Notes under the pieces: model-generated
Database searches by the model: none
Seen by the model: the letters and a program-made list of their open reading frames with translations, nothing else
Told to the model about the DNA's origin: nothing
Source: Tieghemostelium lacteum
Taxonomy: Eukaryota; Evosea; Eumycetozoa; Dictyosteliales; Raperosteliaceae
Direction of reading: 5' to 3'
Assembly (NCBI GenBank): GCA_001606155.1
Contig: LODT01000051.1
Coordinates: 434,001-498,000, forward strand
DNA: 64,000 nt
Shown here: piece after piece, positions 1-64,000 of the stretch
Layout of the letters: the number at the start of each line of letters is the position of its first letter
Position numbering within the stretch: position 1 is the stretch's first letter
Made by a program: the position numbers and the translations under genes

Positions 1-3000
1 TGTCATTACTATCTGGTAAATTGATATTGAAGGGTGTAAAATTTGCAACTAAAAATACATGTCTTAGAGTAGTAGAAACCTCACTTACATTTAGGTATTG
101 GAGTAAAGAGACTAGACACAACTTACTGGTGAATGATAATGCACCATGTAGACTATCCATTGAGATGTCTGGTGTAGAATATCTCATTTACAATAACTCT
201 TACAAGTATGATAATATCAAACAGGTTTTGGAAAAGAGAAATAAGTTTACAATGAACGAGGTTGTAAATATAATTTCAGAGGTTACTCAACAGCAGACAC
301 AACAGACACAACAGACACAACAACAGCAGAATGGTAGTGCTGATAAAGGAAGTTTAAGTGGAGCTGATCATAGTAATAGTGGTAGTAACAGAGACAAGAG
401 TTTGTCAGATAAAGACAGTAGTCAACAAGTTAAAGAACTACCTCTTCCAGCAGTTAAAGATTTTATAATACCTAGATTTTTTAGATTATTTCCTGCTACA
501 GATTTCACAATTAGAAGAGGTTGTTTAATGTTGAGTAACCCTGAACTACCTACAATACTAGTTACACTTTTTCAAAAAGGTCATGGTGTTTATACTATTG
601 ATCAAGCACATTCCCCAGATTTAGATTATTATAGACAAGTTACCAATTTAGATCTAACTGATGTAAAATTATCTCTGATTCAAAATAAAGATTATAATGG
701 TGAAGAGGAGTTATATGTAGATAGACCACAAAAAGAAGAGTAAGAATATATACAGATTTATAAGATATATAAAGATTTCTAATATAAATCTAATGTTTAT
801 AAAGTTTTGTAACATATGCATTTGAAAGTTTTAAATCTGTATTTAAAGATATTAAATTTACATTTATCAATACAGATCAATTTGAAACTAGTGTACTACC
901 TAGAAGAAGAAATGAAACTAAAGAGAAAGGTGAGGGTCTATTTGACTATGGAAGACATCCAGAACTATTACATTGTGGAAGAGTAGAGATAAACTATTAT
1001 AGTGATGTACCAGGACCTGTATGTCAAGATCAACTGGTATTCAAACCTAAAAGGGCACCAAAATGGGGTGTGGATTTGAATTTCCTTCTACCAGCTCATA
1101 TAGTGTATGGACCTTGGGCTGACAGAAACAGACTTTTATTCCAAAAGTTCTTTCTTCCAACTGACTACCAAATACAACCCATTTACAAACCGGTAGTTGG
1201 AGACGCACGTCAACATGCTGCCTTCCAATTCAACATGAATTTCATAAAGGGCTCTATTTTCAGAGTACCTTTTAGAGAGCTGTCAAAAGATGTAAATTTG
1301 ACAGCTGAGGAAATTCAAGCAAAGAAATTTGGGTGGGTTGATATCAAAATGGAGGAGAATTCAACCATTTCCTCCTTATCACCATTGTTTGCATATAGGG
1401 AATCTGGATATACATCAGAGCTGACAGTGTCATTAAAGAAGTGCTCTCTAATAACCAGTTTGACAAACACTGTATTCTTGCAATGCAGTGATATGCAGTT
1501 ACAAATGGATGTTGATTATCCATTACTATGGAATCAGTTGACAGAGTGGCGATTGAAATTCAAACTTGAAGACACACAGATATTCCTATTATCTGATATT
1601 TTGACTTTGTTTAAAGATTTGGGTAACGATTGGTCTGCTGGTGAGCCTTTGGATATCACCATGTTCATTCCAAAGAATTTCCATTTTGACTTTACTCTCA
1701 AAAACTTTAAATTGTTTTGTAATGTCAATGAACAGAATATTATCAATCAACCTAATAATCTCATGGAAAATGCTCATTATGTATTCACAGGTCCTAAACT
1801 AAAGGCCAATCTCTTGTTGCCATTTAGTAGTTTCCAATCACCAAAAACTGAGATTTCATTTGATATTCTCATAAAGAAACTTCAATTGAAACTTATATTA
1901 CCAGTGTACAATACCATTCATCAGCATCTAGAGGATATTGAATACTATGATCAAGATGGAAATGTTATATCCAATAGTGAGTATTTGAATATTGGTAATA
2001 CTAATCCAAAGGGTGGCGAGTCCAACCAAGCCGTCTCAGGGTCCAGTCAGTTTATAACATCCGATAGATTCGAACTCAAAGGTAAATACCTGTACTACCA
2101 AAAAGTGGATCCATCCTATTTGAATTCAGTAGTTTTGGAAATCACAGGGTTCCAACCAACTGTAAAACTCTTTGGATTCTATGTAAAGTATTTCCTGTTT
2201 TTGAAAAACAATTTCTTTGGATACACCAGTCACATTATCAATCTGCAAAAGTATAAAGATAATATTCAGAAACAAGAAGAAGCAGATGAAATTAAGAGTA
2301 GTACAACTACAACCTCGAATAGGACTGAAAAGGAGGATGAGGAGCCTAAGGACATTGATTACAATGGGTTGGAGATCTATGTAAGTTTAAAACTCATTGA
2401 TGCTACTGTATTCCTTCCTATTGGATTATACAGTTCTAAGCAACAAGCCACTGTAGCTCTACATGAGTTTTTACTTGAGATTAGATATCTACCTGATTAC
2501 TTGGACTTGTACGCTGATTTCTCACCATTGGTACTCAACATTCCCATCACCGACTCTGAAGAAGCAAAGAATGTGGACCATAGTATTGATATACTTAATA
2601 GATATATCCAAATCAACGATTTCACATTTAAGCTACATTTCCTCTATGGACCTAAACCTACAGAAGCAAACTATGCAGATTTTGTTAATGTTCACATTGG
2701 ATCTGTTACTGGTAATGTATTGGTAAGTCAAATTACCTTTCTAGGTATTTGGCTAGAGAACTTCTTTTTCCATCTCAGTAACAAGGATAATGCACTCTCA
2801 CATAAACTGGTATCTAAATTGAACCCAGTCTATTCCCTATTGAAATTGACAGTAAATACATTGTCTTTGTATATATATTCCAGTGACCATATTACAGAGA
2901 TTCGGTTGGCACAAGGTCTAAAGATGCATTCCAATTCTTTGATTGACCAGTTGTCACATAATAAATCAGTTATTGAGCTACCTGATCTTTCATTCAAGTT

Positions 3001-6000
3001 ACTGGTTCCATGTTATAAGTATCCATCTACACCATCAGCAAGAGCTAATTATCAAATGCAGTACAATAGAATTGTAAACAATAAGAAATGGGTTGAAGTT
3101 GGTGAACTCTCTATTAGCACTAATCTTTCCATCTATGAAAAGTTACCAAATTGGAAACAAGATTCTGAAAAACAAAGACAGTTCCTTTTGACTCAGGATC
3201 AAGAGAATAGGTTATTATCATTCCTTTGGGAGAATGATGATGATATTCAACATTTACTGAAACAGTCTATGCTCGAACAACAGAAACTAAAATCTAGATC
3301 TATGAATATAGATGATACCTCAACTGTTACTAGTTCAAATTTACAATCGTCTAGTAATACCAATCAACAACACACATCACCTAACCATCAATACGGTGTT
3401 CCAATACTTTCAACTTCAAAATATCTCTTATCACCTCTTACAAATAGTAATAATAACAATAATAGCAGTGGTGCGCCTACACCAATATCAGTATCAAAGA
3501 CCAACTCTTTTCTATATCCTAAACAGTTATTAAAATGGACAAATTCATCACCAATGGGTGCCTATGATCTATTTGCTGCCAGTACTGGAAAGATGAAGAG
3601 TTCAAAATCCAATTTGGAGTCATTTGTATTGGATGAATCTGTTGATCAATCCTATTTGAATACTAATGATATGTCCGATTCGGATAATGATGAATATCAA
3701 ACACCGGAATCATCGTTAAAGGATGATGGAAAAGGCGGCAATATCTCTGACGATGAACTTGATGACGATCAAGTTTCAAATCTAAATGAGAGATTGTATA
3801 TGACTACTAGATCTTCATTTGGTCAGTCATCACCATTGAAGGCCTCCGCATCTACTAATAATCTAAAAGGTGTTCTTAAAGATAAACAGTTCCCAGAAGA
3901 AGGTGACAATATGAGATCAACTCAACATGAACTCTCTGAAAGTGGTGGTCTTCCAAATCTAAATTCATCCAAATCCAATAGAAATGAGTTTATCAATCCA
4001 CATATTGCTAAATTGAGAAGCTACCTTCGTACCTATTTCTTTAATTTCTCACAGGCTAGAATGTCATCATTTGGCAGTACGGGAAAGAAATCATCTTTTG
4101 TTGAATGCTCATCTACCAACAAAAAGAATAGTTTTAATCATGGAATGACAAACAGTTGTAACCCACATGAATCCATTCACTCCCTTAGCGATGAGATTGA
4201 ATCATCATTTTTAACCTATATATCTAATGATATTCAACCTGATCAGATTCCAGTTCAACCTAAACGTTCCAAATCAAAGAAATTGGTGTTTCCAGAACCT
4301 ACAATATCTCAAGAGGAAGTGAAAAAAGAAGAGGATGAAGAGGATATTCATGACTGTAATAATACATCTATAACCACTATCTTCTTAGACTCCATGAAAG
4401 ATATTGAACTGTTTGCCACACCGGTTATTGTTAATATCTTAGAAGATCTCGTTGAGTCATTTATAGCAAAGGATCCATCTATTGATTACATGTTAGACTA
4501 CTTCCAATTGACTAGTATCTCTGAACAATTCAAGGTTAAGAAATACACTCATAATCAGGTTAAATTGAATCTGTTTATTCATAAATTCAATTTAAATTGG
4601 ATTCAATCACTATCGACATCCAATGGTACCAATAACCAGGAAATGTACAGCACTGAAATTGAAATCAATTCCATTACTACCCAATTACAATTGTGTTCCA
4701 AACAGACAAACAAAAAGGGTAATCACATGAATATGCCAACGTCACCATCAGTTGCCAGTGACATTGATATCGGTCATAAACTACTTCCTCAAGAAGAGTT
4801 TTGTAAGATGATTGCTAAATTTGAAATCAAGTCAATTCATGGGTGTGTTAGATACCATGACACTAGTATAGATTCCTCCAGTCTAAAGAATTCAATTCCA
4901 ATTGAAATTCTATCAAAATACCATACCAAAACATTCCCTAAACAGGTAACGATAGTCTCTATTACGAGTGAGAATCTAAAGATTGAGGCCATTATGAATG
5001 ATACTGGTGATCAACAATCTGCAACCTCTCTCACAACTTTAAAAAACTCTGGATCGTTTAAAGTCTATCTAGGTGAGATTACCATTTATTGTACACCTAC
5101 ATCACCTGGTATTCTATTTAGAGTTGTAAACACATGGATTGATAATATTACTACATTGGTATCTGTCTTTAGTCGTTACCAAGATCTCTGGACTAGACGT
5201 GTACAACGTCTTATAGGTGAACTATTAAAACATAAATCTCGAGCTCTTCACTCTAGACACATTGATATTGAAAAGAGCTCTCGTGAGAAACTAATGATTG
5301 AATTCATTTCTCCTGAGTTTAAAGAAATTATTGGAGATGAAGCTATCATTCATCGTCTAGGCTGGGAAGATATCTCCAAGATGAGACACTATCTCATCAC
5401 CTACCCAGACCGTTATATCCTAGACCAAATCATTGCTGGTGTAAATCTAGACACCCCTCACGACTCTTTCCAAACCTGGCAAGAACTCATCAATGAAATC
5501 TATGAATTAGATCAAGACGGTGAACTCATTCAAATCTTCCAAAGCTCCCTAATTAAAAAGGTATTCATTCAACCACCAGGTAAACATCAAAATATGGAAT
5601 CTGACCTGCAGTTCCAATTCGAAGGTATATCAATAACCGTCGTCAGCACTGATAATCCTAAAACATCAAACAACCAACTAGCAATTGGTAAACTCTCTGG
5701 TGGTGCTGTTTCTAGTTATCTTTATGACCCTAGTACAAGTACAGCTGCTGGAAAATCAGCAATTCCCAAGACATCAGTTGACATTAACTTCTTTAGTCAC
5801 TGTAATCAGGTATCACTAAAAGTCAGTCCTGATTTAATATCATTTGTATTGAATGCCATTCAAGTTATTGAAAATTCTGATGTTGATGTATTGAAATCTG
5901 AAGAACTGATTCTAGGATACAGTGATCCTTGGAAAGAAGCTGTCAAACCTAGTGGCTCTAGAGACTTCCCATCTCTTAAAGAGAGAATAATTAATAATTC

Positions 6001-9000
6001 TCATACTGGAATTATAGGTGATAGTCATTCCATTTCATCTTCTAGTAACTCCAATTTCTCACAACAGCCTCCAGTCATTAGTGGAGCACTTCAAAAATCG
6101 CCATCAATCCCATCTCAACCCACATCACCAAAATCCAAACATTCTAAAATTGAATCATCACCTAACCTCACCTCAGTTGCTAATAGAGCATTACTTAAAC
6201 AAGAACAGCAACAACAAAAGCAACAACCTATCGAAGCACTACCTCTTGATCCTAAAGACATACCATTTATAATCACTCCTCCTCTATCATCACAAAAACA
6301 ACAGGAGTCAGAAAAAAAAGAGAAGAAAAAGAAAATCTATTACACTAATCAACAAAAGAATAATGTTGTTATATCAGTTCATGGACATTTCTCCTTCCAA
6401 GAGATTCATTGTAGAGCATTTTCAAATAACAATGGTACAATGAGAATGGTTCTTAAGAACCTTACATTTGTATTTAATGAGTTTGGTAATGGAAATGAAA
6501 CTAGTAAAAAGAAGACTACTCAAGAAGGTTCTAGACCAAATGGTGAATATATACAAATGATTCATTCATGTCTCTTTTCAATACCAACTATTGAGCTACA
6601 TTTACTAGATAAGATTGAATCTATGAAACCTATTTTTGGACTTTCTATTCAGAATCTAATGTTCAATGAAGTACTCTTTAAAACTGGTAAAAAGAAGACT
6701 AGACAAATTGCAACTGGAAAGAGAGAAGAGTATATTGATTTTGACATGAAATATGATATATTTCTCACTGTCAGTAAAGTCATTTTACCATTTAAAATGT
6801 CACACCAATTTCTTCCAAAACTCAGAGGTTTCCTCAACGAATGGAAATCAATGGCAAATACTGCAACTTCGGGTACACTAACTGTACCAAAACCAGCGGT
6901 TCCAGTTAGTACAGTAGCCAATGAAAAGTTAATTGATTTCCCACCAGTTCGTTTAAAGATTGATCTCTATGATATTTTGATTAGTACTGATGCTATATCA
7001 TCATTACCTGTAAAATATAATATATCTAGAATCACTGCTAGTGTGAGTCAGTTCTCAAAGTTGGAAATGGAGTTTAATATATGTCTACACCAACATCACC
7101 TCTTATTTACACCAAAATCCTCTGGAAGTAGTAATGGAACTGATGCAACATTGAGCTCTCTCTCTAAAGAGCCAATCAATTTCCCACGTATAAAAGCATT
7201 TGGAAAGATTAAAAACAACATTGACAAGGATAAAATCAATCTGTTGGCAAATCTTGAAATTGGTTTCATTCAAAATTATCTGACTATTGAGTTGATTCAA
7301 CATTTCCTAGTTCTTAGAACTACATTAGAGAAGGAGTTTGATGATCTCTTGAATGCCTATATCAACTTTGCCGAGAAGAAAGGACAACAACATCTACAAG
7401 TTACTAATTCAAACAATAACAGTAATTCATCTCTATCACTGAATTCACATGAGTCAACTGTTTCTAGTATCTTCAATAGAGTCAATTATAATTGTAGTTT
7501 AGTATTAAAAGGATTTGAAATTCTTTTTATAAACAACAGTGCATCTTTGCTGTTTAGTTCTGGTGTTATTGATGTTAGGGTACTTTACAAGAATATACTA
7601 TCCATGCAATCACAGCAACCAATTCATTGGAAAATTGGTTTACGTGGTTTAACATTGATTCTTTCTGATCCTACTTTGACTTTAGATCCAACTGATAGAT
7701 CCCACGGATACCAACGTATTCAAAATTTGAAATCACAAATCTGGGCTGGTGTATTGACTGATATTGCATTGCAATCCTATCCGTTCTCTAGAGCGGCTAA
7801 ACAGCATCAATTGGTCCACCATAAACCAATCAACATTTCAAAGAGTAAACCAAATCTCTTTGAGAAGGCATGGGTTGTTATAAGTAATACCATTGTTACT
7901 TTACAACCTTGGGCAATTGATAAGGCAACTGATTTATGGATATACTATTTCCAAGCCTACCAAAAGACTGTATCTAAACTCAGTAAAATATGGACAACTA
8001 AAAAGAAACAGCAGTACAAAAGAGCTCTTAATACTATTCCTTCAACACTACCAATCAAGGAAACCAACATCTCACTGCACATAAGTGTTGTAGATTCAAC
8101 TATATGTATTCCATTACTGTTGTTTGATGAGGTTAATACACCAAAGACTATTGAATCGTGTTCTGCTCTTGCTATATCTCTAGGATCGTTTTCATTGGAT
8201 GGTGTAACTCTAAAGAATCTCAACTCCAAAGCAGGTAACTTTAAAGTGCTAGGTGAATGTAAATTCTCCAAATTTTCATTCCAATTCATTGACAATTACC
8301 ATCCTTCTAAACTTCATAATATCCATACACTACCTTCAATTAACAGAGGAGTTATAGATAGTGGCGATTGTCAAATGACTGGGTTATTCTCAACCTATCA
8401 CGTACAACTTTTCATTCAATTGAAGACATCTGGATTGTTCTTACATCTGGACACTAATTTATTGTACTACATTATATCGTTCCAAGACCTTTTATTCCTG
8501 GGTCAAGAAAAACTAAAGAAGATTAATGAGCAACAACTTGAACAACAACAACAGCAACAACATCAGCAGTCCAATGATAGTACACATGAATCCATTCCAG
8601 AGTATAAATTGGAAATTGATTTCACACTTCGTACTAATATTGGTGAATGTCGTCTTACCAAACTACAAATGTTTGATGATAATATATCGATCTACGATAA
8701 CAATGGGTCACCTATATCTTCATCTATTGACAGAAACCAATCCTCATCGAGTCTCGGTGCAAAATTCCAAAAAGATCGTGACAATATCCCTGATGAACCT
8801 TTCCAAGAGTGTTTCCAATTGCCACCAATTTCTATTAGTGCCAATCATATTTATATACCTCAGATGGTAAAAGAGAAACATCAAACTAATTTGACTAATC
8901 TAAGAGTTAGTGATCAAGATGAAAAACCATCCAATAACAAATCTGAAACTAATATTCTCCTGATATTAGAATCACAAGAGATTCGATTGTCACCATTCTT

Positions 9001-11338
9001 TACCAATTTCCTTAATGAAATGATTCAAAACTCACCTGAATCTTCAATGTCAAAGAAATATGGTCAACAGGCTACCAACAACACCAATAACAATGCTGGT
9101 TCACTAAATGATGTTAAATCACCTAGTGGTACTAGTGGTAGTGTTAAAACTACACCTGGATCTACCACATTTTCTATCAGAATTTGTCCAACCAAGTTCA
9201 TTCTAAATGGTGGTCAGTCTGATCAGATATTGGCAGTACTTGAGATTGGTACTATGGATATATTCTTGTCTAGTATTACAAAATATACTAGTAATAAGAA
9301 AGTATTGTTAATGAATGGTACTGTATATCTTAGTAGTTTACTTTTGAAGATTATTCATCTTTCACACAGTGAGGAAAGACTTGGATTGGTAGTGAGAAGA
9401 GTTGCTGCTAATGTTGGTACTGCTCATGGTATTACTCAAGATGGCCCACTAATTAGTATTCTATTGAATGCTGATAGCTCCAATGTGTATTTCAACATCA
9501 AATATCTTGATGAAATATTACTTTTCTTAATGTCTTGGATACCACACAACTCTAAGAAGAACTCATTAAAGATTCACAATAACAATAATAGAAATCTTAA
9601 TGAACAACCAATTATTATCATGTCACCACCTCCATCCCCATATCTCAAGGCTAAACAGCAACAACAACAACAACAACAACTACTTGACAGCTCCTCTAAA
9701 AAGAAACCTCAAGTATATATTAATCTTAAATTGGGCAGTTTTGGTTTGGATCTTGATATTCTACCAGTTAGTAGATTCAATCTCCTCATACACAATATAT
9801 GTGGTATCTATTCACCAATTGATGATGAGAAACAAAACAATACCCCCCATCCACTCAATCAAAAGTCACTTAAAGCTATACCATCATCAATGCAACAAAA
9901 CATAAAAGTAGGAGGATTTTCAACTACTACCAACAACAACAATAGTAACACCAACAACTTGTACTTTTTAAGTTGCTATACTGGTCCCATTTCAACTTCA
10001 TGTCATGGTAAATTGGAAGGAAGTTTGGATCTAGAGGGTATAATACTTTGTGGTGAGAGAATACCATACAAGTCATTTAACACTGTTGATATGTGGACAG
10101 CTCAGATATCCCCAATTAGAATTTCATTTGATTTTAATCACTCTGAGATTCTTGAACTGCGTGGAGGTGATATTATAGCTAGATTCTCTGATTTACCAAT
10201 TGAAAACTCTACTAGTGGTCACAGAAATATCAATTTTGATATTAACTTTACATCATTACAATTACAATTGTCATGTGAAACTATTACATCTGTGCTCGAG
10301 GTGGTTAAACGTATAAATGAGACTATTACTGAAAAGGTTAATATTGCAAAATTGAATTTCAAGCGAGAACCTGTTAGCACTGCTACTGTAATATCTACAG
10401 CTACCAAACCAGTAAAGGATTTGAAATTGATATTGGGTCAAATTAAAGTTCGTGGTAGCCAATTTAGAATTCTACTATTTGGTTACAGTATGAAAGATCC
10501 AACTTGGATATCATTTAATTTGGATAGTTATCAATTGGTATTGGATCAATCCAGAAAGAGAAATGAAGAAATTCATAGACAACTGTCTATTTTACTTGGT
10601 CAAAGTACAATATCAAAGATGGCTGAAGAGTCTGCCTCACATCCTCAGTCGTGGGCTATTAGGGATCCATTTACTCGTTCTTCTACTGAAACTAAAATCA
10701 TCAAGATACCAGTGGCATCCCTTATCATGTACAGTACTGAACGTAATAGATCTATTGAATATTACTATTTAACAGAATTTACTGATTCTATTGCCATTTC
10801 TGTAAATTTGAATTTGTATGGAGATCTTAGAGAAATGATTCAAATTTATATTCAAGTGTTATCTGATAATTCCAATCCAACCACACCAACTACAACATCA
10901 TCACCAGTACCATTATCTCCAGTTACTAATATTCACCATTCTACATCACATTCAATTCAAGATCAACACCACCAATCACCTAACGACTCACCACTTAGTA
11001 AGAGTATTGACAGTAACCTTAACAATAATAGTCACCAACAACAAGGTTTAAAAACCAGAAAAGATATCAAAACTGGTAGAACATTTATTGAAAAGAAATT
11101 CCAATTGTCTCCAACTCTAAATGTACTAGGTGATCTTACACCAAAGATCTCAACTGTATTCGGTTGGCTTGGTATTAAAGATATCAATTATACCATTCCA
11201 TTTTATACCCATACTGGTCTAACTGATAATTTAGAGGTAGTCTTAAACCAATTCCTCCTGTTCTCCCATGAACTAAATAGTCAATCAAAAAATGCTAACA
11301 ACAATGCCTCAAATAGTAACAATAACAATAATAATTAA
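1..11338 (+). CDS. BLTP1: Bridge-like lipid transfer protein BLTP1/Csf1 (KIAA1109, Tweek) homolog, 5' partial
   Basis: The gene is open at the left edge of the window. Exons are <3-739 and 805-11338, with a GT-AG intron at 740-804 (phase 2). The join is supported by unbroken frame and family-like sequence on both sides. About 3,756 residues are present. Landmarks typical of the Csf1/KIAA1109 family are an early LSGKLILKGVKF block, a YGPWADR motif (about nt 1097) followed by an aromatic FF(L)P motif, and a C-terminal block (nt 11150-11250) resembling the FSA C-terminal domain. The family forms long hydrophobic-groove tubes that move lipids at ER contact sites. The N-terminal membrane anchor would lie outside the window. 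Low-complexity Asn, Gln and Ser tracts (for example nt 285-330, 3450-3480, 9655-9690, 11300-11335) are likely loops. The stop lies 47 bp from the convergent flavohemoglobin stop. Confidence 0.9.
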
Positions 11339-11385
11339 AAACATCTAGTTATTTAATGATTTATATATATAATATAAGTTAAACT

Positions 11386-12591
11386 TTATTTTAGTGGAGC
11401 TAATGGACCAAATACTTCATAATTAATTTTATCGGCTGAATAACCCATAGCAGATACTACATTGTTCATTGATTTCATGTATGATAATGGTCCACAAATA
11501 AATACATCTGTAGTTGGTATCTCATCTTTTTGAATAAAACCCTCAAGTATCTCTTGAGTTAGCTTTCCAGTGAAATCACACTCTTCCAAGGGATTTGGAC
11601 TGCTGTATCCAATGAATACTTTACAATTTGGAGTATTTGATAATTTCTTTAACTCACCTTTAAATGCTTGAAGTTTTGCATTTTTATTGCTTGTGATGAA
11701 TGTTACCTTTCTGTTTGGTTGTTTCTCTAATGTAGTCTCCAACATACTTAAAAGTGGAGAAATACCAATACCACCACAAAGTAACAATAATGGTGTATCT
11801 TTAGAAGTATCAATAACAAAACTACCAGCTGGAGTAGCTAATTGAACTCTATCACCAACTTTAATGTTGTTATGTAAATAACAAGAAACAATTCCATTTG
11901 TAGTTTCATCAACTCCATTTTCTTTCTTTATACTAATACGGTAGGTATCTGATATTGGTACAGATGATAAACTGTAATGTCTAATGTGATCATATTCACC
12001 AATATGAATTTTAACAGAAATGTATTGTCCTGGTATAAATGGTGCAACATGAGAACCATCGGGTTTTTTAAAGTAAAATGATGTAATTTTTTCAGATTCC
12101 ACTACCTTTTTGTCAACTACAAAGTCAATGAAACCTTTCCAAGCACCATCACCAGACTCAGATTCTGCATATAATTCTTTTTCAACTTGGATAAAAACAT
12201 CAGCAATTACCTGATAGGCACTACCCCATGCATTTAAAATTTCTGGTGTAGCAGCTTCTCCAAGAACCTCTTTAATGGCAATTAATAATTCTTTACCAAC
12301 GATTGGATAGTGTTCTGGTAATACTCCCAAAGCACGATGTTTATGGCCAATAGCTTTTACAACTGGAAGAATAGCTTCAAGGCTATCAATATGTTGAGCT
12401 GCAGCTAAAATACTATTTGCTAAGGCAGTTTGTTGATTTCCTTGTCTCTGATTAGCATGATTAAAAATATTTAATAATGATGGATTTTTACTGAATAAAT
12501 TCTTGTAGAATGTACTGGTGATTGTTACACCATGAACTTCCAAAACTGGTACTGTTGATTTAATTATATTTTTAGTTTCTTGTGATAACAT
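11386..12591 (-). CDS. fhb: Flavohemoglobin (nitric oxide dioxygenase)
   Basis: A single exon of 401 residues, the usual flavohemoglobin length (~400). It oxidises NO to nitrate using O2, NAD(P)H, FAD and heme in the cytosol. The globin domain (about 1-140) has the B10 Tyr at Y29, distal Gln near Q53 and proximal His H85 in a KHRALGV context, at the same positions as in E. coli Hmp. The FAD-binding RHYSLSS motif is at 204-210. The NAD(P)H-binding GGIGISP motif is at 273-279, a CGP motif at 366-368 and the C-terminal YEVFGP at 391-396. All key residues are intact, so the enzyme should be active. D. discoideum has two such genes (fhbA and fhbB). I cannot say which one this corresponds to. It is convergent with the BLTP1 homolog. 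Confidence 0.97.
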
Positions 12592-12869
12592 ATTTAATTG
12601 AAGAGTTGAAATTGTGTCGAATATTAATTATAAAATAATATTTTATAATTATTCAATGGAATCTTTTCAAATCTGATAAATCATTTTATGAAAATCATTA
12701 AATAACAGAATTGATTCCCACGAAATTTCAGAGACACACACGAAAAAATTTTTTTAAAAAGATGTGATAGGTGTATGAAATGTGGTGTAAAAGTTGGTTT
12801 ATCTGATTTTTAGAAGAAGAAACAGACAAATGATTAGGTATTTCTACATTTATTTATAATGATATCATT

Positions 12870-14285
12870 TTAAATTTTATTTTCAAAATGTTTAAGAGCC
12901 AAATCAACTCTTCTCTTTAGGAATTCATTTTCTTGAACGAGACCCATATCATGTAATTCACGAAGAGATCTATAGGAACTTGTGAATTCATTGTCTTCTT
13001 TGATTTGTTCTTGATATTTAGTTTCCAATTTGTCCCATTTTCTTTGATAGGATTTATTTCTTTCTTCAGAGAGAGATGAAGTTGAACTATAATATGAGAG
13101 AGCTGAAATACTACTAAATCTATCAGAATCATCATCATCAGAGTCATAGTCTCTCTGACCTTCATTTTGGTCATCTACACTATACTGGTTAGTAGAATAA
13201 TAGGATTCTGATTCATAATTTGAGTATTGGTCACCATTGACCTCACTGTAATAAGATGAATTAGATTCATCGTTATCATCATCAAATCTATCATCTTCAT
13301 CGCTATAGTCTCTACTTTTCATACTATATCTGTTGCTGCTACTGTTTACAATTTGAGGTGGAGGTTGAGATTGTCTCTCTACATTGTCTTCTCTTTTACT
13401 ATTGTTATTGATTTTGTTTACAACTGGTAGAAGTGGAACACTAGTTCTAAATGTAATATCTAAAGGTTCAAGTTGATTCTCATTTTGAAAATCCTTTAAA
13501 TATCTATTATTTAGTTTTTTAGTTTTAGAGTCATTAATCATAAATCTTTGATTAACTTTAATCTGCTTGGATTGAACATATTCAAACAACTCTTTTTCAT
13601 ATTGTTCATATTTCTTATTTTGATTATATAATTTAAAATTGGCATGATAGAGTGCCATTTTTTCGTATTCTTCATCAGTGATTAACACCAATTCACTGAA
13701 AATGTCTTCTTCCGTTTCATCTTCTTTTTCTACTTTTGCCCAGGAATCTTGTTTAGGATAAGAAGAGGTGTGAGTAAGAAATCCAGTTGGTTTTTTTGAG
13801 CTAACACTGTGACTATAGGATACTCTATTATAGAAATAGCTCATGTCAGAAGCAGTAAGGGTTTCTTCAGTGTAAGAGGATCTCACTCTAGGAACTGTTT
13901 TTGTCTGTTTAGAACGTTTTTGTTTAAAAACAGTCTTGGTAGATGGTTCACATAATTTATCAGCTCTATAGGTAGCGGCATCACTCTCTGTTAACTTTTG
14001 TAGTTTTCTCTGTTCATCTTTGAGGAGCTGGCAGTGTGAATATCCATATTTTACATCATCAGCTGGTGATGCTTTAAAAATATGACCATTGTTTTTATAA
14101 TATAATCTAATTGGGTGTTTGTAAGATACTTCTACAACTTCGCCTAATATCTTACGGCCTCTGTAACTAACTAAAACAATTTTGTCACCAGGAACAAATT
14201 GGTGTTTAAAATGATTATTAGATACCCATTTTACTGAAAGATCTCTATCTACACAATCATCAATTGTCATTGTATTTTGACTCAT
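12870..14285 (-). CDS. Unknown acidic protein with N-terminal beta-rich segment and C-terminal coiled coil
   Basis: A single exon of 471 residues starting at the first ATG. I do not recognise a family. Residues about 25-80 have a pattern of short beta strands (VPGDKIVLVSYRGRKILGEVVE) that could be an SH3- or Tudor-like barrel; this is an inference from pattern only. The middle is basic and then charged. Residues about 320-400 are very rich in Asp, Ser and Tyr and look disordered. The last ~65 residues are charged and helical and probably form a coiled coil. Its 5' flank carries the G-rich block described separately. The long open frame and normal codon use argue that it is a real gene. Confidence 0.75.
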   Translation of the reverse strand: MSQNTMTIDDCVDRDLSVKWVSNNHFKHQFVPGDKIVLVSYRGRKILGEVVEVSYKHPIRLYYKNNGHIFKASPADDVKYGYSHCQLLKDEQRKLQKLTESDAATYRADKLCEPSTKTVFKQKRSKQTKTVPRVRSSYTEETLTASDMSYFYNRVSYSHSVSSKKPTGFLTHTSSYPKQDSWAKVEKEDETEEDIFSELVLITDEEYEKMALYHANFKLYNQNKKYEQYEKELFEYVQSKQIKVNQRFMINDSKTKKLNNRYLKDFQNENQLEPLDITFRTSVPLLPVVNKINNNSKREDNVERQSQPPPQIVNSSSNRYSMKSRDYSDEDDRFDDDNDESNSSYYSEVNGDQYSNYESESYYSTNQYSVDDQNEGQRDYDSDDDDSDRFSSISALSYYSSTSSLSEERNKSYQRKWDKLETKYQEQIKEDNEFTSSYRSLRELHDMGLVQENEFLKRRVDLALKHFENKI

Positions 14286-14329
14286 TTTAGCTGTACAGGT
14301 GTGGTGGTATTGGGTGTTTTGGTCTTGGA

Positions 14330-14364
14330 GGGTGAGGAGGGGTGGGAGTTGGTGGGTGGGAGGG
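14330..14364 (+). other. Putative G-quadruplex motif
   Basis: Six runs of three or more G (14330-14332, 14339-14342, 14344-14346, 14354-14356, 14358-14360, 14362-14364) are separated by 1-7 nt. This satisfies the standard G3+N1-7 pattern. It lies 45-79 bp upstream of the start codon of the minus-strand gene, so G falls on that gene's template strand and its 5' leader would be C-rich. Such a block stands out in this AT-rich intergenic DNA. Confidence 0.6.
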
Positions 14365-14580
14365 TTTCTAGAGGTTAGGGTTCTTATGTGTTTGAAAACA
14401 CAATTAAGATTTTCTATCTATCAAAAGAAGGGTTTCTTTTAATAATGATATTGATATTCTTAGGTTGTTGAATATTTTAGCAAAAATCATTGATTTTTTT
14501 TTTATAAACCTCCAAACTTTAATAATTTTCTTATTTTTTTTTCTATTTTTTTATAACTAATTTCCCTAAAATTTTATCAG

Positions 14581-14600
14581 AATGACACAGAAATGTCATT
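14581..14600. repeat. Short perfect inverted repeat (7-bp stem, 6-nt loop)
   Basis: AATGACA (14581-14587) and TGTCATT (14594-14600) pair perfectly around a CAGAAA loop. The stem is less AT-rich than the flanks. Function unknown; it could be a protein-binding palindrome in the divergent promoter. Confidence 0.4.
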
Positions 14601-15056
14601 AAAATATTTGTTCACCCCAAATCAATCACTTTCAAATCTCACTTTGTCTTTTTTGATTTCTTGAATTAGATCTTCAAGAAAAAACAACCCTTGTTCACAT
14701 GTTTTAATATAAACAAAAATTTCATATAAATTGTTAGAGTGGGTTTTTGATTTATATTAAAGAAAAAAAAAAAATTTTTAAAAATTTATTACTAAAATAG
14801 AAATTTTTCAAAAATGATATACCTAACCTGACGTACGTTTCAATTTAAATTAATGTTTTTTTTTTTAATTTAATATAATTTTGTTGTTTGGAAATTATTA
14901 ATTGACACCATTTAACTCAAAGTAAAAATCTATATCTCAATTTTCTATTTATATTATTTATTTTAATTTCTTTATATTATTATTATTATCATTTTTCAAA
15001 ATATTCAAAAAATTATTTAAATTTAAAAATTAGCAAGACCAATATATTTATCAAAA

Positions 15057-17515
15057 ATGATGGAAAAAATTGATAAATATGATTCAATTCTATGGGAATT
15101 AAGAGGTCTAGAAGAGAATTCAAAATGTGCAGATTGCACGGATTCTGTAAGTTCATAAAATATTTCTTAATATTTTATATATTATATTATATTTTAGAAT
15201 TATCAACTAATGTATGAAATATATTAGTATCCTAGATTCATGAATATTACACATGGCACATTTGTTTGTTCAGTATGTGGAGCTATACAGTAAGTAGAAT
15301 TTCTAAAAATACCAAATATGAAAACCCCATTTTAAAAATGGTTTGTTAATAAAAATAATTTAATCTAACCCCATTCATTGAAATATGCAAAAATAGCCGA
15401 GAAATAGGTGACAGAGTAAAAGCAATTGGTTCAGATAAATTCTCTAAAGAGGATATTGAAAAACTAAAGAGTATTGGAAACAAGTTGGCTACTGAAATAT
15501 GGTTAAGCAACTGGGATTCAAAGAAATATCCCCTACCATTGCCATCTGAAGAGAGTAAAGTCAGAGATTTCATAAAAATGAAATATCAAGAAAAGAAATG
15601 GTATAATGGTCAAGCTGATAAAAATGTGGTTGTTGAAAAGATATCAACACCTTCAGTTGTCTCACCTAGATCTAGTTCAACTAGTAGCAATGCCAATGTA
15701 ATGAAAAACTCTGGTGAAAGAAAATCCAATTTGGATTCCAAGTCTTCATTGTCTAGTGAGTTTGAGAATTTGAGTTTAGGATCAATTGGTGGTGGTGGAA
15801 GTAGTGGCTCACCTTCAAAGATATCTTCAACCTATGAGACTACTTCAGCAACTACTATGTCTAGTAGTAGTTCTGGTGCACCTTATAACCCATTTACAGC
15901 AGAGAATAGATATTTTAATGAGAAACTATCTAATCAACCAAATAATACAGATAGATTTCCTCCATTCTCTGATAAACCATTTGACCAACACAGTTATCTG
16001 AATGAAAAAGTAAATACCAATAGTGGTTTTTACTCCAAAATTAGACTAGAATCTCCAAAATCAAAACCACCTCCAACAAGTATCTATGACAACAAACCAA
16101 AAGAACAATCAAGTATCCAACAACAATTACCATTTAAAGTAACTTCTCCACCTTCAACAGCCAACTATAACATCAACCTAATGGATATGAACAATATGAA
16201 TAATATGAATAACATTAACAATATGAATATGAATAATAGTATGAATGGAATGAACAACCCCTTTATTGAGAACTCACAAATGGGATTCAATCAACAACAT
16301 CAACAATTTAATCCACAATACTCTAATAATCTCTATGAAATGAATAACCAAATGATGAACAATAATGCCAATCCAATGATGACACAAACTAATCCAATGT
16401 TAGCCTTACCAGCACCATCACCACAAAATACAACTACAACTACCACAACATTCCAAACCTCAAATATAATACCATTTGGTAATAATCAAGATATGTTAAA
16501 TAATAATCAACCATTTGGAAATACCAATAATAATATGATTAACAATAATAGTAATAATAATACAAATATGATGATGAATGGTAATGCTGGTAACATGAGT
16601 GCTAATGCTCTTATTATTCAAGGTAATCCATTTACAAATCAATTAGAGGTCTCCTATGTTGGTGGAAATCCAATACAACAATCTCAACAACAACAACAGA
16701 GTGGTGGTCCAATATTCCCACAACATAACAGTAATTTTGAAAGTGGAAATTCATTTGATTTCACTGATCATGATGAAAGAGAAGCTTGGAGAGAAATTGA
16801 AGAAAAGAAAGAACAAGTAGATAAGGATCACGAATTGGCTATAAAACTACAAAAAGAGGAAGAGACTACCTACAAGAAAGAACTCCAAAATCAACAAAAT
16901 AGATCAAGATCCTATACTGATCCTTCTGATTACTATGGTTCTAGAGGTAGTACTTCACGTCCATCTAGAAATAACTCCAGAAGTGGAAATTACTCATCCC
17001 AAAACAATACCTCAAGAAACAGATCATATTCCTATGACTATGAAGATCCATTTGCCATCTCACCCCAACCTCCACAGAGAAAGATGCCAACTGAATACGA
17101 TACCTATGATGGATACGTTCAAAAGAAAAGATTACCAGAATCCTACAGCTCACAAAACCTTCGTAAACCACAAACTGTAAGTCCCTATACAGACAACTAT
17201 GACAGCTACCAATCACCCCCAACACATAACTCCAGAAATTCCTCAAGAGGCAGAGAATTGGTACTTCATGAACAATTAGCTGACTGTGATTACTGTGGTA
17301 AAAAAGTTGGTTTTGAAATGTTAAATAACCACAAGAATTCAGAGTGTCTTTTTAGACAGGTTCGTTGTAACTATTGTAACAAATTAGTAAAACATCTCCA
17401 ATTGAATGAACACGAGCAATTGTGTAAGACCAAAACCTATACCTGTGGTGTTTGTGGTAAATTTGTTTTAGGTTCTGAAATTCCAAATCATATGTCATAT
17501 GTACATAAACAATAG
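15057..17515 (+). CDS. ArfGAP-domain protein with C-terminal TRAF-like zinc fingers
   Basis: Three exons: 15057-15146, 15228-15289 and 15397-17515 (introns of 81 and 107 nt), giving 756 residues. Splicing rebuilds an exact ArfGAP zinc finger, C-x2-C-x16-C-x2-C at C24, C27, C44 and C47, followed by G-A-I-H-R with the catalytic Arg at R52. The domain continues to about residue 120. It should stimulate GTP hydrolysis by Arf GTPases in vesicle traffic. The middle is Asn/Met/Gln-rich and disordered. A charged helix containing DHELAIKLQKEEE resembles a ubiquitin-interacting motif (tentative). The last 76 residues (681-756) hold three Cys/His fingers of the TRAF/XAF1-like kind. A second ATG follows the first directly, so the start is uncertain by one codon. 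Confidence 0.88.
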
Positions 17516-17779
17516 AATGTTACCAACATTTCAATTGAATCACCCCTTTGTAAATAAAAAATAGTAATCAAGATTTTTTTTTTGAGTTCTTAAATTTTCA
17601 AGAGGGAGTAAAAAACTCTTGTAAAAAATTTTTTTTTTTTTTTAATTTTTTGTTTATTTTAATTATTAGGATTAGTTAGTTTGTTTAAATTTTATTTTTA
17701 AATTATAATTTAGTTTTCTTTTTGTATTCACCATCATTTTGTAGATATTCCCAACGTACACATATATATAGTATAAAAA

Positions 17780-18501
17780 ATGAAATTATTTGCCAAGAAA
17801 CCCCAAAATACACCACAGGATGCAATTGTTAAACTTAGAATGACACTCGAAATGTTGGAAAAGAGAAAAAAGCATCTACAAGAAAAAGCAGATAAAGAAG
17901 AACAAGATGCTAGAAAATTTGTACAACAAAAGAAGAAAAGAGGTATGTTTGATCATTTTTTAGTGGTTTTATATTGAATAGAAATACTAAGATAATGATT
18001 ATTGAAAACTAAAACTATAAAACAGAGGCTTTATTATGTTTAAAAAAGAAAAAGAATTTCCAAAGAGAATGCGATAATTTAGAAGGTTCACAAAATACAT
18101 TGACACAACAGATATTTGCATTGGAGAATGCTAAATTGAATATGGAAATTTTAAATGCTATGAGAGAGGGTGCAAATTCATTACAATCTCTTCACGGTAA
18201 TATGACAGTAGATAGAGTAGATGAGGTTGTTGGTGATATTGAAACACAAATGGATATTCACAGACAGATTTCAGATGCTATTCAACAACCAATTGGACAA
18301 CAATATGACGATGAAGATGACCTACTCAGAGAGTTGGCTGAATTAGAACAAGAAGATCTCGATCAACAATTACTCAAGATTAATTCACCACCAAGTAGAG
18401 AACCAGTGATGAAATTCCCAGAAGTTGGCACCACTAAACCTGTCCACCAATCTAAAGAAGAAGAAGAACTTAAAGCACTAACTGAAAGTTTGGCTATGTA
18501 A
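17780..18501 (+). CDS. vps32: ESCRT-III subunit Vps32/CHMP4 (Snf7)
   Basis: Exons are 17780-17942 and 18026-18501 (intron of 83 nt, phase 1), giving 212 residues against ~220 for the family. The basic N-terminal helices (KLRMTLEMLEKRKKHLQEKA, then the spliced EALLCLKKKK segment) are typical Snf7 membrane-binding and polymerising helices. The second half is acidic (DDEDDLLRELAELEQEDLDQ), the usual autoinhibitory region. The last helix (EELKALTESLAM) matches the position of the ALIX/Bro1-binding tail of CHMP4. It should form the main ESCRT-III filament for multivesicular body sorting, membrane repair and scission. Tsg101, of ESCRT-I, is encoded about 15 kb away. Confidence 0.93.
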
Positions 18502-18768
18502 ATTATATAAATCCTCAACTCTTCATTTTTACAAGTTTTTTATTTAATTTAATTATATGTTACATTCTTACTACCCCTTTGCTTTTCCGAGACTTACTTT
18601 CATGTCCCCATCCAACCTCAAAATTCATATTAAAACCACATTTTGTATATTTATTATTTTTTTATTTGTAACAAAATAAAAGATAGTAAAAAAAGAATCC
18701 TACATCACATATTTTATAAACAATATTAGGTGAAATTTCAATATATTTACAAATGTTGTTAAATAATT

Positions 18769-20560
18769 TTATTCGTGAAGGTATTTCCAAAATTGAGTAA
18801 TATTTGGAGTTGGTGAATCATATTTTTTCTTTTCAAAAGGAGATCTTTGAGTTTGTTTCATTGTTAGTGGTGGGACTAATTCTTGGTGATGTTCAAAAAG
18901 AGTTTCTTGTTTCTGAGATGGTGCCATAATACCATCTAGTAGGTCACTCTCAGATGTGATATTATTAGTTTGTAAAAGTTTTTGTTGATGTTGAATATGG
19001 TGTTGTTGAATTTGAATTTGTAATTGCTGTTGTTGTAATTGTTGTTGTTGTTGTCTTAGTTGTTCTGCAAGTAAATTATTACTATTATGTTTAAATATAT
19101 TTTGTTGTTGTTGCTGTTGTTGTTGTGGTTGAATTGGTGTTTGTGGTGCTGGAATAAGTGGTTGAGTAGGATTAGTTGGAGAATCAATTTCTCTAAGTGG
19201 ATTAGAGAATGAATCATTTCTAAAACCAACTCCAAATTTCAAACGATTTCCTGCTTTTTTAGTGTATGGTAATATACTCTTTACTTGACAATAATATCTA
19301 AGTGAGAGGAAGGTAATGGTACCGACGACTGATATAGATCCAACTGCAATTGGGAATGCAAATGGATGTTGTTCAAGACCATTAAAGAGATTCATACCAA
19401 AGATACCTGCAACAACTCCACCTAACCCTGAAGAAAGGGTGACCAAACTCAAAATCAAATTCATTCTCATCATCTTATTTCTTGCAGTATCCAATTGGAA
19501 ATTTACGAATTCCTCAGTACTTGCTAGAGTCTCTTTTAACTGTGATATGTTATTGGCCATCTGTTCCATCTGTCTGTTATAGGTCTCCAATAGAATTTCA
19601 ATTTCATCATGAAGATTCTTTTTTCTTATTCCACCAGTAGCATTTCTAAATGAAAGATACATAAGTGCCATATCTTCATCACTTTCTAAAAGATTTGTAG
19701 TTGCATCTATAATTTCTTTAATTGAGGTTTCAAATTGATTTAAACCTTTTTTATGATACAATAACAGTTCCTCTAGATTATGTTCTGGGTTCTCATTTAA
19801 TAACTGTAATTCTTTTTCAATTAAATTTTGCATTCTTTTATATTCAGTTTCTAATTTTCTGCACTATATATATAATCAAATTTTAATTAATATTTGTAAT
19901 TTCCAGATTTGGAAAGAAAAAGATGTGATGTGTACATACAACAAAATCTAATATAGCCTCAAATACTTTGAATTCAAAGGGAAGTGGCATAGATTCATAT
20001 TTGTATTGTAATGATTCTCTGATATCAGATAAAACCTGTTCTTGAATTGACTGATTTTGAGTTTCAAATAGAATCAAACGATTATGTTGAATAATAGCTC
20101 TAATTGAACCTATAGACAGTAGAATTGCTTTATCTCTAACCAATATAGTTGGCATTTGTTGTGTAAATGATGGATCAACAGTTCTGAGATCACGAGTTTG
20201 TAGCTTCAACTCACTCAACAAATCAATCTTATGAAATTTAGCATCAATAGGGTTACCATTTTCATCAACCAATGTAACTTTATAGGATTTCATGTGATCT
20301 GCTGGTTGTTGATTTCCACTATTTCCATTCCTAGATGCCTTTTGAAAATTCTCTTGATCAAAGAGTTTTTCTTGACTACCTGTTGAATAAAATCTGTTGG
20401 AATATAATGAGGATTGAATAGGTGTAATCAATCCTGATTTTAAACATGACGTCGACACCAATTTTGAAATTTGTTTCACATTATTAAATTTCAAATTATT
20501 TAGATTCTTTAGTGAACCAATTAGATTTGATTTTTTAAATAGTAATAATGATTGATTCAT
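18769..20560 (-). CDS. mrs2: Mitochondrial Mrs2/CorA-type Mg2+ channel with Gln-rich C-terminal tail
   Basis: Exons are 20560-19940 and 19863-18769 (intron 19864-19939, 76 nt, phase 0), giving 571 residues. The N-terminus is basic and Ser/Asn-rich with RFYST near residue 57, as expected of a mitochondrial presequence. The Mrs2 core follows, including PFEFKVFEAILDFV joined by splicing to CRKLETEYKR. Two membrane segments lie at about 342-362 and 376-397, with the signature GMN at 363-365 between them. The family forms pentameric Mg2+ channels of the inner mitochondrial membrane. The tail after the second span is unusually long (~170 residues) with Gln runs encoded at about 18985-19130. It should face the matrix. 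Confidence 0.93.
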
Positions 20561-20716
20561 TTTTTTTTAAAATGAGATATATAAAATAAACATTAAACAA
20601 TTGTGTGTTTTTTTGGAATTAAATTAAAAAAAAAAAAAAAAAATACGAAAAAGAGAAAAACGACAAAATTTTTTTTTTTAAGTAGTTAAATAAAAAAACG
20701 AGTAGACATAATCATT

Positions 20717-23700
20717 ATGATTACAGTTGAAGAAATCTTTCCTAATATAAAGGAGGGATCAAAAACAGAAAATGGACAAAAACTATATGCAACTTTACAA
20801 GCATTGACTGATATGATTAAATTTAAAAAAGCACCAATCCAACCAACTAGTTACTATGCATTGATTTTGCAGACTTTAGTAGACAAGAGTTATAAAGAAA
20901 CTCAAAAATCAGATCTATTGAAACTATTGAATACAGTAATTGTTAGAGTTTCACATGGTATCATTAGAAATCAATCAGAAATACTATTGTCAATGTTGAC
21001 TAGTTACATTAAAGATGCAGATGAGAAACAACAAAAACTCTCTGAAAAGGAATACGAGCAATCCAATGAAATGGATATTATGAAATCATCCATCTCCATC
21101 TTTGGCTACATTCTAACAATTACCGAGGGTGCAAGTTGGAGAGTACAAACCTACCTTCAATCATATGTACTTTTATTGGAGCTTTCTGTGCACTCTGAAA
21201 GATCAAAAATCAGACAAAAAACATCTGAACAGATTGTACTCATTCTCAATAGTATTGGAGCACTTTCAACAAAAGGTGGTATGTTAATCAACAGTTTGTC
21301 AGAAATATCCAGTTCATTCTGTCGTAGTGTCTTCCAAAATCTCACTTCAGAGACTATCCCAAAGTCATTCTATACACTTACCATTGTTAATGAACTCATA
21401 ACTTTGTTGTCACCATCTCTCATGTCAGGTCTTTTAGAAGATCTAATCAAATTGACAGCATTTGGTAACTCTAATCTCACTCAACAATGTTATCGTGCTA
21501 TTGGAAGTCTCTTTTTTAAGACCAATCAACTAACAGGTTTACAAATTCAACAATTAATTGATGCACTATTCCAATACCCACCAACTGGTATTGACTACCA
21601 ATCTATCATTGCCTACACAGAACTTCTCACACAATCATATTTATATTTTACAAAGTATGTTTTTAAAATTTACAAAATATTTTTAATTTACATTCTAATA
21701 TTTTTTTATTGATTTTAATAGATTGGATAATAAGTTATGTAACCAACATTTACATAAATATTTCTCAATTTTAATTAATAATTTTGGATCTGATAATGAA
21801 CAAATTACCAGAACTACAATGGATGGTTTCAGATCGGTAATCTTTGAATGTATAAATCAGGAGATGATAAATCAAGCAATACAGTCATTGGCAAACAAAA
21901 ATAACATTAAATCACCATTAGAGAATGTAGTAAACACAATTGAATCCATTTTGAAAATGACATTTAAAAAGTCATGGGATCTTGGATTATTGGTCATCCA
22001 AGCACTATTTGAACAGTTAGGTCCAAATGCCTCTCCAATGATGAATGGAATTCTAATTAACCTTGATAAACTCTATTCATTAGATATGCAATACCAACAA
22101 CAACTCCACCAGATATTCGTCAGTGTCCTACTCTCCATTGGACCTAAAAACTTTTTATCTGTTTTACCACTGAATCTCAATATCTCTCCAATGAGTAAAG
22201 AAAACAGAAATTGGTTACTTCCATTGATGAAAGATAACATTAAATACACCAACATGTCATTCTTTACTGAATACTTTGTACCTCTATCACAAGAGATCAA
22301 GGAAAAATCCCAACAATCCATAAACCAAAACAAAATTATTGAGGCCAGAAATTTCGATATTCTCTATACCCAAATTTGGAATCTACTCCCAGGGTTCCTC
22401 AATCACCCAATGGATGGTGTCACATCATTTAGAGCATTAGCCAAAACTCTAGGTACCATGATTACAGAGGATACTAATCTTCGTGTTGTCATTTGCCAAT
22501 CATTAAGCTCTATGATTAACAAACTTCGAGAGACTGAAAACACTCGTCCACTACCCTACATTCCACTCAGAAAATCCTATCAACAAATGTCACAAGAAAG
22601 AGCCAAAGAAACTCTAAAAGTAATTGGAGGTTTTTCTAAAAACTATTTACCAATTCTCTTTAATGTCTTCCCACAAGCTGCTTCAGGTCAGAAATTCCAT
22701 ATGATCAATACCATTGAGGCTTTTGTGTCCATTACTGAACCTGAGACTTTGAATACTCTCTTTAAGTCTCTGATTACTAAGCTTCTTGAGGCACTATCTC
22801 AAGAGGGTATTGAAGCTAACAAGGATCAATCTGCCAGTGCTTTGAAAGCTTCTAACACCAAGAGATACTATCTAACTGATTTGACTATTGGTTTTGTTAA
22901 ACATCTCAATCAAGAGAATGTACAAGTTCTCTATAAAGTTATCAAACCTCAATTACAATGTCAAGATAACATGTTACAAAAGAAATCATTTAAGATTCTA
23001 GTTAAAATCTCTGAATATCATCCAAACTTTATCGTACAGAATATGACTAAAATTAAGTCATTATTAGTCAATAACCTCATGAAGTCTCCAAGTAACATTA
23101 AGAAAACCAAATTGAGATGTCTTAGAGAATTAGTATTGACATTGTACAAAGGTACCAAAGCTCAGTTACCCTCCACCAACCAAGACCAAGAAGACGACGA
23201 GCAATTAGATGATGTTGAAAATCAACAAGAAAACGAAGATAATGAGGAGATTGTTATTCCAAAACTCACTACATACCGTATAAAAACAGGTTGGAAGCAA
23301 CTAAAGACTAAATTCATTCCATCAATTCTCCCAGAGATCATATTATGTACAAAAGAATCTAATGGTAAAACTAAAGATTCTGCAAATGATTTACTAATTG
23401 ATATGGGTGAAGTCATGTGTTTAATTGGTGCCAAGTTATCTGTTGGTATTAAAGGTTTGACACCAGAGGAATCTAGAAAAGAGTCACAAAAACTAGCCAT
23501 TCAAGAGTACATTCAACTTATGGCTGCTGGTCTAGCATCTCTTACACCAATGATGGTCAGTGCCACTATTGTTGCAATGGCTAGAGTTATTCACCATTTT
23601 AAATACTATCTCTCTGTTGAATATATCCAACCTCTTATTAGCGCTATATTAGTTCTCTTATCTTCACCAAATAGAGAAACTGTAAAAGCTGTTTTTGGTT

Positions 23701-24827
23701 TCATTCGTGTCATGATTGCTACATACAAAGACCCAAAAATTATTGCACCTCACTTGGAAGCTGTGATTAACGGACTTGCTAAATGGGGTTCTGAGGATAA
23801 AAACTACTTTAGATTGATTATTCAGATTCTTTTGGAGAGACTTATTAAAAGATTCTCATATGATCAGATATACCAAATGGTACCTGAAGATTTCAAAAAA
23901 GTTTTAACCCATATTAGAAAGAGAAAAGAAAGAAAAGAAAAACTTAAGGAAAATAGTAATAATAATAACAATGGTGATGGTATGCAAGTTGAAGAAGAGG
24001 AAGAAGATCGTGAACAAGATATTCAATCCGATAGTGATGAGGAAAGAGAAGATGGTGGTGATATAGAAGAGTTCCTTTTCAATACTAAAAAGAAAACAAA
24101 GAGAACTCAACAACAAGCTGACCAATGGATTATTGGTGAGGGTGACGAACCAATTGATTTTGCTGATAGAAATGCTATTAATTACCTACTTTCTAAACCA
24201 ACTGTCAGCACTGAAGGTCACTACAAAAAAGTCAAGAATCCTTTCGAAGTTGATGAGGATGGTAATATGATTATTGAATCAACCGATGAATCTGACGAAG
24301 AATCTCAAAAGAAAAAGAAGAAATCCACTAAAAAGAAATCCTTTATCGATCAGGTATTTGATGAAGAAGCTGATGAATTGGATAGAAAGAAACCAAATTC
24401 ACAAAAGAAACGTAAAGATCTCATGGATATGGACTCTGATGAGGATGATGAATATGATAATCTAGCTAGAAATAACGATGATATGAAATCAACATTCTCT
24501 AGAAAAACTACTAAAACCACTAAGTCTACCAAAACCATCAAAACAGTTAAGTCACTCAAATCCAATAAATCAGCAGGTGCACTATCAGGAAAAACAAATA
24601 TTACCAGAATTGAAAATGCAACTAACCGTTACAACAGAGTTAGAGGTATTGACACTAATGTCAATCTGGATAATAAGAGTAAAAAGAATAATGGTGACAA
24701 GAAAGGTACTTCTAAACATGAACCATATGCCTACATTAAATTGGATCCTAAATCTTTGAATAAGAGATCTAAAAGTAAATCTTCTGACCAATTTAAATCC
24801 GTTTTATCAAGAAAAAGAAAGAAATAA
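20717..24827 (+). CDS. rrp12: RRP12-like ribosome biogenesis protein (NUC173/HEAT repeats)
   Basis: Exons are 20717-21654 and 21722-24827 (intron 21655-21721, 67 nt, phase 2), giving 1,347 residues, close to yeast Rrp12 (1,228). It is an alpha-helical HEAT solenoid through about residue 1050. A stretch around LLPGFLNHPMDGVTSFRALAKTLG fits the NUC173 domain. An acidic loop follows (around nt 23180-23250). The last ~280 residues are charged, with acidic patches and Lys-rich segments that resemble nuclear or nucleolar targeting tails. Family role: export and maturation of pre-40S and pre-60S particles. A leader of about 100 bp with A and T runs separates it from the divergent mrs2 gene. Confidence 0.92.
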
Positions 24828-25391
24828 TCTCTTTCAAATAAATATATATAAAATGTATATGATAAATTTTTAATAATCAATATATTTGTTCAACGAATAG
24901 TGGGTTTTTTTGTAGAATGTATTGTGTTACTTGAATTATAACAAGATAGGAAAATTTATATTTAAGTCTTTTTTTGTTTTGAATGAAATGAAAAAATTGA
25001 TCGAAACTTCATTTGTAAAATATCACACAGAGGAGAATTTATATCTCAAACTGATAAACAGTGTAATCGAAGACAATAACAAAAATAAAAGTAGAATAAA
25101 GTATAAAGATAAAAAAGTTGAACATTTGAACAATTTGAAATAGAATTCTGCTATATTGTGTGCATCAAAAGTATTTTTTTTTTAAATTTTTCCTGTTTTT
25201 TCAAAAAAAATCTTTTTTATTCGTTATAACAGGAAATAGCAATTCATGATATTCAATTACTCACTCTAATTATCAATAACTAAAACTTTAAACTTATTTG
25301 TACATTTTCCTCACAACTATAGAGATAAAATCTCTTGAATTAAATTAATATTTATTTTTATATATATATATGCATCCAACATAATTAAAAA
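24828..25391 (+). other. AT-rich intergenic region with one doubtful small open frame
   Basis: Between RRP12 and the GPCR gene. An open frame at 24988-25143 starts with ATG and would encode 51 charged residues (ending KDKKVEHLNNLK). It has no recognisable domain and no clear promoter, so it could be chance or a gene remnant. The rest is AT-rich with homopolymer runs. Confidence 0.35.
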
Positions 25392-26454
25392 ATGATGAAA
25401 ACAATAGTTTTAATTTATATAATTTGCTCTCCCATATCGATTGCAGCATCATTATTTATTATTATAACATGGGGATTATTTGCTAAACTGAAACATCAGG
25501 GTAGTAATATGATCTTTTTCCAATCGATATCAGATTTTCTTTTTACATTAAAGTATGGATTTAAACACTGATATTTAAACCACATATCGAAGATCTAATC
25601 AATTTACAAAAATCAATAGATATTTAGTAACTGTTATATTATATTTTGGAGGTATACCTCAATTTGATGATCAAAGTTTCCCTGTAGGGAATAATAATCT
25701 TGATAAACACAATAACTCAGTAACATGTTTTATATTAGGAGCTTATGGTCAGTTTTTTGGACAAGCAACAGTAATGTGGTGTTTTATGATGACTATAAAA
25801 GTGTTTTATAGTTTCTTCCTAAAGAAACCACAGTTTAGTACCAGAGGACTTAGCAGAAAGAAACATTATCAAGGTGACTCAATTAAATATTATCACCTAT
25901 TTGTGTGGGGATTTTGCACTGTTAATGCTGTGATAATAGGTGCATTCCAACAATATGGTCCCAGCTCGAATGGTTGTTGGATTGTAGGTGACCAGAACCC
26001 ATTTAGACTATTTGAATTGATACCACTATACATAACCCTCAGTATCAGTATAATCATATTAATTGCAATTCTTATAAAAATGCGAATGAGAGAAAAACAA
26101 AGACAGACTTCACATAACGCATTGTACACACAACTCTCTAATGAAGCCTATGAATCACAGGTTTATCATCAACAAGAACGTGAATTTCGTATGCAATTGA
26201 TCAAATATATAGTTATATTTGTGGTCTTTTGGGTTCCACCTACTATTCTACGTACATTAGAATTCTTTAGATATGAAGAAAAATTCTTTATTCTCATGGA
26301 TGCAGCCAGTGTCTCTTTGCAGGCTGCTGCAAATTCCATCGTGTGGGTGACAAGCCCCCAATTCTTTAAATTAATTAAACGAAAAGTTAAACCTTCTTTC
26401 TCCTCCCCCCAAAAACAACAAGCTCTAGAAAGTGTATATCTGATTAATAAATAA
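25392..26454 (+). CDS. cAMP-receptor-like seven-transmembrane GPCR (Crl family)
   Basis: Exons are 25392-25552 and 25620-26454 (intron 25553-25619, 67 nt, phase 2), giving 331 residues. The join restores TM2 as SDFLFTLKYLVTVILYF. Seven hydrophobic spans can be placed: about 4-30, 42-63, 86-115, 142-162, 183-207, 245-267 and 276-303. A Cys before TM3 (VTCFILGAYGQFFGQ) and one in the second outer loop (NGCWIVGDQNPF) can form the usual disulfide. The TM6 pattern IVIFVVFWVPPTILRTLEFF and the TM7 pattern LQAAANSIVWV fit the class E cAMP receptor and Crl families. The cytoplasmic tail is short and Lys/Ser-rich. Ligand unknown. Two ATGs stand in tandem at the start. Confidence 0.87.
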
Positions 26455-26481
26455 TCTTTAAATAAATATTTTATTTGATAG

Positions 26482-26520
26482 ATATTTATTCAGAACAAAT
26501 ATTATTCTGTGAATAAATAT
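26482..26520 (+). repeat. Inverted repeat downstream of the GPCR gene
   Basis: ATATTTATTCA at 26482-26492 and TGAATAAATAT at 26510-26520 are perfect reverse complements (11 bp), separated by 17 nt. It lies 28 bp past the GPCR stop, so it may fold in the 3' UTR. It is AT-only apart from one pair, so chance is possible. Confidence 0.35.
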
Positions 26521-26812
26521 ATTATATTATTAAACTTTTGAATACAACTGGATAAGCTAGTTGGCTTCAGTAAGATTTAAATTCTCCAAAAAAGACAAAA
26601 AGGAGAGTATTTTTTCGGATTCTAGATTACATGTTTGTTTAGAACGAGTCTGGTGTTCTGATCATAAATCTGGAGTCTGATGTTTTAGTAGAATCTGATG
26701 TCTCTTCCCATCAAATATTTTATTTGCAAATAATTATAAGCTAATTGAAAATTATATAAAATTGAGTATTATGGGAGAGATAAATTTCCTAATTTTTTTC
26801 TCAAATAATATT

Positions 26813-26822
26813 TGAAATTTCA
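26813..26822 (+). promoter_or_regulatory. Possible heat-shock element half (inverted GAA units)
   Basis: The sequence tGAAATTTCa matches the nGAAnnTTCn arrangement of two inverted heat-shock factor units, 167 bp upstream of the small Hsp start codon. A third perfect unit is not present, and the word is easily formed by chance in AT-rich DNA. Confidence 0.25.
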
Positions 26823-26989
26823 TTAAAATTTAATTTAGATAAGTTCTAAAAATCAAGTACTCTAAAATGAATATTCAAGTTTAATTTTAAATCAAATAGT
26901 ATAAATTCTTCAAAAATATATTTATTCATCAAATTCAATTAACAATTAAATTAAACAAATACAGTTAAACTAAAATATATAAATTAACA

Positions 26990-27550
26990 ATGTCCTGCAG
27001 ACTATTTTACAATCAACCATCACACCAAACTTTCTTTAGTGAACTTGAAAAACAATTAAATAATGAATTGTTGAAATCACAAACAAATGAAGAGATATTC
27101 TATACACCAAATAGTAATATTATTGAACAACAAGATGGTTTTATAATTGAATTAGAGTTGGCTGGTGTCAACAAACAAGATATTAAAATTGATATCGAAA
27201 AATCAAATCTGATTATTTCTGGTGAAAATAAGAGAAAATTTTCATTGTTGTCTAATACAAATAGTTCAAACAATAATAATACAACTTCACCAACTGATAA
27301 ACCATTAATTGAAAATTTTGAAGGCTCAAACAAAAATAATCAATTAACCAGTACTAAATCTAAACCAGAACTACAAGAAAAACACCAATACTTGGTAAGA
27401 GAAATAGAAAGTGGTAAATTTAGAAAAGTAATTTCAATTAAGGACCAATATTTAGATTTAGAGAATATCAAGGCTACTTTTGAAAATGGTATTTTATCAA
27501 TTAAACTTTTGAAAAAAGAACCAGTTTCATTAAAAGTTAATTTATTTTAA
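26990..27550 (+). CDS. Small heat-shock protein (Hsp20/alpha-crystallin)
   Basis: A single exon of 186 residues. The alpha-crystallin domain starts near residue 43 (IIEQQDGFIIELELAGVNKQ) and ends with the conserved A-x-x-x-n-G-(I/V)-L motif (ATFENGILSIKL). A ~40-residue insertion rich in Asn, Ser and Thr (about 86-125) splits the domain. This is typical of the dictyostelid hspG-like proteins. The extreme C-terminus (VSLKVNLF) may hold an I-x-I-like anchoring motif. It acts as an ATP-independent holdase for unfolded proteins. The upstream region holds a possible heat-shock element. Confidence 0.92.
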   Translation: MSCRLFYNQPSHQTFFSELEKQLNNELLKSQTNEEIFYTPNSNIIEQQDGFIIELELAGVNKQDIKIDIEKSNLIISGENKRKFSLLSNTNSSNNNNTTSPTDKPLIENFEGSNKNNQLTSTKSKPELQEKHQYLVREIESGKFRKVISIKDQYLDLENIKATFENGILSIKLLKKEPVSLKVNLF

Positions 27551-27618
27551 ATAGAATAGAAAATAAATAAATAGTTGTGTTATATATAAAGTAAAATGAT
27601 TTAAAAAACTTCAATCTT

Positions 27619-29562
27619 TTATTCGAAATGTAAAGTTGAATAGATTTTTTTGGTAAACCACAATGAGCATAGAAAACTTATGGAGGAACAAAAGAAAGCC
27701 ACCAAGAGAGAAAATATAAGGGAAAGGATAAAATAGTAAAAATTGGCACCACCATGGTACATTTTGGAAATTCCAAAGTAGACAAAATAGACAAAGGTGT
27801 AGAAGCCAGTACTTGAAGGTCCTAAAAGGGATCTCCACCACCAACTGTAATTTTCCATTGACAATTGGTAGAATTCAATAATGATATTCAATTCAATGAT
27901 TGAGATTATCATAAGAATCAGTGAGAATCCAAAACCATAGCTGTACTGATAGTGGGTATTACGTACAATACCACTGAGGAAGAAAAATAGTTGATTGTTA
28001 ATGATACCAAATGGGATAACACCAGAGAGGAAAGATTGAATGGCAGTGTTATGGTACCATTTGGTAATTGGAATAAATCTTGGAATGTGATTGGTTGCAC
28101 ATGGGTACCCTGATGGAGGCCAATTCTTTACAAAGTAACTGCTCATCAGAGACAATGGCACAGAGAGGAATAACCACAAAAGTAAAACTATAAATACATC
28201 GAATCCAGTTGCAGCATAGGTGTATTTGTTTGACCAAATTTGAATATTACCAATAAAAACTAGAATTAATGATAGTCCTGGAAGAAGGAATGCTGTCATT
28301 ACAGCATTATAGGTTTTTCTGGTACCACCCATCATAATGTAGGTTCTCATTGACACATATCCATTGAAAATGGAGCATGTTGAAAATATAATTATAATTG
28401 CAAATGACAAACCACCTGGGTTGGCAATAGAAAGGAATCCACCGACTGAGAATACCATCAAAATGAATGCTGATGCTACAATTTGAACTCCAAAACCAGT
28501 AATAATAGAAAAGGTCATAAAGTTATTTGGAGATCTGAATACATCGGCGTAGATTGCTTTCCAACCACTTTCATCTGCACCCAATATACCATAGGCATTC
28601 TTTTTATAGATTCTCATGAAAATGACAACTACTGCCAATGACAATATCAATACCAATAAGAAACCATATATAATTGATGTGGTAACAAATGATGAATAGT
28701 TTGAATAATAAATATCAAAACGGTCATTCCATGTTACATCTAAAGGTGTAAAATTTACACTATAGGTAAATAATACCTTATTTTCAGTGTCTTCTGTAAG
28801 TGCAAGTGTATAATTTGGTGTATTACACATTGACAGTGGTGTTTTGGTATAGTCGACACTTAATACTATAACATTTACACCTACTAACCAAAACTTTCTG
28901 TCACCAGCCGAACCTGAATCCACTCCAGGTACCTCGTTATAGTAAATTGTTATATCTAAATGATTATAAATTACAGTTTGATTATTAAGATGTAGACCCA
29001 TACTATATCCTAAATAATTTAAATTATCTCCAAATCTATGACCAATAGGTAAATCGTCTATATAACTGTTTACGTGTTTTTTTCGTTTATATTAGTTTTC
29101 ATTAGGCTTTTTTCTTCTATAACATCTGTCTGTAACTTACAAATGGGCTCTAAATTGATTTTTAATTAGGTTTATAAAATCATTAGATTGAGGTGCACTC
29201 AAAGTGGTATATGAGCTCTCTGTAGTGTTTCCTTTAACTAAAGGGGTACATGGTATATTTTGTAGGAATGAATCTATTTGAATTAATGATGTTCTTTTTT
29301 TATTACCACTTAGGTTAAATATAAAAGAATCATGATCTTCTATTTTCTTTGGTTGAGGATATAGACCTTTATAGTAATAATCGTACCACATCAAGTCAGA
29401 TCTCATCATATTCATATATACTGGAACACTCTCATTCACTTTATATTCGATTTCTGGGCCTGATGAAAATATTCTACCATTTACTAAACTACTATATAAC
29501 AGTAATATAGTAGTTATGGTAACCAAAGTTATAGATTTACAGGTCTTCATTGTTCCAGTCAC
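27619..29562 (-). CDS. Transmembrane 9 superfamily (TM9SF/Phg1-type) protein
   Basis: Exons are 29562-29141 and 29065-27619 (intron 29066-29140, 75 nt, phase 2), giving 622 residues. A signal peptide (about 1-29) is followed by a ~230-residue lumenal domain with N-glycosylation sites. Nine membrane spans follow. Family hallmarks include YGILGADESGWKAIYADVFR after the first span, SMRTYIMMGGTRK, PCATNHIPRFIP in a loop, and an aromatic TM segment before the end. The family sorts glycine-rich membrane proteins and supports adhesion and phagocytosis; D. discoideum Phg1A-C are members. The tail (LWFTKKIYSTLHFE) places a basic motif near the end, as in the Golgi/endosomal sorting tails of TM9SF. The M-start is the first ATG before the signal peptide. 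Confidence 0.93.
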
Positions 29563-29696
29563 AAAATAAAAATCTAAATTTTTAAAAAAAAAATTATTGA
29601 AAATTAATTTAAGTTTATTGGTATTCTCATTGTCTACAGCAGATTTCTATTTTGGTCCAAATATGAATAAATGGTTTGGATTTATTTTTGTTTATG

Positions 29697-32600
29697 TTAT
29701 TCTTCCATTGGAATAAGAGGTGGTCTATTATATAATATACCAAAACAATCGGCAGGAATGAAACCTTTTCGATCAATAAGAGGCCACTGATCTTGGGTGA
29801 GTATTGATATTTTACTTGAGGTTAAAAAGGTTGCAAAGTAAATGGAAAACATAAGAATGTGTGGATTCATTCTATCAAATATCATTTGTACATGATCAGG
29901 TTGAATTGGTTCATCAGAATGTTTATACAAACGGAATGAAATACTGTTGATGTTTGAATAAATATTTACCTGGTCTATGATTGGCAGTACCTGATTGATA
30001 TTCTCAATTGAGAATCTAATTTGATTTAAACTAGATAGTACACCACTAGCAATTTCAGTGGAGGAGTTGAATCTAATATTTGCATATTCAAATCCATCAA
30101 ATGGTACAATATTAGGAATGGATCTAAGATAGAATTTAGGGAACTTTGTCATACCATATTTCAATTTCAAATTGGATTTAATTGCTGTAATGTAGAGTGG
30201 TTGATGAGTTGCCACGTGATTAAGATATACAGTGAATACCTTTAGATTTTCATGTTGATATGAAACCATAGTTTCAATACAATCATTAAAACCACCCCAA
30301 TTCAGAGCGGTTGTGATATTGATTCTCTCTAGTAATGGAGATGATTTTACAAGTTTAAGAATTTTTTCTGGATTGATATTGGTGATATCTTTTACCAACT
30401 CTAATTCAATTACTTTTAAATTGGTGTTTCTGGTAACCAGTAATCTGGTACTGAGGATATTATTGGTTATGTTAATGTACAGAGACTCCATGTATTCATA
30501 GAAATAGTGTTCATTTCTGTCCATGTCCATTGAGATGTACTTTAGTGATTTATACTCGAGATACTTTGGATAGTTATTAAAGAGACTGAATGGCGAATGA
30601 ATATTAATTTTCTTGGTGACTCTGATATTAATATAGTTATTTAGAAAGTCTTCGTAGTAGTAGTTGGTCATTATACTACTACACAGTTGAAAGAAGGTTT
30701 TACTAACTGTTGCCAACAAGAGTTTGAACTGATAGTGCAATATCAAGTCATGGTATACATAGTGTATAATCTTCTTCAAAATAATGTGTGGTAGCTTATA
30801 GAGATTATTAGTGGTATCAAGCAACTTTCCTTCATTTGGATCGTAGTTGGGGTTGATTAGAAGCATCTTTTTGTGTCGGTATTCTCTTTCTTCCAACTCC
30901 AACAGATAGGTTATATGCTTTGCTGATATTGTCTCCTTTAGAGGCAATTCAAAGTAAAACTCCTTAAAGTACCGTGATTTTATACAAAACTTACATTTAT
31001 CCAAGAAATCATCCAAGTGGTCGTGTATGAGATACTGATCGTAAATCACCTGATTTTGGTGTTGTTGCGAAGTGAATTTAATTTGAATGTCCTTGTAAAG
31101 GTTATGCAATGGAGTGTTGTAATTAGCCTTTACAATTTCTAAAATGGCCGTTTCAGCTATTGGTAATGCCACTCTAATGACATTCAATTTCAATGAAATT
31201 TCACAGAACTTTATAACCTCAGGAGACAGAGGTTTTTCAACACTATCATACAAGTTAAATAGTTTCTCTAGAAGTGCATAGTTTTTGTAATTATCAGCAA
31301 TGATTCTGTAACCAATATCTTCAGGTAATGCAGCAAAGTTCTCAACTAACATGATTTCATAGATATTTCTGATTTTCTTTGTTGACAGTGCAGAGGATAG
31401 AATATTCGTTAGATTTAGAAATATAAATTCATAACTCTTTGGAGATGCATTTAACAGCACCTCAGTAACTTTTTCATCATTCAATATAGCACTATTTATA
31501 GTCCCAATATGTAAATGTTGAGAGGAATTAATGGACAAAAAGAAATAGGACATTATAAAACTAGTATTAGCTTTGATTCTATCGAGATTATCCTGAATGC
31601 TGTACCCAGATTCGTTGTATCTCTCCAAAATCTGACAAAAGAATCTCTGATACTTTTTCTGGAATGCAGGGTTACTGTGCATTGATCTACTGTGAATAGC
31701 CAACAATTGTTCAAATTTCAAAGCCATATCAAAATGTATAGGATCAACTATATTATCAATAAAACCGAAGAAATCTTGTGTTTCAAAATCTTGTGCTGAC
31801 AATGTTTGGAAATATTTCATCATTTGCGGATCATCTTTATAGAATAGATCCAACAAAATAAATGCATAAACTGTTTTTCTCTGATTAATAAGAATTAATT
31901 GTATATATTTAACAACTATCTAAAGATAAATAAATATTAATATTATTTTCACCATCACACTTAATAAATCTTATTATATTACCTCTGGTAAAGATGATAT
32001 TTCGCATTTGTATACTAGATAATAGAATGCCAAGAAGTATTCATGCTTTTGGAATCTAAAATCACTAGCAAATTTTGGGAGATACTTTTCAAAGTTCTTT
32101 ATATGATCTAATATCTTAAACTTTTTAGAGGTAGTCTCTGTAATTGCTATATAAATATCTCTGTGTTTTTTTCAAGTTAATTAAAATAAATTCACAAATA
32201 AACGAATGATTAAACATACCTATCGAGTTTTGGTTGGTTTTTAGCAGGTATTTGATATTTATCAATTAATAATACTACATTTTCAAAAATGTTAAAAATC
32301 TTTTCTTCAACATTGCCATTGGCTTCGAATTTATCCAAATATTCACTTAATAACTCTCTAAAGTCCTGTTGATAGTGAGTATATAGTATATCAAGCAATG
32401 TTGTATCGTTTTTTTGTTTCTATATATAAAATATTAGTATTTTGAGAGTGTAAAAGAAATACATGGTTTAGTAATACAAACTAATGAATAGAATAAATAA
32501 AATATAATTTGGTTATAATCTAGAATTGGAGGTCGATGGTGATTGAGGTAATCCTTGTTACAGACTTTCTCTAAAACTTTTTTTACAAATCTTGTATAGA

Positions 32601-33408
32601 TAGTATCAGCTTTGAAATCAAGTATATTCTTGTTGAATGGTGCCAATAGTTTAGATAAGAGGGATGGTGAAATATCAACTGTTGGCGGATCTACCAATAG
32701 TAGGTTGAGTGCAAATAGTTTTACCTTTGCAGGATCAGATTCACTACCAACCTTCTCCAAAACTGAAGTGAATACTTTTATACTTGGTGGACATATAAAG
32801 ATTTGTAATGGTTTTAGAATATTAAATACCTCTAAATCTTCAGTCAATCTATCAAATACTATATCAATTCTCTCTTTATCTTTTGATCTTAGTACCATGA
32901 AATAGAACATCATTCGCTTTTGAGTACTCTCTGCATCTAACCAACCTGTAAATCCTATATAATTTTGTAAAATTGAGTTACTATATAGTTTTAAATGTAA
33001 AAAATACATAAATATATACATACTATTACAAAGAGGTGGATTTTCAATAATAAATCTAACAAGAAATAGGAATATTTGTTCTGGAAAACCTTTCTCTAAG
33101 AGATTTGGTACATCAATTTGTGTTATTCTGTCATAACAATACTTTTGAATTGAAGCTTTTCTATCTTCGAATGAAGTATCAGCCCATTCAATAAATATAT
33201 CAACCAATTCCAAAGTCTCTGAAAGTGAATAGTCAATGAATCCAAAGTTTTTCATTGAATTATTACCACAGGTACATTTCTCTTCTGATGATCTTCCACA
33301 ATAGGCACATACAACAATAATTGGCATCTCACCGAGATGACATAGATAGACTGTCCTGTAGAAATCCTCTTTGAGATCTTCTCTACTTTTAAGTTTTGTT
33401 TTACTCAT
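29697..33408 (-). CDS. Large helical-repeat protein with F-box-like centre, function unknown
   Basis: I read one gene from five exons: 33408-33024, 32945-32482, 32419-32220, 32160-31983 and 31919-29697, giving 1,149 residues with all phases consistent. The first residues hold C-x2-C-x8-C-x-C (CAYCGRSSEEKCTC), a possible zinc site. Residues about 60-640 are helical and look like an alpha solenoid. An F-box-like segment (LPHIILKKIIHYVYHDLI...) follows at about 765-805. The C-terminus is leucine-rich-repeat-like (LKVIELELVKDI, SPLLERINITT). The second half resembles the large families of F-box-like proteins in social amoebae. Weak points are the donor of intron 2, which is GTTTGT, and intron 1 (32946-33023), which is 78 nt and in frame and so might be retained. 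No known function. Confidence 0.7.
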
Positions 33409-33666
33409 CAAAATTTCGCAAATTTAATAATATTAATAAAAATAAAATTTAAAAAAAAAAAAGTTATAACTTGATTTTTGAGTTCTCATAATAATAAGAT
33501 AAAGTCTGTAATTTAAAAAAAATTTTTGGATTATTTGAAACCTTTATTTTGGGGTGTATAAATGGAAATAGATTATTGCTTTTCATATACAAAAAAACAA
33601 AAAATCAAAATTTTGTTCCCAACGAAAGGTGGTGGTCTTTGGGGTGGGTATGAATAGATATTGATA

Positions 33667-35142
33667 TTAGTAGAGTTGGGATAGTTGAGCTTTTTGATGT
33701 ACAACAGGATTTGGTGGCAACAATGTAATGGATGAAGGTGGTGATTTTGGAGAGGACTGATTTTGTGGGGTTAAATTCAATTGTTGAAGAGCCAGCTCAT
33801 AGGTTTGGGCAATGGCAGCTTGGACCTTTTTGATGGTGGCTTTAACCATGAATTGATCTCTAGAGAGTGATCTGACAGTTTTGAGATATTCCTCTAGAGA
33901 GACAGTACCAGAATGCAAAGCTTTATCCATAAAATAGAGAATATCTTCAATAGTTTGATTCTCAGAGGCTAGAGTCAACAATTGTTTGGAAAGTACTGAT
34001 TTTGGTCCCAAAACTAAATCTACATCTACAGATGAGTCAGTACCCTCGAGATCCTTTACAATCTTTTCCAGTTTCTCAGATTCACTGGTAATATTATGAA
34101 TAGATTTCTCAGAATACTCTAAATCCTTAGCCAAATTGTCTTTTTGTAGGTTTAGATCTTTTAATCTCTTTTCCATACTTTGATTGAAACTCTTGAAATC
34201 GGTAATCTCTGTATTTAAAGTCTCATAGAATTGTGAGAGTTGTTCTTGAATTTTAATTGTACATTTTTGTATCAGCTCAGCCTTTTCATCGACTACAACT
34301 GGTGGTGGATTTGGTGGTAATGGTTTAGTTGGTGGTGAGTTTTTAATAGTATTCTGCTGTTGTTGTTTATTTGCCATACTATGATCATAGGATGGTGGTT
34401 GTTGTGTATTCCAATTGGCAGCAGTTGGTGAAGATCCATAAGGTGGTGGACTATTATTATTTTGTATATTCGAGTTTATTGGTATATTTTGGGTTGGTGT
34501 GGTTGGTAATCCTCTGTGTGGTTGTTGTGGTTGTTGTTGTTGTTGTTGTGGTAGTTGTGGTAGTGGTTGTGGTTGTGGTTGTGGAGGTTGTTGAATTGTT
34601 TGTTGAGTTCCAGTACCTCTAGACTGTAGAGGTGGCATATAACTAAATGTATCACATAAATATTTTAGAACTTGACTGACACTTGTTAGATGGTTCCAAT
34701 TTTTTAATATACAGGTGCCATATTCATCGACTTGTGGGTGATTTTTCACCACAAACATCTCTGGTGTTGGATCCAATGCAATATGTGGCCCATGTTCTGG
34801 GTATAATGTAGGTAATGTAATCTTTATAGGCAAATAGTAATTGAAATTATTATAAATAATTGGTATAGTTCCTTTTAAATATATAACTGTTCCTCTGTCA
34901 CCTATAAGTTGTTAACAATTTGTCAATTAATAATCTATAGTACTCTCAATATATTCTATACAGGGTTATTTAATATTACTTTGTTGATAATATGGATGTA
35001 AATTGGGAAAGTATCTAAACACCTCACCAGTATCAACTTTCACTCTATTTGGGTCTCTGTATAATCTGATATAACTTAAATAACTGGTAACTAATCCATT
35101 TTTATCTGGCATAGGAGGTACACCATAATTTCCATAACTCAT
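33667..35142 (-). CDS. tsg101: ESCRT-I subunit Tsg101/Vps23
   Basis: Exons are 35142-34980 and 34901-33667 (intron 34902-34979, 78 nt, phase 1), giving 465 residues. Splicing completes an N-terminal UEV domain (to about 145) with YRDPNRVKVDTGEVF, then LKGTIPI and PIKITLPTLYPEHGP, and no catalytic Cys. A Pro/Gln-rich linker (about 148-260, Gln codons at 34510-34590) is followed by a coiled coil (260-370). The C-terminal steadiness box includes IEDILYFMDKALHSGTVSLE and VRSLSRDQFMVKATIKKVQA. It recognises ubiquitin and P(S/T)AP-type motifs and starts ESCRT assembly on endosomes. The linker and length match family norms. Confidence 0.95.
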
Positions 35143-35287
35143 ATTTTCTTATTTATATTTGTGTTTTTCCTACTTTTAACTGCACTATCTCTCTCTATGA
35201 CTAAAAAATAAAAAAAAAAAAAAAAAAATACAAAAAAAAACTTTTCTTTGTTATTTAGGAGGTCTGATCATGAAAAATATTAATAAT

Positions 35288-36703
35288 TTAAGTTTTATTA
35301 TTATCATTTAAAAATGAATCATATTCATCATCACCACTAGTAAATTTTGTCGTTTTTTGTTGTCTCTTAAGCAACAATTGTTTTTTGTTCTTTAAATTCT
35401 CTAGTCTCTCTTGAGCACGTAATAACTCCAAGTTTTCATCTATATCCTCCTCTACTACATCTTCTTTCTTATTCTTCATTTCATTTGCAGAAGCATCCAG
35501 ATCTTGACTAACCTTTTTAACAATAATGGATTTAGATTTCCTCTTATTATTAACATGTTCAAAATCATCTTCTAAATTATCGTCTTCTTCCTTTTGTTTT
35601 TTTAAATGTTTTTTCTTTGTTTGTTGTTTCTGTTGTTTATGTTGGTCTTGTTGTTGGGTTTGATCTTTTTTAATTAAATTATCTACACGTTTACTCATAC
35701 TGTCAATTTGTTTCTCTATTGATTGACCAATACGAATGTTTTTACCTTCAGTTTTGAATTCCAATAAATCAATATTGGATTTCTTGTGAGAGAAATCTAC
35801 AAATCTATTCGTTATATCTACAAATTGTGGTATTGTAAGATTTGCAACTCTTTGTTTTGGATCAAATCCTTCTATTAGTTGATGAGCATATTCAGGTTCT
35901 GAACTAAGAAGCTCAGCTGCATTACTTAGAAGTTTTCTCTTTTGAGTAAACAGTTCTCTTGCTACATATTCAAAATACTCACTAGACTGTGCAACACCGC
36001 CTAATGGCTCCAGTCTAGGTTCAACTTTGATGACAGATGCATCCACCTTAGGAGGTGGTACAAAGCATTTTCCAGGAAGATCATAGAGAATCTTTGTATG
36101 ACACTGATGTTGCACCATTACAGACAACCTACTGTAATCAGCAGTCCCAGGACCTGCCACAACCCTCTCTGCAAGTTCTTTCTGAAACATTAAATACATA
36201 GGAACCCTACCAAATTCATAGAGTCCTTTTCGAGGTTGAATCTGACGAACCCATTTCAACATCAAATGTGTACCTACATTAAAAGGTAAGTTACCAATGA
36301 TTGCAACCTTACTTTTATCATCACTCCAATCAGATTTCTCAGCACCATTGTCATATAAAATCTTTGCTTCGTCGACTTCCATCATATTACCCATAACAAT
36401 AGTGAGTTTACCCTGACTTGCTTCTTCCAGCATTTTCAGTGCTGGATAAAACCTGTTATCCATCTCAACTGCTATAATCTTCTTTGCATCACTTGTTAAT
36501 AAAGATCTAGTAAGACCACCAGGACCAGCACCAACCTCAATAACAGTACAATCTTTGAATCCACCTGATAATTTACATATCTTATTTGTAACATTTAAAT
36601 CTAATAAAAAGTTTTGTGATAATTGTTGTTTTGCTGATAATCCATAAAGCCTTATAAGCTCTTGGATTTTTGGCATTGGAGGTAAAACTAATTTTCCAAC
36701 CAT
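35288..36703 (-). CDS. tfb1m: rRNA adenine dimethyltransferase, TFB1M-like, with long charged tail
   Basis: A single exon of 471 residues from the first ATG; a stop lies just upstream in frame. The KsgA/Dim1 fold has SAKQQLSQNFLLD (23-35), SAM-binding EVGAGPGGLT (56-65), acidic E80 ending the second strand, and the catalytic NLPF motif (138-141). The opening LPPMPKIQELIRLYGLSAKQ is closest to mitochondrial TFB1M rather than to nucleolar Dim1. The family dimethylates two adenines near the 3' end of small-subunit rRNA. No clear presequence is visible. The last ~130 residues are Lys/Glu/Gln-rich with coiled-coil character (KKKHLKKQK), absent from human TFB1M. Confidence 0.9.
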   Translation of the reverse strand: MVGKLVLPPMPKIQELIRLYGLSAKQQLSQNFLLDLNVTNKICKLSGGFKDCTVIEVGAGPGGLTRSLLTSDAKKIIAVEMDNRFYPALKMLEEASQGKLTIVMGNMMEVDEAKILYDNGAEKSDWSDDKSKVAIIGNLPFNVGTHLMLKWVRQIQPRKGLYEFGRVPMYLMFQKELAERVVAGPGTADYSRLSVMVQHQCHTKILYDLPGKCFVPPPKVDASVIKVEPRLEPLGGVAQSSEYFEYVARELFTQKRKLLSNAAELLSSEPEYAHQLIEGFDPKQRVANLTIPQFVDITNRFVDFSHKKSNIDLLEFKTEGKNIRIGQSIEKQIDSMSKRVDNLIKKDQTQQQDQHKQQKQQTKKKHLKKQKEEDDNLEDDFEHVNNKRKSKSIIVKKVSQDLDASANEMKNKKEDVVEEDIDENLELLRAQERLENLKNKKQLLLKRQQKTTKFTSGDDEYDSFLNDNNKT

Positions 36704-37335
36704 TTCCCAATTCACTTATGCAAATGAAAATTCGATCTACAAAAAAAAAAAAAAACTAGATTGCACAAACAACAATATGCAAACTTAATTAAAAATTAAT
36801 TTTATCTATATAATTTTCACCATATTTGAAGATGAATTTCAAATTCTTTTCATTATTTGTTGTAGATTTTGTATTTGTTGTTATATGAGTTTGATTTGTT
36901 GCCATAGATTTTGAGATGTATACCTTATTAACAGTTCTTATAAGAATGAGAAAACAAAAAAGAGATAATTAAATTCTATTTTATGTTTTATTAGATGGAA
37001 AAGAGGAATTAATATTTGATAACTACACAAATTTCTATAAAGAAGTTTTCTTGTGAAATTATCTTGTAAATTTATATTTATATGAGATATTGATGAATTA
37101 GATTTAAGAACATTCTCCAATTCAGTCAACTGTATTTTGTAGATGGCTCTCTTAAGGGTTTATAATTGATAAAAATAAATTTTTTAAAATTAACCAGATT
37201 AAACTGAAAAAAGTTTTGCACTAAAAACACATATAAATTTGTCCAAAATAAAAATTTTAAACTTTTTCCACACTTATTTTTACACTTATTGAACATTCAA
37301 AGAAAATTTATTAATTATTTATTGATCAAATATTA
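36704..37335. other. AT-rich region with degraded gene fragment
   Basis: 632 bp between the dimethylase and the transposase gene. It contains the weak minus-strand coding remnant at 36938-37159 and a 38-codon minus-strand frame starting at 36905 (MATNQTHITTNTKS). No intact gene, tRNA or clear terminal repeat of the neighbouring transposon was found. Confidence 0.4.
36938..37159 (-). pseudogene. Possible remnant of an LRR-like slime-mould protein
   Basis: A minus-strand frame without an ATG reads KIQLTELENVLKSNSSISHI and onward through DNFTRKLLYRN. The spacing of Leu/Ile with N-S-S-I recalls the repeats of dictyostelid leucine-rich proteins. It has no start and ends in an AT-rich hydrophobic run, so it is best read as gene debris. 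The family assignment is by pattern only. Confidence 0.25.
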
Positions 37336-38925
37336 ATGTCCACTCCCAAAAAAACAATAGGAGAAATAGAAGCTCATCTAGAAGATAAATTTAATAAAAA
37401 TATTTGCATTATTTGTGATGAAGCAATAAATATTGTTAATTCAGTAACCCACATAAGTGAATGTTCTAACATATACAAGAATTACGTAAAACGAGTGTTC
37501 TTCCCTCCACAGAAAAAAAACGACAATAATAGCAATACCCATCGCAATAACAATAATAATAGCAATAATGGTACCTTTAACTTGCATAGTTCATACACAT
37601 TGCAATTTAATCAACAAATTTTAAACACCCCATCAACACCCTCAAACACTTCTTTATCTATACTAAATGATTCAATACAATCTATTAAAAACCTTCCAAC
37701 TATGACAGAGTTAGTAACTAATAAACCAACACCAAATTCATCAGCATACCTTAAAAGTATTAAAGCAATAGCTGACTTAAGAGAGATAAAGGTAAAACAG
37801 GAGAGTACAACTCAATCGAAACTATGTTCTCTATATGGTGATGGTACTTGTAGTAGTATAAATACCAAGCCACTTGAGGGATTTGAAATAAAGTATGAGA
37901 ATGTATCTGTAAACATTTGCAGACTCCATCATGTTGTTAAGATGACAAATCCAATTTTACAAAAACTAGGTATTACGGACCAAAAATCTAAGTTTCCCTC
38001 CTCAACCGTAGGTACACATTGTTATAAATGCACAGGTAGATGCTCAGCTCTTCTACAACTAATTCACAATGCTAGCAATAACCCATTTCATTTTTGTTCG
38101 ATAGATTGTATAATACAATTATATAAAACTAAAGAGGAAAAGAATCAATTTTTCACACAACTTGGTATCAAGGGCATTGTTGATGTAGAAACCAACACTG
38201 TTGAACCTTTACCTAAAAAAAGAAATGCTGATCACATTTCAAAACCAGATAAAGAAAACATAGAAAACAAAAAACTAGCAGCAGCATATACTGAATCAAA
38301 TAAACCAAAATCTATTCCAACACGTTATAGCCAAAAGAGTAAATAAATGAAAGGTTAAACCCTGAAATCAGTTGTATTAATATAATAATTATTATTGCTA
38401 GTGGAAGATATGTCAAATCATTTAAGCCAGGAAAACTTTAAATATCTATTCAAGTTAGAATGTGAACAAATATATACACTATCCGAGATCGTTAACACAG
38501 CTTTATTAAACATAGATCCAAACTCCAAAAAAAGTATGGATGTTACAGGATTGATGATATTACTTTGTAAATTCAGACATAACATGCCATTTCAATTAAT
38601 GTCAATAATCTTTAATATTAGTGAAAGCACTTTGCTATTTCATTATAATAAGGCATTTAATATTCTGAACACAGTTACTAAAGCATATTTCTCAGCTCCT
38701 ATAGATTTAGTTAAATTGGAACAATCACATGAAGAAATAATCTATAATGGAGAAATTATAACAGCTCACTTGATAATGGATGGTTCAGAACAAGAAATAC
38801 AAAAGCCACACGACAAAACTCAATCCAAATTAGTATACTCAGGAAAGAAATGCAAAAATACTTTAACTAAATTGGCAATTTTTTTTTTTGAATATTTTAG
38901 GTTTATGGTTAACGTTTATTATTAA
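37336..38925 (+). mobile_element. 3'-truncated DDE transposase gene (PIF/Harbinger- or ISL2EU-like)
   Basis: Exons are 37336-38338 and 38402-38925 (intron 38339-38401, 63 nt, phase 1). The intron skips a stop and continues the frame, giving 508 residues. The first part has two Cys/His clusters (CIICDEAIN... and CYKCTGRC...FCSIDC), probably zinc-binding. Exon 2 has a helix-turn-helix like HTH_Tnp_4 (LLCKFRHNMPFQLMSIIFNI, then SESTLLFHYNKAF). The first DDE block follows: IMDGSEQEIQKP, then YSGKKCKNTLTKL. This order is typical of DDE_Tnp_4 transposases. The frame then runs out in a T-tract after about 20 odd residues, before the second and third catalytic blocks. The stop is 7 bp from the 3' end of the neighbouring gene. 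It is therefore a truncated, inactive copy. No terminal inverted repeats or target duplication were found. Confidence 0.7.
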
Positions 38926-38931
38926 AATAGA

Positions 38932-39540
38932 TTATGGATTACAAGTGTATAAAGTGGCACCAGGTTGACATTGAGTGTCTCCTTCTAATGGATAGTAATG
39001 AGCAAATTCATAATATTGTTGTTCACCACAAATTGGGGTAGCAGCTGAACTTCCAGAAGTACCACTAGATGGTAAATCTGAATAATAATACTCTGTCACA
39101 TAGGAATCGTTACACTTATTGATTTGGAATTGGTAGTTTGGCTGAGCAACTTGATAACAATAATCAATTGGAAGAGAAGAGGCAAATAATGGATATTTTT
39201 GTTGATTACAATCTTGGGAGAATACCATGGATGTATAGGTTTGTGATGGTTGTGGAAGATCAGTGGTACAGTTAACAACAGTTCCACCTTGACATTGGTT
39301 AAATTGTGAGTAAGTTGAGTACCCATAACTTGTACAAGCTTCATCATTGTAATAGTTTACCACAACTTGATTGTTTTGGTAATCACAATTTACAATATTA
39401 TAACCTACACAAACTCCAGAGAGAGTTGAGTCAACTTGTGTAATATATCCATCACAACTATTATATGAATAATATATGGTTGCATAATCGGCATATACAA
39501 TAGTTACTAATAATATTAAAGCAATTAATATTGAATTCAT
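38932..39540 (-). CDS. Secreted 12-cysteine protein, tandem copy 1
   Basis: A single exon of 202 residues. A clear signal peptide (MNSILIALILLVTIVYA) precedes a Tyr-, Gln- and Cys-rich domain. The mature part has 12 Cys, with spacing shared by all 12 in the adjacent copy. Shared words include NCTTD(L/I)PQP, QQKYPL and TQCQP near the end (YTCN at the C-terminus). This suggests six disulfides in a secreted or cell-wall/slime protein. I do not recognise a named family. It runs in tandem with the next gene, in the same orientation 246 bp apart, so the pair arose by duplication. Confidence 0.85.
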   Translation of the reverse strand: MNSILIALILLVTIVYADYATIYYSYNSCDGYITQVDSTLSGVCVGYNIVNCDYQNNQVVVNYYNDEACTSYGYSTYSQFNQCQGGTVVNCTTDLPQPSQTYTSMVFSQDCNQQKYPLFASSLPIDYCYQVAQPNYQFQINKCNDSYVTEYYYSDLPSSGTSGSSAATPICGEQQYYEFAHYYPLEGDTQCQPGATLYTCNP

Positions 39541-39786
39541 TTTATTATAATTCTAGTTGGTGTAAGGTATAGTTTAGATTTAAATGAATGAAACTATAAA
39601 AAATTTAGTTATAAATATCTTGAGAGTATGAATTTGTGCACTGATTTGTGTAGTAGAAGATATTAATAACTTTTTCATTGAAGTATCAAGATATTTTTCA
39701 TTTTATATTAAATTTAAAAGAAATCAAATGTGGCGAATAAAATTTTAATATCTTAGGATATTAATTCTGTTATCGGAGATTATCAT

Positions 39787-40410
39787 TTATTGATTACAAG
39801 TATATAGAATTTCACTAGGTTGACATTGGGTATTATCTGTAACATGGATATATTGTATACTTGATAGATATTGATTTTCATAACAAATTGGGCTTGAACC
39901 TGATGAACTTCCAATAGATGCATAGTCATCATACTGATTCAGTGTAAGATAAGTACTATTACAACTATTGTAATAAAATTCAAAGTCAGGTTGAGCGATC
40001 TGATAGCATAGATCTAGAGGATAGGTTGCCACAGAAAGTGGATATTTCTGTTGAGAGCAGTCATCTGAAAATGTCATTACGGTATAGGTATTTATAGGTT
40101 GTGGAATATCAGTAGTACAGTTTCTAGTTGATAATGCAACACACTCATTAATAGCAGTGTTATAAGAGTATGCATAACTAGTACATTCATCATCATTATA
40201 AACAGTGGTTACCAATTGATTGTTTGGATAGTCACATTCAACTATAGAGTTTGAAGTACATGCACCAGCTAATACTGATAAAATTTGTACTACTTCACCA
40301 GTACATGTTTCAGTCTCCGTTGAATAATAGGCATTTACATAATCAGCTCTTGTTTTATAAAATAGTGAATTGAAACAACAAAGTAATACAATTATTGTTT
40401 GATATTTCAT
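39787..40410 (-). CDS. Secreted 12-cysteine protein, tandem copy 2
   Basis: A single exon of 207 residues. The signal peptide (IIVLLCCFNSLFYKTRA) is followed by a mature domain with the same 12-Cys pattern as copy 1, with clear but far from complete identity. The C-terminus is YTCNQ. The two copies have diverged well beyond a recent duplication, so both are probably maintained. The upstream region is only 98 bp before the piggyBac element begins, so its promoter is either very short or partly replaced by the transposon end. Function unknown. Confidence 0.85.
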   Translation of the reverse strand: MKYQTIIVLLCCFNSLFYKTRADYVNAYYSTETETCTGEVVQILSVLAGACTSNSIVECDYPNNQLVTTVYNDDECTSYAYSYNTAINECVALSTRNCTTDIPQPINTYTVMTFSDDCSQQKYPLSVATYPLDLCYQIAQPDFEFYYNSCNSTYLTLNQYDDYASIGSSSGSSPICYENQYLSSIQYIHVTDNTQCQPSEILYTCNQ

Positions 40411-40504
40411 TTTTTTTCTTTACTATATTTTAAATTTTTATTTGTAACAGTGAATAATAAGATTAATTAAAAATTATAATGATGATCACTTTTATCGGGA
40501 ACGA

Positions 40505-40508
40505 TTAA
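40505..40508. repeat. piggyBac target site TTAA, left copy
   Basis: TTAA directly abuts the left terminal repeat. PiggyBac elements insert at TTAA and duplicate it. The matching copy is at 43196-43199. Confidence 0.85.
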
Positions 40509-40522
40509 CCCTTAAAAACTGA
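40509..40522 (+). repeat. piggyBac left terminal inverted repeat
   Basis: CCCTTAAAAACTGA. It matches the reverse complement of the right end (CCCTTAAAACCTGA) at 13 of 14 positions. Confidence 0.9.
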
Positions 40523-40524
40523 AA

Positions 40525-42993
40525 ATGGGTTTTGTGCCAATTTTTCAAAATAAAAACATCAAAAACTTTTTTCTTAGCACACCTAACACATCAAAAATGG
40601 AATCTCTACTAGAGTGTATTGATAAGATGAATGAACATCAACAACAACAATTTATTTTAGCTCAACAACAACAGCAACAGCAACAGCAACAACAACAGCA
40701 ACAACAACAAATGTTTTTAGCTCAACAACAACAACAACATCTACATCATATCAATATGATTCAAAAATTGTATCAACTTATGATCCAGAATAATAACTCT
40801 AGCCCCATCGCTACTACTACCAATAACAATATCAATAACAATAACAATAACAATAACAATAACAATAACAATAACAATAACAATAACAATAATAGCACCA
40901 ACACCAAAAAAAGAGGAAGACCCAAAAAGACATTAACCACACAAACACCACAACCATTAAATTCTGAAATTCCTCAACCACTGAGTTCACAATCTCATAT
41001 TTCACTTAGTCCAACACCCCCTCTAACAATTGTTGGTTCCCAAAAAAGAATAGCACTACAAGATGTGAGTACATTAACCTCTGTTATTAATCTAACAACC
41101 AATATCTCTGATTCTCATACTTCTAATAACGAAAACGAAGAAATAGAAGAAATAGAAGAAATCGAAAACATTGGTCAACCAACTATTGCATTTAGTAATA
41201 TGCAACTGGATTTTCTTAGGGAGGAAGAAGAAGAAGAAAACCTTGAAAACGAAATAGAAACAGGAACAGGAAACGTAAACATTTATAGAGATGATCTCGA
41301 TTATATTCCTTATGATTTTAGTTATCAAGATAGTGAAATTACTCTTACCCAAATTGAAGGAGATGATCCTTTTAATGGAGTTACACCAAATGTAGTTAAA
41401 GAAATGAAACCAGATCCTATAGATCCTATTGGTGATAATCAACCCAAAACAGAGACAAACCAGAGCTATTTTGAAGAAGAATCAGGAAATATAGATGGTA
41501 TTCCAGAGAATTGTAAAGATCCTGTTGATTTTTTCAATCTACTTTTTAAAGATTTGATAGAAGAGATCTTTAATGCGTCCAATGGCTATCTCCATAAGCT
41601 ACATACTGAGAAAGCTATGTGGCCAAAGGCAACCAACCCACCGTGGGTAACTGTGTACAAAAATATAACTCGAAAAGATATAGAGCTATACATAAGTATA
41701 TTTTTATTTGCAGGTATAGTTAGATGTACAGATATGAAAGACCTTTTAAAGCCTAGGATGTATTTTCCACATTTTAATAAGAAACTTTCTTATTTTAGAT
41801 TTCGTGCTATTGATCGATTGATTCACCTTAAAGGATTTGCAACTAGAGAGACTATTGATGGTGTGCTAACAGTTAAAAAAACAGATTTCACTTGGTTTAT
41901 TGATTACGCACTGGGTGCAATCAAAAAATATTACAAACCAGGTACCAATATATCATGTGATGACGACTTATACAAATGGATGGGAAAAGGTGGATTAAAG
42001 AAAAGAATTCCAGGTAAAGCTGATAGGGTTGGCAACATTCTCTGGAAAGTTGCTGATTCAAACAAATATATCTATCATTTTATTGTGGAACATTTGATGG
42101 CTGAAAGATGTAAAATAGATGGTAAAATATTAAATGAAGAAATATTAAGAGATGCAGAAAATTCACTACAAAGAGATAAAACCCATTGCTTTATCATTGA
42201 TGCTGGTCTCTTAGGGTCCATGAAAAACTGTATATATCTAGAAAAACAAAATAGAATGTTTCTGGTCTCTATAGCCTCTAACAAGCTTGGTGAACAATTT
42301 CCAGCTCTTTTTGATAATGCCAAAGATCATAAAGAGAAATATAAAGACCAAAAACACAAGTTTACAGACACTGTTGCAAAGAGAATCAAAGATCTCCATG
42401 CTGTGAAATATGGTACTGTCAATAATATGACTATTATGTGTTGGAGAGCCAAACCTGATAAAATTGTTTATTGGGGTACAAATATCACAAACCCAATAGA
42501 GAATATTGTAAAAACCGCTAGATCAAAAGATGGTTTTACCCAAGTTGCAACTCCTAGAGCTGCCTATGTGTACAACTTTTGTCACAACTTTGTTGATGCG
42601 TCTAAGATGGTGATAAACAGATATAGAAATGTACAGAGAGCTAGAACATTCTGGAGAGTTATTTTTCATGATGTCTTTTACCTGATGCTCTATGATACTT
42701 GGATTCTTTATAAGATTAAATCTACTCAAGGTAATCCCAATGCCAAAGTGTTATCTTTTAAAGAATACATTCTCCAAGTTGTCTATTCTCTCTCTGGGGA
42801 ACAAGAAATAGAAGCTCCACCAACAACTGTTCCTAAACTGATAATAGAAAATAGAGCAAAATGTTCTAATGAACATTGCCATCATCCAGAAAATCGATCT
42901 TCATACAAATGTTTATGTCATGGCAAAAACTTTCATGAAGATTGCTCTATCATTATTCATTTTGGCCTAAAAGTTTCAAAATTTCCAACTTGA
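40525..42993 (+). CDS. piggyBac transposase
   Basis: An open frame of 822 residues from 40525; the next ATG at 40597 (residue 25) is a plausible alternative, because the first lies only 16 bp inside the element. The N-terminus has Gln and Asn runs and an AT-hook-like KKRGRPKKT (128-136). The DDE_Tnp_1_7 core has ISIFLFAGIVR and KLSYFRFRAIDRLIHL. The catalytic Asp candidates are D479-D481 (NISCDDD), D559 (FIIDAGLLGS) and D691 (NFVDASKM), the spacing of the piggyBac triad. A Cys/His-rich C-terminal domain (780-807, C-x4-C...C-x-C...H-x2-C) is the usual DNA-binding finger. No internal stop was seen, so it may be functional. Confidence 0.93.
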   Translation: MGFVPIFQNKNIKNFFLSTPNTSKMESLLECIDKMNEHQQQQFILAQQQQQQQQQQQQQQQQMFLAQQQQQHLHHINMIQKLYQLMIQNNNSSPIATTTNNNINNNNNNNNNNNNNNNNNNNNSTNTKKRGRPKKTLTTQTPQPLNSEIPQPLSSQSHISLSPTPPLTIVGSQKRIALQDVSTLTSVINLTTNISDSHTSNNENEEIEEIEEIENIGQPTIAFSNMQLDFLREEEEEENLENEIETGTGNVNIYRDDLDYIPYDFSYQDSEITLTQIEGDDPFNGVTPNVVKEMKPDPIDPIGDNQPKTETNQSYFEEESGNIDGIPENCKDPVDFFNLLFKDLIEEIFNASNGYLHKLHTEKAMWPKATNPPWVTVYKNITRKDIELYISIFLFAGIVRCTDMKDLLKPRMYFPHFNKKLSYFRFRAIDRLIHLKGFATRETIDGVLTVKKTDFTWFIDYALGAIKKYYKPGTNISCDDDLYKWMGKGGLKKRIPGKADRVGNILWKVADSNKYIYHFIVEHLMAERCKIDGKILNEEILRDAENSLQRDKTHCFIIDAGLLGSMKNCIYLEKQNRMFLVSIASNKLGEQFPALFDNAKDHKEKYKDQKHKFTDTVAKRIKDLHAVKYGTVNNMTIMCWRAKPDKIVYWGTNITNPIENIVKTARSKDGFTQVATPRAAYVYNFCHNFVDASKMVINRYRNVQRARTFWRVIFHDVFYLMLYDTWILYKIKSTQGNPNAKVLSFKEYILQVVYSLSGEQEIEAPPTTVPKLIIENRAKCSNEHCHHPENRSSYKCLCHGKNFHEDCSIIIHFGLKVSKFPT
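40663..40710 (+). repeat. CAA/CAG microsatellite (poly-Gln)
   Basis: A near-pure CAR repeat encoding Gln in the transposase N-terminus. The mix of CAA and CAG interrupts the run. Confidence 0.85.
40834..40893 (+). repeat. (AATAAC)n microsatellite (poly-Asn)
   Basis: About ten tandem AATAAC units encoding an Asn run within the transposase gene. Such runs are a hallmark of dictyostelid coding DNA. Confidence 0.9.
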
Positions 42994-43006
42994 TCATTTA
43001 TCAAGT
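42988..43006 (+). repeat. Hairpin spanning the transposase stop codon
   Basis: ACTTGAT (42988-42994) and ATCAAGT (43000-43006) form a perfect 7-bp stem with a 5-nt loop. The TGA stop lies within the first arm. It may shape the 3' end of the transposase message. A second TTTTGATCAAAA palindrome follows closely. Confidence 0.4.
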
Positions 43007-43181
43007 TTTTTAATTTTGATCAAAACACCAACTTTTGATAAACTCTTCTAAATTAACTATTTTAACCCTAAATGTAATAAATAAACAAAATGTATTGAAA
43101 ATAATTCGAAAAAATCTAGATTTTTTTTTATTTAAATACAAAATATCGGTTTGGTGCCGTTTTTCAATATTTACAAAACAC

Positions 43182-43195
43182 TCAGGTTTTAAGGG
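43182..43195 (-). repeat. piggyBac right terminal inverted repeat
   Basis: Reads CCCTTAAAACCTGA on the minus strand, 13/14 identical to the left end. Confidence 0.9.
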
Positions 43196-43199
43196 TTAA
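43196..43199. repeat. piggyBac target site TTAA, right copy
   Basis: The second TTAA of the target-site duplication, directly after the right terminal repeat. Confidence 0.85.
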
Positions 43200-43369
43200 A
43201 TAATAGTCAAAATATCTTGATTTTTTATAAAAATGAATATTCAAAAGAAAAAAAATAGAAAAATTGGAAAAGGTATATTCACTGCAATCCCTAAAAAAAA
43301 TCAATTCCATAGAATTTGATTACAACAATTCATGATTCCATCTAGACAATGAATAATTGTTTTAAAATT

Positions 43370-45124
43370 TTATTCTGAAAATTTGATAAGAAATCTTGAA
43401 CAAATTTTTTGGACTGATCTTTGCACAGCGTATAATTTCAATATTTGGTTGTTAGATTGAAGAACTTTTTCAAATCTTTCTAATTGTTCTTCAGTTGGTT
43501 TTTTCTTTGGTCCAAAAGGTAAACAGAGATGTTTTAGTGTGTGGTTCATTGATAAAATGTCACAGAAATACACTATATTTTCATGTTTGGCAAGTTCTTT
43601 AGATGTGGATACTGAAAATTTAATAAAAAAGGTTTCTAGTGTTGTATTGGATGATAATAGTGAGATCATATTGGTAACCATATCAGTGTAATTGGTATCA
43701 TGAGAATTAGACATATCCAGTATCTGTACCTTTATATGTCTAATAAATGGAATGGAGAGTTTTAGCAATACCAACACATCTTCTATCCCTAAACTATAGA
43801 AATTTATAGATTCCAAATGAGTATTCACTATAAGTCCATCAACGAAATCTGATATTTCCAATATAGTAGTTGGAGTAAATGGTTTATCTTGAACTTGTAT
43901 ACTGAAATCTTTAAGATTCTTAAGATTACTAGACAAAAGTAGTCTAACAAATTCCTTATATTTCACACCAGATTCTGGATGATTATTCATTATTACCAGT
44001 ACATTTATAGTTTTTAAATTCTGAAATAGAGGATATTGAAGTGTATCGGCATTGAATATCTCCAAGAATTTCGAGCATGTGAAAAACGAATTCAATTGCA
44101 ATTGACTGATGGCATCAAATAGATTATAGTCAATCTCCTCCAATGATTCGTTTAAAGTCACATGAAAGTTCATTTCTAGTTGTTTTAGTGCTTTTCCAGA
44201 AGCAGCTCTAGTGAATGCCTCCAAAGTCTTTTCAACGACTATTACAGGAGTTACAAATGATGCTTGTTCCAATTGAGACATTGTCTCTAGAAACTTTATA
44301 ACCCTTCCATAGGATACATATCCACTCTTGTAGTGAATTGAGAATATTTTTAAGGTATCCTTTATTTTGGTACCTGAGAATCTCTCGATGATAGGGTCAC
44401 ATGATTTTACATTTGCGTTGATATATTCTAACTCTATATTTAATACTTCTAATATCTGGAGATTATCCAAGAGTAAAAAGAAATCTTCAACAATTGGCAG
44501 GGATCTAACCATCAACTTGAGTTTAATTAGACTGGTCATAGAAGGACTACTTTTGAACACTTGAAAATCAGTGGGCATATCGATAATGTGGAGATAGGAT
44601 AGTGTATCGAGCTTCAATAGATCATCGTTTACTTTCATTCTATCATTGTAAGTAACAATGTGATTGTTAATTGCTAATGAAATGTTTTTACTCTTTAGAT
44701 AACTTTGATCCAAGGTATCATAACCAGAGTTAAAATCTAGAAGATTCAATTCAATTATCTCCAAGTTTTTAAAATTCTGAACCAATTCATTTGATAAAGG
44801 AGTATTGGCAACTATATTGAATATAGTTACATGATCTCTAACTATGTCTAATAGATCACAGCAATTTTTTACATTATCTGTAAATTTCAAACTAAATTTA
44901 ATATCAGATTTAACTATTCTTTCTAATTGCTTCTTTGTTATTTTATTTGTAATAGATATATTAAATAGTGATTTCTTACATTCTAACTTTGGGATAATAT
45001 CTCTATTCCAAGCTTTTGATACACTACATATATTTGCAATAAGAGCAGATAAATATTCTATATCGAATGAAATATTAACAATATTTTCTAAAATTTTTAT
45101 AATCAAATAATTTGGTATGTGCAT
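43370..45124 (-). CDS. F-box-like leucine-rich protein
   Basis: 584 residues from the first ATG (45124). The frame is open a little upstream, but only with non-ATG codons. The protein opens at once with an F-box-like helix set (MHIPNYLIIKILENIVNI, then ICSVSKAWN). About twenty loosely leucine-rich repeats follow (LKTINVLVIMN, LKNLKDFSIQV, LESINFYSLGI, LKHLCLPFG). This fits the expanded F-box/LRR-like families of social amoebae, proposed SCF ubiquitin-ligase adaptors. The substrate is unknown. No intron is needed. The right flank of the piggyBac element lies ~170 bp past its stop. Confidence 0.75.
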   Translation of the reverse strand: MHIPNYLIIKILENIVNISFDIEYLSALIANICSVSKAWNRDIIPKLECKKSLFNISITNKITKKQLERIVKSDIKFSLKFTDNVKNCCDLLDIVRDHVTIFNIVANTPLSNELVQNFKNLEIIELNLLDFNSGYDTLDQSYLKSKNISLAINNHIVTYNDRMKVNDDLLKLDTLSYLHIIDMPTDFQVFKSSPSMTSLIKLKLMVRSLPIVEDFFLLLDNLQILEVLNIELEYINANVKSCDPIIERFSGTKIKDTLKIFSIHYKSGYVSYGRVIKFLETMSQLEQASFVTPVIVVEKTLEAFTRAASGKALKQLEMNFHVTLNESLEEIDYNLFDAISQLQLNSFFTCSKFLEIFNADTLQYPLFQNLKTINVLVIMNNHPESGVKYKEFVRLLLSSNLKNLKDFSIQVQDKPFTPTTILEISDFVDGLIVNTHLESINFYSLGIEDVLVLLKLSIPFIRHIKVQILDMSNSHDTNYTDMVTNMISLLSSNTTLETFFIKFSVSTSKELAKHENIVYFCDILSMNHTLKHLCLPFGPKKKPTEEQLERFEKVLQSNNQILKLYAVQRSVQKICSRFLIKFSE

Positions 45125-45456
45125 TGAAAAACTATGATAGTAATCTTTTTTTTTTTTACTCAAATATCATTTTATTAATTGAGATATTCTATAATTAAAG
45201 TAAATTGTATTTTTTATTAAAATTGATTTAAGACAGGATCATCATTACCAACTTTTATAAAGTATTTTTTGTATAAAAAATATATTCTAACAATTGTGAA
45301 ACATAAAGAGATAGACTCCATGAACAATTTGATTAAAAGATGTCAAAAGTATAGAACTATCAAAATTTTGATATTTAAAGGTGTACAATGTGTTAATGTA
45401 TAGGTTTCGATTTATTAAAAGTTTATTGAAAATAGTAAAATTGGTGTAGGTTATTA
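45125..45456. other. AT-rich intergenic region, nothing recognised
   Basis: 332 bp between the F-box-like gene's start and the stop of the FYVE/armadillo gene. No open frame, RNA gene or striking repeat was seen. It probably holds the F-box gene promoter and the other gene's 3' UTR. Confidence 0.6.
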
Positions 45457-48400
45457 TTAAATACCAGAGAATGATGAAACTAAATTGTCAGCCAATTCTC
45501 TTAGAGTGGCATTTGGTACCGATTGAAGAGTCTTTAGAATGTCAATTGGTACTTGTTTTTGAATGGATTCTCTAGAGGAATCAAAAGGTAAAAAGTCATT
45601 AAGAGTTCTGAGCAAATAGAGAATGAGATTTTCTGATGAGGCGTTATTAAAGATATTTACAAAGCACAGAATGATATTATATTTCTCTACAAGATGGTCA
45701 ACAATTTTACTCTGATTCAAATGTCTATTGATGATTTTAATGGCGCTGTATTGGAGTGTCTCATGACCAGAGTAAAGGCATTGTGTTAGAGGTTTATAGA
45801 AATCTCTCTTTACAAAGTTTTGGTGACACTGGTCAAGGAACAAAAGTTGATAGATAGCATCTACACATGCCTGGTGAACTGATGCATCTTGAGCAATAGG
45901 TCTTTCAAATACCTCATAGATACGATCAAATGCATTACTGTTAGTGTAGATTTCCAATCTGTTCAGAGAGGAAATGGACAGTCTTTGAATAATCTGTAGT
46001 GCCAATACCAAGGTATCTTGTTGTTTAGTGTCTAGGAATCTTACAATTGAGTCTATACATTTCATGTTTCTAATGATATTCTTACCCTTATCACTTACAG
46101 AGAATGCAAATATCATTTCCAATATCAGTTTGTTGATTATATCTTGGTATTCCTCTTTAACAAGATTTGATAGATTAACTTCTTTCTTCTCTGTTACTGT
46201 TGGTTTTACAGGTTCCAAATCCAACAATGATACACCACCTCCTTTACCACCAGAGAGCAATAAATCATCATTATCATCAATCAATTTCAGTGGTGGTAAT
46301 ACTAATAATGACAGCAAATTATCATTTAAAAATCCACCAGTTAACAATTGGTTGTTAACTTGAGTACTATTCTTACTGAGGTAACTTAGAATAGTTAATG
46401 TTTTGAAAATTATTGAGAATTTAGTTTCATTAGATACTGTAGCTACAGGTTCTGTTGTAGTTGTTTCAGTGCTAGTAGTGCTACTGCTGTTGTTGTTGTT
46501 ATTATGTTTTGCAATCATAGACAATACAGCAATGAATTGATCAATTGAATTTTGAGTGGTATTTTCTAATATTTTTACAAGTTCACTTTCCAAAGATATT
46601 TCAAATAGTTCAAGAATTTGGAGTTTAAGGGTAAATGAGGTGGTCTCTGAGACTAGATTTCTCAAGAGTAGAGTTAATCCAGACTCTTTTTGTTGCTCAA
46701 TTGAACAGTCTGCACAGAGGAGGTCAAATTTGGATGTTGGTACAGCCTTGACGAGATTGAGTAGTGTTGTCATTACCAATTGTTTATTGGCATCTGGAGT
46801 AGAGTCATGAAGCATGTTAATGAGTGCAAATGTACCTCCATAGTTGACTATAGACTCTGCTGATTTGTTATTCATAGGTACCAAAGACAGAATCTTACAC
46901 CCAGCTGTTTTGAATTGGTCTTGGAAGAGAATACCTACAATGTGACTTATGAAATCTGGGTTTTGTGAGACTAGTTCTCTACATTGACTGTTAGAGAGAA
47001 GGTTAACTAATGTCTCTAGGATATAGAGTTTATAATCTAGATTTTGAATGGGTATTGATATTGTAGGTTGAGAGAGAATCTGTAAGAGTATATTTAGTCC
47101 ACCCAATTGAACGATGCTTGAGCATATTTCATCTTCAATAGACAGACCATAAACTGATACTAAACTGTACACGAATAGCAGTGGGTCCATGGAGGATGGT
47201 GATTTCTTGAGAACTTCAAAGAGAGCTTGTAAACCTCCATTCTCAACGACTCTAGCTCTACCAGGACCATCCACAACGATAGAAGATATAGCATTGGCAG
47301 CACTAACACTAACAGCATTACCCAACAACAAAAGAGTAATCAAACCTGGAATACCTGATTTCTGAGTGAATATCTCCCAAATATTGGTTTGATTTGAGCT
47401 GTTTTCAAATAGAGTGGAAATCAATTTTATACCAAAAGATTTGATATTCTCTTTGGTTGATGGTTGAATTACCAAATCTGAAATCTGAGTAATTGCATTG
47501 GTACTGAGTAAATATCCACCACAATCTTGTGATTTGGCTAGTTCAGTGAGAATAAACAAACAGTTACTTAGGATAACTTCGTTTTTAGAGGTTAATAACT
47601 CTGATAGAGACTGAAGTATACCATTAGAGATCATAATGTCTCTGAAATCTGGTGTAACTGATGGTAAGATGATAGTGAGAATATTTAATGTGTACTCTTG
47701 TAGATAGCTATTCTTGATAGCTAACATTGGTGTCAATGATAATACAATACCACTATCCAAGACATTCTTGATTAGGTCTTTGGTTGTAATGACTTTAGAC
47801 AAAATCAATACAGAATAGATTTGAGTTTGGATAATGAAACCCTCTTCACCATTCTTTGCTTGAATATTTATACTATTGAATAGATATTCAATTATAGACT
47901 GAATCAAATCTGATTTTACCAATTCTTGTTTATATTTATCCTCTTGTGCAAATCCAGAGAGAATTTCAAGTACACAAACCAGTGTTTTTATATCTTTAGT
48001 GTAGATATTGAAACATGAAATCAATTGATTCAGACAGCCATACTTGTAGGCCAAGTCTCTATTAGATCCATTTTCTCTACAAATCTCAGAGAGTGAATAG
48101 ATTGCAGATTTCTTTAACTCTGGGTTCTGGTTCTGTAACATCTCTACCATCTTTTGAATAGAAGTACCTTCAGAGATTGCAAATTTAATATCTGGTGAAT
48201 GTGTTGCTAATTTTTGAATTAGTTTAAGTGCATTACTCTTGATATTGTTGTTATTAGATGACAATAGAGCTTGTGTGTACTGTAGACCTCCTTCACCTAG
48301 CACAATTATAGCAGTAGTCTCATCATCACAGAGATTGGAAAGAGTTTCAGATACCAGTTCCTTTACAGAATCACTGTTACTAGGGTTAAGTAACTGGACT

Positions 48401-51107
48401 AAGAGTATAATACCCTTTCCATTTTCAATGAGTACAAACTCCTTGCAGATATTCTTGGAAGTCGATGACAATCTCATCAACAAACGAATACAATTCCATT
48501 GAGTCTTGAGATGATCTTTAATTTTATCTTCACTGGAATTTGAATTCTCTGCTTTTACTATATCCTCAGTATCATTGACATAGTTGTGGTAAGGTACCTT
48601 GGACAATGGACTTAAAAGTCCACCAGTACTAGGTGTAGTGGTACTAGCAGAAGTAGATGTAACTGTAGTGGACTTTGGTTGTGGTGTAGAAAGTATCTCA
48701 ACAATCATATTCAAACCACCAACTTCAAATATACTCTGGCACACCTTTTCAGATTTATTGGCTAGATTGGAGAGTATACCCAATGGAAGTGATGGTGGAC
48801 GTGATTTATCACAAAGTATCATAATAACCTGTTCAGTGATACCACATTGAATTAGAAGTTCACGACACTGGTCATTGGATGCAATACCTTCAATAATCTT
48901 GAGACAGTTTAGTTCTGATTTGGTATTCTGTATACCTGCGACCAATGCCTTTACAATCTCTTCATTAGTCAATGACTTTATAAATGAAGCTAGAGTTCCA
49001 TAAGTTCCAGCTAAATTTGCAAGTACTTGAACTGCTGATTGATAATCTGCAATATTAGCACTAGGTGTAAATTTGATCAATAGATTATGAACTATTCCAG
49101 TCTCAATAAATGTATTTACATATTTAGCACCCATATTAGTGCTCATTTGCAACAATAGTTTCAACATGATTTCATTAGTCTTTTTATCCAAATCTTTAAT
49201 CAACATTTCACCTAAAAATATGAATCCACCTGCAGAATACATCTTATCAGTTGTTTGATTTTCAACTATATAATTGTTTAGAGTATAAAATAAATGTTAA
49301 TATTAATCATTGATTATAATGATGAATTTGGTTTTTGATTTTTACCATTTTGGGAATAGTTGTTGAGAATTTTCAAAACTTTGTAGATGACTTTGGAGTG
49401 GGTGGATAAGAGTAATGGGGAGATTGTACTGATGACACCTTGGGTTAAGAGATCAGATTTCATTTGTTCATCTTCCATAAGTTTAGAGACGATACCTAGT
49501 AGATGGACTTGAAGATCGTCTTTATTCTTTTGAGTTGCAGCTCCATAGGATCCACCAGAAGCAGATTCAATCAAACTTAGTAACTGTACAATAGTGGTCT
49601 TTGGTAGAATCTCAATGGTAGTGGTAATGGTAGGAGCACCAGTTGTTGTAGCGGTGTTGGCATCTGGTTTAGCACCAGAAAGTAGAGAAAGTGTAGATGT
49701 TACACCTGTTCCATTTGCACCTGTAGCTGGTTTAGTATTCTTGAGTTTAACTAACATTGCCAATAAATTTTTAATTATATTAGCACAATCAATCTGAATT
49801 AGTGGTGACTGACTTGAATATGCAAGGATATCAATGAGTACTTGAACCTGATCACGAGGTTCAGTGAGTGTCTTGAGAAGCTTTTCATTGCCAATGGCTA
49901 TATCCATGATTTGGAAACACAATGCAACAGCCTCAGTCTGATACGATTCCTTATAGATTCTCTGTACAAATTCAAGGAAAGGTTTCAAACCACCTACTAA
50001 AGCCCTTTCAATAGACTGTTGATCGTAGGATATCATGTAATCGTAGATCTCAAGCAATGCTTGATATTGTTGATTTGGATCACGGTAGTTGTCAAAAAGG
50101 TATGGAATGAGTCTACTTATACATGTCTTTTCATTCTGACTCTGATGGCTGAAACAGTATTCACAGACTCTTACCGGATCGTTATGGTTAAACTGTGGTA
50201 TTTTGATCCTCTTTAATGTGCAAGGGTCACATAACTCTCTTTGACAACATCTACAATGATGTCTTCTCTTGATTACTGTGAAAGGTGTATAGCAATTAGA
50301 GCAACTAGGTACAATTTTCTCAATGTCCCATAATGGAGAGGACTGAGAAAGCAGTGTAGTACTTCCATTAGCACTAAAAGGCTTTTTATTAGTTGAAGGT
50401 GTTGTATTAACCGGTGTAACAACCTTTGGAATTGGTTTAACAACCTGTGTTGGTAATGATGAATTTCTAGGTCTTTGATAGCCACTATTTGCACTATTAC
50501 TAGTACTTGTTGTAGTTGTAGATGGACTTACAACTGGGTTTTTAGGCAGTGAATTAGAATACCCAAATTCACTCATATTTGGATAAAATGAGTCATTTTG
50601 ACTACTACTAGCACTACTATTGGTACTGTTATTATTTGACAAGTTATTATATGAAATCTTTATAGGTGTGCTAGAGGTGTTATTACTATTACTATTGTTA
50701 CTACTGTTATTATTAGCTGCTGTCGAAGTAGACGATGTGGTATTGGTCATATTGGTTATATTAAAACTAGGATGAATCCAAGAAGTCTTTTTATTGAGAT
50801 GATCTATATAGTATGTTCTACCCTGTCCATCTGTTGACTCCTCCCAACCTTCAGGTAATGATGACTTGGTTGTAGATTGATTCATGTTGATATTAATAGG
50901 GAGATTATTAGTACTTCCAGCAAGACTGTTACTAGGTGATGGTGTAGTACTTGGAACCTGTGGTTGTTGTTGTATATTTGAGAATGATGATCCTGCTGGT
51001 GGTGTCCATGACTGCTGTTGTGTTATTGGATTGAAATAATAGTATCTACCCATATTATCAACGGCAATCTGCCAACCTGGTGGTAAATTTGGGAAACTTG
51101 GTTGCAT
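45457..51107 (-). CDS. WW-WW-FYVE-armadillo repeat protein
   Basis: Exons are 51107-49346 and 49265-45457 (intron 49266-49345, 80 nt, phase 1). The join gives SQNV|ENQTTDKMYSAGG without a stop and totals 1,856 residues. WW domain 1 spans about 8-37 (W12 and W34) and WW domain 2 about 84-113 (W88 and W110). The FYVE finger (260-322) has the basic RRHHCR (281-286) and RVC (313-315) signatures that bind PI3P. The remaining ~1,500 residues are armadillo repeats (many LLS..IIK..L patterns). It likely sits on early endosomes or phagosomes through FYVE and binds proline-rich partners through WW. Ser/Asn-rich linkers separate the domains. I do not know a named homolog. Confidence 0.9.
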
Positions 51108-51868
51108 CCTCTATAAAGAAAATTATATAGTTTATTCTATTTATAAAGAAATTTAAAAATTATTATAATTAAAAAAAGGTTATTGTAATCTGTAAAGAGT
51201 AATAAAATAAAAAAATAAATTAAATAAATTAAATAAAAAAAAAAAAAAAAAAAAATTTAGAAAGTTTTTGTGGTAATCTGAGAAATTTGAGACTATCTCA
51301 TTTTTATGAAAACGATATGATCACAAAAATAAATTTTTAAATGTAAACCTCCTTAAACTTAAGTAATAACTAGAACTATAAATTTAGTTTATTAAATATT
51401 AAATTTAATTCTTGAAACATCAATCTCTCAATTAAATGAACTATGTTTTTTTTTGAAATTAAATAAGTTTTTAGTGTGTGTTTTCCTCATCTTTTTTATT
51501 GAATTTTTCAAAAAGTGGGTTGAATATGTTTTTTTAATGTTGTGTTCACAATGTTTAACATTGAAAATTTTACAACTTGGATTCTCATTTTAATAAATTT
51601 TCTTTGTAAATTGTAACAATAATGTTAAGAATGCGTCACAAACACACCCATTCTTCAAGCACACCACCATGTCTAATTCACACAATTAGAATGTTATATT
51701 TATTTTGAGTAATAATCCTTTCATTCCATTTTTATTTCTACACACTTTCATAGTCAGGGAACTAAATTATTTAAACTATATAGTTGTTATATTAGTAGTA
51801 GGAAAATAAAATATTTAAAAATATATATAAAGTACTTTTAGATTAGAAGTAAAGTGTTATTTTATAGA
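51108..51868. other. Divergent intergenic region with a less AT-rich structured island
   Basis: 761 bp between two divergent start codons. It is mostly AT-rich, with a long A run near 51236-51256. A short region at 51627-51690 is richer in C and holds two perfect stem-loops. No open frame was supported. Confidence 0.55.
51627..51690. repeat. Two consecutive small hairpins
   Basis: Stem 1: AAGAATG (51627-51633) with CATTCTT (51649-51655). Stem 2: TCTAATT (51672-51678) with AATTAGA (51684-51690). Both are perfect 7-bp pairs. Together with the C-rich loops they stand out from the AT-rich flanks. This could be a regulatory element or a small RNA; neither is shown. Confidence 0.35.
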
Positions 51869-54800
51869 ATGAAGTCAATAGTATTATTATTATTGATAGT
51901 ATTGATTGTATTTGTTGGTTCAAGTTTTCAAGTTAATACTTTAGGACAACACCAACAATCTCATCAATTATACACTGATAGAAATGAATTGGATATTAAT
52001 ACACTCAAACAAGAATATGAAAATGTTATAAAGTAAGTTACTTCTTCATATCTATCTATTTCCTTCTCTCTACTCTATCAGTTATTAATTCATCTTTATA
52101 TTCAAATAAACAAAAATTTATTTTTTATTAACTAATTAGGGAATTTTATAATAAAAATAATTTAAAAGAATTTAATAATATTTTATCAGAAACTTTAGAC
52201 AGATTAAAATCAATCCAAGTTTCAAAGAATTCAAGTTCAACTTCCAACCCAAGCTTTAGTGATTTGGATTGGTTTTTAGATTTCAAACAAACTGCTAACA
52301 TTAGTAATAGTGTGTTGAATGTCGATACTCATCAAAACACTAGAAAATCCATAGCCATTGTTGTATCAAGTTATCAGGGACTCTATTCAACATCTGGTAT
52401 TGGTACTGTGTATTCCATTCTCTCTGATTTTCTTGTAAAGAAAGGATACAAAGTAACTGTTATATACACTAGAGATGAGGCACCTGAGAAACTCTCATTT
52501 GCACAATGGAGGACTTTACTAGCTGGAAAGCATATTCAATTAGTATCACTACCACCAAGCTCTGTTCGTACTGAGAACCCTCTATTTCAGAGAAAATCCT
52601 ATCAGGTCTATCAGTACCTGAAACAGCACCAAAACGATTTTGATATTGTACATTTCCCAGATTTCGAGGCACTGGGTTACTACAGTATTCTCTCCAAGAA
52701 TGACGGTCTTCATTTTGATAAGACTCTCTTGATAGTAGGTCTACATGGTCCATCTCAATGGGTACACGAGTCAAATCAACTGTTGTCTACTTCCACTTCA
52801 AATTACTCGACTTCAACAAGTGTTACTGATAAATTGAATATTGATCAATTGGAATTGAATTATATGGAAATGAAGCAAGTCGAACTAGCTGATCTCGTAT
52901 GGACACCAAGTAACTATATAGTAAACTGGTTAGTTGCAAAAGGATGGAAAATTGATAGTTCTAAGTTATATCTCTTGCCATTCCTTGCACAGGAGTTTAC
53001 TGATGATACAACCCAATCCACAAATATTCAAAAGTCACTTGAAGAACAACCAGTATCTCAAGTCAGAGAATTTGTATTCTTTGGTAGATTAGAGAAAAGA
53101 AAGGGTTTAGATTTATTCTGTGATGGGTTGGATCTGTTATCAAAGACAAGTGGTTTGACTAGTTTTGAATTATCATTGATTAAAGTCACCTTTTTAGGTA
53201 GATCTGTTGGTAACTATCACGGAAATCCAATTGGAAAGAGTGAGATGTCTTCCATTGAATATTTACGAAAAAGATCGATAGAATGGCCATTCCAAATCCA
53301 GTTTCTAACTGACAAAAGTACTACAGAGTCTATGGCATATCTAACTGAATCCGGTAAAGATAGACTAGCAGTCATTCCATCTTTAGAAGATAATGCACCA
53401 TATACACTCTATGAATGTCTCTATTCTCAAATTCCTTTTATTGCCAGTGGACAACAATCAATGAAACCTCTAATTCAACCCCAGTATCATGAATTAGTAT
53501 TATTTACACCAAAGGCTCATCATCTATCTAGAAAACTAACTCAAGCTCTTAAAAAGGGTGTAATTGTATCCGAACCTACTCACTCTAAAGAACAAGCACA
53601 AGAGTCATGGACTAAATTCTATGATTTAATCTATAATAGTGTATTACCATCTATAACCTCTTCTAAAAAGTCAAATATAATAGGACAAGATGATATCATT
53701 GTATCTGTATGTATTACACATTTCAATAGACCAGATCTACTGAACCAGGTATTGGAATCAATTCAAAAACAGACTTATCAAAAACTACAAGTTATTCTGG
53801 TAGATGATGGTAGTAATGATACCAAGGCTTTAGAGTATCTAGATGAACTTTCAAAAGGCTTGTTTAGTCAACATCCAACATGGAAGATTATTAAAACATC
53901 CAATAGATATCTGGGAGCTGCAAGAAATACAGCTGCTAAAGAGGCAATTGGTAAATACTTGTATTTTATTGATGATGATAACTATGCCTATTCACAAGCT
54001 GTAGAGACTTATTTGAAAGTTGCTGAATACACCAAGAGTGATGTAGTAACATCACCTCACTCCATTGTAAAGACATTGAAAGTTCCAACATCTTTGGATG
54101 TAGAAAGACAATGGGTACCACTAGGTGATTCACTCCAAGTTGGTTTGTTTAAGAACTGTTTTGGTGATGCAAATTTCTTTATTCTGAAAAGTACATTTGA
54201 GTCTATAGGAGGATTTACAGAAGAGTATGGTGTAGGTCTTGAAGATCATGAAATCTTAGCAAATCTAGTTCTATCTGGATACAAACTTACTGTTAGTACA
54301 GATCCTCTATTGTATTACCGTATGCATGACCCAGTTAACCAAATGGTTTACAAAACTGACCAGAAATCCAATCAAATGCGTTATATAAGACCATTCTCAA
54401 AAGCATTAAAGAGCCATAAACCAATATTGACTGTTTTGGCAAGTCAAACCTTTTCTTCAAAGGCATTGTTGGCATCTAATTTGACCGTTACATCTGTTCA
54501 ACCAAATTCAGGTCCAACAGCAGGTCAAAATAGAGTAACTATTAGAGGTACTGGTTTCTTTGTTGGTATTACAGAAGTTAAGTTTGGGTCAACTCAAGTT
54601 CCAACTAGAAATGTTCATGTTATTGATGATGAACGTATTGAAGTTAAGGTACCAAAAGTTTCTCAACCAGGTTCAGTTGATGTCAAGGTAACTGCACTAG
54701 AAGGGGGTTCAGCAACTCTTAATGATGGTTATGTCTTCCTTTCAAGTCTTCGTGTTGAGAAATGTCTTATGGCAAATGATGAAGGATCTATAGTCTGTCA

Positions 54801-57800
54801 ATTAGACTCCAAAGCCAATACCAATAGATTTGATTGTTCGTTGATATTCTCATCTGCAACTCTTGAGACTTTGGGATCTGGTGCACAGTGTAGATACACT
54901 GATCCTATGACTTTGGAAATTGAATTTGGATCAGATCCATCTATTCAACCTAATCAACAATTGGAGTTTGTAGAAGGTGGTATAGTCTCTCAAGATGGGA
55001 AACAACAAAATGAAAGACAATTAGTAACTGTTCAACCACCACTCTTAACACCTCCATTGGCTTCTATTAAAGGTCCAAAATCTATTGGATCTTGTGAAGA
55101 TAATTTAGTACTTGATGGTTCACAGTCTTCAGGTGGACAGGGTAAACCATTGAAATTCCATTGGGCACTTGAAACATCACCAAGTCAAAACAAAGATCAA
55201 ATTGAAAATCTAATGAATACCAAAGCTGATAAAGTTACCATTCCAAATAATCTATTAATAGCAGGTGAGCAATATGAATTCTCTTTGAATGTCTCTAATT
55301 GGTTAGGTACTTCTGATAAAACAACATTTTCAATAACCAAATCTGATAAATCAGTATTGACTGTAACTATTAAAGGTGCAAGTCGTGTCATTTTGAATCC
55401 AGATGAAAATCATCTCTTTGAAGGTACTGCAGTACTTCCAGAATGTGCCAACAAAGAAAAGGATGGTGCCAGTCAGTTCAATTATAAATGGAGTATAACT
55501 CCAGAACCTGAAGGCTACATCTCCAATACCACCCAAAACCATCAGAAATGGATTCTATCTGCTCCAAAATTGATTTCTGGTAAAAACTATAAAGTCAGAT
55601 TAACTGTAACTCTTGGTAATATTAAAGGATATGATGAAGTAGATGTTAAAGTTAAACCCAAACCACCAGTAGTCAAGATTGAAGGTACTGATAAAAAGTA
55701 TTCCACCACTAGTAAAATTAAATTAAGTGCAATAATTCAAGAACCAAAGACAATTGAAAATGCAGATAAACTAAGTTATATATTTAAATGGCATTGTTCA
55801 CTGTCTGGAAACAAAGGTGATTGTCCTATTGGTTCACTTCCAGATGATCAGTCTATTGAAATTCAAGCTTCTGAATTGGGTGTTGGTAAATATCTGTTTG
55901 CTGTTGAAGTCACTCCTTCAGATGACGCTGATCGTGTTGGTACTGGTAGTGGTCCACTTGAAATCACTGATAAATCATTCATTGAAGTATCTATAAAGAA
56001 ACTAACACCACCAATCAACCCAGAACTCAAAATTAAATTGGAAACTGTTGTAAAGAATCTTAAGGAATCTTATAAATTCAAATGGGCTTTAGATGAAGGT
56101 CAATTAGCCGCTTCATCATTCAAAGATGCTATATCAACATCTGATACATCAAAGAACTTAGTATTGAATCAACATGCTTTAGACTATGATACACTATATA
56201 CATTCTCAGTAACTATAACTGACAGTGCCTCAGATATTACAGGTAGAGCTGTAATTACATTCAAGACTGAAGGACGTCCTTACGGAGGAAGCATTGAATG
56301 TGACCAAAGTGGTGGGGTAATGGACAAATTCTCTATTAATCTAGGTGATGGTTGGGATTCACCTAACTCCACTGGTGTACAATATTACTCATTTAAATAC
56401 CTAGGGGAAAATGGACTACAAATTCCACTTAGTGAGAAATCTACTGATAAACAAGTCTCAACCATGTTACCACCTGGTAAGAACAAAGTAATTGGTTATG
56501 TATGTTCTTCAAAAGACGGTGCATGCACTAAAGCAGAATGCACAATCAATGTAAAATTCCCCAAATTTGAAGATGCTGATGAAATTATAAAATATATAAC
56601 TCGTATGATTCAAGATCCTAATGTATCGATATATGATCTTGCCAATTGTCTAAAGATTGCAAACTCCTTGTTAGCAGCTAAAGGAAAGAAAATGACAAAT
56701 GCAGAAGTTGCTGAAAAAGTAACTGCTATACAATCCACATCAGTTGATATAGCACAGGTTCGTTTGGGTAAAGCAGACTCTGCAGAATCTCTATCAGCTC
56801 TTATTGATATTCTGGGAAGTGCTACTGAATCACATTCTATTCTGACACCAGGTCACCTATCCAAGACTGCAAAAGTCATGCAAAGTCTAGTACCAAAACT
56901 TAAATCATACAACTCATTGATTAAAGATGATTTTACCAACTCATTAACTGTTCTATCCAATATTGATGACCAAATGTTCAGACAATTGTACAAGAATGAG
57001 TCTTCTGAACCTGAAATTAAACAGAAATTCACTGCAACTCTAACTAGTCTAGACGAGATTTCACATGAATTGGCTAATGGTATGCTCACTCACTTGAGTA
57101 ATGGTGAAAAGATGCAGGTTATCACTCAAAAGGGTGTTACAATTGCAACTTTGAAACATGATCCTAGAACCATGGATGCTGGTGATATTAGTATTCATGC
57201 ACAGGAATCTGATGAGTTGTCATTTAACATTCCCAAAGGAATTTTGACTAAACACTTGTCCAATTTACATTTAGATTCTGAGGTCTCTTTGAAAATGATC
57301 AAACTACCAAATAATATAAGATACTTTAGTAACAAGACTAGATTTGTCGATGAATTTGGTACATTTTCTTTGGATGTTATGAATGGAGATAAGCAACTTG
57401 ATATCTCTGGTCTTGCAAACAAGATTGAGATTCAAATGGAGAGTAAAGGTGTAAAGACAAAGGATTTAAAATGTATGTGGTATAATGAAAAAGAAGATAA
57501 ATTCTCAGATTCTGGTTGTGAAACTGTTACCAAAGGTGATAAAGTTACTTGTAAATGTGATCATTTGACTCAATTTGGTATCTTACATTTGTTGGGTGGC
57601 AATGCAAGTAAAGGTGCTAGTGTATTAACAATAGTCTTATCATGTGTTGGTGCAGTTGTTGGTGCTGGTTTATTAGTTGGTATGTTTGTAGTTGTAAAGA
57701 AACGTCGTGCAGCTGCCAGAAAGAATGGTAAAGATAAACCTGTTAAAGATTCCAAGAAAGATAAGAGAACTAAAGAACAGAAGAAAGAAGATAAAGATGG

Positions 57801-58362
57801 TAAAAAACAAAAGAAAACCAAAAAGAAAGCAGTTGATGAAAATGGTGAAGGTTCCTCATCGGATAAAGCAATGGAGATTCCAGAAGGTAAACAAGCAGCT
57901 AAAAAGAAGAGTTCAACTCAAGAAGATGGTGAATTTGGTGATGAAAACTCATTTGAATACATTTTAGATGAATTTAATGAAATTTTCCAAAATACTAAAA
58001 AGAAGATACAATCAGATGCCATCAGCAGAAGAAACTCACCAATATCACCAGTTTCAGTTACTGGAAGTAGTATCAGCTCTAATCAATCATCACCAGTATC
58101 AGCAGTTATACCTACTGATACTCCAAAATCTGATCAACCTGTTGTTGCTGAGGATGATAAACCATCATCACCAATTGTATATGGTCAATCTCATGACACT
58201 GCTGCAAGAGTCATTCAAAACTGTTGGAAGAATTACAAAGCACTCAAAGAAGCCAAAAAAGAAGCTGAAGTTGAAGAGTTACTTGATAACATTGGTGAGT
58301 TGCTTTCTGATGATGAAATTGATCCATTTGCAATTGAACAAAATCAATTTGAAGATAATTAA
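51869..58362 (+). CDS. Type I membrane protein: two glycosyltransferase domains, TIG, REJ/PKD-like region, GPS site, IQ motif
   Basis: Exons are 51869-52032 and 52140-58362 (intron of 107 nt, phase 2), giving 2,128 residues. The signal peptide is at 1-20. A GT-B (GT4-like) domain spans about 120-500, with GIG at 141-143, FGRLEKRKG, and an acidic EX7E-like segment around 471-480. A GT-A (GT2-like) domain spans about 572-790, with VDDGSND, GAARNTA, a DDD triplet at 666-668 and a GLEDHE motif. An IPT/TIG domain lies at ~837-924. REJ/PKD-like repeats lie at ~1028-1531. The GPS motif (~1830-1874) has paired Cys and the predicted HLT cleavage site at 1863-1865. A membrane span lies at ~1882-1905, followed by a Lys-rich cytoplasmic tail and an IQ motif (2076-2090, calmodulin-type). 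Both catalytic modules would be lumenal or extracellular. Confidence 0.9.
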
Positions 58363-58466
58363 TAAAATAAACATTTTTTCAAAAGATAATCAAATATTTA
58401 TTAAAATAATTTATTTATTTAGTTTTAATATTTTTGTAATTATTATTTTTTTTAATTTTTGGCAAA

Positions 58467-59814
58467 ATGCAAACTTCACCAGCACCTCATATACAACAGT
58501 CACAACAACCACATCAAAATCCACAGCATCAACAGCAACATCCACCACAACAGCAACATCAACAACAACAGCAACAACAGCAGCAACAACAACCACAACC
58601 ATTATTTACATATACATTACCATCATCACAACAAAAGCAATTGTTAGAATACTATGATGATGTACTTAAACAGATTGGATATATAAGAGCTAGTGTTAGT
58701 GATTTCTATAATTCAATAATACAGGATGTCAAACAAAATGTAAATTCAAGTACACTAAAAGTGAATAAAGAGGAGATGTTACAGAATCTAAAGAATGCAA
58801 AAGATCAAATGATGTTGGCTGTAGATAGAGCAGATCAATTGTCAAAGAAAATTAATCCTTATTCCTACCCTATAAACTCATCACATTTTCCAGCCATTGA
58901 ACAAACATGGGCGTATTCAACTGGTATCTATGATCAACAGAACCTCAAACTCCAAAGTCAGTTAATCTTTGAAAATACATGGAGATATGAAACCTCTCAG
59001 AAATCTGAACATATTCTACCGTCATTGGAAAGTAAACTTTTAGCACAGTTTCCTAATCTTTTTAAAGACAATGAAGAGAGTTCACTCTCAAAGAAACGTA
59101 AACAACCTTCAGCTTCTTCACCTTCATTTCAACAACAGCAACAACCACAGAATCTACAAGATTCACCATTTAAACTACCAACAGTACCTCAACCATTAGC
59201 TAGTAATCTAGACCATTTCATGAATCTAGATCGTATCATTCAGTCATGTAGGAATGAAACTGCCTTAGAAATTCAAAAAGTTCAAAAGATTCAAACTAAT
59301 CATTCTCCTAAAGGTCTATTAGTGGAATGTCCGGATGTCTTTAAATGTCTCATTTATTTTGGTATCCCAGAAGACAATAAAAATTGTTTTTCAATTGAGA
59401 GAGTAACTGTATTTGGTTTAAGAGAAAGTGTAAGTACCTCAAATACCCATAAAATCAATCAATATACTAACGAATGAATCAAACCAATCGTAGTTTGACT
59501 CCTTTTTTGTATCATCAAAATATAATATATTTAAAAAGATCTCAGAGAATGCATTTGAAGCTATTAGTTACTTTTCTTCTAATCCTAATGGTGGATCAAT
59601 TCTAAAGAATATGTTAATGTGGTTATGGTCATTCAGAGGTCTATTTTTAGAAGAATGTAAAGGATGTATGAATATACTTCAACTAGATTCCTCATTGTAT
59701 CTCTATTTACCACCATCATTTAGAACCTATGACTCATTTACACCTTATCATCCACAATGTTTTCAAAATTCACTTAATAGTGGTAGTGGTGGTAATACAA
59801 CAATAGATAAATAG
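58467..59814 (+). CDS. med27: Mediator complex subunit Med27
   Basis: Exons are 58467-59429 and 59539-59814 (intron 59430-59538, 109 nt, phase 0), giving 412 residues. The Gln/His/Pro-rich N-terminus (1-46) is low complexity. A helical middle follows. The second exon carries the Med27 C-terminal signature: LMWLWSFRGLFLEECKGC, then YLPPSFRTYDSF, and PYHPQCF, with Cys/His in zinc-ribbon-like spacing. Med27 is in the Mediator tail and links activators to RNA polymerase II in the nucleus. The vertebrate protein is shorter (~311 aa); the excess is the poly-Gln head and a linker. Confidence 0.93.
58546..58598 (+). repeat. CAR microsatellite (poly-Gln) in med27
   Basis: A run of CAA and CAG (with some CAT and CCA) encoding Gln, His and Pro near the Med27 N-terminus. 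Confidence 0.8.
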
Positions 59815-59852
59815 TTCAACACCTTGTAAATGATATGATATTTAAATTTATT

Positions 59853-62800
59853 TTAGTATAAATTAAATAACAATCTTGATTCGGCTAATAATCTTTCAAC
59901 TTTAAATTTATCAGAGGCATCAGAAGAGTGCTGTTCAATGGTTTGGGTCAATGTTATTAAATTCTTTTTAACTTGAGCATTCATGAAAATTGTTTGAAAT
60001 TTACTAATAGTCATCAATTCCAATAATAAATCAATGGTTGAATTAAATTTACTACCAATGTTATCTAAAAATATAGATTAGTATTAAGTTTTCAATTTTT
60101 TTTGTTTTAAATTATTTAATATATACCTTTAAGTAAAATTAAGAGTTGATTAATTAGAGTATTACCATTTTCAATGGTAAATAGTGATATAATAGAATCG
60201 TAGTCAATAATGTAATCTGGGAGGGTAGTACTCTTTAGAGATATAGATTCAGTGAGATAGTTGTATACTAATTTTGGTAAAACTTCTTTAAATTCATTTG
60301 GTAAAGTAGACCAATCATTACTACCTTGTCCAGTGGTGAGACATGAATTTATAATTTGAATTAAATAGTTTAATTTGTAATGATTAATAGTAGTTTCTTT
60401 TAATATACGTTCCTAGAACATTGTATAGAAAAGTTAGTATATATTATAGGTGAATTGTGGAGATGTTAACTTACAATTTCATTTAACAAAGGTACTTTAA
60501 TTGGTTCTAATAGATCTGATAAGTGTAGGTTTAATCTAATTGTATTTATATTCCAACATAGTTTCTTTATAATTTTATCTTTGGTTACCAAAGTTAGGAG
60601 ATCATGTTGTTTTTTCTGTTTTTCAATATCTGCTTGAATTTGTTGTTCTTGTTGACTTTCTAAATTTATGATTTCTTCTCTTTCTTCTCTTTTTCTTTTT
60701 AGATTAGGATCAGAAGCAGTTGATGTCTCTGTAGTGGTAATGGACAGTAAAATAGCTACACAAAATGCTAAATAGTGGTCTATACCGATATCCGAGACTT
60801 TCTTTTGTAACAGATCAAGAATATAGTCTAGTACTTGATATGAACATTTTGGTGATCTTAAAATGGCAATAAGAGATCTTATCATTGTTTTAGTGAGACT
60901 CTTGAAATAGTAGAGTAGATTTAGAGCCTGACATTGAATGTGAATTGGAACAGATAAGAATGGACCATATATCTGTCTACCATTTGGATGTTGGCTATTG
61001 GGTTTTGTAATAGTGAAAAAGTAAGGAACCAATGCATTTTGAATGGACTCAAATTGCTTTTGTTTGGATATATCTCTGCCAACATGCAACAAGATATTTA
61101 TGATCATTAATGAGGTATCGTGATCTGAGTTTCCAAGACTCCATAGGAGTTTAGGAAGACTCTCTAGTCCCCAGTCAACAACTTCTTTGAATGCAGCAGC
61201 AAGAGTTTTGTTGTCTTTTCTCAAGAGATCAGATTGAATTTCAATAAGTTCACTAATGAAAAATACACATGCTTTTTTGGCTGAGGAATGTGAGTGACAT
61301 GATTCATCAAATTTGATAAATGCATTTAGAAGAATTTTACATTTCTCTTGTGGAACTACTGGGAGAATGAGTTTGAGAACCCATAGGTAATTTGAAATGT
61401 GTAATCTGATAGAATGACCTTGACGTGCTTCGTTTTTTTCGTCAATTAGATTACCAAGCAAACTTCCTTCGATATATTCTAGACATGGTGTGAACCAGTT
61501 ATCTAGAGGTTGTCCTGGTTTGAGTTCGAGGAAATGTGCGAATATCTGTGTCATTGTGGAGTTTAGTGATGATGATATAATCCATTCTTTGGAATCTGGG
61601 TTCTGTGCACTACCAATACTGAATGGGTAATGTACTGTGAAATATTTTAGGAAGTCTTTTCTAAGTAATTTCATTTCGGTGGTGCTACTTGAGTAACTTG
61701 TCTTTAGACAATGTACTGTGAGATTGATGATATTCAAAACCAATTGGAGATCTTCTAGAGTATTATAGGAAATCATTGGATTGGAAGGTACCAATTCCAA
61801 CCAACACTCTATTAAAACTTTCATAAATACTCTAGTAAATTGATATAACTCTTCTTTAGTCTCTAAAATGGTTGGTTTAATTTTATCAGCATCTTCTTGA
61901 GTTGCAGTTGATGATGTTGTAGTAGATGCCATTGAATTAGTGGATGTAAAGCTAGATTGTTGTTGGGTAAATAGATTACTGAAAATCAATTTTGAAGTGT
62001 AGTTTTCAAAAGGTGATGTAATATTAACACATGACAATGACTGATTGTGAATTTGTTTATGTTGAATTTGCTCTAAAAGTGAGGCATAAGAGAGATCTGG
62101 TTTCTTTAGAAGAACTTGTAACAGTTTATACAGAGAACCCAAAATGAATACTCTTGTATTTATAGAATTGGCTTTAGGTGTTGCTGATGTGAGAATCTTC
62201 TTTTTGTTTTGTGATGATTGTTGTGATGTACTAGTACCAGTATTATTAGTTTGTGTGCTAACTGCAACACGTTTAAGTAAATCCAGGTAATTTGGAATCA
62301 TTTGGTGGCAATGGTGTGACAATAGTTTAGGAAATCTATCAATGAAAATATCCAACAATCTTAATGAATCCAAACGAATATGGGTTTTTAAATGTGTCAT
62401 ACCACTTGCAATGTAAACTGAAAACAGTGGAATGAATGGTGAAATGGATACCTCATCAAGTAGTGGTAAAATGACATTAATCAACTGATGTGTAGATGCT
62501 CTAACATCTTTATCAAGATCATTTATAACCTCAACTACTTTTCCCATAATTGCACCCAAATGTTGATGTAAAACCTTTGGAAATTGACAAACTAGATCCT
62601 TAATACCATTTACAGCATCCTTTTTAACAGTGTCATTGTAATGACTACACTTTGTCAATAGATCTTTAAGTGTTTGATTTCTATAATTTACAATATCCTC
62701 TTTATCCTCTACAATAGATTGTCCTGGTAAATGTAAAACTAAACAAATACATATTAATATCAAACCAATTGTATCTCTATAAACATTAAAATTTACCTTT

Positions 62801-62920
62801 AGATTTAAATGTGGTTAATGTAAGATTAGGATTAGGTAATGGTTTTTTACCCAACTTTCTTTTTTTAATTTTAAAGTCTAGGGATGGTTGTTTAGTGTTT
62901 TTGGCTTTTGATCTACCCAT
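59853..62920 (-). CDS. ipi1: Ipi1/TEX10 homolog, Rix1-complex pre-rRNA processing protein
   Basis: Four exons: 62920-62797, 62738-60475, 60412-60127 and 60064-59853 (introns of 58, 62 and 62 nt), giving 961 residues with consistent phases. The N-terminus MGRSKAKNTKQPSLDFKIKK, then KLGKK and TTFKSK joined to VLHLPGQSIVE, is the Ipi1/TEX10 signature. A HEAT-like solenoid follows (LLTKCSHYNDTVKKDAVNGI, DKDVRASTHQLINVILPLL). The Rix1 complex (Ipi1, Rix1, Ipi3) processes ITS2 and prepares pre-60S particles in the nucleoplasm. The size matches human TEX10 (~929) better than yeast Ipi1 (334). A GTAAAA...TTGCAG pair upstream may be a 5' UTR intron (about 62936-63013). Confidence 0.92.
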
Positions 62921-63058
62921 TTCTTTATTACTGCAAAAACGAACGAATAAAAAATAATAATTTTTTAATAAATTAATCGAATTATTTAAAAATGAAAACA
63001 AAATTAAATTTTACCCCCATTCTACTATAAGAGTTAGATATCTGCTCTAAAAAAATAT

Positions 63059-64000
63059 TTAATTTTTATTTATAGTATATACCATTGATTTAATTCTGTT
63101 ATTTTCATATACAATATCATAATTGTTTTCATCAAAAAAAGGATATCCCAAATCTTCTAAACGGGTTTTAGATATATACATCAAAAAACTATGAAATTTG
63201 TTGATACTGTTAATATCAAGATTGATAATGTTTGATAATTCTTCAAAGTAAATGATGACTGATTGTGCTTGTGCTTTACGTACAAAATAATAAGAATCAT
63301 TAAATGAAAGTGATTTGTTTCCAACTTGAAAAATCTGAAATGTATCATGAACTCCATGATCAGAATCTCCTGATGTTTCCTCTCGATAAGAGAATTTGAA
63401 CTCAAATTGATTGAAATTCTTATCCATGAATGTTCCAACAATATACCACAAATGTTGAGTACTCATTCCACAGTCCATATCTATAAAGTCTGATTTGACT
63501 TTAAAGTAATAATTACGATAGATTAATGATTCATACAGGAAATTTAAATCTTGATCTTCAGATTTTGGTACTCTAGTGAACAGTACAATTTCTTTATATC
63601 TCTGAATTGATGAATCAATTAATTCATGATCAATGTTAGATCGTTGTTGGCATTGTGATTGTATTTTTAAGAGTAAATTCGTTGGCAATTGTTCTTTTCT
63701 GAATCTTTGAATGAATAATTCTTTCCATGATTTAATGTGAAGGTGATCAGGAATGTATTCAATGAATTTACGTTTAAGATCATGATATAAAGAGTAATCT
63801 TTGACTTGTGGATTGGGATAGTTTTGGATCTCAATTAAATTTGATTGAGAGATTGTGTGATTATTGTTGAGTTGTAATAGAGATGACCATCTTTTAAGTG
63901 ACAATAATCTCCAAATTTCATCATCTTGAATCAAAATATTCCATAATTTACAAACAAGTGATATAGTTTTGATATCATTGCTTATTGTCGAATTGGATGA
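63059..64000 (-). CDS. F-box protein, 5' partial at window edge
   Basis: The frame is open to the right edge. 313 residues are visible. It begins inside an F-box: SLVCKLWNILIQDDEIWRLL, then SLKRWSSLL, which matches the second half of the domain. A basic linker (HDLKRKFIEYIPDHLHIKSW) and a beta-rich C-terminal domain follow (DMDCGMSTQHLWYIVGTFMD, FEFKFSYREETSGDSD). It is probably an SCF ubiquitin-ligase subunit that recruits substrate through the C-terminal domain, which I do not recognise. The N-terminus lies outside the window. Confidence 0.75.
   Translation of the reverse strand, partial: SSNSTISNDIKTISLVCKLWNILIQDDEIWRLLSLKRWSSLLQLNNNHTISQSNLIEIQNYPNPQVKDYSLYHDLKRKFIEYIPDHLHIKSWKELFIQRFRKEQLPTNLLLKIQSQCQQRSNIDHELIDSSIQRYKEIVLFTRVPKSEDQDLNFLYESLIYRNYYFKVKSDFIDMDCGMSTQHLWYIVGTFMDKNFNQFEFKFSYREETSGDSDHGVHDTFQIFQVGNKSLSFNDSYYFVRKAQAQSVIIYFEELSNIINLDINSINKFHSFLMYISKTRLEDLGYPFFDENNYDIVYENNRIKSMVYTINKN

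Follow-up and report, generated by a model that had tools for sequence, protein, structure and literature searches.

A bacterial-type glycosyltransferase pair linked to a polycystin-like stalk with a GPS motif in one gene of the social amoeba Tieghemostelium lacteum

In a stretch of 64,000 nucleotides of Tieghemostelium lacteum DNA (hereafter the window), a preliminary description had singled out one gene as joining two glycosyltransferase folds to the modules of an adhesion receptor. The question raised by this locus is whether so unusual an order of domains is real and, if so, which part of it is new and what the encoded protein may do. The features of the gene are as follows, with residues numbered along the spliced protein.

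51869..52032, + strand: exon 1, with a likely signal peptide (residues 1 to about 20, on the basis of hydrophobic residues 4-16) and the start of the leader
52033..52139, + strand: intron, GTAAGT...AATTAG, 107 bp, 79% A+T
52140..58362, + strand: exon 2, one open frame with its stop at 58360-58362, holding every fused domain
52342..53655, + strand: GT-B (GT4-type) half, residues about 123-560 (PF13439, PF00534 and bacterial homology)
53698..54465, + strand: GT-A (GT2-type) half, residues about 575-830 (PF00535, E = 5e-22; DDG 610-612, DDDN 666-669, ED 756-757)
54484..54696, + strand: TIG (IPT) domain, residues 837-907 (PF01833, E = 4e-10)
55096..55338, + strand: PKD-like domain, residues 1041-1121 (PF22352, K319L-like, E = 3e-10)
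55573..56604, + strand: REJ domain, residues 1200-1543 (PF02010, E = 6e-41)
56653..57600, + strand: probable GAIN domain, residues about 1560-1875 (poor AF2 model and Foldseek)
57469..57585, + strand: GPS motif, residues 1832-1870 (PF01825, E = 4e-9; cysteines 1833, 1848, 1859 and 1861)
57562-57570, + strand: HLT 1863-1865, with predicted cleavage between L1864 and T1865
57622..57696, + strand: membrane span by hydropathy, residues about 1883-1907, with KKRR directly after it
57697..58359, + strand: lysine-rich tail, presumably cytoplasmic
58213..58248, + strand: IQ-like stretch from residue 2080 (IQNCWKNYKALK), matching a relaxed pattern only

Gene structure and domain map

Joining 51869-52032 to 52140-58362 on the + strand yields a protein of 2,128 residues with no internal stop, in which GIG 141, DDD 666, GLEDHE 754 and HLT 1863 lie where the preliminary description had placed them. 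The intron is needed, since homology to the bacterial GT-B enzymes begins near residue 123 (about 52342), ahead of the first in-frame ATG of the exon-2 frame at 52864; that frame is closed upstream by a stop at 52129. The leader encoded before the homologous part was not seen in the bacterial relatives.

The domain search that had been proposed as a check reported 14 Pfam families for the spliced protein, and the GT4, GT2, TIG, PKD, REJ and GPS calls were all above curated cut-offs; the wrong domain calls that would have spoken against the preliminary description did not turn up. The glycosyltransferase families span residues 140-332 (Glyco_transf_4, E = 5e-7), 363-539 (Glycos_transf_1, E = 8e-8) and 577-692 (Glycos_transf_2). 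A Kyte–Doolittle analysis (windows of 19, threshold 1.6) revealed only two hydrophobic stretches, one at the N-terminus and one at about 1877-1909, from which we infer an N-terminal signal peptide and a single membrane span. Twelve of the thirteen N-glycosylation sequons in the protein lie ahead of this span. Pfam, hydropathy and the one open exon-2 frame thus bear out the domain order, the single gene, the GPS and the single membrane span of the preliminary description. The gene and its unusual domain order are both real.

Codon use was compared with that of the 14 other open reading frames of the window, with three bacterial relatives as the bacterial comparison. The correlations with the window frames were 0.94 for the GT-B half and 0.95 for the GT-A half, followed by 0.92 for the TIG–PKD segment, 0.91 for GAIN, 0.89 for the tail, 0.86 for REJ and 0.78 for the leader, while the bacterial relatives gave 0.68, 0.73 and 0.83. 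By this measure, the glycosyltransferase halves look resident. The leader, at 120 codons, falls below the relative from Chloroflexota (0.83), showing that the measure discriminates poorly when segments are short. An assembly or annotation artefact, in which two genes were joined or a bacterial contaminant was attached to an amoeba gene, has no observation in its favour and is extremely improbable, because a single open frame spans all of the exon-2 joins, the GC3 values of the seven segments (0.17-0.27) lie inside the range of the 14 window frames (0.17-0.34), and the identity to any relative found is at most 38-39% over the full glycosyltransferase module, with shorter partial matches reaching 44%. 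An assembly chimera was rejected on the open frame of exon 2 and on the match of GC3 and codon use to the window. In keeping with a dictyostelid-like genome, one neighbouring gene scores above the threshold set for the cAMP receptors of slime moulds (Dicty_CAR), although its 7tm_2 score is about equal.

The glycosyltransferase pair and its bacterial relatives

The preliminary description had treated the presence of two glycosyltransferase folds as part of the novelty. Both folds are present; however, the pair already exists in bacteria. The best plasmid match to the module is 36.7% identical over 99% of its length (E = 9e-115) and collinear with it, an example being WP_016247607.1 from a Citrobacter freundii plasmid, which has the same two domains in the same order. 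A new fusion of two glycosyltransferases was rejected on this collinearity with a single bacterial enzyme. On the sequence comparison, the GT4–GT2 pair is one bacterial bifunctional enzyme and is not novel in itself. What we did not find described in the literature searched, among the matches listed, is the linkage of this bacterial pair to a stalk of polycystin type that bears a GPS.

Searched against plasmids, the module gave 218 matching records; 26 cover at least 80% of its length, and two of these 26 are only 21-23% identical to it. A scan of prokaryote genomes gave 44 matching loci and IMG/VR gave 3, and these were combined with 3 plasmid loci into a set of 50 (L001-L050). Within this set, 37 loci match the module over a stretch longer than 550 residues and form the basis of the counts below, leaving out three with an open or broken frame (L031, L035 and L050) and 10 partial matches (L036-L043, L046 and L047). 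By record titles and the tree tool, the 44 loci from prokaryote genomes belong to Myxococcota, Chloroflexota, Acidobacteriota, Pseudomonadota, Actinomycetota, Campylobacterota, Verrucomicrobiota, Bacteroidota and Planctomycetota. The Citrobacter gene itself was matched in 36 of 5426 complete E. coli genomes, in 34 of these over at least 80% of the gene. Among phages, 31 records matched and none covered 80% of the query, the best 15 of the 31 matching the GT2 half only. The 16 NCBIfam families that match the T. lacteum module all score far below their cut-offs.

Genes for glycan synthesis adjoin the relative in five of the six loci examined. L001 and L051 lie next to a polysaccharide pyruvyl transferase and further glycosyltransferases, surrounded by insertion sequences and additional genes of plasmids or islands, and L002 lies next to galE, an FkbM methyltransferase and further glycosyltransferases. 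L003 carries no annotation. Ten neighbour genes were scanned across three further loci: L014 is flanked by an acyltransferase, a GT4 enzyme, a bacterial sugar transferase and a lipid A acyltransferase, L015 by three glycosyltransferases and a fourth protein that gave no match, and L028, the exception, by part of an ABC-2 transporter and a PLP enzyme only. A Pfam scan of eight relatives (six long open reading frames plus L004 and L005) found glycosyltransferases, TPR or weak unrelated matches, and no TIG, PKD, REJ or GPS, in contrast to the T. lacteum protein with its stalk. In 13 of the 37 relatives, at most 10 residues separate the upstream in-frame stop from the match, leaving no room for a signal peptide.

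To describe the state of the two active sites, we counted a column as conserved if it was identical in at least 90% of the 37 relatives. The GT-A half keeps 38 of 42 such columns (changes P574I, P673S, W758H and P775T, with positions 673 and 775 invariant in 37 of 37 relatives), and its acidic residues D611, D666, D668, E756 and D757 are all retained. The GT-B half keeps 17 of 19 (changes A452S and G495S). The earlier view that the catalytic motifs are intact needs qualifying for the glycine loop of GT4, which reads VGGIPEL in many relatives and is QQSMKPL-like in T. lacteum; position 495, in this loop, is glycine in 36 of 37 relatives. The EX7E-type motif of this half has D at its first acidic position, a residue that some relatives share, and keeps the second E, whereas the GG loop is lost. 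We take the DDG, DxD and ED of GT2 and the EX7E and GG loop of GT4 to be catalytic or donor-binding residues. The GT2 half is most likely active. The GT4 half may now use another donor or be inactive.

An AlphaFold2 model of the whole module built from 35 sequences has a pLDDT of 86.6 and a pTM of 0.88. With this model, the 50 listed Foldseek matches in the PDB are all glycosyltransferases, including TarP, RmlT, heparosan synthase and chondroitin polymerase, which we take to be GT-A enzymes. The alignment lengths suggest that the listed matches align to one half of the module, so that the GT-B fold rests on Pfam and alignment and not on the structure search.

The altered GT4 half also bears on a different reading, which we consider unlikely, namely that the glycosyltransferase part makes no glycan and serves as a sugar-binding ectodomain, sensing the glycans of kin or of bacterial prey and signalling through GAIN cleavage and the cytoplasmic tail. 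The replaced glycine loop would suit such a receptor, as would the receptor-like stalk with its TIG, REJ, GPS and single span, and the supply of nucleotide sugars at the cell surface is doubtful. However, the retention of all five GT2 acidic residues and of most conserved GT-A columns would be unexpected for a decayed enzyme.

In a first tree of 38 rows, rooted at the midpoint for drawing only, T. lacteum falls in a set of 30 rows (SH-aLRT 100) apart from the other 8, and branches beside the other 29 of its set with a support of 85. A second tree dropped the long or divergent rows L019, L023, L024, L032, L033 and L034 and used six divergent bacterial rows as the outgroup, picked after the first tree was seen. 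Here, T. lacteum groups with 25 other rows in a set of 26 that is supported at 100/100, but the base of this set, where it branches, is not resolved, and thus the T. lacteum module could be sister to all others of its set. Its branch is long in both trees (1.96 and 2.3), and neither tree, built from bacterial relatives and T. lacteum only, singles out a donor phylum. Transfer from bacteria would be the natural reading of the distribution seen, in a comparison that covers bacteria only, and the trees appear to fit a bacterial origin without proving the direction of transfer. No glycosyltransferase is among the 16 candidate bacterial transfers of D. discoideum tabulated in section 10 of PMC3188802, and none is named among the 11 transferred genes of PMC4931340, whose list is restricted to developmentally essential genes.

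The stalk, the GPS motif and the tail

The GPS comprises C1833, W1835, C1848, C1859, C1861 and HLT 1863-1865 followed by QFGIL, and as a sequence motif it is secure. A phmmer search of the PDB with residues 1560-1875 returned 11 sequences at E values up to 10, six of which are adhesion GPCRs, including the top four; these four are weak (E = 0.007 to 0.07) and align over the GPS end only. The structure prediction proposed in the preliminary description for the GAIN region and the glycosyltransferases succeeded for the latter, but the single-sequence AF2 model of the GAIN region is poor (pLDDT 49, pTM 0.32), with six helices followed mostly by strands (twelve). The first five Foldseek matches of this model in the PDB are BAI3 (twice), BAI2, latrophilin 1 and GPR110, at E values of 1e-5 to 3e-3 (three below 0.001), a TM of about 0.3 and an rmsd near 15, for a low-confidence query model searched without a control; the tool warns that low-confidence models yield meaningless matches. 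A GAIN fold around the GPS is thus favoured, not proved. Self-cleavage at HLT is predicted, and release of the cleaved fragment would be plausible. GAIN domains elsewhere cleave during folding in the ER, although cleavage is not universal among them.

Such non-cleaving GAIN domains leave room for a second alternative, in which the protein is an ordinary Golgi glycosyltransferase, the TIG–PKD–REJ–GAIN part is a spacer or anchor, and GPS cleavage is absent or without a role. A type I Golgi enzyme would suit the likely signal peptide, the catalytic module, the one span and the basic tail. However, the HLT triad and the four GPS cysteines are kept, suggesting a cleavable GPS, and at about 1000 residues the stalk is longer than a spacer would usually be; we regard this reading as quite unlikely.

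For relatives of the stalk, six short peptide patterns were unmatched in viral contigs, and a search of plasmids matched 19 records at E values up to 0.01, the best 15 of the 19 matching the TIG end only. Among known eukaryotic proteins, the KIAA0319-like family shares the K319L-type PKD domain and the one membrane span; to our knowledge, its members carry no glycosyltransferase, REJ or GPS. Polycystin-1 and other REJ proteins place PKD, REJ and GPS ahead of the membrane, as does the T. lacteum protein. However, polycystin-1 has eleven spans, according to PMC9672506, against one in T. lacteum, the glycosyltransferases are carried by the T. lacteum protein, and neither PLAT nor the polycystin channel domain is among the 14 Pfam families reported for it. 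According to PMC3188802, the Tiger (Tgr) proteins of dictyostelids are transmembrane proteins with IPT/TIG domains that mediate cell–cell interactions, and PMC4931340 gives 55 to 110 TIG proteins per genome in three dictyostelid species. The T. lacteum protein shares TIG with the Tgr proteins, whereas it has one TIG only, with an enzyme in front and REJ and GPS behind.

With adhesion GPCRs, the protein has in common the GPS with HLT and probably a GAIN-like fold, and TQFGIL after the cleavage site is close to the adhesion-GPCR agonist consensus TxFAVLM given in PMC12716839. In contrast to their 7TM domain, one span follows the GPS in T. lacteum, and no 7tm family is found in it by Pfam. One survey (PMC10445921) reports the absence of GAIN domains from the family 2 GPCRs of Amoebozoa, and PMC12716839 reports that diverse non-holozoans encode GAIN and 7TM by separate genes. 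Since GAIN in non-holozoans apart from 7TM has thus been reported already, a GAIN domain in a dictyostelid protein would not itself be new.

The preliminary description had also assigned a cytoplasmic IQ motif to the tail. A relaxed match stands at residue 2080, but the strict pattern IQxxxRGxxxR and one relaxed pattern are absent from the tail, and Pfam finds no IQ motif (PF00612) in the protein. The match comes from a second relaxed pattern, chosen post hoc, which occurs once in the tail and in 0.1% of shuffled tails. A calmodulin-binding-domain match (PF02888, E = 0.011) scores 16.2 bits, below its cut-off of 25. The IQ motif is at best partial, and the tail may bind calmodulin.

Proposed origin and significance

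Given the bacterial pair, the leader and the stalk, we lean slightly towards a dictyostelid gene composed of a bacterial GT4–GT2 surface-polysaccharide enzyme, a signal peptide in front of it and a TIG–PKD–REJ–GAIN–membrane stalk behind it, whose product takes the secretory route, is cleaved at HL/T1865 and is then displayed or shed. The enzyme would have been transferred from bacteria, the signal peptide added ahead of the glycosyltransferase pair and the stalk after it. The protein would enter the secretory pathway with its enzyme in the lumen, a location favoured by the retained acidic residues of GT2, by the resemblance of the leader to a signal peptide and by the cleavage of other GAIN domains in the ER. 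There, the GAIN domain would fold and cleave, and the enzyme with its stalk would stay bound non-covalently, via a strand, to a single-pass stub. Glycan synthesis would take place in the Golgi, the site of nucleotide-sugar supply, and the enzyme fragment would then be displayed on the cell surface or shed into the matrix.

A more far-reaching version, to which we assign a low probability, is that the captured bacterial enzyme sits under a self-cleaving polycystin-like stalk as an active two-step enzyme, which is released or displayed on a mechanical or adhesive cue while the stub signals via a calmodulin-linked tail. If true, this would be a GAIN protein with an enzyme, not a GPCR, as its output, in a lineage whose adhesion-type GPCRs have been reported to be GAIN-less.

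Self-cleavage by GAIN domains is known chiefly as a switch of GPCRs. That a single-pass enzyme of an amoeba carries a complete GPS triad and an agonist-like strand bears on what GAIN did before its partnership with 7TM, and dictyostelids are a tractable place for testing this history. It also looks as if a social amoeba had recruited a bacterial enzyme into its secretory pathway.

Enterobacterial loci of the GT4-GT2 relative

At two enterobacterial loci, L001 on an IncFII plasmid and L051 on an E. coli chromosome, the bacterial bifunctional GT4-GT2 glycosyltransferase related to the main gene adjoins a pyruvyl transferase in divergent orientation, with insertion sequences surrounding the two.

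L001, 7084-10214: bacterial GT4-GT2 relative
L051, 9094-12223: bacterial GT4-GT2 relative

Within the GT4-GT2 match of one E. coli genome, ISVsa5 was observed.

Relatives in viral contigs and bins

Two IMG/VR contigs, L048 and L049, carry full-length GT4-GT2 relatives near the enterobacterial clade; these relatives may be prophage-borne or misbinned. The genes at loci L006 and L045 are near-identical to each other, and their bins, with similar sample names (GL140), are titled Acidobacteria and Ilumatobacteraceae; this near-identity across differently titled bins is likely a binning error.

Other genes in the window

25774-26454, + strand: short ORF with a partial 7tm_2 match
40525-42993, + strand: intact-looking open frame with a DDE_Tnp_1_7 match (Pfam, 1e-29)
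45457-51107, - strand: two neighbouring ORFs, one WW-FYVE and one with armadillo repeats

The short ORF, whose partial matches to 7tm_2, Dicty_CAR and Frizzled are nearly equal, probably belongs to a cAMP-receptor-like gene that has a further exon upstream. The two minus-strand ORFs are possibly a single gene split by an intron. The DDE_Tnp_1_7 frame, of the piggyBac type, contains long Q and N runs close to its start and could be either mobile or domesticated.
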